From the NCBI GenBank assembly GCA_021736445.1, contig JAIPGA010000019.1, positions 1-35,795 on the forward strand: DNA of 35,795 bases. The letters are read 5' to 3'. The DNA comes from Synergistales bacterium (GTDB taxonomy: Bacteria > Synergistota > Synergistia > Synergistales > Aminiphilaceae). Positions within the stretch are counted from its first letter, which is position 1, and every line of letters starts with the position of its first letter. The translations under genes and the position numbers were made by a program. Below the pieces are notes generated by a model, which saw only the letters and a program-made list of their open reading frames with translations, ran no database searches and was not told the origin of the DNA. This document shows positions 1 through 35,795 of the stretch, piece after piece.

Positions 1-1816
1 CCCCTCCCAGGGTGGCGGAACAGCTGTCCAGCGCGAGCCGGCTGCGGTCGAAGGCGGCCTTGAGGCGTACTTCCCCAAGCTGTCCCAGCGGCGTGTCCAG
101 AGCTGGTGCCTGCAGTTGGAGGGCGTATGCCGGATGGTCGATGGGGCCGGTGAGGCGGCAGCGGGCCTTCCCTTCGCCGGAGATGGACTCCAGCCAGGGG
201 AACCCCGGGAGGGAGCCCAGCAGTGCGGGGGCGGCCCCGTCGGCGGCGATGGCGAGATCCAGCCGCTCTGTTTCCCCTGTGTGGATGCATCCCTGCAGGG
301 TGATGGGCGTCCCGTCGCGGCGGGCCCTCCCCTCCTCCACATGGATGGCTCCGGGGGCGATGCCCAGCTCCAGGACGGTGTCGGCGAGCAGTACGTTGCG
401 GATACGGATCGCCGTGGAGACGAACCGCGCCCTGCTCTCCGGGTTCCCCGTGGTTCCGCCCAGATGGAGTGTGGCGGCGGCGTTTCCCTGCAGCTGCAGC
501 GGAGCCAGCGCGGGGAAGCTGTCGGCCGCCCGGTGGAGGTAGAGGGTGTCGCTCCGGATGGTGAGATCCCTGGCGCCGTCGCTGTCGTGGGGGAGGCTCC
601 CCCTGGCGTTGAGGGTGGCCTTGTTCCAGGTGGCGGCGGCGTTCACCCCGGTACGGTGGGGGCCGACGGTGAAATCGCCCTGGAGGTCTGTGAAGCGGTA
701 TCCCTCGACGGTTCCGTCGTATCCCTCGACATGGACCCTGCCGGTGAGCGCCCCCGGCGGCCCGCCGAGGGCGACGGTGACCCGGTCCGCCTCCCCTTCG
801 GCGAAGTCCAGCCAGGGGAAGAGGGGGTACAGCTGCTCCGTGGCCACATCGGCGCCCGACAGCCTCAGTTGCAGTGAGGGTGTCGGGGTGCTGCAGTCCA
901 TGGAGAGCGCCCCCTCCACGGGGGTGTCCACGAGGCTGCCCTGGAGGTCCCGGAAGGCAAGGATGTCTCTCCGGTAGGTCCAGGAGGTGGTGCAGCGCGG
1001 GATGGAGAGCGTCTCCGCCTCCAGGTCCCGGAGTATCAGCGCTCCGGCCGCCTGCAGCTGCTCCGGGGGACCGGAGATGCTGAAGCTGCCCTCCACCTTT
1101 CCCCTGAGCTTGCTGCCGTGTCCGCCGCCGAGGCGGAGGAGTGTCGCTGCGGGAAGCCCCAGGATCCGTCCCCGGAGTTGCAGCTGCGGCAGAAGGGGGC
1201 CCGAGGCGGAGAGCGTTCCTCTGTCGAAGGCGATGCGTCCGCCGGTCAGGACCACCCCGCCCTTGCCGGCGCTGAAGGTCCCTTCGGCACGGAAGGCCTC
1301 ATCCCGGAAACGGCCCCTGCCTTCCAGGCGGAGTCCCCTGTCCTCCGGGGTGCAGCGGGCCTCGGTGACAGCGATCTGGGTGGTACCGGAACGGAACGCG
1401 GCATCCATCAGGAGGATCTCCTCCGGCAGCGGAAGGGCGGCGCGCTCCGGCAGGGGGAAATCCGGGAAGCCCTCCAGATTGACGGTCACCCCCTCCAGGG
1501 TCACCCGGCCCAGGGAGAGGGTTCCCCGCAGCAGTTCGGCGAGGGACACCCGCAGGGTGACCTCCCGCACCGTCATGACCGTTCCGCCCTCCCGCCGGTA
1601 GGCGACGCCCTCCATCCTGTAGCCCGTGAGGGGGTTGCCGCCCACCGACTCCACCTGCAGCGTGCCGGTTCCGGCGGGAGCCAGAAGCCCTTTGGCTTCG
1701 GCCACCAGCCGTTCGCCGTCCAGGACGTGGAGACCGTAGTACAGGGCCCCCGCCGCGGCGACGGCCATCACCGCCAGGATCAGGCGGAAACGCCGGTTTC
1801 TCAGTATCGTGTTCAT
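1..1816 (-). CDS. AsmA/TamB-like envelope protein 2 (partial, runs off window)
   Basis: An open minus-strand frame starts at the ATG at 1816 and runs without a stop off the left edge, so about 605 N-terminal residues are visible. It begins MNTILRNRRF followed by a hydrophobic segment (about residues 11-25) that looks like a single membrane anchor or uncleaved signal. After it come long stretches of alternating polar and hydrophobic residues with recurring patterns such as LRGTLSLGRVTLEGV, typical of the beta-rich AsmA/TamB superfamily, which bridges inner and outer membranes in diderms. An AAGGAT ribosome-binding site lies just upstream. It starts 73 bp after the stop of another protein of the same type, so the two are probably co-transcribed. 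The family call rests on architecture, not on a catalytic motif. The C-terminus is not seen. Confidence 0.7.
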   Translation of the reverse strand, partial: MNTILRNRRFRLILAVMAVAAAGALYYGLHVLDGERLVAEAKGLLAPAGTGTLQVESVGGNPLTGYRMEGVAYRREGGTVMTVREVTLRVSLAELLRGTLSLGRVTLEGVTVNLEGFPDFPLPERAALPLPEEILLMDAAFRSGTTQIAVTEARCTPEDRGLRLEGRGRFRDEAFRAEGTFSAGKGGVVLTGGRIAFDRGTLSASGPLLPQLQLRGRILGLPAATLLRLGGGHGSKLRGKVEGSFSISGPPEQLQAAGALILRDLEAETLSIPRCTTSWTYRRDILAFRDLQGSLVDTPVEGALSMDCSTPTPSLQLRLSGADVATEQLYPLFPWLDFAEGEADRVTVALGGPPGALTGRVHVEGYDGTVEGYRFTDLQGDFTVGPHRTGVNAAATWNKATLNARGSLPHDSDGARDLTIRSDTLYLHRAADSFPALAPLQLQGNAAATLHLGGTTGNPESRARFVSTAIRIRNVLLADTVLELGIAPGAIHVEEGRARRDGTPITLQGCIHTGETERLDLAIAADGAAPALLGSLPGFPWLESISGEGKARCRLTGPIDHPAYALQLQAPALDTPLGQLGEVRLKAAFDRSRLALDSCSATLGG

Positions 1817-1889
1817 ATCCATCCTTGCCTTTTCCCGTCCTTTTTCGAAAGCATGGGTCTCCGACAGGCCGAAGGGTCTTCCCGTTCAC

Positions 1890-4800
1890 CTACTGCAGGA
1901 GCTGTTGCAAAAGGTTGTTGAGCAGCTGCTCTTTCATCTGTTCCTCCGTGCCCGGCACATCGGCGCTTTCCGTCTTGGGCCCCGTGGGGATGGTGAGCTT
2001 GAGCTGGAAGCCCTGCTTGCCGTCCTGGTCATCTGCGGCGTCGGAGAGGTACTGGCTCAGCCCGGGAAGCAGCGTCTGCCCCTCCTCGATCTGGAACTCC
2101 CTGAGCTTCGGCTTGTCCCTGGTGCCGCCGATGGCGAAGGTGATCATCCGGTAGTCCCGTTTGGAGACCGTTCCCAGGACGTTGCCGAGCATATCCTGCA
2201 GCGACTCCACGGAGATGCTTCCCACACCCTCCATCAGGCCCTGGAGGGCGCCGAAGAGCGCCTTGACGGCCTGGACGTTCACCTCCCCTTCCCCCTGGAA
2301 GTCCAGACGCCCGCTGTAGTTGTAGGTGCCGTCGGCGGTGATGTAGCGGAAGAGGGGATCGTTCACCGGCGCGTCGGCACGGCTCCCGGGGAGTACCGTC
2401 AGGGACATCCCGTCCATCATGAAGGGGGCCTGGATCTGGCGGAACCGGATCTCCTCGCGTCCCACCGTGGCTGCGGCCGCTTTGGCCAGAGGAAAGCCCC
2501 TGATGGCGCCGTCACGGAGGGTGAGTGATCCGTTGCCGTTCATCCCCAGCTGCTGCTGGGCGGATCCGGAGAGGGAGAGCTCCATCCCGGCGGTTCCGCC
2601 GATGCTCCCCGCATCCTCGAAGAAATCCGCTGTGGCCGCACCGGCGTCGATGTCCCGGCCCGAGACGTTGCACTCCCAGGTCTTCTCGCGCAGCAGGTAG
2701 GAGAAATCCGCCGAGGCGGTGCCCTCGTACAGCGAGGCGACGGCCCTGGGGACCGTCAGGCTCCGGGGGGTGAGCTCCACCGGAACGGTGACCTCCCGGA
2801 GATGGAACCCGTAGGCCTCCAGGCCGCTGGAGGTGAACTCCCCGGTTGTCTGGATGTCGGTGCCCCTGAAGCCGCCGGAGAGAGCGGCGTCCACGGGGCC
2901 CTGGAGGTCCAGCGAGGGGATCTGCTCTACCTCGTTGATGGCTTTGACCAGCTGCAGGCCGCTGCCGTTGCCGGTGAAGTCCCCCGTCCACTGCCCCTTT
3001 TCGTCCGGTGACGCCGAGAGGGAGCCCGAGAGGGAGCCGTCGAAGATCTTGCAGCGCAGCGTGTTGAGTGCCAGGGAGGTGGGCGTGAGGGATCCCTCCG
3101 CCTCGATGTCGGCGGCCTGGATCCCCTGGATGGTGAGCCCTTTGGACTGGAGGCTGTAGCCCAGCTCCGGCGCGGCGGCGGTCCCCGAGAGGCGCCAGCT
3201 TCCGGAGAGGGTTCCCTGCAGTGGGAGGGGCGCGAGCGTCTCGGGAAGGGAGGCGCTATCCAGGTTCTCCGCCGTTCCCTTCAGATCGAAGGCGCTGTCC
3301 TTGAAGGTCAGCGTGCCGCTTCCGGTGAGTCTCCCCCCCAGGAGATGGATGGCGGCACTGTCTACGGCGAGCTGTTCTTCCGTCACCTGCAGTACGGCGT
3401 TGGCCTTCCCGGCGGGAACACCCGCTGCAGCCAGGCTGTCGGCCTGCAGATCCACCTGCAGCCGGGGCGGGATGCCTGCAAATCTGGTCTTGATCCCTGC
3501 GGCGGTCACCCCGCTGGGGCCCGAGAGGTCGCTGAGGGTGGCCGTACCCGCGAGTTGGAGGGCGTCCGGCGAACCGGCGAGCTGGAGGTCCACGGCGGCT
3601 GTGCCGGACCAGCTTTGGGGCAGATAGTCCTTTGCAAGGGCCAGGGGGAGCTTCGTCCCCGAGGCGGTGAGATCGAGCTTCGGCGGTTTCCCTTCGGGCA
3701 GATCGATGGCGCCTTTGCCGTGGAGGGTGCCCCCGCCCTTGGTGACGATATCAAGCGTTTCGATGTGGAGGCGCTCTCCCTGGAAGCGGGCCGTCGCGTT
3801 GACCTTGTCCAGGGTGCTGCTCCCCAGGGTGAGGGGGGCGACGCCGGCGGTGACCGATGCTTTGGGATCGGCGGGGGTGCCGGCGATCTCCGCGGTGAGC
3901 GAGAGCGTTCCCCGCAGCCGAGGCAGATCTCCCCCCGGAGGGAGCAGGCTGGTCAGGCCTTCCACCTCTATCCCCTTGGCCCAGAGGGTAGCGTCCAGGG
4001 TGGGGTCGGCCGGCGAACCGACGCTGCCTTTGAAGGTGCAGCTCCCCCCGAAGGCCTTGCACCCGGCGTTCACAAAGAGCGCCTGCTCCCGGAGGGAGAG
4101 GGTGGCCTCCAGGGAGGAGATGGGGGTGTCCCTGAGGGCCAGCTGCTTGCCCTGCAGCGTGAGCCTGGCCTGGGGTGCCGTGAAGGGTCCGTCCACGTCG
4201 AAGCGTACCCTGTCGAGCTGTCCCTGCAGGAGGTCCCGCTGGGACTCGGGGAGGGGCAGCTGGTCGATGGCCACCTTTTCCGTCTGGAGACTGCCCGTCA
4301 CGTGGAGGGGGTCGGCGAAGAGGAGGCGGATCCTTCCTTTCAGCGGCTGCGACAGAAGGCTTGTTCCCACATCGGTGATCCCGAGCTCCTCAGGGGTAAC
4401 CCGCCAGTCTGTGGAGAGCGCTCCCAGTCTGGTACCGGCCACGGCAAGCCCCCGGATGTCGAAGCGTCCCTCCAGGGTGTCGGTGTCTCCGGAGAGGGTG
4501 GTGTGCAGCCTGTCGGCGGAAAGCCGGCTGTCCAGAACGAAGCTGTCCAGCGTCAGTTCCCCCTCCAGGGCTCCCTGGGAGACACCGGAGAGATGGAGGC
4601 GTCCGGACAGGGTTCCGGAGGGTGCGGCGGGCAGGTCGGCGGAAAGCATCGGCCGCACCGCTTCGAGGAACAGCGAAGCGGGAAGCTGGGTGAGGGTGAG
4701 CGTGGCATCGGCTTCCGGTTCAAGGACGCCGTGGACGACGAGCTGTCCCGACGGCGCCAGAGAGAGTGAGCTGCGCTCGCTCACCAGGGTGCCGTCCCGG

Positions 4801-5363
4801 ACCGACAGTGTGGCGTTCAACCCCGCCGGAACGCCGTTCAGGCGCAGCTGGCCTCCGGCCGAGAGATGCTGCGGCTCCGTCCGGAGTTCCACCTCCTCCA
4901 GGGAGATCCGGTTGTTCCTCCAGCGGATGGTGCTTTCCCGGAGGGTCATCCGGGCTTCGGGCAGCGAGGAGAGGCTGTCGGCGAGGACCTTTTGTTCCTT
5001 GTCCTTTCCGGATGATGCGGCCATATCGGGGGGAACCACGAGCTCTCCCTTCTCGACGGTGACGGCGCCCACCTCTCCCTTGCCGCGGAGAAGCGCCAAC
5101 AGGGAGAGGCGCAGGTCCACCTGTTTGGCCCGGAAGGTGAGCCCCTCCGGTGTGGACAGTGAGGGGTTGAGGAAGGTAAAGCCCCGGATCGGGTTGCCCT
5201 CTACGGTGGGGAGCTCCAGTGAGATCCCCTGTTTTGCCGCGAGCTGACGCGCCTCGCGACGGACGATGGTCGCTCCGAAGTTGGAGGTGAGTCCCACTAC
5301 GGCGAGCACCGCCAGCAGCAGGACGGCGATGCCCAGCCAGAACAGCAGACGTTTTTTGTTCAT
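1890..5363 (-). CDS. AsmA/TamB-like envelope protein 1
   Basis: This 1157-aa protein has one N-terminal membrane segment (about residues 5-25, RLLFWLGIAVLLLAVLAVVG). A very long periplasmic part follows, made of repeating beta-rich blocks (for example LKGTAENLDSASLPETLAPL, and many 'GxLxLxG' turns). The size, single anchor and repetitive beta pattern match AsmA/TamB-family proteins, which form hydrophobic grooves thought to carry phospholipids between the two membranes. I chose the ATG at 5363 because the frame upstream to 5462 is low in hydrophobics and the membrane anchor follows this Met directly. The ribosome-binding site there is weak. The next gene downstream is a second protein of the same type, 73 bp away. 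An exact TamB orthology is not claimed. Confidence 0.75.
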   Translation of the reverse strand: MNKKRLLFWLGIAVLLLAVLAVVGLTSNFGATIVRREARQLAAKQGISLELPTVEGNPIRGFTFLNPSLSTPEGLTFRAKQVDLRLSLLALLRGKGEVGAVTVEKGELVVPPDMAASSGKDKEQKVLADSLSSLPEARMTLRESTIRWRNNRISLEEVELRTEPQHLSAGGQLRLNGVPAGLNATLSVRDGTLVSERSSLSLAPSGQLVVHGVLEPEADATLTLTQLPASLFLEAVRPMLSADLPAAPSGTLSGRLHLSGVSQGALEGELTLDSFVLDSRLSADRLHTTLSGDTDTLEGRFDIRGLAVAGTRLGALSTDWRVTPEELGITDVGTSLLSQPLKGRIRLLFADPLHVTGSLQTEKVAIDQLPLPESQRDLLQGQLDRVRFDVDGPFTAPQARLTLQGKQLALRDTPISSLEATLSLREQALFVNAGCKAFGGSCTFKGSVGSPADPTLDATLWAKGIEVEGLTSLLPPGGDLPRLRGTLSLTAEIAGTPADPKASVTAGVAPLTLGSSTLDKVNATARFQGERLHIETLDIVTKGGGTLHGKGAIDLPEGKPPKLDLTASGTKLPLALAKDYLPQSWSGTAAVDLQLAGSPDALQLAGTATLSDLSGPSGVTAAGIKTRFAGIPPRLQVDLQADSLAAAGVPAGKANAVLQVTEEQLAVDSAAIHLLGGRLTGSGTLTFKDSAFDLKGTAENLDSASLPETLAPLPLQGTLSGSWRLSGTAAAPELGYSLQSKGLTIQGIQAADIEAEGSLTPTSLALNTLRCKIFDGSLSGSLSASPDEKGQWTGDFTGNGSGLQLVKAINEVEQIPSLDLQGPVDAALSGGFRGTDIQTTGEFTSSGLEAYGFHLREVTVPVELTPRSLTVPRAVASLYEGTASADFSYLLREKTWECNVSGRDIDAGAATADFFEDAGSIGGTAGMELSLSGSAQQQLGMNGNGSLTLRDGAIRGFPLAKAAAATVGREEIRFRQIQAPFMMDGMSLTVLPGSRADAPVNDPLFRYITADGTYNYSGRLDFQGEGEVNVQAVKALFGALQGLMEGVGSISVESLQDMLGNVLGTVSKRDYRMITFAIGGTRDKPKLREFQIEEGQTLLPGLSQYLSDAADDQDGKQGFQLKLTIPTGPKTESADVPGTEEQMKEQLLNNLLQQLLQ

Positions 5364-5507
5364 GGCTCTTGTTGCCTTGCACCCACGATCCCGCGCCGTG
5401 TGGGCAAGGCCTCTCCTCCTTTCCAGGTGGGATAGACGATCGGGTTCGCCTGCGTGCCCCACGGATCCCTGCGGGAAGACGGTCCGGGATGGTGGGGCGC
5501 CGCTCAG

Positions 5508-5649
5508 CTATCCACAATGGCGCTGCCCGCTCCTTGTGAAGGGAGGAGGATTTCGTGGATATGTGGACAACGCCTGTGGATAACTTTGCCGCTAGGGCCG
5601 CTGAAGCTCCTCTGTACCAGGACTGTACCGGTGGAACCATTGTGGATAA
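5508..5649. promoter_or_regulatory. Cluster of four DnaA-box-like 9-mers
   Basis: Two perfect DnaA boxes (TTATCCACA on the minus strand) lie at 5575-5583 and 5641-5649. Single-mismatch versions lie at 5562-5570 (TTGTCCACA, minus) and 5508-5516 (CTATCCACA, plus). Three of the four are in the 228-bp gap between the thermonuclease-like gene and the TamB-like gene; the fourth is in the 3' end of the nuclease gene. Chromosomal origins often lie near rsmG-parA-parB, which starts 1.5 kb away, and gene orientation flips nearby. No clear AT-rich unwinding element is visible and dnaA is not in the window, so origin function is inference. Confidence 0.5.
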
Positions 5650-6434
5650 CCTTCACCGCGCTCCATGATCTGGATCCTGTCCCGGAGGATCACGAGCCCC
5701 CCGCGGTAGGCTGCGCGGAGCTTGCCCACCATGACAAGGGTGGTTCCCCGCAGCGAGGCAAGCCTGGGGAGAAAGCGGCGGTCACTGTGGTAGACCTTGA
5801 CCCGCAGGGGCACACCCTCCTGGATGAGCTGCGACGAGGAGCCGCTCTCCTCGATCCGGTCTACCGTGAGGCCCAGGGTGATGAACCGGCCTTTGAGTGA
5901 GGTGAGCTCGGTCCAGGCCTGCTCCGCCGTGTAGCGGCGGCCCGCCGCCTTTTTCCACAGGCCGCGCTCTTTCTGCCGCGCACGCCGAAAGGCCTGCCGG
6001 ATAGGGGCGACATAGGTGTCGTTGGGAGGGAGGACAAAGGGCATGGCCAGCCCTCGGGCGACCAGGGCTGCGTTGATGAGGGTCCGTTCCCTGTCGCCCT
6101 GCTTCCAGACATAGGCCAGCAGACGGCCGTACCGGTCGTAGCGCTCCAGGTCGGTTTCCAGGGTGACCGTCCTGCCTGCAACGAGGGAGCGGTTGGCGGC
6201 CGCGGCCGTACCGCCCAGCTCCTCCCTGCCCCGCCGGGGATGGTGGGTCTCCGGCGTGTCGATGAGCAGGTAGCGTACATCCAGCTCCCTGCCGTCTTCG
6301 GTGCGGCAGGTGACGGTGTCCCCGTCGATCACCTCGGTGACCCGGGCCTGGAACTGCTGGGCAGGGGCCGCCCCTCTCCCGCAGAGAACGAGGAGAAGGA
6401 GAAGGGCGGTGCCTGTCTGGAGGAGGCGTTTCAT
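5592..6434 (-). CDS. Secreted thermonuclease-like (SNase-fold) protein
   Basis: This 280-aa protein starts with a signal peptide (residues 1-25, MKRLLQTGTALLLLLVLCGR) and continues with a staphylococcal-nuclease-type OB-fold domain (about 28-165). The calcium and catalytic residues can be matched to the family: D39 in VIDGDT, R54 and D59/E62 in VRYLLIDTPE, and R104 in DRYGRLLAYVW. All known active-site positions therefore appear present, predicting an exported phosphodiesterase acting on DNA or RNA. Residues 170-280 form an extension, also rich in beta pattern (FITLGLTVDRI), that the small nucleases lack. It lies 33 bp downstream of the PPC-domain gene and upstream of the TamB-like pair, probably in the same transcript. 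The lipobox-like LVLC is not a good match, so lipidation is doubtful. Confidence 0.85.
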   Translation of the reverse strand: MKRLLQTGTALLLLLVLCGRGAAPAQQFQARVTEVIDGDTVTCRTEDGRELDVRYLLIDTPETHHPRRGREELGGTAAAANRSLVAGRTVTLETDLERYDRYGRLLAYVWKQGDRERTLINAALVARGLAMPFVLPPNDTYVAPIRQAFRRARQKERGLWKKAAGRRYTAEQAWTELTSLKGRFITLGLTVDRIEESGSSSQLIQEGVPLRVKVYHSDRRFLPRLASLRGTTLVMVGKLRAAYRGGLVILRDRIQIMERGEGYPQWFHRYSPGTEELQRP

Positions 6435-6467
6435 CGTCTGCCCAGACCTTCGGTGATGCCCGGCGGC

Positions 6468-6920
6468 CTACTTCTCTTTGGGAATGGGGCAGAAGCGCGG
6501 CTGTTCGCCCTCCACCAGCAGTCTGCGGTGGAACTCCATTCCCTGGGGCACGAGAAAGAGCAGCTCCATGGTGTTGTGGACCGTCCCCTCGAAGAGGTGC
6601 CCGCCGTAGGCGGCGTGGGTGCCGTCGGCCAGGGTGCAGTGGTGGTGGAAGAAGGGTTCGCCGTCTTCCTTGATGCTTGTCGTTCCGGAGATCTGGAGCA
6701 CCTCCATGCCCTCCCGGAAGGTGTGTTTTTTGTACTCGGTGCCGCTGAACCAGCCGATGGTGACATCGCGGAGCATGCCTACTGCGGATATAATGGCAGC
6801 TGAAGCGATCTGTTCCTTTTCGAGAAAGCCCTTCAGCGCAGGGAAGAAGGATTCGCCGTCGTTGAGACGCAGCGCATAGGTGAGGGTATCCCGGCAGGAC
6901 CGATAGGATTCGTTGCTCAT
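6468..6920 (-). CDS. PPC/DUF296-domain protein
   Basis: This 150-aa protein consists of one PPC (DUF296) domain, a fold shared by plant AT-hook proteins and by stand-alone bacterial proteins of unknown role. The diagnostic centre is HHHCTLADGTHAAYGGHLFEG-like (about residues 87-107), with the histidines that bind a metal ion in known structures. The N-terminal SFFPALKGFLEKEQIASAAI also fits the family. Bacterial members are assumed to bind DNA or a small ligand, but this is not established. The start at 6920 is preferred over the ATG at 6926 because an AAGGAG site sits 8 nt upstream of 6920. It is the first gene of the leftward group, behind a good promoter at 7045-7073. Confidence 0.82.
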   Translation of the reverse strand: MSNESYRSCRDTLTYALRLNDGESFFPALKGFLEKEQIASAAIISAVGMLRDVTIGWFSGTEYKKHTFREGMEVLQISGTTSIKEDGEPFFHHHCTLADGTHAAYGGHLFEGTVHNTMELLFLVPQGMEFHRRLLVEGEQPRFCPIPKEK

Positions 6921-7019
6921 AACCATCACTCCTTGTGAGAAAAGTTGAGGTTTCTGCTTACCTGTCCTGAGGGAAGGTGGTGGATGGACCGGGCGGCAGC
7001 CCGAGGAGTACAGTGGCTG

Positions 7020-7049
7020 TTGTGATGGAGACAGGCTACCCCGTATTGT
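7020..7049 (+). promoter_or_regulatory. Possible divergent promoter for rsmG-parAB
   Basis: TTGTGA (7020-7025), an 18-nt spacer and TATTGT (7044-7049) form a moderate sigma70 match reading towards rsmG. Its -10 overlaps the -10 of the better leftward promoter, so the two could compete. This is a weak call based on consensus only. Confidence 0.3.
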
Positions 7050-7073
7050 ACGGCAACGGCCCGGCAGCTCCAA
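7045..7073 (-). promoter_or_regulatory. Sigma70-type promoter for the leftward operon
   Basis: On the minus strand a TTGGAG -35 (7068-7073) is followed after exactly 17 nt by a TACAAT -10 (7045-7050). This would drive the PPC gene, with a leader of roughly 115 nt, and probably the nuclease and AsmA/TamB-like genes behind it. Confidence 0.55.
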
Positions 7074-7119
7074 ATCATAGCAGGGAATCCCGGAGTTCGC
7101 TTGACAGGGGGTGACAACA

Positions 7120-7806
7120 ATGAGGTTTCTTGATCGCAAGGGTGCGATGCGGCGGACACGGGAGGCCTTTCCACGTCTGGAGGACTACGGAAGGGAGCTG
7201 CTGCGACGGAACCAGCGGTGCCGGATGGTGGGACCCCGTGCCTTCTGGCCGCTCTTCCGGGAGCATATCCTGGACTGCGCCGCCCTGCTCCCGCTTCTTC
7301 CCGGGGTGGGACGCCTCTGCGACATCGGTACCGGCGGAGGACTCCCGGGCCTGGTCTGGGCGCTGCTCCAGCCGGAGCTGGAGGTGACCCTGCTGGAAAA
7401 GGGGGCGAAGAAGGCCGGTGCGCTCTCGTCACTGGTGGCTGCCCTCGAGGTGGACAATGCTGTTGTGGTCTGCAGCCGCGCCGAGGAGCTCGCAGGGGAG
7501 GGCGGAGAGCGGTTCGATCTGGTCACCGGACGCGCCGTGGCCCACACGGGGATTCTGGCCGAATACGCCGCCCCGCTGCTCGTTCCCTGCGGTACGCTGC
7601 TGGTGATGAAGGGACCCGGCTACAGGGCGGAGCTTGAGGAGCTGGAAGGCGGCTGGGAGCGCCTGGGACTGTCACCGGGGGATGTCTTTCTGTATACCAA
7701 TTTCGGGCGGGAACTCTATGCTTTGCTGTTCCACAAGACCGCGGAGCCCCTCGTCAGGCTGCCGCGGCGTCCTGGAATGGCGGAAAAACGAAAGTGGTGG
7801 AGGTGA
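7120..7806 (+). CDS. rsmG: 16S rRNA (guanine-N7)-methyltransferase RsmG (GidB)
   Basis: This 228-aa protein is RsmG, which uses S-adenosylmethionine to methylate N7 of G527 (E. coli numbering) in 16S rRNA. The SAM-binding motif LCDIGTGGGLPGLVWAL, the downstream VTLLEKGAKKAGAL and the family signature VTGRAV are present in the expected order. The ATG at 7120 is chosen over an in-frame GTG at 7111 because an AGGGGG site lies 8 nt upstream of the ATG. The stop at 7804-7806 falls right before the parA start, so the genes are translationally close. rsmG next to parA-parB is a common arrangement near bacterial replication origins. Confidence 0.93.
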   Translation: MRFLDRKGAMRRTREAFPRLEDYGRELLRRNQRCRMVGPRAFWPLFREHILDCAALLPLLPGVGRLCDIGTGGGLPGLVWALLQPELEVTLLEKGAKKAGALSSLVAALEVDNAVVVCSRAEELAGEGGERFDLVTGRAVAHTGILAEYAAPLLVPCGTLLVMKGPGYRAELEELEGGWERLGLSPGDVFLYTNFGRELYALLFHKTAEPLVRLPRRPGMAEKRKWWR

Positions 7807-7811
7807 ATGAT

Positions 7812-7853
7812 GTGCACACAGTCGGAATAGCGAACCAGAAAGGCGGCGTAGGG
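7812..7853 (+). CDS. parA: parA (soj) exon 1, P-loop 5' half
   Basis: Fourteen codons, starting at a GTG with GGAGG 9 nt upstream, read MHTVGIANQKGGVG. This is the start of a ParA/Soj ATPase up to the middle of the deviant Walker A box (KGGVGKTT). Without splicing, translation would read three intron codons and stop at the TAG at 7863-7865. With the intron at 7854-9765 removed, the frame joins exactly to AAG ACA ACC (KTT) at 9766 and gives a normal 256-aa ParA. An alternative in-frame GTG at 7803 abuts the ribosome-binding site and is less likely. Confidence 0.88.
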
Positions 7854-8106
7854 GTGCGTCCGTAGAGCTGTGCCCGGATTCCTGTGGATTGCGGTGGGAT
7901 CCGGACGGCCGCCCGGCTGACCCGCAGCGGAAACGTGAAGCGGGAAACAAAGCATGCCGGGAAAGCGTCGCCGGGGCGGATCGGGTACGCCCCGGGGGAT
8001 GCGAGGTCGGTGGGTGATAGGGTCAAAGCTGGATTGCCTGAATCCCAGTCTCCGCGCCTGAAACCGCCGGGGAGCGCACCACACCCGGAATGAGCTGTGC
8101 GCTTCT

Positions 8107-8157
8107 GGACACCGTGGAGGGGATACTCCCTACGTCGCCTCCACACCGCCGGTGTCC
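8107..8157 (+). ncRNA. Group II intron domain I stem-loop with EBS1
   Basis: The outer arms GGACACC (8107-8113) and GGTGTCC (8151-8157) and the inner arms GTGGAGG (8114-8120) and CCTCCAC (8138-8144) form a two-part stem. Its terminal loop contains CCCTACG (8128-8134). This is the exact reverse complement of CGTAGGG at 7847-7853, the last 7 nt of the 5' exon, as expected for an EBS1-IBS1 pairing that selects the 5' splice site. Confidence 0.75.
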
Positions 8158-8368
8158 ACGGCAGGGGTTGTTCCCCTGTTTCGGGGACGAACGGGAGACC
8201 TACGTCACCCTGTGTCGTTCGGGACAGCGAAACGGAGATGGCCTACGGCGGCGGTAGCCGCCATGGCTACGGAGCCCCCATAGTAGTCCGGGGACGGGAA
8301 AGCCGTCCGCATGGCGAAGGGGGGCAGGTCACGGCTCAAACCGGGAGAATCGTGGAGGTATGCGACCA

Positions 8369-9700
8369 ATGCAGAACGCCGACAGGGTTCTCTCCATTCT
8401 GCGCACAAACACAGCAAAGGATCACGACTACCGGCCGAAACGGCTCTACCGCCTGCTCTACAACGTCGATCTCTACAGGGTTGCCTGGATCCGGTGGATG
8501 GGACTGCGCCCCTTTTACGGCTCTTCAGAAGGGGGCGCCCGGTTTCCGGAGGAGGCTGTCGCCGAACGGATCGCCCTGCTGCGGGAGGAACGGTACCGTC
8601 CTCCGGAACGGCTTGCCCGGCAGGCCGCCGGAGGCACAGCCGGTGGAACCGCCGACAGACTGGTCGCCGACGCCGTCGGTATGATTGGGGAAGCCGTCCA
8701 GCGCACCTGGCGGCACCGGCTCCTGCACTCTCTTCCCTACCCCACCCCGGTGCACCGCTTTCTGATGGAGGTGGCGCGCAGGGGCGGGGCGGCCCCGTGG
8801 ATGGTGCTCTGCCGGATCGGGGGATGCGCCGATTCGGGAGCGATCCTCCCTGAGGAGCTGATCGACCAACTGGGAGACGGCCGATTCGGGCCGCTCCTTC
8901 AGCACTACCTCTCCCATCCCGATATCCCCGGAATGCTCACCGGCGCGCCATTGCGGCGTCACCCGATGGTCCGTCTGCTGCAGGAGGCTGTCTGGAGCCG
9001 CTGCTGCCGGGTTTGCGAAAGTCAGGTGCGGCACTGTGCCGCCGCCGGGCCCGTGATGGTGGTGTTCGGCGCGGGGGGAACCCGGTTGGCCGGTGAGACC
9101 GCGGCGGCGGTGGAATCCTGCTGCCGCACCCTCGGGATTGTCCTGTCGGAACCGCCGCTGGTGGTGGATGCACACCGGATGTCCCTTGAACTCTTCGGCT
9201 ACCGTGTGGTCCGACCGGGCGGGGGGGAGGAACCCCGCCTGGATCTCCCCAGATCGACGGTCCAGCAGGCGCTGGCCCCCTATCTCCGGGAGGGCCGTCC
9301 GGTCCACGCCGGATGGCTGGTGAACCGGACGGCCGGGGAGGCTATCGCCCGGTACGCTGCTGAGCTCCAACGTTTCCATCGGTTTTGCTCGCTGGCCTGG
9401 AACTGCAACCGGCGTCTGCGGGGGTTCCGGAAGCTCCATCTGGCCAGTCTGGCCAGAACGCTTGCCCGCAAGGAGCAGGTGAGCGTCCGGGAGATCTACC
9501 GGCGCTACGGGTGCCGCCGTCCCGATCGGAACGGCGAACCCAGGGTCACCCTGGCCTTTTCCGCGGACGGAAGAGAGGCCGCCTATCCGGTTGGTCCCTT
9601 TCCGCCCCGGGGGGGGCCCCCGATCGGGGAACCCCAGGCCGGACCGGATGGTCGGGAAGCTGTGCGCGGAATGCTGTGGCTGGAGAGCCGGATGCGCTGA
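8369..9700 (+). CDS. Group II intron-encoded maturase with degenerate, catalytically dead RT domain
   Basis: The protein is 443 aa from this Met; residue numbers below count from the in-frame ATG at 8360. GGAGG at 8354-8358 is 10 nt from 8369 but only 1 nt from 8360. The N-terminus (MQNADRVL, KRLYRLLYNVDLYRVAW) and DRLVADAVGMIGEAV match RT blocks 0 and 1-2 of LtrA-type proteins by eye. Motif A, EGDIKGCFDN in LtrA, reads LCRIGGCADS, with R152 where the catalytic Asp belongs. The PQGG block is TGAPLRR, and the YADD region (227-240) has no Asp; no YxDD or DD occurs anywhere. Domain X is well kept (about 300-384, including LARTLARKEQVSVREIYRRYG). There is no C-terminal HNH endonuclease. The likely role is splicing of its own intron without retrotransposition. 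The frame is intact, arguing against a decaying pseudogene. The stop lies inside domain V. Confidence 0.85.
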   Translation: MQNADRVLSILRTNTAKDHDYRPKRLYRLLYNVDLYRVAWIRWMGLRPFYGSSEGGARFPEEAVAERIALLREERYRPPERLARQAAGGTAGGTADRLVADAVGMIGEAVQRTWRHRLLHSLPYPTPVHRFLMEVARRGGAAPWMVLCRIGGCADSGAILPEELIDQLGDGRFGPLLQHYLSHPDIPGMLTGAPLRRHPMVRLLQEAVWSRCCRVCESQVRHCAAAGPVMVVFGAGGTRLAGETAAAVESCCRTLGIVLSEPPLVVDAHRMSLELFGYRVVRPGGGEEPRLDLPRSTVQQALAPYLREGRPVHAGWLVNRTAGEAIARYAAELQRFHRFCSLAWNCNRRLRGFRKLHLASLARTLARKEQVSVREIYRRYGCRRPDRNGEPRVTLAFSADGREAAYPVGPFPPRGGPPIGEPQAGPDGREAVRGMLWLESRMR

Positions 9701-9718
9701 AAGGCGCACGTTCGGTTC
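9685..9718 (+). ncRNA. Group II intron domain V
   Basis: The 34-nt hairpin has outer arms GAGCCG (9685-9690) and CGGTTC (9713-9718), an internal bulge, and inner arms TGCGC and GCGCA closed by a GAAA tetraloop region. This is the canonical length and shape of the catalytic domain V. The stop codon of the maturase ORF (TGA, 9698-9700) lies within it. Confidence 0.88.
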
Positions 9719-9765
9719 GGAGGAGGGGAAGCCTTCAGTACCCATGGGGAGGTGCCCTATCCTAC

Positions 9766-10494
9766 AAGACAACCTGTTGCGTGAACCTCGCCGCGGTACT
9801 CGGCGGGATGGGAAAGAAGGTCCTGGTGGTCGATATGGACCCGCAGGGAAACTGTACCAGCGGACTCGGTGTGGACCGGGAACAGACGGAACGGAGCGTC
9901 TACCAGCTGCTGATGGACAGCGCCGATCTGCCGGAGGTCGTGGTGGAAACGGAGTGGACCAACGTGTCGGTGATCCCGGCCAACATCGACCTCGCCGGAT
10001 CGGAGGTCGAGCTCGCCGGGGTGATGAGCCGCGAGACGCGGCTCCGTCGGAAACTCAGGGAAGGCAGTGACTACGACGTACTGTTGATCGACTGTCCCCC
10101 CTCGCTGGGGCTGCTCACCATCAATGCCCTGGTTGCCAGCGAACATATGCTTGTCCCCATCCAGTGTGAATACTACGCTCTGGAAGGGGTGGGGCAGCTC
10201 TTGCGCACCGTACGGCTCATTCAGGGCTACCTGAATGAAGACCTGGCGATGGACGGGATTGTGTTGACCATGTTCGACGGCCGGACCAATCTGTCCCGCG
10301 AGGTGGCTGACGAGGTACGGCGCCAGTTCGGCGAGAAGGTCTTCGAGACGATCATACCGAGGAACGTCCGCCTTTCGGAGGCACCGAGCTACGGGAAACC
10401 GATTGGCTACTACGCGGCGAACAGTGTCGGTGCCAGGGCGTTCCAATCACTCGGACAAGAGGTGGTAGGGAGATGGCTCAAGGCAAAGCGTTAG
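9766..10494 (+). CDS. parA: parA (soj) exon 2, chromosome-partitioning ATPase
   Basis: This exon carries residues 15-256 of ParA, beginning KTTCCVNLAAVLGGMGKKVLV, the second half of the Walker A box. Walker A' (VVDMDPQGN) and Walker B (LLIDCPPS) follow, and the C-terminal SEAPSYGKPI is typical of Soj. The product is a nucleoid-binding ATPase that works with ParB and parS to move origins apart. No start codon with a ribosome-binding site precedes KTT in exon 2, and an internal start (ATG 9808) would lack the P-loop, so activity should depend on splicing. Its last 22 nt overlap the start of parB, which indicates coupling. If splicing failed, this would be a broken gene, but the perfect reading-frame restoration argues otherwise. 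Confidence 0.9.
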   Translation, partial: KTTCCVNLAAVLGGMGKKVLVVDMDPQGNCTSGLGVDREQTERSVYQLLMDSADLPEVVVETEWTNVSVIPANIDLAGSEVELAGVMSRETRLRRKLREGSDYDVLLIDCPPSLGLLTINALVASEHMLVPIQCEYYALEGVGQLLRTVRLIQGYLNEDLAMDGIVLTMFDGRTNLSREVADEVRRQFGEKVFETIIPRNVRLSEAPSYGKPIGYYAANSVGARAFQSLGQEVVGRWLKAKR

Positions 10495-11378
10495 GGCGGG
10501 GCCTGGGTGCCCTGATCCCCAGCGGTGACGATGACGGCGGCAGACAAGCCGCCGGGCAGAGGAGAGATGCGCTTCCGGTGGAGAAGCTTGTTCCCAACGA
10601 ACAGCAGCCCCGGAAGGAGGCCGAGCGGAGGGAGATCGCAACCCTTGCCGAGTCCATTGTGGAGCACGGGGTGCTCCAGCCGCTTGTGGTCCGCAGGATG
10701 GACGGAGATGAGGGGCGATACGAGATTGTCGCCGGTGAACGGCGATGGTGGGCGGCCAAAGAGGCCGGGCTCGACGAGGTTCCTGTGACGGTGGTCTCCC
10801 TCACCGAACACGAAGCCCTTGAGGTGGCGCTGGTGGAGAATCTCCAGCGGGAGGATCTGAACCCCATGGAGATCGCCGAGGGACTGCGGCAGCTGCAGGA
10901 GCGTTTCGGTATGAAGCAGGACGAGGTGGCCAGGCGGATCGGATGGAGCCGGCCTGTGGTGGCCAACAAACTGCGACTGCTTCAGCTTCCCGAAACGGTG
11001 CAGGCTGCCCTCCGGAGAGGTGGACTCTCCGAGGGAATTGCTCGACTTCTGCTGGGACGTGCGCCGGAGGAGCAGTCCGCACTCGCGAAGTGGGCCGAGG
11101 AGGAGGAGGCCACGGTGCGGCAGGTGGAAGATGCGCTGGCCCGTAAGGACAGAGAGGCCGTGTCGGAGTCTGGAGAGGCGAGGTCAAGAAGCAAGGCCGT
11201 CCCACCCGCCATGGAGGAAAAAGCCCAGACTGTCGGTCGGCGGCTGGGGGTGTCCCTCACTGTCGGACAAAGGGGAGGCAAGGGATCCATCCGGATCGCA
11301 GGAATGGAGCAAGAGGTCATGGACAGACTTCTGGATCTCCTGGAGGAGGAAGGCCCCAGATTATTCCCCGGGAAATAA
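10473..11378 (+). CDS. parB: ParB/Spo0J chromosome-partitioning protein
   Basis: This 301-aa ParB has the N-terminal LGRGLGALIP motif (residues 7-16) that stimulates ParA, the ParB/Srx CTP-binding fold (about 33-125), a helix-turn-helix region for parS (about 142-175, MKQDEVARRIGWSRPVVANK) and a C-terminal dimer domain. Three perfect parS sites lie 0.3-1.6 kb downstream. One point is odd: the conserved GERRxR box reads GERRWW (88-93), so the last Arg is Trp (codon TGG at 10749-10751). That Arg corresponds to a position important for CTP handling and spreading in Spo0J. The start overlaps the parA stop by 22 nt. Confidence 0.95.
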   Translation: MAQGKALGRGLGALIPSGDDDGGRQAAGQRRDALPVEKLVPNEQQPRKEAERREIATLAESIVEHGVLQPLVVRRMDGDEGRYEIVAGERRWWAAKEAGLDEVPVTVVSLTEHEALEVALVENLQREDLNPMEIAEGLRQLQERFGMKQDEVARRIGWSRPVVANKLRLLQLPETVQAALRRGGLSEGIARLLLGRAPEEQSALAKWAEEEEATVRQVEDALARKDREAVSESGEARSRSKAVPPAMEEKAQTVGRRLGVSLTVGQRGGKGSIRIAGMEQEVMDRLLDLLEEEGPRLFPGK

Positions 11379-11422
11379 CCGGGGAATGAAGGATCGGTAC
11401 GAGAGGAAGGTCCGTTGGACGG

Positions 11423-11641
11423 ATGAAAAAACCCTGGAATGATCTCGCGATCTTCGGGCGCGTGCTAGCGCTTGCCCTGCTTGTTGGCGGGTATGTCGTC
11501 TTTGGTGTCTCAGCTGTCCGTTGGGCATGGCGGGAGGGGTACCCACTCTGGGTGATTCTTGTGGCGGCGATTGCGGTGACCTGTCTGGTGGCGGCGCATT
11601 GCGTGAAAGAACTCCGACGCATTGGTAACTACAAAAAGTGA
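11423..11641 (+). CDS. Small two-helix membrane protein (AtpZ/AtpI-like?)
   Basis: This 72-aa protein has two predicted membrane helices (about residues 9-31 and 41-60) flanked by basic residues, with the C-terminus CVKELRRIGNYKK on the charged side. Size and layout recall the AtpZ-type proteins often placed before F-type ATP synthase genes, but no ATPase gene follows here and I see no firm signature, so the family is uncertain. The ATG lies 45 nt after the parB stop and the gene probably belongs to the rsmG-parA-parB transcript. It is followed directly by the first parS palindrome. Confidence 0.6.
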   Translation: MKKPWNDLAIFGRVLALALLVGGYVVFGVSAVRWAWREGYPLWVILVAAIAVTCLVAAHCVKELRRIGNYKK

Positions 11642-11649
11642 ACCTGATC

Positions 11650-11683
11650 ACAACAAAATGTTTCACGTGAAACATTTTGTTGT
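11650..11683. promoter_or_regulatory. parS site 1 within a 34-bp perfect palindrome
   Basis: The core TGTTTCACGTGAAACA (11659-11674) is a canonical parS sequence bound by ParB. Here the symmetry extends a further 9 bp on each side, giving 17-bp perfect arms (11650-11666 and 11667-11683). It lies 8 bp after the stop of the small membrane protein gene. As RNA it would make a strong hairpin followed by a T-rich stretch, so it may double as the terminator of the parAB operon. Confidence 0.92.
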
Positions 11684-12111
11684 TCCGGTGGGAGCCCTTC
11701 GGGCCGCCCTGGAATAACGGAGCTCTGCGAAAACGGTATGTCCCGCTGCACCGTGGCGTGGTGCGGCCACTGGGACCCGAATCTGAAGCCGGGTGGTGTG
11801 CCGCGTCCACGGTCTCTGACTTGCCGGAACGAACAGAAGAAATTGAAGGATTTTGGGCCGAGGATGGGCCTGTCGAATGCAGGATTGTATAGACCAGGGT
11901 TGGTGGACCCACGTTTGCCCAAATGGTTCTTTTAGGGATGCTGCAGGGTCGATGTGAGGGGTGCGCTCTTTTGGGCCTGTCACAAACCTGGCCTGAACGC
12001 GATGCAACGGAGAGTTGTGTGATATCCGCCAGGGAAAGACCAAACATTTGTGAGTGCGCATCAACGGACAGGCCATTGGCTTACCCGTTGGCCCCGAGCG
12101 ATACGCCGAGA

Positions 12112-12127
12112 TGTTTCACGTGAAACA
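12112..12127. promoter_or_regulatory. parS site 2
   Basis: A perfect 16-bp parS palindrome (TGTTTCACGTGAAACA), 453 bp from parS 1. Symmetry extends only one more base pair on each side. Confidence 0.92.
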
Positions 12128-12961
12128 TCGGACCGGACCTGCGCATACGTTTTGGCGGGAAACGACAACGGTGCCCCCTGGTGCGCGGTGTTTCCACTGG
12201 CATCGACACTCTGCCTGCTTTGTAGGGAATGTTCTTTGCCTGGGGTTTCTCTCCCGGTTGAATTGGTTTTTGGGCCGTGTGTTGCTCTGGACGCTGCGTT
12301 GCAGGCGCTCCTTTTGGATTGTTGCAGGGCATACGGTAACCCGAAAGACTGCATGCTGCGTTGGCTCGCTGGGCGCTTCAGGCTCCTCCCGTCCGTACTC
12401 GGATGATGTCATGCTTCCCGGATTCCTGTAGCAGGGCGAGGCGCACAACTCAAAAGTGAGAAAGGGTGTAGGCGGCCTGTACTACAAACAGCCGGAACGT
12501 CTACGGAACCGATCATTCCAGAGCTTCCTGTGGTGTTCGATGTTCTCCTGCGTCCTCGACACCATCCCGCGCAAACAGCGACGGGATGGGAGGAGGCCGA
12601 GAATGAATGCTCCTCCTGCAATAACTGAGGAACGCCTGTCCTCAGGGGACAGCCGCGATTGACATATCGTACACAGTGTCGGGGCAAGTGGCAAGCTCAC
12701 CCTGTTAGGTGGTACACAGGCGCCCAGGTGTGTCGTACTTTTCTGGGTAAGGGGAGCCCGATACAGGAAAGGGCAGTGGCGCCGTACCTGCGGAGACGTG
12801 GATGCAGAAGGCCGCCTCGGGTAGATCCGTGCCGGGGCGGAGGATTGGGCCGGGGATGCGTCGGTCCTCTGTTATCCCTTTGTGAAGGAATACCTGCTGG
12901 AGGCTTTGTGCGCCCACAGAACAGGAGCCGTCCGGTGTACGGCGGCTTGCTTCGGGAGCGG

Positions 12962-12977
12962 TGTTTCACGTGAAACA
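12962..12977. promoter_or_regulatory. parS site 3
   Basis: A perfect 16-bp parS palindrome (TGTTTCACGTGAAACA), 850 bp from parS 2 and about 108 bp before the HIT gene start. A possible extended -10 element lies 12 bp downstream. Confidence 0.92.
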
Positions 12978-12985
12978 TCAAGCTG

Positions 12986-12994
12986 TGGTACATT
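12986..12994 (+). promoter_or_regulatory. Possible extended -10 promoter of the HIT-yigZ operon
   Basis: TGGTACATT (12986-12994) resembles an extended -10 element. A weak -35 (TTTCAC, 12964-12969) would fall inside parS 3, with a 19-nt spacer. If real, ParB bound at parS 3 would cover the promoter. This is a consensus match only. Confidence 0.25.
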
Positions 12995-13084
12995 GCGGGG
13001 AGACAATCAGAGACCGCTGCGGTCGTGAAAAACGAGACGCCGCAGGAGGGTTCTGTACAACCTGTATCAGAAAGGGGCACAAGG

Positions 13085-13582
13085 ATGCACCATATCTGGG
13101 CACCGTGGCGGATGGCGTATATCAAGGGGGAGGGGAAAAGCGCGCATGGATGTATCTTCTGCGACTTCCCGAAGGAGCATGATGACCAGCGGCGGCATAT
13201 CCTCCAGCGGGGTGAACGCTGTTTTGTGATGATGAATCTCTTTCCCTACAATCCCGGGCACCTCATGGTGGTTCCCTACCGGCATATCGCCGGCTATGAG
13301 GAGCTGACCGATGAGGAAGGAGCAGAGATGCATCGTATGGCGCGGGAGTGGGTGGGGTTGCTGAGGGAGCGGATGCAGCCCCAGGGATTCAATATGGGGA
13401 TCAATATGGGTAAGGTGGCCGGCGCCGGGTACGAGGAGCATATCCATCTCCATATCGTTCCACGCTGGAACGGCGACATGAATTTCATGCCCGTGCTCGG
13501 GGAGACCCGGGTGGTCCCCGAGACCATCGACGCTACCTATGCCTGGCTCTGCGAACAGTGGGAGCAGTACCGGCATGAATGA
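13085..13582 (+). CDS. HIT-family nucleotide hydrolase/phosphorylase-like protein
   Basis: This 165-aa protein starts MHHIWAPWRMAYI, the usual opening of the Ap4A-phosphorylase-like branch of the HIT family. It has the histidine triad EEHIHLHIVPRW (H119, H121, H123), whose middle His forms the nucleotidyl intermediate. A CIFC pair (C23, C26) fits the zinc-binding HIT proteins. The substrate is probably a dinucleoside polyphosphate or a nucleotide-amine conjugate. AAAGGGG 7 nt upstream supports the start at 13085 over the in-frame ATG at 13025. The stop overlaps the next gene by 8 bp, so the two are translationally coupled. Confidence 0.9.
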   Translation: MHHIWAPWRMAYIKGEGKSAHGCIFCDFPKEHDDQRRHILQRGERCFVMMNLFPYNPGHLMVVPYRHIAGYEELTDEEGAEMHRMAREWVGLLRERMQPQGFNMGINMGKVAGAGYEEHIHLHIVPRWNGDMNFMPVLGETRVVPETIDATYAWLCEQWEQYRHE

Positions 13583-14210
13583 GGCGGACCTCTTCAGGGT
13601 GATCGCCGAGGAGATTGAGTGCGAGGAGACCATCAAACGCTCCCGGTTCATCGGGCACGCCCGTCGGGCCACCACCGGGGGTGAAGCGAGACAAATCGTG
13701 AAAGACATCGCACAACAGCACGGTGGCGCCAACCACAACTGCTGGGCCTACCGGGTCGGGTTTCCCTCGGTAGAGGAGTACTACTCCGACGATGGCGAAC
13801 CCTCCGGATCGGCGGGGAAGCCGATTCTCGGCGCCATCCGGCGGAGGGAGCTGACGATGACCGTCGTGGTGGTGACCCGCTACTTCGGCGGCATCAAGCT
13901 GGGTGTCCGCGGTCTGATCGAGGCCTACGGCGGGACCGCACGGAAGGTTCTGGAGGCTTCGGGGAGCACCAGACAGTGCCTGGCGCGCCCCCTTTCGGTA
14001 CGCACCTCCTATGCCTTCCACGAGCCGCTCCTCGCTGCACTGAAGGAACTCCAGGTCCCCCGGCAGAGTGTCTCCGCCTCCTTTGCCGAGGGGGTGACGC
14101 TGACGGTGATGGTGCCCCTCTCCAGCGAAGAGGCGGTGACGGATCTTCTGGAGGGGTTCGCCCGCAGGGGGGATGTCTCCGGATTCCACTGGCTCGACAG
14201 GGAGGCGTAG
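13575..14210 (+). CDS. YigZ/IMPACT-family protein
   Basis: This 211-aa protein has the IMPACT N-terminal signature. RSRFIGHARRATT, then HNCWAYRVG and the family hallmark DDGEPSGSAGKPIL (about residues 75-88), then VVVVTRYFGGIKLGVRGLIEAYG. A second, ferredoxin-like domain occupies the last third. YigZ-family proteins are linked to translation and stress, but their biochemical activity is unsettled. The start at 13575 overlaps the HIT gene by 8 bp and sits behind a GGAG about 11 nt upstream. Confidence 0.92.
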   Translation: MNEADLFRVIAEEIECEETIKRSRFIGHARRATTGGEARQIVKDIAQQHGGANHNCWAYRVGFPSVEEYYSDDGEPSGSAGKPILGAIRRRELTMTVVVVTRYFGGIKLGVRGLIEAYGGTARKVLEASGSTRQCLARPLSVRTSYAFHEPLLAALKELQVPRQSVSASFAEGVTLTVMVPLSSEEAVTDLLEGFARRGDVSGFHWLDREA

Positions 14211-14259
14211 CACTCGTTCCAGCCGGGAAGGGCAACCGGCAGCGGTAATGATCAGTATA

Positions 14260-14275
14260 GATCAATGGCTTGATC
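14260..14275. promoter_or_regulatory. Inverted repeat upstream of bioY
   Basis: GATCAA-TGGC-TTGATC forms a perfect 6-bp inverted repeat 46 nt before bioY. It could be an operator, but it does not match the BirA operator pattern I know. It is recorded as a possible site only. Confidence 0.25.
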
Positions 14276-14320
14276 CACTGTATGACGGCCCCTCAAGGGG
14301 GCCGCAAACCCAAAGGAGTG

Positions 14321-14890
14321 ATGTCTGTGTTCACGACGCGGAATATGGTCCTCGCCGCCCTCTTCGCCATCATGACGGCGGTGGGGGCACGTCTGCAGAT
14401 CCCCTTTCCCGGGGTGCCCATGACCCTGCAGGTACTGCTGGTCTTCCTGGCCGGGATGCTGCTGGGACCGTCGGGGGGGATGCTGGCCATGATCCTCTAT
14501 GTGGTCATGGGGCTGCTGGGGCTCCCTGTCTTCGCAGGCGGAACGGGGGGACCGCAGATCCTCTTTTCGCCTACCTTCGGTTATCTGCTGGGGTTCATCC
14601 TCGCCGCCTGGGTGATCGGCTGGATTGTGGAGCGTTATGGAATCACTACGCTCAAAGGGTACATGATTGCCTGCGGCGCGGGGCTCTGCGCCATCTACCT
14701 CTGTGGGACGGCGGTGCTCTACTGGAATCTCAACGTGATTGCCGGGAAGGAGATCACCCTGCTGGGGGCGATCCAGATCGGGGTGCTTCCCTTTGTAGCG
14801 GTGGATGCCCTCAAGGGGGTCGCCGCGGCGCTGGTGGCCTCGAAGATCGGAGAGAGGTTGCGGTCCTTCCGGATACGGGAGGGCCAGTGA
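14321..14890 (+). CDS. bioY: BioY biotin transporter S component
   Basis: This 189-aa membrane protein has about six hydrophobic segments and the BioY signatures ARLQIPFPGVPMTLQ near the N-terminus and GLLGLPVFAGGTGG in the middle. BioY binds biotin in the inner membrane and works alone or with an ECF energising module; no EcfA/EcfT gene is in the window. AAAGGAG at 14312-14318 fixes the start at 14321; the in-frame ATG at 14270 has no such site. A hairpin (CGGCCCC/GGGGCCG with a TCAA loop, about 14285-14303) lies in the leader. A strong terminator follows the gene, so it is probably a single-gene unit or the end of HIT-yigZ-bioY. Confidence 0.93.
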   Translation: MSVFTTRNMVLAALFAIMTAVGARLQIPFPGVPMTLQVLLVFLAGMLLGPSGGMLAMILYVVMGLLGLPVFAGGTGGPQILFSPTFGYLLGFILAAWVIGWIVERYGITTLKGYMIACGAGLCAIYLCGTAVLYWNLNVIAGKEITLLGAIQIGVLPFVAVDALKGVAAALVASKIGERLRSFRIREGQ

Positions 14891-14919
14891 AGCGGGGGAA
14901 CACCCTGCGAAGCACGGAG

Positions 14920-14943
14920 CGCCGCGGTTTCCCGCGGCGTTTT
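14920..14943 (+). terminator. Rho-independent terminator after bioY
   Basis: A perfect 8-bp GC stem (CGCCGCGG/CCGCGGCG) with a TTTC loop is followed directly by TTTT, 30 nt after the bioY stop. Confidence 0.85.
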
Positions 14944-15057
14944 GTGTATCGAGCTATTGATTTTTTTTGACCAAATGAAAGAGGGCAGTGACGTCGGAGA
15001 GCTGCTACACTATGGAGTGCAAAGGGCATGCAAAGCACCCCATAAGGAGGGATGACC

Positions 15058-16665
15058 ATGAAACAGCGTATCCTGGTGATCGGAGCGGGATGTGCGGGGC
15101 TCACCGCGGCTGTGGCGGCCGGGAAAGGGGGCGCCGAGGTGACGGTGATCGGGAAGGTGCCCCGTGGGTATGCTTCCTGCACCGCCTACGCCGAGGGGGT
15201 CTTCACCTTGCCCGGGAAGGGCTATACCGTGGAGGCCCACGAGGCGAAGACCCTGGAGATCGGCTGTGGGCTCAACGATCCCGAACTGGTGCGGGCGGTG
15301 GTACGGGAGAGCGAGGCGGTGCTTGAGGAGATGGCCTCCTGGGGCCTTTCTGTAGACCGCAGCGTGCCGGGCAGTGCCTCGGTCCACCACACGGCCCCCA
15401 CGGATATCCTCGGCGGCTACGGGATGGTCGATGAGCTGCAGCGTATCGCCCTGTCCCTGGGGGTGCGGTTTCTGGAAAACAGGGTGGTCACCCGTCTGGT
15501 CCGGGACGACGGGCGTATTCGAGGCGTGGAGTGCGTCCACTGGGAGACGGGACGCGCCGAGGCGCTGGGTGCGTCGGCGGTCATCCTGGCCACCGGCGGG
15601 GCGGGGCGGATCTACGCCAGGAGCGACAACCCGGCGCGGATCACCGGCGACGGCTATGCCCTGGCGCTTGAGGCCGGCGCCACCCTTCGGGATATGGAGT
15701 TTGTCCAGTTCTACCCCATGGGTATGGACGAACCGGGCTTCGGCACCTGGCTGCTGGACCTCTCGCTGATCGACATGGTGCCGCTGGTGAACCGTGAAGG
15801 AAGACGCTTTCTCAACGAGGCCATCGCTTCCTGGGGGCTTGCGAGCGGCGATGAGGCCAACTATGTGGCCCGGGCGGCCAGCTCGCAGACCATCGAACAG
15901 CTGATCCGCGGCGGCGACGAGGCCCTGCTGCACCTGGAGGAGCTCCCGCCGGAGGCATGGGAGAGCCCCCGCATGGCCACGGTGCGCCCCCTCTACCCGG
16001 CGGGGGTGGCTCCCTGGGAGTACGGCCCGGTGCACGTCCGGCCGCTGGAGCACTACATGCCCGGAGGGGTTGTGGTGGACAGCCGGGGAGCCACGGAGAT
16101 CCCCGGGCTCTTCGCCTGCGGCGAGGTGACCGGTGGGTTCGACGGCGCCGGGCGGGTCGGCGGAAACGCTCTGACAAGCAGCGTGACCCTGGGGCTCTTC
16201 GCCGGGAAGGCCTCCCTGGATGCCGCCTTCCCCCCTCCGGAGGGACTGGATCCGGAGGAAACCAGAGGGATGCTGCGGCAGTGGGAAGGGGGAACGGTCG
16301 CCCCGGAGGAGCTCAGGGGGCAGGTGCAGCAGCTCTGCACGGAGCACCTCGGGCCGGTGCGGAATCGAAGAGGGCTTGAAGATGCGCTGGCGCGTCTGGA
16401 TGATCTCAGGGAGAAGATCGCCCTGCTTGGGCCCAGAGAGCCCACCCGTCTGCTGGAAACCCTGGAGATGCGGGGCATGATCACCACCGCCCGCTGCGTG
16501 GCCGCGGCGGCGCAGGCCCGGGAGGAGAGCCGGGGCTGTCACTACAGGGAGGACAGGCCGGAACAGAGCGAGGCCTGGCGTCGGATCGTTACCCTGCGGG
16601 GCGGCGAGGGCGCGGAATGGACTGTGGGATTCCGACCGGTGGAACCCTGGAAGGCTATGGAGTAA
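15058..16665 (+). CDS. FAD-dependent oxidoreductase, fumarate reductase/L-aspartate oxidase-like flavoprotein
   Basis: This 535-aa protein starts with a dinucleotide-binding GxGxxG motif (ILVIGAGCAGLTAAVAA). It continues with the FAD/substrate domain common to fumarate reductase and succinate dehydrogenase flavoproteins and L-aspartate oxidase: ILATGGAGRIY, PGLFACGEVTGGFDGAGRVGGNALTSSVTLGLFAG, then a helical C-terminal domain. A partner iron-sulfur or cytochrome subunit is not adjacent, and no other NAD-synthesis gene is nearby. The substrate is therefore left open; NadB is one possibility. AAGGAGG 7 nt upstream selects the ATG at 15058 over the one at 15052. Terminators and hairpins flank it on both sides, suggesting it is transcribed alone. 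Confidence 0.85.
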   Translation: MKQRILVIGAGCAGLTAAVAAGKGGAEVTVIGKVPRGYASCTAYAEGVFTLPGKGYTVEAHEAKTLEIGCGLNDPELVRAVVRESEAVLEEMASWGLSVDRSVPGSASVHHTAPTDILGGYGMVDELQRIALSLGVRFLENRVVTRLVRDDGRIRGVECVHWETGRAEALGASAVILATGGAGRIYARSDNPARITGDGYALALEAGATLRDMEFVQFYPMGMDEPGFGTWLLDLSLIDMVPLVNREGRRFLNEAIASWGLASGDEANYVARAASSQTIEQLIRGGDEALLHLEELPPEAWESPRMATVRPLYPAGVAPWEYGPVHVRPLEHYMPGGVVVDSRGATEIPGLFACGEVTGGFDGAGRVGGNALTSSVTLGLFAGKASLDAAFPPPEGLDPEETRGMLRQWEGGTVAPEELRGQVQQLCTEHLGPVRNRRGLEDALARLDDLREKIALLGPREPTRLLETLEMRGMITTARCVAAAAQAREESRGCHYREDRPEQSEAWRRIVTLRGGEGAEWTVGFRPVEPWKAME

Positions 16666-16705
16666 CGGGATGTCCGGCGGTACGGCAGGGGAAGGCAGGG
16701 AGATG

Positions 16706-16739
16706 GGTTCGTCCCGGCGGGGAACCGCCGGGACGAACC
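16706..16739 (+). terminator. Strong 15-bp hairpin between the flavoprotein and LtaS-like genes
   Basis: The arms GGTTCGTCCCGGCGG (16706-16720) and CCGCCGGGACGAACC (16725-16739) are perfectly complementary around a GGAA loop. It begins 41 nt after the upstream stop. It has no T-run, so it may be a non-canonical terminator, an mRNA-stabilising element or a leader structure of the next gene. It supports placing the next start downstream of it. Confidence 0.5.
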
Positions 16740-16795
16740 TCGTGCCGTCCCTCTGGTTCCGTCGGGAGAGAGGCGATAGGAGGTCTACGAACAAG

Positions 16796-18634
16796 GTGGA
16801 GCAGGCTGTACGCTACCGGAGGTGGTTTTCCGCCGCCTTTCTCGCTGGATTTCTAGTCAAGTACAATTTCCTGTCGGTTGTGGTCTTCCACGTGCCCTAC
16901 ATGCCGGGGCTCGTGCTGAAGAACGTGATTCTTGCGATATTAATAAGCTATATACTCATTCATTCCAGTGGGAGCAGAAAAGGCCAGCTGGGCCTTCTCC
17001 TCTTTCTGGTTTTCTTTACAGCCTTCTTTTTCATGAATATCTGGTACAACCGCTACTTCGGCAACTACCTCAGCCTCAGCGATGTCCTGATGGGCGAGGG
17101 ATATATCGAACCGCGCTTCCTCTTCACCCAGATCCTTCGGGTCTACGATCCGCTCTTTGCGGCGGATCTGCTGGTATTGTGGTTCTGCAGGAAGCGTCTC
17201 AAACAGCATGCCGGCCCGTCCCGGCCCGTCCTCTCCCGCACCTGCCGGGTGGCGGGAGGGATCCTTCTGGCGGCCCTGCTTTGTGTCCAGATCACCCTGA
17301 CCAACAGGGCCCTTGGGGACGAACCGTCCATGGAGCTCTTCACACGAAGCACCTCCGGCTTTGTCAACACCTACGGTTTCCTCCCCCTCTACGTCTATGA
17401 GTATCTCTCCTTTTACCGTGAGACCGACGATGCTTCCTCTGTGGGGCCGCCCCCGACACCCACCGACCTGACTGGGGACGTGCCCCTTGAGGCCCGGCCC
17501 AACATTGTGGTGGTCCAGCTGGAGTCCTTCGACCTGCAGATGATCGGCAGGCGGCACAATGGGCGGGAGGTCACCCCCTTTCTCAACGACCTGATCAGGG
17601 AGGGGCTCTTTTTCGAGAACTTCTACGCCCAGCATGTCAACGGCAGCTTCGACGCCGAGTTCTCCTTTCTGACCTCCACCTACCCCATCAACAAGAACTA
17701 CGGCTTTACGGTGAACGATCTGAGCAGCTTCACCTCGCTGGTCAAGCTGCTCAAGGAAAAGGGCTACGCCACCGCCGCCTTCCACGCCAACGACAAACAC
17801 TTCTTCAACCGGGACAGGGCCTACGGGGAGCTGGGCTTCGACCGTTTTTTCAGCAAGGAGGATTTCTCCGCCGAGGAGTGCCGGATGCACACGGAGGCCG
17901 TCACCTTCGGGATCAACGACTACGATTTCTTCCGGCAGTCCTGTGCCGCTATCGAAGACCTCCCGGAGCCCTTCTTCGCCTTCCTGATCACCGCTACCAG
18001 CCACACACCCTTCGATTTCTACCCTCCAGCCGAACGCGTGGAGGCCTTTGAAGACATCAAAAGCGGCATCGTGCGGGACTACTTCAACTCCATCGCCTTT
18101 GTGGACAAGGCACTGGCCCTGCTGTTCGACAGGCTGGAGGAGCTGGACAGCCGCCGGGAGACCCTGGCGATCCTCTACGCCGACCACGTGTCGGGGATCG
18201 ACAAGCCGGAGTACCGGTCCAACAAGGTCTACCGGCTGGAGCGGCAGGTCAAGCCGCCGGAGAGCGTACCCCTGCTCCTGCTCCACCCGGACCTCGAGCC
18301 GGCGGTGGTGGACAGGGCCGCCACCAACGCCGATCTGGGCCCCACCATCCTGGATCTTCTGGGGGAGCGGGAGAAGCCCGAGGGGTTTCTGGGAGACTCC
18401 CTGCTGGCAGACGCCGACGAACCGGAGCTGTTCATGCACGAGAATCCCCTGGTGCTCTACAGGGGTCAGCTGTACATCGAGGTGCTCGGAAGGCTGGAGA
18501 AGATCGGCTATCTGAAGGACACAGGGAGCCGGGATATCGGTCTGCCGGATCCGGAGCAGATCATACAGACCATACGGTACAACCGGCAGCTGATCCTCCA
18601 GCGCAGGAAGGATCACGAAGAGGTGGACCTCTGA
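16796..18634 (+). CDS. LtaS-like alkaline-phosphatase-superfamily membrane protein
   Basis: This 612-aa protein has four to five membrane segments in the first ~180 residues and an extracytoplasmic sulfatase/LtaS-type domain after about residue 225. Metal and catalytic positions are recognisable: E243 in VVQLESFD, H403 in ATSHTPF, and D463/H464 in LYADH. The nucleophile, Thr in lipoteichoic-acid synthases, aligns with S284 in NGSFDAEF. In diderms such proteins usually transfer phosphoglycerol or phosphoethanolamine to glycans or lipids; the substrate here is unknown. The start is a GTG at 16796 with TAGGAGG upstream, preferred over the ATG at 16670 because a 15-bp hairpin lies between them and the intervening residues are non-hydrophobic. 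Confidence 0.85.
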   Translation: MEQAVRYRRWFSAAFLAGFLVKYNFLSVVVFHVPYMPGLVLKNVILAILISYILIHSSGSRKGQLGLLLFLVFFTAFFFMNIWYNRYFGNYLSLSDVLMGEGYIEPRFLFTQILRVYDPLFAADLLVLWFCRKRLKQHAGPSRPVLSRTCRVAGGILLAALLCVQITLTNRALGDEPSMELFTRSTSGFVNTYGFLPLYVYEYLSFYRETDDASSVGPPPTPTDLTGDVPLEARPNIVVVQLESFDLQMIGRRHNGREVTPFLNDLIREGLFFENFYAQHVNGSFDAEFSFLTSTYPINKNYGFTVNDLSSFTSLVKLLKEKGYATAAFHANDKHFFNRDRAYGELGFDRFFSKEDFSAEECRMHTEAVTFGINDYDFFRQSCAAIEDLPEPFFAFLITATSHTPFDFYPPAERVEAFEDIKSGIVRDYFNSIAFVDKALALLFDRLEELDSRRETLAILYADHVSGIDKPEYRSNKVYRLERQVKPPESVPLLLLHPDLEPAVVDRAATNADLGPTILDLLGEREKPEGFLGDSLLADADEPELFMHENPLVLYRGQLYIEVLGRLEKIGYLKDTGSRDIGLPDPEQIIQTIRYNRQLILQRRKDHEEVDL

Positions 18635-18680
18635 CAGTCCGCCTCTGCCGGACGGGAAGAACATGGAAGGAGATGGGGCA

Positions 18681-20267
18681 ATGACGCTGGTCCGCTATCT
18701 GAACGGAGCCGTAACAACCATGGACGACGCCAAACCGGAAGCCGAGGCCTTCGCCGTACGGGACGGCCTGATCGAGGTGGTGGGGAGCACCGGGGAGGTC
18801 CGCGCCGCCACCATCGATTCCACCGCTGCGGAGATCAACCTGGAGGGACGGCGGGTGATCCCCGGCATTGTGGACAGCCACCTCCATCTGCTGGCCTACG
18901 CCCTGGGCAAGCGCGCCGTGGATCTCTCGGACTGCGCCTCCATCGGCGAGGCGGTGGGGCGGCTGGAGGAGCGTGCGGTCCAGCTGGAGGATGGCGAGTG
19001 GGTGCGGGGGATCAACTTCGACCACTCCCGCTTCGCCGAGCATCGCCTCCCCCGGCGGGAGGATCTGGACCACATCGGCAACCCCGTCTTCCTCACCCGG
19101 GTCTGCCGCCACGCCCACGTGGTGAACAGCGCCGCCATGGAGCGGGCCGGCATCGAGGCGGGCCGGACGCTGCCGGAGGGAATCCAGCTGGACGATGGGG
19201 GGGAACCCACCGGGGTGATCCTGGAGACCGGGGTGGAGCTGGTGGAGTCCGCCATGCCCTCCTACCGCGACCGGCCGGAGGAAGCCAAGGACGCCCTGCT
19301 GGAGGCCATGGCGGAGTACACCTCCTGGGGGGTGACCTCGCTGAGCACCACCGCGGCGGAACACCTGGGGATCCACGAGGACATCGGCCTCTATCAGCTC
19401 CTGGAACGAGAGGGCAGGCTGCCCCTGCGGGTGACGGTGCACGGCAACGACTTCCTGCCTCTGGGAGTCCGGTCGCCCTTCGGCGGCGGGAGGGTCCGCT
19501 GGGGCGGGATGAAGCTCTTTGTGGACGGGGGGTTCTGCGCCCGTACAGCGGCCATGTCCCGGCCCTACACCTGCGACGACGACAACTGGGGCGCACTGAG
19601 CCGACCCCCCGGGGAGCTCCGCGGGACCATCCTGAAGGCCCATCGACAGGGGGTGCAGGTGGCCATGCATGTCATCGGCGATGCGGCGCTGGAGACGGTG
19701 CTGGGGATCCTGGAGGAGGCCTACAGGTATGATCCCCGGGGTCCGCGGCATCGGATCCTCCACTGCTACATCGCCTGGCCGGAACAGCGGAGGCGGCTGG
19801 CGGCGCTGCCGGTGAGCGTGGACGTGCAGCCCATCTTCGCCGCCGACGAGATGGACATCGCCGACGGCACACTGGAGCCCGCCCTTCTGGAGCACGCCTA
19901 CGCCTGGCGCTCGCTCCGGGAAGCGGGGGTCCACCTCTCGGGCAGCTCCGACAACCCGGCGGCGCTGCCCAATCCCTGGCTGGGGATCGACGCCGCCGTC
20001 AACCGGGAGCGTATCGTTGCCCGGGGGCCCGAAGGCGGCTGGCATCCCGGCGAGAAGCTCGATATCGACGAAACCATGGAGCTCTTTACCCGCAACGGTG
20101 CCTGGGCGCTTGGGCAGGAGGAGATGCTGGGCGCCATCACACCGGGGAAGTGGGCCGATTTCGCCGTCCTCCAGGACGATCCCTGGAAGGTGGACACCAG
20201 GGCGCTGAAGGACATACGGGTCTGGCGGACCTACTGCGGCGGTCGCTGTGTCTTCGCCAGGGAGTAG
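18681..20267 (+). CDS. YtcJ-like metal-dependent amidohydrolase
   Basis: This 528-aa member of the amidohydrolase_3 (YtcJ) group starts with the small beta domain (VRYLNGAVTTMDDA) and then the metal-binding PGIVDSHLHLLAY (HxH). Further expected residues are in MHVIGDAALE, HRILHCYIAW and SGSSDNPAALPNPW (Asp), and the C-terminal TPGKWADFAVLQDDP closes the beta domain. Such enzymes hydrolyse N-acyl or cyclic amide bonds, and the substrate cannot be read from the sequence. AAGGAG at 18667-18672 supports the start at 18681. It follows the LtaS-like gene by 46 nt and may be co-transcribed with it. Confidence 0.9.
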   Translation: MTLVRYLNGAVTTMDDAKPEAEAFAVRDGLIEVVGSTGEVRAATIDSTAAEINLEGRRVIPGIVDSHLHLLAYALGKRAVDLSDCASIGEAVGRLEERAVQLEDGEWVRGINFDHSRFAEHRLPRREDLDHIGNPVFLTRVCRHAHVVNSAAMERAGIEAGRTLPEGIQLDDGGEPTGVILETGVELVESAMPSYRDRPEEAKDALLEAMAEYTSWGVTSLSTTAAEHLGIHEDIGLYQLLEREGRLPLRVTVHGNDFLPLGVRSPFGGGRVRWGGMKLFVDGGFCARTAAMSRPYTCDDDNWGALSRPPGELRGTILKAHRQGVQVAMHVIGDAALETVLGILEEAYRYDPRGPRHRILHCYIAWPEQRRRLAALPVSVDVQPIFAADEMDIADGTLEPALLEHAYAWRSLREAGVHLSGSSDNPAALPNPWLGIDAAVNRERIVARGPEGGWHPGEKLDIDETMELFTRNGAWALGQEEMLGAITPGKWADFAVLQDDPWKVDTRALKDIRVWRTYCGGRCVFARE

Positions 20268-20333
20268 GTGTCGCGAGCACAGAGTATTTACGTCATAGCA
20301 TTCATTATATTAGATTCCGGGCCATCCTCCGTC

Positions 20334-20363
20334 TTGCAGAGGCCGGGCTTTTTGTGATACTAT
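20334..20363 (+). promoter_or_regulatory. Promoter of the ferredoxin gene
   Basis: A TTGCAG -35 (20334-20339), an 18-nt spacer and a TACTAT -10 (20358-20363) lie about 56 nt before the ferredoxin start. Confidence 0.5.
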
Positions 20364-20419
20364 CCACCCGGCTGTCATGTAGAGGTGTAGCCGTTACAGA
20401 ATTTTGAGGAGGGATCCCT

Positions 20420-20593
20420 ATGGCAAAAGCAGTAGTCGACAAGGATACGTGTATCGGTTGCGAAGCGTGTGTCGGTGTCTGCCCTGTTGACGCAATCTCC
20501 ATGGTGGACGGCAAGGCTGAGGTCGACGCCGATACCTGTGTGGAGTGCGGCGCCTGCGTCGCCGCCTGCCCGGTGAGCGCCATCTCCCAGTAG
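20420..20593 (+). CDS. 2[4Fe-4S] ferredoxin
   Basis: This 57-aa clostridial-type ferredoxin has two full cluster motifs, CIGCEACVGVCP (residues 11-22) and CVECGACVAACP (residues 40-51), as expected for a low-potential electron carrier in the cytoplasm of an anaerobe. A GGAGGG site lies 6 nt upstream. It has its own promoter and a strong terminator, so it is a single-gene unit. Which oxidoreductases use it cannot be told from the window. Confidence 0.95.
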   Translation: MAKAVVDKDTCIGCEACVGVCPVDAISMVDGKAEVDADTCVECGACVAACPVSAISQ

Positions 20594-20638
20594 TCGGCAA
20601 GCGCACCGTCAGGTTCTTCAGAATCTCAGGTGTCTTGG

Positions 20639-20680
20639 GAGGGTATCCGCTGCTTTTGCAGCGGATACCCTCTCTGTTTG
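20639..20680 (+). terminator. Terminator after ferredoxin
   Basis: A 15-bp perfect stem (20639-20653 with 20658-20672) with a TTTT loop is followed by a T-rich tail (TCTGTTTG). Confidence 0.85.
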
Positions 20681-20856
20681 TGTGAACGGATTCCCGGTGC
20701 TCGCGTGATAAGCGTCGGGACCGCAGATACCGCCCGGGATATCCCGTAACAGGCCAACGGTAGGGAGCGGCGCTCTCCTGTGATACACTTTCCGTATCGC
20801 AAATTTTGCAGCCCACCACGACTTTCGGGGGATAGAGCAGGAGAGGAAGCCCAAGG

Positions 20857-21969
20857 ATGCGCAAGGGTGTTCGTATTGCAGTATTGCTGATCGTCGCCGC
20901 ATCGCTCGCCGCCTTTTTCCTACTGCCGCGGAACCGGGATACCCTCACCGTGGCGATCCTGGTAGAGCACGATGAGGCGTCCTTCAACGGGCGCAAGATG
21001 CGGCAATCGCTTCTTTTCGCGATGGATCACTTCAACAGCCGTGCTGACGGTGCCCCGGTACGGTACCGACCGCTGGTGGTGCGCGGGCGATCCGCCCGGG
21101 AGGGTGTGGAGCATGCTGTCGACGCCGGTGCCGATGTCGTCATGGCGGGCTTCACCTCCGGAGAGACCGAGGCGGTCATGCGCGCCGCGTACGGTAAGGA
21201 TATCCCCTGTATCAGCCCCAGCGGCAGTTCGCCCCGGCTTGCCCAGGGCGGGGACTTCCTTTTCAGGTGTTACCACGACAGTGCGAAGCAGAGCGAACTG
21301 CTTGTCCGGGGGATCCGGAAGGAAGATCGGCCGCCCTACCTCATCGTGGCAGAGCGGGGCAACCGGTCCTACGTGGAGGAGGTTGCGGAACGCTTCGTCC
21401 AGTCTGTCGGCGAGGCGCCGCGGATGGTGTGCAGCCTGCGCGGATACGCCATCGATCGGTGGACCCTCGCTCAGATGGAGTCCCTTCCTCTCCGGGCGGC
21501 GGGGGCATTCCTCGTGCTCTCTCCCTACGCCTGTGCCGCCGCGGCGCAACAGCTCCGGGAGCGTTTCCCCGATATCACCCTCTGGTGCAGCCACTGGTCG
21601 GTCTCCCGGCGGTCGGCGCTCCTGGCCGGATCCTCCGGAACGGGGATGGAGGCCGTGGTCCCCGGGTATCTGGGGTATCGCGACAGAGGGCATCCCTTTG
21701 TACGCTTTATGGAAGAACGGTACGGGAGCCTCCCCGACCCCTTTTTCGGCGTGAAGGCCTATGACGCCATGGCCATGCTGGACGCCGCGGTCCGCAGGGT
21801 GGACGGCGACGCCCGGAAGCTGCTCCGGGGGTTGCGTTCCCTGAATGAGGTGGAATGCCTCAACGGACGCTTTCCGGTGGATGCAAACGGTGATATAAGG
21901 CGTCCCTTCTCGCGGGTTCGTCTGGAAGGGGGAAGATGGAATCATGTGGAAGAGGTGTCCGCACCGTGA
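20857..21969 (+). CDS. Type-1 periplasmic binding protein (branched-chain amino-acid-binding-like)
   Basis: This 370-aa protein has an N-terminal membrane anchor or signal (residues 6-24, VRIAVLLIVAASLAAFFLL) and then a Leu/Ile/Val-type periplasmic binding fold. It shows VAILVEHDEASFNGRKMRQSLLFAMDHFNS near the start, VVMAGFTSGETEAVM and CISPSGSS at the ligand cleft, and FVRFMEERYGSLPDPFFGVKAYDAMAML near the end. No ABC permease or ATPase gene is adjacent. Its 3' end overlaps an HD-GYP receptor gene, so it may be a sensor protein rather than a transport subunit. The ribosome-binding region AGGAGAGG lies about 11-18 nt upstream. Confidence 0.85.
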   Translation: MRKGVRIAVLLIVAASLAAFFLLPRNRDTLTVAILVEHDEASFNGRKMRQSLLFAMDHFNSRADGAPVRYRPLVVRGRSAREGVEHAVDAGADVVMAGFTSGETEAVMRAAYGKDIPCISPSGSSPRLAQGGDFLFRCYHDSAKQSELLVRGIRKEDRPPYLIVAERGNRSYVEEVAERFVQSVGEAPRMVCSLRGYAIDRWTLAQMESLPLRAAGAFLVLSPYACAAAAQQLRERFPDITLWCSHWSVSRRSALLAGSSGTGMEAVVPGYLGYRDRGHPFVRFMEERYGSLPDPFFGVKAYDAMAMLDAAVRRVDGDARKLLRGLRSLNEVECLNGRFPVDANGDIRRPFSRVRLEGGRWNHVEEVSAP

Positions 21970-24152
21970 GGCTCCGGCGGATCCTGCCCACCATCCTCTT
22001 CCTCTTCGGCGGTCTGGCGGCGGTGCTGCTGATCGTGGGCGTGGCGATGAACCTCACGGACCGCATTGCGACCTTCAGGCAGAGCGGCGACGACATGATC
22101 CGGCACGCCGCCTCCATGCTCTCCCTCCACCTTGAAGAGGTGGAAAAGGACGCCACCCTGGCCTTCCTGCAGAGCGACACCCCCCTGAACCACAGGCGCG
22201 GCGGCCACGACGAGATCCGCATCCTCGCGCTCCTCGAGGGGGGACGGGTGGTGCGGACCCTCGCCGGAGGGCTGCCCCTGGGCATCCGACTTCCCCATTC
22301 CCACATTGCCGTCGGGCAGTGGTCCCTCTCGGACCGGTTCAATCCAAAGGGGGAACCGCTGCTGGAGCGGTCCTTCCCCGTGGGCGAAGACCGCCTCCTC
22401 CATGTCGGTGTCCGTCCGGCCTTCAAGTACCTCCTGCCGGAGGTGGAGGGGTACGGGATCAGTCTGCTCGTGATCGACGAAGACGGCGACATCCTCTGGC
22501 CGGGGCCGGAACAGGAGAACGTCCCGGGATTCCTCGAACCGAGCCTCCTGCGCGGCAAGCTGGAGCGGAGCGTCATGCAGGGCAGTGGCTGGCGCTACGC
22601 GCGCCTTGCCACAGGCCGGCGTCTCTGGGTGCGCCCTGCGCCGACCAGGGTGGAAAACCTGCGGATCGTGGCCGTGTTGCCGCTGCAGGCGGTGCTCCTC
22701 TCGCTGGTGAAGCCTGTCGTGCCCCTGGTGGTCCTGCTGCTGCTGTTACTGCTGCTGCTTTGGACCTTCCTGCTGCTCTTCCGGCGCCGGATTCTCCCCG
22801 AACTGGATGGGGTGACCTCGCTGGCGGCTGTGCTGCCCTCCCGGCTGCAGGGTGTCGGCGATCCCGAGAGCATGGTGGAGGTGGTAAGGCGGTTCTCCCA
22901 GCGGTTTCGGGAGCAGCGGGGCAGGAGCTCCGTGGCGGAGGTCTCCTCCATGCTCGACGGTCTCACCGCGGCGCTGGACGCGCTGCAGCAGCAGCAGGAG
23001 GAGATCGTCTCCTACAACGAGGAGCTCAAGGGGATGAACGACGCCCTGGAGGGCACCAACAACACCCTCCGGATGCGGGAGCATGTCTGGGGCAAGACCC
23101 TGGAGGTGACCCGGGAGCTGCGGGGCGGTGCGGGACTGGGCGAGCGCGTCAACCGGGTCGCCGAGGCGGTGCGGGAGGTCTCCGGCGCCTTCGGGGTGAC
23201 CATCGATCTCCTCCGGGACGAACAGCTGATCCCCCTGGGATGGAGCGGCTACCGGGTGTATGTCCTGCCCGCTCCGGCGACACTCTACAATTCGCTGGCC
23301 GGCAAGGCCGTCCGGCAGCGCCGGGTGATCTGGGCGGAGGATGTGGAGCAGGAGGAATCCTACATGAACGAATGCCGGGAGGTGAAAAGCGAACTGGTGA
23401 TCCCCCTCGTGGAGGAGGACCTGCCCATCGGCAGCATGGAGATCGATTTCGACGAGCCGAGGGCTAGGGACGAGGAGCTCATCGAGACGCTGGATCCCGT
23501 GGCGGCCAACCTCACCGGCACACTCTACGCCGTGCGGGCCCAGGAGGAGATCAGGGCCTCCTACACCTATCTGGCCGGGCGGCTGCAGCACCTCACCTCC
23601 ATCTACCACGACGAGACGGCGGAGCACATCGACCGTGTGGGTGCCTACAGCAGGCTGCTGGCCCGGGCTCTGGGGCGGGAGGGCCGCGAGGTGGAGGACA
23701 TGGGGGTCTTCGCCAAGCTCCACGATATCGGCAAGCTCAAGGTGCCCCGGGAGATCCTCTCCAAGCCGGGACCGCTCACCGAGGAGGAGTTCGCCGTCAT
23801 CAAGATGCACCCCCAGTGGGGCGCCAAGGTGCTGGGGGAGGCCAGCTGGCTGGCCATGGCCCGTCGGATCTGCCTCTACCACCACGAGAAGTGGGACGGC
23901 AGCGGCTACCCCTACGGTCTGGCCGGCGAGGACATCCCCTGGGAGGGCCAGGTGGTGACCCTGGCCGATATCTACGACGCCCTCCGGGGAGCCCGGGCCT
24001 ACAAACCGGCCTTCTCCCACGAGAAGACGACGAAGATCATCACGGAAGGCGACGGCAGGGTGGAGCCCCATCATTTCAACCCTGTTCTGCTGGAGTATTT
24101 CCGGGAGCATCACGAACTCTTCGCCGCGGTCTACGAAAAGATCCAGGGCTAG
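21936..24152 (+). CDS. Membrane sensor with GAF and HD-GYP domains (predicted c-di-GMP phosphodiesterase)
   Basis: This 738-aa protein has membrane helix 1 (about 15-38), a periplasmic sensor region (about 40-250), helix 2 (about 255-282), and a coiled-coil linker (about 340-395, DALQQQQEEIVSYNEELKG). A GAF-like domain follows (about 400-535), then an HD-GYP domain (about 550-735). The phosphodiesterase residues are present: HDETAEHIDRV, H596/D597 in KLHDIGK, HH at 649-650, and DGSGYP at 654-659. It should hydrolyse c-di-GMP in response to a periplasmic signal. It overlaps the upstream binding-protein gene by 34 nt. GAAGGGGGA before 21936 supports this start; a GTG at 21966 overlapping the upstream stop is a possible alternative. 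Confidence 0.9.
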   Translation: MESCGRGVRTVRLRRILPTILFLFGGLAAVLLIVGVAMNLTDRIATFRQSGDDMIRHAASMLSLHLEEVEKDATLAFLQSDTPLNHRRGGHDEIRILALLEGGRVVRTLAGGLPLGIRLPHSHIAVGQWSLSDRFNPKGEPLLERSFPVGEDRLLHVGVRPAFKYLLPEVEGYGISLLVIDEDGDILWPGPEQENVPGFLEPSLLRGKLERSVMQGSGWRYARLATGRRLWVRPAPTRVENLRIVAVLPLQAVLLSLVKPVVPLVVLLLLLLLLLWTFLLLFRRRILPELDGVTSLAAVLPSRLQGVGDPESMVEVVRRFSQRFREQRGRSSVAEVSSMLDGLTAALDALQQQQEEIVSYNEELKGMNDALEGTNNTLRMREHVWGKTLEVTRELRGGAGLGERVNRVAEAVREVSGAFGVTIDLLRDEQLIPLGWSGYRVYVLPAPATLYNSLAGKAVRQRRVIWAEDVEQEESYMNECREVKSELVIPLVEEDLPIGSMEIDFDEPRARDEELIETLDPVAANLTGTLYAVRAQEEIRASYTYLAGRLQHLTSIYHDETAEHIDRVGAYSRLLARALGREGREVEDMGVFAKLHDIGKLKVPREILSKPGPLTEEEFAVIKMHPQWGAKVLGEASWLAMARRICLYHHEKWDGSGYPYGLAGEDIPWEGQVVTLADIYDALRGARAYKPAFSHEKTTKIITEGDGRVEPHHFNPVLLEYFREHHELFAAVYEKIQG

Positions 24153-24266
24153 CCGGCGCCGGATGCGGCGATGCGGTGGGGGCATCGGTGCAAAAGAGTG
24201 GTAGGATAGAGGGTGCTATTGCAATCCCCCCATTGGGGCAATCTATTCGGAGGTGATTCCAAGGTG

Positions 24267-25241
24267 ATGAAGCGGAGTATAGCGGTTGTGTTGGCCCTTG
24301 CCCTGACCATGTTTGGGGCGGGCGCGGGCTGGGCGGCGGTGCACCAGATCAAGCTGGCCCATGTGGTGAACGAGCAGGATGCCTTCCATCTCTGCGCGGA
24401 GAAGTTCAAGGAGCTGGTGGAGGGAAAGACCGACGGGGAGATCGAGGTGACCCTCTATCCCAACGCCAAGCTCGGCGACGAGCGTACCCTGCTGGAACGG
24501 ATGAAGATGGGCATCGTCGACGCCGGCGTGATCACCACCGGCCCGATCATCAACTTTGTCCCCGAGTTCGGCGTCATCGACCTGCCCTTCCTCTTCAGGG
24601 GGCCCGAGCACGCCTACAGGGTGCTGGACGGGCCCATCGGCGACGAGCTGCTGGCCAAGCTGGAGCCCCAGGGCTGGAAGGGACTGGCCTGGGCGGAACG
24701 GGGATTCCGGAACCTCACCAACAGCAAGCGTCCCGTGGCCACCCCGGAGGATATCGAGGGGCTGAAGATCCGCCTGATGCAGAACCCGGTCTATGTGGAC
24801 TCCTTCAAGGCCCTCGGCGCCAACGCGGTGCCCATGGCCTGGACGGAGGTGCTCACCGCGCTGCAGCAGGGGACGGTGGACGGCCAGGAGAACCCCCTGA
24901 ACGTCATCGTGGCCTTCAAGCTCTACGAGACCCAGGACTACCTGACGCTCTCCCGCCACGCCTATGCGCCGGCGCTGATCATGATGAGCGGCAAGACCTG
25001 GGAGAAGCTCACGCCTGCGCAGCAGGAGATCATGGAGACCTCCGCCCAGGAGGCCGCCGAGTACGAGCGGAACTGGGACAACGAGAAGGCGGCGGAGTGG
25101 CTGGCCTTCCTCCAGGAGAAGGGGATGGAGGTCACCGAGCCCGACCGGGAGGCTTTCATGGAGGCGGTGCAGCCGGTCTACGACAAGTATGCGCCCAAGT
25201 ACGGCGAGGATCTCGTGCAGCGCATCCTCGATACCAAATAG
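24267..25241 (+). CDS. dctP: TRAP transporter solute-binding protein DctP (system 1)
   Basis: This 324-aa protein has a cleavable signal peptide (MKRSIAVVLALALTMFGAGAGWAA) and the DctP fold. It has the typical GFRNLTNSKRPVATPEDIEGLKIR segment with the Arg that normally holds a carboxylate group, and AWTEVLTALQQGTVDGQENP, the family signature. It delivers an organic acid to the membrane partners downstream. The ATG at 24267 is chosen because the signal peptide starts there and GGAGGTG lies 11 nt upstream. The dctPQM order and the adjacent ilvD suggest an acidic substrate such as an aldonate or keto-acid, but this is inference. Confidence 0.92.
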   Translation: MKRSIAVVLALALTMFGAGAGWAAVHQIKLAHVVNEQDAFHLCAEKFKELVEGKTDGEIEVTLYPNAKLGDERTLLERMKMGIVDAGVITTGPIINFVPEFGVIDLPFLFRGPEHAYRVLDGPIGDELLAKLEPQGWKGLAWAERGFRNLTNSKRPVATPEDIEGLKIRLMQNPVYVDSFKALGANAVPMAWTEVLTALQQGTVDGQENPLNVIVAFKLYETQDYLTLSRHAYAPALIMMSGKTWEKLTPAQQEIMETSAQEAAEYERNWDNEKAAEWLAFLQEKGMEVTEPDREAFMEAVQPVYDKYAPKYGEDLVQRILDTK

Positions 25242-25247
25242 TCTGCA

Positions 25248-25754
25248 ATGTGTGACCGGCAGTCTATGCCAGGGGGCGGAGGCCGTCCCCTGGTTTCTCG
25301 TATCGCGGACAGAATCAACGGAATCAGCGAGGCGGTGCTCTTCGGCCTGATCGCCACCATGATCGTGGTGACCACCCTTCAGGTGATCTGCCGCTTCTGC
25401 TTTGAGGCGCTCTCCTGGTCCGAGGAGCTGACACGTTTTCTTCTGGTCTTCGCTTCCCTGCTGGGGGCGGCCATCGCCTTCCGTCGGGGAAGCCACATGG
25501 CGGTGACCTTTGTGGCCCGGCGTCTTCCGGAGGGGTTGCAGAAGATCCTGGGCGTGGCGGTCCATCTGCTGGGGGTGCTCTTTTTCGCCGTGGTGGTCTG
25601 GTACGGCGCCCGGATGATGGCGACCGAGGCGGGCCAGGCCACCCCGGCCATGGGGCTCTCCATGTCCTGGCTCTACGCCTTCTACCCGCTGGTGGGCGGC
25701 ATCATCCTGCTCCATCTGGCGGCGGGTATCCTGGAAACAGTGAGGGGGCGGTAG
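25248..25754 (+). CDS. dctQ: TRAP transporter small permease DctQ (system 1)
   Basis: This 168-aa protein has four membrane helices of the DctQ type and the signature WSEELTRFLLVFASLLGAAIAFRRGSHMAV. It lies between dctP and dctM. The start is uncertain. The ATG at 25248 has no ribosome-binding site, whereas a CGGAGG (25277-25282) sits 7 nt before an in-frame CTG at 25290 that would give a 154-aa protein starting at the usual length before helix 1. Confidence 0.85.
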   Translation: MCDRQSMPGGGGRPLVSRIADRINGISEAVLFGLIATMIVVTTLQVICRFCFEALSWSEELTRFLLVFASLLGAAIAFRRGSHMAVTFVARRLPEGLQKILGVAVHLLGVLFFAVVVWYGARMMATEAGQATPAMGLSMSWLYAFYPLVGGIILLHLAAGILETVRGR

Positions 25755-25756
25755 CC

Positions 25757-27040
25757 GTGGGCTGGATCCTCGCCGGCGCCTTTCTGGTGCTGCTGCTGAT
25801 CGGCGTGCCCATCGGGCTGGCCATCGGCCTGTCGTCGCTGCTGGTCTTCCTGCTGAGCGGCATTCCCCTGGAGATGGTGCCCCAGACGCTCTTCGAAGGG
25901 AACAACTCCTTCGCCCTGGTGGCGGTGCCCTTCTTCATCCTCGCCGGGGATATCCTGGCCCAGGGGGGCATCTCCGAGCGGATCGTGGCCTTCGCCGAGG
26001 CCACGCTGGGACGGATCCGGGGCGGGCTCTCCATCGTGGCCACCCTGGCCTCCATGTTCATCGCCGCCATCTCCGGTTCCGGCGCCGCCACCACGGCGGC
26101 GGTGGGGTCGGCGCTCCTGCCGGACCTCAAGCGCAAGGGCTACGACCTGGACTTCTCCTCGGCGCTGATCGCCTCGTCGGGCACCATCGGCGTGGTCATC
26201 CCGCCCAGCGTGCCCATGGTGCTCTACGCCGTCATCGCCGGGGAATCGGTGGCCAAGCTCTTTCTGGCCGGGTTCCTCCCCGGGGCCCTCATGGGGACGG
26301 GGCTGGTGCTCTTCGCCCTCTGGATCGCCGGGAAGCGCAATTACCCCGCCAGCGACCCCGTATCGGGGCGGGAGAAGGGGAGGCGTTTCGTCTCCTCGCT
26401 CTGGGGCCTGATGACGCCGGTGATCATCCTGGGCGGGATCTTTTCCGGTGTCTTCACGCCCTCCGAGGCGGCGGCGGTGGCCGTGGACTACACCCTCTTC
26501 GTGGCGCTCTTTGTCTACCGGACCATCGATTTCCGGAAACTCTACCGTATCGTGGTCGGCGCCGGGGTGACGTCTTCATTGGTGATGTTCATCATCGCTA
26601 CGGCCAAGCTCTTCGGCTGGTGCCTGGCCTTCTACCAGATCCCCGACGCGGTGGCGGGTGCCCTGCTGGGGATGGCGGGCAACCAGGAGCTGCTGATCCT
26701 CCTGGTGGTGGATGTGATCATCCTCCTGGCCGGGATGGTGATGGAGACGGCGTCGGCGCTGATCATCCTGACGCCCATCTTCCTGCCGGCCATGCAGCAG
26801 ATCGGCCTGGACCCCATCCATTTCGGCATCATGCTGACCATCGGCCTGGCCATCGGGATGGCCACACCGCCGGTGGCGATCAACATCTACGTGGCCAGCG
26901 CCATCACGGGATTGTCGCTGGAGGAGATCAGCAGGGCCATTGTGCCCATGGTGCTCATTCTCATTGTGGTGCTCCTGGTGGTAACCTATGTCCCGGCGAT
27001 CACCATGGTGTTGCCCAATCTCTTTTTCGCCGCACCCTAG
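25757..27040 (+). CDS. dctM: TRAP transporter large permease DctM (system 1)
   Basis: This 427-aa protein begins with a GTG and has about twelve hydrophobic segments. The DctM signatures are NNSFALVAVPFFILAGDILAQGG, AAISGSGAATTAAVGSALLPDLK and GVVIPPSVPMVLYAVIAGES, with MATPPVAINIYVASAITG near the end. It forms the sodium-driven membrane pore with DctQ. It starts 2 nt after the dctQ stop. Confidence 0.93.
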   Translation: MGWILAGAFLVLLLIGVPIGLAIGLSSLLVFLLSGIPLEMVPQTLFEGNNSFALVAVPFFILAGDILAQGGISERIVAFAEATLGRIRGGLSIVATLASMFIAAISGSGAATTAAVGSALLPDLKRKGYDLDFSSALIASSGTIGVVIPPSVPMVLYAVIAGESVAKLFLAGFLPGALMGTGLVLFALWIAGKRNYPASDPVSGREKGRRFVSSLWGLMTPVIILGGIFSGVFTPSEAAAVAVDYTLFVALFVYRTIDFRKLYRIVVGAGVTSSLVMFIIATAKLFGWCLAFYQIPDAVAGALLGMAGNQELLILLVVDVIILLAGMVMETASALIILTPIFLPAMQQIGLDPIHFGIMLTIGLAIGMATPPVAINIYVASAITGLSLEEISRAIVPMVLILIVVLLVVTYVPAITMVLPNLFFAAP

Positions 27041-27067
27041 GGGGCGCGGACAGCTGGAGGTGACAGT

Positions 27068-28732
27068 ATGCGAAGCGACAGAGCAAAGAAGGGAGCAGCC
27101 CGGGCGCCGCACCGCTCGCTGCTCAAGGCGGCAGGATACGCAAACTGGGAGGTGGACCGACCCTGGGTTGGGGTGGTCAACGCCTTCAACGGGATCATCC
27201 CGGGACACACCCACCTGAAACGGCTGGTGGAGGGGGTCACGGCGGGGATCTACGCCGGCGGCGGTACGGCCATGGAGTTTCCCGTCATCGGGGTCTGCGA
27301 CGGCATCGCCATGAACCACAAGGGGATGAAGTATTCCCTGCCCAGCCGGGAGCTCATCATGGACTCCATCGAGGTGATGGCCGAAGGCCACGCCCTGGAC
27401 GCCCTGGTGATGGTGACCAACTGCGACAAGATCATCCCCGGCATGGCCATGGCGGCGGCGCGGCTCGACATCCCCACCATCGTGCTGAGCGGCGGCCCCA
27501 TGCTGGCCGGTGTGCACCAGGGCAGGGATGTGGATCTCTCCAATGTCTTCGAGGCGGTGGGACGGCACGCCTCCGGCGGTATGAGCGCCGAAGAGGTGGC
27601 CGACCTTGAGGAGATCGCCTGCCCCACCTGCGGTTCCTGCGCGGGGATGTTCACCGCCAATACCATGAACTGCATGATGGAAGCCCTGGGACTGGCCCTG
27701 CCCGGCAACGGCACCATCCCCGCCGTCTACTCCGCCAGGGAGCGCCTGGCCAAGGAGGCGGGGCTGGCGGTGATGACGCTCTACGAGCAGGGCATCAAGC
27801 CCCGGGACATCCTCACCTCCGCGGCCTTCCGCAACGCTGTGGCGGTGGACATGGCCCTGGGCGGTTCGACGAACACGGCCCTCCACCTGGTGGCCATCGC
27901 CAGGAGCGCCGGTGTGGAACTCACGCTGGACACCTTCGACGAGGTGGGCCGGGTCGTGCCGCACCTCTGCAACATGAGTCCCGGCGGCAGCCACCACATC
28001 CAGGATCTCTTCGCCGCCGGCGGGGTGCAGGCGGTGATGTCCCGGCTTCTGGAAGGCGGGAGGATCGACGGTTCGGTGAAGACGGTGACCACCCGGACCA
28101 TGGGCGAAAACCTCAGAGGGGTCGCCGTGGCCGACGAATCGGTGATCCGTCCGCTGGAGAATCCCTACCACGACCAGGGCGGCATCGCTGTCCTCAAGGG
28201 TAACCTCGCCCCCGACGGCTGCGTGGTCAAGCAGTCCGCCGTGGCCGATGAGATGCTGCGGCACGAGGGCCCGGCGCGGGTCTTCGACTGCGAGGAGGAC
28301 GCCACCGAGGCCATCCTCGGCGGGGCCATCAACGCAGGCGATGTGGTGGTGATCCGCTACGAAGGGCCCAAGGGCGGCCCGGGCATGCGGGAGATGCTCA
28401 CCCCCACCTCCTCTCTGGCCGGCATGGGTCTGGACCGCTCGGTGGCATTGATCACCGACGGGCGGTTCTCCGGCGCCACCAGGGGATCGGCCACGGGACA
28501 CGTCTCCCCCGAGGCGGCCTCCGGCGGGGAGATCGCCCTGGTGGAGGAGGGTGACCTCATCTCCATCGACATCCCGAACCGCCGCCTGGAGCTCAGGGTG
28601 CCCGAGGATGTCCGCACGCGACGGCGCGAGGCCTGGAAGCCCCGGGAACAGGAGATCGACAGCAGTTTCCTCAACCGCTACCGTGCCTTCGTGAGCTCCG
28701 GTGCGCTGGGCGCCGTGATGGAGGAGCGGTAA
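27068..28732 (+). CDS. ilvD: Dihydroxy-acid dehydratase (IlvD/Edd family)
   Basis: This 554-aa protein resembles E. coli IlvD closely by eye: [49 protein letters not shown] and, at the C-terminus, [16 protein letters not shown] and [26 protein letters not shown]. It is about 60 residues shorter. These residues bind the iron-sulfur cluster and magnesium. IlvD dehydrates 2,3-dihydroxy acids in valine and isoleucine synthesis; relatives dehydrate sugar acids. Its position 28 nt after a TRAP dctM gene suggests it may act on the imported acid instead of, or besides, amino-acid synthesis. GGAGGTGACAG precedes the start. Confidence 0.88.
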
Positions 28733-28778
28733 AGCCTCTACGGATATCCCGGCGAACGGAACAGGAAGAGCTGCGCAG

Positions 28779-28820
28779 AGGGAGACACCCGGACCGCTGG
28801 TTTGGGTGTCTCCCTTATGT
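28779..28820 (+). terminator. Terminator after TRAP-ilvD operon
   Basis: An 11-bp stem (GGGAGACACCC, 28780-28790, with GGGTGTCTCCC, 28804-28814) is followed by TTATGTCTT. Confidence 0.75.
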
Positions 28821-28894
28821 CTTCAGGTCACGCTTTACGGTACAATACAGGTGCATCACGCTGCTCATGACGATTCTCCGAAGGGGGACCGGGG

Positions 28895-30334
28895 ATGGTA
28901 ACGAGAACGGACAGTAGAAAACGTGTCTACAGAGGGATCGAGGGCAGGCCGCCCTGCCTCGCGGTGCTGATGCTCTGCCTGTTCGTGCTGACGACGACGC
29001 TCGCCGGGGCGGCCCGGGCGGAGGACGGGGCCCGGGTGGCCTGCATGACCTTCAAGGTGAACGGGGTGGAAGCGTTTCTCGGCGACTCCGTGGCGGAGGT
29101 GCTCCAGGCCTCGCTGATCAAGCGGTCGTCGGTGGAGATCGTGGAGCGTTCCCAGTTCGCTCAGTACGCCAAGGAGCTGGAGCTCCAGACCTCGGCCATG
29201 ACCGACGAGGCCACGGTGACCGAGCTGGGGAAGGTCTCCGGGGCGTCCTACCTGATTCTGGGTTCCATCAACTCCTTCGGGTCGCTGCTGCTGCTGAACG
29301 CCAAACTGGTGCGCGTGGAGGACAGCGTGATCGTGGACTCCTTCGAGGTCGACACCAACCAGGGTGTGGAGGGGCTGCTGGCGGCCACCAGGGAGGTGGC
29401 CCGGGCGATCTGCAGCAGTCTGGAGGACCACGGCATCGCCGCCTGCACCGGCAGGGCCGTGCCCACACCGACGGAGGCGCCGGTTCCGACACCCACCGAG
29501 GCACCGGTCCCGACGCCCACGCCGCTGCCGCGGCCGACGGCCCGCCCCACACCGACGCCGCGACCGCGCCCTACGGCGACGCCTGCTCCTTCCTACACCA
29601 CCGCACAGGTCCAGGCCATGGTGGAGACAGGCAGGAAGCTCTACCGGCAGAAGGACTATGCCGAGGCCTACCAGTACTTCAAGAAGGCCTCCTCGCTGGG
29701 CAGCGCCGACGGTACGGCCTGGCTGGCCACCTGCTACTACCGCGGCCACGGTACGGCCAGGCACTTCGACCGGGCCATCAATCTCCTCCGGCAGGCCGAA
29801 GGAGGCGGCAGCGACTGGGCCAAGTCGCTGCTCTTCGAGATCGATCCGGAGAAGTTCAGCCAGTACCGCTCCTTCTATGCGAAGTTCCACGAGCTGGCCC
29901 CTGGGCAGTCGCCCCAGCAGAAGCGGGAGATCGCCGCGCTGATGACGGCCGCCAGGAACGGCTACCCCGAGAAACAGTATCTCCTGGCCGAGCGCTACTA
30001 CAACGGCAACGGCCTGCAGAAGGACTATCAGAAGGCCCTCCACTGGTACCAGCAGGCAGCGGGCAAGGGGTTCGGCCGGGCCATGTTCCGACTGGGCTAC
30101 ATGTACGAGTCGGGCCGCGGCGTGGCCGAGAACCTCGGCAAGGCCGCCTTCTGGTACCGCAAGGCCGCCGGCAAGGGCGTGCCCTGGGCGATGAAAAACC
30201 TCGGCGCCCTCTACGAGACGGGCCGCGGTGTCCCCAGGGACTACAACAAGGCGCTGATGTGGTACAAACGGGCCAGGGACCACAACTGCCCCGGCGCGGC
30301 CGAGAAGGTGCGGGCTCTCCAGGAGAAGATGTGA
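28895..30334 (+). CDS. CsgG/FlgO-like domain fused by a Pro/Thr linker to Sel1-like repeats
   Basis: This 479-aa exported protein has a signal sequence (about residues 22-42) and a CsgG/FlgO-type domain (about 45-180: ARVACMTFKV, LIKRSSVEIVERSQFAQYAKE, VSGASYLILGSINSFG). A Pro/Thr-rich linker follows (about 190-232), with near-repeats PTEAPVPT. Then comes a TPR/Sel1-like region (about 235-479). The last part has three clear Sel1 repeats (AERYYNGNGLQKDYQKALHW, LGYMYESGRGVAENLGKAAFW, LGALYETGRGVPRDYNKALMW). CsgG-like domains occur in outer-membrane secretion or motility lipoproteins, and Sel1 repeats bind proteins; no Cys lipobox is seen. The role is unknown. AAGGGGGA 8 nt upstream supports the start. 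Confidence 0.8.
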   Translation: MVTRTDSRKRVYRGIEGRPPCLAVLMLCLFVLTTTLAGAARAEDGARVACMTFKVNGVEAFLGDSVAEVLQASLIKRSSVEIVERSQFAQYAKELELQTSAMTDEATVTELGKVSGASYLILGSINSFGSLLLLNAKLVRVEDSVIVDSFEVDTNQGVEGLLAATREVARAICSSLEDHGIAACTGRAVPTPTEAPVPTPTEAPVPTPTPLPRPTARPTPTPRPRPTATPAPSYTTAQVQAMVETGRKLYRQKDYAEAYQYFKKASSLGSADGTAWLATCYYRGHGTARHFDRAINLLRQAEGGGSDWAKSLLFEIDPEKFSQYRSFYAKFHELAPGQSPQQKREIAALMTAARNGYPEKQYLLAERYYNGNGLQKDYQKALHWYQQAAGKGFGRAMFRLGYMYESGRGVAENLGKAAFWYRKAAGKGVPWAMKNLGALYETGRGVPRDYNKALMWYKRARDHNCPGAAEKVRALQEKM

Positions 30335-30421
30335 ACAGGAAGAGCCTCTTCTGTTCCGGAAAGCGGGGTGTCCCCTTTCTCTGAGGAGAAGAGCCGCCCC
30401 GACAAAGGAATCGGTGGAATG

Positions 30422-30430
30422 TGCTAAAAT
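30422..30430 (+). promoter_or_regulatory. Possible extended -10 promoter of TRAP operon 2
   Basis: TGCTAAAAT (30422-30430) matches an extended -10 element. No good -35 is present (CCGACA at 30399-30404 is too far). It lies 39 nt before the dctP start. Confidence 0.4.
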
Positions 30431-30468
30431 AAGAGCATTACACACCTATAGAAAGGACGTGGTGCACC

Positions 30469-31521
30469 ATGCGGATGCGTAGGTACTCACTGGTGGGATG
30501 TCTCCTGACGGTGGCGTTCCTGGTTGTGGCGGCTGGCGGTGCGACGGCTTCGGCTGAGGTCGTCAAGATGTCCTACAACGGACCGGCGGATGTGGAGAAC
30601 AACGCGGTCCACTACTTTGCGACGAACTTCAAGAAACTCGTCGAGGAGGGCACCGGGGGCGCGGTGGAGATCGAGCTCTACCCGGACAGCCAGCTGGGCA
30701 ACGAGGAGGAGCGCATGGAGCTCCTCATGGACACGGGGATGAACCAGCCCATCGTCAACATCGCTTCCTACGCGGGGATCGCCCCGGTCTTCCCCGAGAT
30801 GTACGCCTCCAACATCCCCTTCCTCTTCGACTCCTTCGAGGCCGCCCACATCTACTTCGACCAGAGCCGTTTCTGGGACAGGGCCCGGAAGGTCTTCCGG
30901 GAGCGCACCGGCGCCGTGCTGCTGGCGGCGGTGGAGGAGGGCGGGTTCCTGGCCTTCACCAACTCCAAGCGTCCCATCCACGAGCCGGCGGATTTCAAGG
31001 GCCTCAAGTTCCGGGCTATGGCCGACGACCAGGTGGCGCTCTACGAGGCCTTCGGCGCCAGCGGGACGCCCATCCCCTGGACGGAGCTCTACATGGCGCT
31101 GAAGACCGGCGTGGTGGACGGACAGATGAATCCCGCCATGTACATCCGGATCGGGTCGCTCTACGAGGTGCAGACCTACCTGACGCTGGCCAATATCCAG
31201 TACTCCGACCAGTTCCTGGTGATGAACGGCAAGCTCTTCGATTCCCTCAGCGAAAAACAGCGGCAGGTGGTCCGCGATGCGGCGCTGGAGGCCAACAACA
31301 TGAACCGGGCCTTCGTGGAGAAGAAGGACTCCAAGGACATCGAGTTCCTCGTCGATCAGGGCATGGAGGCCTACACCCCCACCGATGAGCAGATGGCCAG
31401 GTTCCGCGACATCGGCCAGCCCGCCTATCTGGAGTGGCTGCAGGGCAGGATCGACGAGAGCTGGATCGATCTCTCCCTGGAGTGCGCCGCAGGTGCCAAC
31501 AAAAAGGCGGCGGAGCAGTAG
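30469..31521 (+). CDS. dctP: TRAP transporter solute-binding protein DctP (system 2)
   Basis: This 350-aa protein has a signal peptide (residues 1-29) and a DctP fold: FTNSKRPIHEPADFKGLKFRAM with the carboxylate-binding Arg, and WTELYMALKTGVVDGQMNP. It is clearly diverged from the first DctP in this window, so it probably carries another substrate. The neighbours are dctQ, dctM, a D-Ala-D-Ala-dipeptidase-like gene and an S10 peptidase gene, which point to amino-acid or peptide-derived acids. GAAAGGA lies upstream of the ATG. Confidence 0.92.
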   Translation: MRMRRYSLVGCLLTVAFLVVAAGGATASAEVVKMSYNGPADVENNAVHYFATNFKKLVEEGTGGAVEIELYPDSQLGNEEERMELLMDTGMNQPIVNIASYAGIAPVFPEMYASNIPFLFDSFEAAHIYFDQSRFWDRARKVFRERTGAVLLAAVEEGGFLAFTNSKRPIHEPADFKGLKFRAMADDQVALYEAFGASGTPIPWTELYMALKTGVVDGQMNPAMYIRIGSLYEVQTYLTLANIQYSDQFLVMNGKLFDSLSEKQRQVVRDAALEANNMNRAFVEKKDSKDIEFLVDQGMEAYTPTDEQMARFRDIGQPAYLEWLQGRIDESWIDLSLECAAGANKKAAEQ

Positions 31522-31526
31522 GTTTC

Positions 31527-32027
31527 GTGGTGTCTGAACGGAAGACCGGGCCGGCCGCCCGGTGGGCGAAGCGCCTGGAACGCCTCAGCGCATGGAGCGC
31601 TGGGGCGCTCCTCACCTTGAATATCGGCACCATCCTGCTGGGGATCTTCTGCCGCTACGTGCTCCACAGCTCCTTCATCTGGACCGAGGAGCTGGCCCGC
31701 TTCTCGCTGCTATGGCTGGTGCTCCTGGCGGCCTACGGGGCGCTGTTCCACAACGAGCACATGGTGGTGGACTTCGTGGTGCCCCGGCTTCCCGACCGGC
31801 TCCAGAGGCTGGCGGCCGGATTCCGGCTGCTGGTGACGGTGGTGGTGCTGTCGCTGATGATCTATATGGGGTTCCGGAACGCTCTGGGCATGTGGAGCAT
31901 GCGGACCATGGCCATGCACATCCCCAAAACGGTGCCGCTGCTGGCCGTGCCGGCGGGACTGTCGCTCCTGCTGGCGGGGGTGCTCCTCCTGGAGCGGCGG
32001 AAACGGGAGGAGGGGCGTGACCGATGA
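31527..32027 (+). CDS. dctQ: TRAP transporter small permease DctQ (system 2)
   Basis: This 166-aa four-helix membrane protein has the DctQ signature WTEELARFSLLWLVLLAAYGALFHNEHMVVDF. The start is a GTG at 31527 (or 31530), 5 nt after the dctP stop with GGAG upstream; the open frame to 31434 overlaps dctP and is not used. Its stop overlaps dctM by 4 nt (ATGA). Confidence 0.88.
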   Translation: MVSERKTGPAARWAKRLERLSAWSAGALLTLNIGTILLGIFCRYVLHSSFIWTEELARFSLLWLVLLAAYGALFHNEHMVVDFVVPRLPDRLQRLAAGFRLLVTVVVLSLMIYMGFRNALGMWSMRTMAMHIPKTVPLLAVPAGLSLLLAGVLLLERRKREEGRDR

Positions 32028-33316
32028 CCTTCCTGATGATCGGCGCCTTCCTCATCCTGATGGTCATCGGCCTGCCGCTCTACCTCTCGCTGCTCTCGGC
32101 GGCGCTGGTGGGGATCATCTCCCTGGGCAACCTCTCGCTGCTCAAGGTGATGGCCCAGCAGTTCTACGGCGGTATGGACGTCTTCTCCCTCATGGCCATC
32201 CCCTTCTTCATCCTGGCCGGGATCCTGATGAACCGCTCCGGGCTCACCGACCGGCTCCTGGACTTCAGCAGACTGCTGGTAGGCTCCGTGCGGGGCGGTC
32301 TGGGCTATGTCAACGTGCTGGGCGGGATCATCCTCGCCGGGGTCAACGGCTCGGCCGCGGCGGATGCCTCGGCGCTGGGGGCCATCCTCATCCCGGCCAT
32401 GAAGAAGGACGGCTTCACCCCCGCCTACGCGGCGGGGCTCACGGCGGGGAGCTCCCTCATCGGGCCGATCATCCCGCCGAGTATCTTCATGATCATCTAC
32501 GCCACCATGACCAACACCTCCATCGGCGGGCTCTTCGCTGCGGGGATGCTGCCCGGCTTTGTTTTGGGAGGCGCCTTCATGGTGATGAACTTCTTCTACT
32601 CCCGGCGGTACAGCATGCCCCGGAGCCACGCCGAGAGCGTGCGGGGCCAGACCGGTGCGGTGCTGCTGCGCTCGCTGGTGGCGCTGGTGGCCCCGGTGAT
32701 CATCATCGGGGGAATCATGACCGGTGTGGTGACCCCCACCGAGTCCGGCGCGCTGGGCGCCTTCTACTGTCTGGTAGCCGGCGTGGTCTATACCAAACAG
32801 CTCGACTGGAGTGAGCTCGGTGCCGCCCTCTACGAGACGGTGCGGCTCACCAGCTCCATCTTTCTCATCATCGGGGCGGCCACGGTGATCGGCTGGCTCC
32901 TCAAGTGGGAGCAGGTGCCGCAGCGATTCGCGGCCTTTATCATCGAGACGGGGATCATCGAGAACCCCTGGCTGCTGCTGATTGTCCTGAGCGCCATCAT
33001 CTTCCCGGTGGGGATGTTCATGGAGGAGGTCTCCACGCTCACCTTGCTGACGCCTATCTTCGCGCCCCTGGCGGTCAAGGCGGGGATCGATCCGCTCCAC
33101 TTCGGTGTGGTGATGACGCTGAACGTGACCATCGCGCTGATCACGCCGCCCATGGGGGCCTGCAACTATATCGTCGCCGCCGTGGGGAAGGTGCCGCTGG
33201 TCGATGTCTTTCGGATCATCTGGCCCTTCATCGGCGTGGCCATGACGGTGGTGCTTCTGATCATTACCTTTCCCTGGCTCACCACGCTGATTCCGCTGTG
33301 GCTGGGTCTGGGATAG
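32024..33316 (+). CDS. dctM: TRAP transporter large permease DctM (system 2)
   Basis: This 430-aa multi-helix protein has the DctM signatures MDVFSLMAIPFFILAGILMNRSG, NGSAAADASALGAILIPAMKKDG and GPIIPPSIFMIIYATMTNTS. It overlaps dctQ by 4 nt and is followed by the VanX-like gene after 14 nt. Confidence 0.93.
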   Translation: MTFLMIGAFLILMVIGLPLYLSLLSAALVGIISLGNLSLLKVMAQQFYGGMDVFSLMAIPFFILAGILMNRSGLTDRLLDFSRLLVGSVRGGLGYVNVLGGIILAGVNGSAAADASALGAILIPAMKKDGFTPAYAAGLTAGSSLIGPIIPPSIFMIIYATMTNTSIGGLFAAGMLPGFVLGGAFMVMNFFYSRRYSMPRSHAESVRGQTGAVLLRSLVALVAPVIIIGGIMTGVVTPTESGALGAFYCLVAGVVYTKQLDWSELGAALYETVRLTSSIFLIIGAATVIGWLLKWEQVPQRFAAFIIETGIIENPWLLLIVLSAIIFPVGMFMEEVSTLTLLTPIFAPLAVKAGIDPLHFGVVMTLNVTIALITPPMGACNYIVAAVGKVPLVDVFRIIWPFIGVAMTVVLLIITFPWLTTLIPLWLGLG

Positions 33317-33330
33317 CTGGAGGTGGAAGG

Positions 33331-34095
33331 GTGCGACAGATCGATCAGTGGAACGATCCGATCCCGCAGGGCAGTGATATCAACTGGCGGGGCGTCCGTG
33401 GTATCCCCATCGAGGAGGAGGGGGAGTCGCTCCATGTGGTGGGGCACCGGCCGGACCGGGTGGTGTCCTGTCCGCAGTACTTCCTGCAGGGATTGCCCGG
33501 TGCGCTGCCGGCGGTCTTCCTGCGCAGGGAGGTGTTGATCCGGCTGGCCAGGGCGGCGGAACGCCTCCCCGACGGCTACCGTTTCGTTGTCTTCGACGGC
33601 TGGCGGAGCGCCTCGCTGCAGGAGACCCTCTTTTCCTGCTGTCTCTCGGAGCTGCGGAGGGCCCATCCGCAGGAGAGCGAGGAGGCGCTCAACGAGTGGG
33701 CCGTCGCCTATGTGGCCCGCCCCTCGGTGGACGAGCGTGCGCCGTCGCCCCACCTCACCGGCGGTGCGGTGGACCTGACCATCGCCGACGAGCGGGGGCT
33801 GGAGCTCGACATGGGCACCGCCTTCGACGCCACCGTCTCCGAATCGACCACCAGCTACTACGAGGATGCCTTCGCAGGCGGCAGGGAGCTCTCGGTGCGG
33901 GAGCTCCAGTGCCTGCGCAACCGGCGATTGCTCTACTGGGTGATGGTCGAGGCGGGGTTCAGCAACTTCACCGGCGAGTGGTGGCACTACGACTATGGCA
34001 ACCAGAGCTGGGCCTGGACGAGGGGGGAACGGGCCGCCTTCTACGGCGCGACCGCCCCGGAGCTGCGCTGGTGGAAGGGGGGCGAGAGCGGGTAG
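33331..34095 (+). CDS. VanX-like D-alanyl-D-alanine dipeptidase (peptidase M15D)
   Basis: This 254-aa protein has the VanX zinc site: SPHLTGGAVDLTI (H141, D148) and GEWWHYDYGNQ (catalytic E216, H219). Arg92 in DGWRSASLQ corresponds to the substrate-anchoring Arg. The family cleaves D-Ala-D-Ala and similar dipeptides. No signal peptide is present, so it acts in the cytoplasm, which fits recycling of dipeptides taken in from outside. The start is a GTG at 33331 with GGAGG 7 nt upstream, 14 nt after dctM. No vanA, vanH or vanRS gene is visible, so glycopeptide resistance is not indicated. Confidence 0.9.
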   Translation: MRQIDQWNDPIPQGSDINWRGVRGIPIEEEGESLHVVGHRPDRVVSCPQYFLQGLPGALPAVFLRREVLIRLARAAERLPDGYRFVVFDGWRSASLQETLFSCCLSELRRAHPQESEEALNEWAVAYVARPSVDERAPSPHLTGGAVDLTIADERGLELDMGTAFDATVSESTTSYYEDAFAGGRELSVRELQCLRNRRLLYWVMVEAGFSNFTGEWWHYDYGNQSWAWTRGERAAFYGATAPELRWWKGGESG

Positions 34096-34198
34096 CGCAG
34101 AGATGACGTTCCGCTGGGCTGTCGGGAAGCCTGGCGGCGGCATGAGGACGGTATGTCCGGACAAGGAGTACACCCTATGAGATGGAGGAATGCCTAGT

Positions 34199-35743
34199 AT
34201 GAAACGTGCACCTTTTCTTGTGTACTGCGGCGTGATGGTCGTTCTGCTCGTTGCCGTGACGGCAGCGGCCGATGTCGCTCTCGCCGGCCAGAGGGAGCCG
34301 GAGGCGCAGCAGGCTGAACCGGGCACCGGGTATGTGTTGCCCGAGAGCCCCTCGGTGACCTCCCATGAGATCATGGTCGACGGTTCGTCGCTGGCCTACA
34401 CGGCGACGGCGGGCTTTATGCCCATCTACGACGATTCCGGAACGGAGAAGGCCGAGATCTTCTATGTGGCCTACGAGGCTGAGGGGGAGAAGAAGGAGAA
34501 ACGACCGGTGACCTTCGCCTTCAACGGCGGCCCCGGCGCCGCCGCGCTCTGGGTGCACCTCGGCGCCTTCGGTCCCAGGATCGTCTCCATGGATGCCTCG
34601 GGGCTGGAGATCCCCAAGCCGCCCTTCACCCTGCGGGACAACGGGAACACCCTGCTGGACCAGACGGACCTGGTCTTTGTCGACCCCGTGGGGACGGGAT
34701 TCAGCCGGGCCGCCTCGGAGGACGAGGCGGCCGAGGAGTTCTGGGGCGTACAGGCCGACATCACCTCGGTCGGCGAGTTCATCCGGATGTACCTGAACCG
34801 CCGGGACCGCTGGAACGCCCCGGTCTACATCGCCGGGGAGAGCTACGGCGGCCTGCGGGCGCCGGGGCTCGCCGCCTTCCTGCAGGACATGGGGGTCATG
34901 CCCTCGGGGATCATCCTCATCTCCCCGGCGCCGAGCTACGGCGATCTGGATGGGGACACCACCAACGAGCGTCCCTACGTGCATCTCGCCCCCGCCATGG
35001 CCGCAGCCGCCCACTACCACGGAAAGAGCGGCGCCGGTCTGCCGGCCGACCGGGAGACCCTTCTGGAGGAGGCACGGCGGTGGGCCAAAGAGGACTATCT
35101 CCAGGGGCTCTGGAAGGGGTACGACCTGCGCGGCGACGACCGGGAACAGCTCGTCCGGGAGATGGCCGGATACACCGGACTGCCCGGGGCCTATCTGCAG
35201 GCGGAGGACCTCCGGGTGTCGGCCTACGCCTTCGCCGGTCGGCTGCTGCGGGAGGAGCGGCGTTTTCTCAGCCTCTACGACAGTCGTCTGACCGCCTACG
35301 GGAGCCGGTATGATTTCAGCGAGGACCCCCTGATGTTCATGACGGGGGCGCCCTATATCACCCTCTTCCGGGAGTATCTGGAAGAAGACCTGGGCCTGGA
35401 GATCGACCGGCGCTATATCCCCCTGAGCGAGGAAGCCAACGCCAGGTGGAACTTCCACTCCGGGGCGCTCTACCGCCAGTACGGCTATCCCAATGTGGTG
35501 GGCCAGATGGCCAAGGCCATGCGCCGGGACCCCCACATGGACCTCTTTGTGGCCATGGGTCTCTACGACATGGTCTGTCCCCGCGAGTCGGTGCTCTACA
35601 GCCTGCGGCACATGGAGATCCCGCCGGAGCGTATCGGAGACATCACCTTCGAGACCTACCTGGCGGGGCACATGCTCTACACGCGAGCCTCGGAGCACCA
35701 GAAACTGAAGGATGACCTGACCCGCTTCTACGACGGGAGATAG
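34199..35743 (+). CDS. Exported peptidase S10 (serine carboxypeptidase) family protein
   Basis: This 514-aa protein has a signal sequence (residues 1-30). It has the S10 hallmarks: TFAFNGGPGAAALWVHLGAFGPR with the oxyanion-hole glycines, VDPVGTGFSR, GESYGG with S215, GLYDMVCP with D457 and AGHMLY with H491. The full Ser-Asp-His triad is therefore present, and it should remove C-terminal residues of peptides outside the cytoplasm. The start at 34199 is preferred over 34190 because GGAGG (34184-34188) is 10 nt away rather than 1. Its place after TRAP system 2 and the dipeptidase suggests it feeds the uptake system, which is inference. Confidence 0.9.
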   Translation: MKRAPFLVYCGVMVVLLVAVTAAADVALAGQREPEAQQAEPGTGYVLPESPSVTSHEIMVDGSSLAYTATAGFMPIYDDSGTEKAEIFYVAYEAEGEKKEKRPVTFAFNGGPGAAALWVHLGAFGPRIVSMDASGLEIPKPPFTLRDNGNTLLDQTDLVFVDPVGTGFSRAASEDEAAEEFWGVQADITSVGEFIRMYLNRRDRWNAPVYIAGESYGGLRAPGLAAFLQDMGVMPSGIILISPAPSYGDLDGDTTNERPYVHLAPAMAAAAHYHGKSGAGLPADRETLLEEARRWAKEDYLQGLWKGYDLRGDDREQLVREMAGYTGLPGAYLQAEDLRVSAYAFAGRLLREERRFLSLYDSRLTAYGSRYDFSEDPLMFMTGAPYITLFREYLEEDLGLEIDRRYIPLSEEANARWNFHSGALYRQYGYPNVVGQMAKAMRRDPHMDLFVAMGLYDMVCPRESVLYSLRHMEIPPERIGDITFETYLAGHMLYTRASEHQKLKDDLTRFYDGR

Positions 35744-35795
35744 CCCGCGGCGGGGATGACGCGTACGCAGCGGAACCAAGACAGCGAAGCGCCCC

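Follow-up and report, generated by a model that had tools for sequence, protein, structure and literature searches.

The stretch of DNA analysed here (the window; 35,795 bp of a Synergistales bacterium, contig JAIPGA010000019.1 of assembly GCA_021736445.1) contains a partition locus with the gene order rsmG-parA-parB-small membrane gene-(parS)-HIT-yigZ, which is conserved in relatives from the order Synergistales (Table 1). Relatives referred to by species name are Thermanaerovibrio acidaminovorans (G016; PMC3035242), T. velox (G038; PMC3910556) and Aminobacterium colombiense (G042; PMC3035294). ParB contains ParB_N and HTH domains, the CTP motifs and the residues R173 and G201, and together with the 16-bp parS this places the system among ParABS. 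As in the chromosomal ParABS systems of Caulobacter and Bacillus, we found identical parS (TGTTTCACGTGAAACA), ParB CTP motifs, adjacent parA and parB genes and a position near a candidate oriC. The window differs from these systems in that its parS is anchored upstream of the HIT gene, in that one parS lies within a 34-bp palindrome, and in that parA is split by a group II intron.

Table 1. Features of the partition locus in the window and of the paralog encoded elsewhere in the same genome.
Feature	Position	Strand	Remarks
Four DnaA-box-like 9-mers, two exact, within 142 bp	5508-5649	.	candidate oriC, ~6 kb upstream
rsmG (gidB)	7111-7806	+	
parA exon 1	7803-7853	+	VNDVHTVGIANQKGGVG
Group II intron, 1912 nt	7854-9765	+	within parA Walker A codons (GGVG^KTT); domain V-VI at 9683-9765
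Intron ORF, degenerate RT/maturase	8360-9700	+	resembles LtrA, E=5e-5
parA exon 2	9766-10494	+	after splicing, ParA aligns with intact ParA from relatives over the exon junction
parB	10473-11378	+	ParB_N + HTH_ParB; CTP motif GERRWWAA, ENLQREDLNP; R173-K179-Q184-G201 (Caulobacter numbering)
Noc-binding-site-like TATTCCCCGGGAAATA	11362-11377	.	parB last codons LFPGK + stop; 1 mismatch to TATTTCCCGGGAAATA
Small membrane-protein-like gene, 72 codons	11423-11641	+	conserved in the order at this place (parB-HIT); without family assignment
Gene-free stretch between small membrane gene and HIT	11642-13084	.	Pfam, codon-periodicity, tRNA and Rfam tests
Perfect inverted repeat of 34 bp enclosing parS 1	11650-11683	.	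AT-rich hairpin, below terminator threshold
parS site 1, exact TGTTTCACGTGAAACA	11659-11674	.	centre of the 34-bp perfect palindrome
parS site 2, exact TGTTTCACGTGAAACA	12112-12127	.	10-bp arms, 12110-12129
parS site 3, exact TGTTTCACGTGAAACA	12962-12977	.	upstream of HIT; usual parS position in the order
HIT-domain gene	13085-13582	+	downstream of parS in most relatives
yigZ/IMPACT (UPF0029) gene	13578-14210	+	same synteny in relatives
Noc-clade ParB paralog of this genome	G000:C40 (L165:3471-4451)	minus	residues QKQR

A preliminary description of this DNA had reported three identical 16-bp parS cores, spacings of 453 and 850 bp between them, and 17-bp perfect arms around the first, and all of these proved correct. 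Sites with up to three mismatches to parS are expected 0.02 times in the window, and 0 shuffles reached three sites. A genome-wide search revealed that the three sites are the only ones with at most two mismatches in the whole 2.45-Mb assembly. The preliminary description had also placed them directly after parAB. Indeed, the cluster adjoins parAB, but the small 72-codon gene lies between parB and parS 1. We conclude that the three sites are a genuine chromosomal centromere, made up of predicted ParB loading sites beside the partition genes. In 26 relatives the HIT start follows parS after 16-40 bp, and this short distance is kept even in a genus in which parS-HIT and parB lie ~10-15 kb apart. 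The HIT-proximal site of the window is parS 3, 107 bp away, with parS 1 and parS 2 being extra. Because of the position of parS in these relatives, parS 3 looks ancestral and the other two look added.

The palindromic arms are 17, 10 and 8 bp long for parS 1, 2 and 3, respectively. The nine extra matched pairs beyond the core of parS 1 have a chance probability of 4^-9 = 3.8e-6. Such extensions are not confined to the window: among the loci examined, 27 of ~200 parS sites have arms of at least 12 bp; chance would produce these at a far lower rate, 4^-4 per site. In genus g26 the arm pairs read GGATGCAA/TTGCATCC, CCCTGCAA/TTGCAGGG and GGGAAGCAA/TTGCTTCCC. Since the arm sequences vary while pairing is maintained, it seems to be the symmetry around parS that is conserved, and not the sequence. 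A Clostridium MAG has a parS with perfect 29-bp arms, located upstream of its parB (L090:4084). In genus g11 (L137-L141) the arms reach 18-20 bp, and their outer CCTC/CCCTCC pairs with GAGG/GGAGGG shortly upstream of the HIT start; through this pairing the transcript could mask the ribosome-binding site.

The palindrome around parS 1 begins 8 nt past the stop codon of the small membrane gene and folds to a 13-bp hairpin (~-13 kcal/mol) whose 3' side is rich in T. It had been proposed that parS 1 may serve as centromere and transcription terminator at once. The general idea of a parS within a terminator is not foolish, given that strong terminator-like hairpins enclose parS at three other loci (L151, L042 and L062; best scores +17 to +45). 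For the window, we scored the hairpin with a d'Aubenton-Carafa-type formula in which terminators score above 0. The hairpin reached only -4.3 on the plus strand and -5.9 on the minus strand, and was absent from the output of a consensus terminator scan. The GC-rich stem with a U-tract that defines an intrinsic terminator was not found at parS 1, where the hairpin is AT-rich. In several relatives the extended parS palindromes lie on the upstream side of HIT, ~16-40 bp before its start codon, a poor location for a terminator. On score and scan we reject the terminator reading for the window, and consider a double role of parS 1 very unlikely.

The stretch that contains the three sites had been described as gene-free, and this holds: no ORF tested between 11642 and 13084 had a Pfam match, there was no codon-position GC periodicity, and tRNA and Rfam searches gave no match. 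It may plausibly also be the dedicated loading platform that had been suggested. In other genera, enlarged gene-free gaps between parB and HIT that hold two parS occupy the corresponding position (L036, L051; genomes G003, G017). This argues against the view that the stretch is a decayed or expanded spacer with chance extra parS and no platform role. On the other hand, a comparison with the gaps of G003 and G017 found parS and nothing else in common with the window, and in most relatives one or two parS in a short gap suffice. Since the gene-free DNA has no homology to the relatives' gaps beyond parS, a platform function has no backing from conservation. A mere spacer is thus a possibility to be taken seriously, though we rather doubt it.

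The other partition gene of the locus is interrupted. The 1912-nt insertion in parA was identified as a group II intron by its domain V, its boundaries and its EBS-IBS pairing; 7 bp can form between an EBS1 candidate at 8128-8134 and the last bases of exon 1 (IBS1), which backs the 5' boundary. As in group II introns with an LtrA-type intron-encoded protein, domain V-VI scores above the Rfam cut-off, the 5' end reads GTGCG, EBS1 pairs with IBS1, and the encoded protein is similar to LtrA. Unlike in these introns, the element interrupts a chromosomal partition gene within its Walker A codons, and the encoded protein is without the active-site residues of a reverse transcriptase: the ORF lacks the catalytic Asp (GDIKGCFDN) and any YADD. 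The intron is single-copy in the genome, and its RT/maturase ORF was found in no other of the 183 genomes of the order that were searched. The Walker ATPase ParA is complete only with the intron spliced out, and the junction is exact in sequence. We conclude that ParA function here depends on the predicted splicing.

A second type of site was detected at the end of parB. The sequence TATTCCCCGGGAAATA covers the last codons and the stop of the gene ~280 bp before parS 1, and it is the sole site resembling a Noc-binding site (NBS) with at most one mismatch in the genome (G000). A search with the core RTTTCCCGGGAAAY revealed ATTTCCCGGGAAAT at the parB end in relatives, where the site is encoded by the codons xTA TTT CCC GGG AAA TA[AG], that is LFPGK plus stop. 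In a cross-phylum control, an NBS with at most one mismatch was present in 1/80 loci with ParB among the matches listed, and there away from the parB end.

The genome also encodes a ParB paralog. According to the published code, Noc specificity depends on Q173, K179 or K184, and R201 (PMC7383237). At positions 173/179/184/201 (Caulobacter numbering), each of the 21 paralogs examined has Q-K-x-R, and the Synergistales ParBs have R-K-x-G with the exception of the g13 hybrids. An unrooted phylogeny joined the paralogs to Bacillota Noc and separated them from every ParB (100/97 support), and in such a tree the grouping persists when the four specificity residues are masked (SH-aLRT 93). With the NCBIfam model nucleoid_noc, the paralogs score 219-244 bits (232 for the paralog of this genome) and the window ParB 198, at a cut-off of 315. 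Because this cut-off is not reached, we call the protein Noc-type and do not file it as Noc. The many NBS that a Noc has over the chromosome except ter were likewise not found in this genome. The N-termini of the paralogs are short and hydrophobic/basic, as judged by eye only (e.g. KMWDVLRFLRT, MDVVRFLKN).

Noc has been described as confined to Firmicutes, with NBS widely distributed on the genome (PMC7383237), and 41 bound loci were reported for S. aureus Noc (PMC5540599). Noc clamps load at NBS and bind the membrane via an N-terminal amphipathic helix (PMC8429893). Compared with the Noc-NBS systems of Bacillus subtilis and Staphylococcus aureus, the Synergistales paralog is alike in belonging to the Noc clade with Q-K-x-R, in that the site found in relatives is identical to the consensus TATTTCCCGGGAAATA, and perhaps, judged by eye only, in a short N-terminal amphipathic-like segment. 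It differs in lying outside the Firmicutes, and in that each genome has essentially a single strong site, placed within the parB stop, versus tens of sites. The paralog is therefore likely a clamp of the Noc type for which the centromere holds what is in effect the only strong predicted site. Our literature search, with many journals outside its coverage, returned no paper joining Synergistetes with Noc and nucleoid occlusion.

Site and paralog occur together. A parB-stop site with at most two mismatches was found in 21/22 genomes with the paralog versus 2/21 without it (Fisher p 5e-9, uncorrected for kinship; the genomes are non-independent observations and several assemblies are incomplete). 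T. acidaminovorans and T. velox are among the genomes that have both. The association is also seen within families. In f10, G054 has both site and paralog and the other genomes tested have neither; in f4, g13 has both and g6 and g18 have neither. Exceptions are A. colombiense (exact site, paralog not detected), G134 (site present; assembly 66% complete) and G056, which has lost the stop site.

LFPGK is a conserved peptide of many Synergistales ParBs, some of them from paralog-free genomes, so the locus could be an ordinary ParABS centromere only, with the palindrome at the parB stop merely reflecting a conserved C-terminus. Codon choice speaks against this. In five genomes with paralog and exact site, the synonymous codons of LFPGK match the site with P = 2e-4 to 2e-3, whereas the paralog-free genomes G035 and G046 write the same peptide with other codons (P = 0.7-1.0). 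The site of the window itself has one mismatch, and its own codon fit (P = 0.012) is not striking alone. Furthermore, two f2 genomes (G013, G004; L016, L018), in which the core is altered yet symmetric and the paralog is still QKQR, retain the palindrome TATTTCCGCGGAAATA despite the peptide LFPRK, and G056 has an exact copy of the site 226 bp downstream of its parB stop. We therefore regard a mere reflection of the peptide as unlikely.

Unusual ParB/parS systems were also observed in relatives. In G023, G048, G015 and G056 (L053, L189, L033, L190) we found a hybrid parS, TGTTTCCCGGGAAACA, in which the outer G of parS is combined with the Noc core CCGG, and the ParB of these genomes combines R173 with R201. 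G201 of ParB is absolutely conserved according to PMC7383237. Their sister species G043, G134 and G135 retain canonical parS and G201. A different situation was encountered in G052 (L166, L174-L188; also G030, G037 and G060), with 65-69 parS-like TGTTCCACGTGGAACA sites (at most one mismatch) chromosome-wide, compared with 20-23 parS quoted as a high number elsewhere (PMC7333895). In this group the sites are denser near parB, the origin half holding 42 of 57 exact ones (p 2e-4).

Judged from its sequence, the region is probably the Synergistales chromosomal centromere in the form of a composite loading platform, for ParB at parS and for a Noc-type clamp ~280 bp away. ParB-CTP clamps are known to load at parS and then slide (PMC7333895). 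Here, they would load at the three parS and slide outward over flanking DNA, and the complex would be moved by the ParA ATPase, which would be made only after splicing of the group II intron. For the Noc-type clamp, loading would take place at the one site overlapping the parB stop, and the clamp may anchor the origin region to the membrane by a short amphipathic-like segment at its N-terminus, or couple this region to division/replication. With both clamps loading within ~300 bp, we infer that the origin region would be moved by ParA and also be membrane-attached or division/replication-coupled. The extended palindrome at parS 1 would need no terminator role in such an arrangement.

Two features go beyond the preliminary description: the Noc-type site that overlaps the end of parB, and the group II intron that interrupts parA. 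The former is probably a DNA site of regulatory function that has become fixed within codons and a stop codon, with natural contrasts of presence and absence, and the ParB/parS specificity hybrids of relatives test the published residue code. For the phylum Synergistota we put forward, with evenly balanced confidence, that a membrane-type Noc clamp has effectively one dedicated chromosomal site, written into the codons and stop of parB, its own paralog, so that segregation and membrane or division/replication coupling would meet at one composite centromere. Noc would here be an origin-anchoring factor and not a genome-wide nucleoid-occlusion factor. If true, a Noc-clade protein outside Firmicutes whose one conserved site lies at the centromere would separate the origin role of Noc from nucleoid occlusion, and such a one-site case would offer a clean, testable system.
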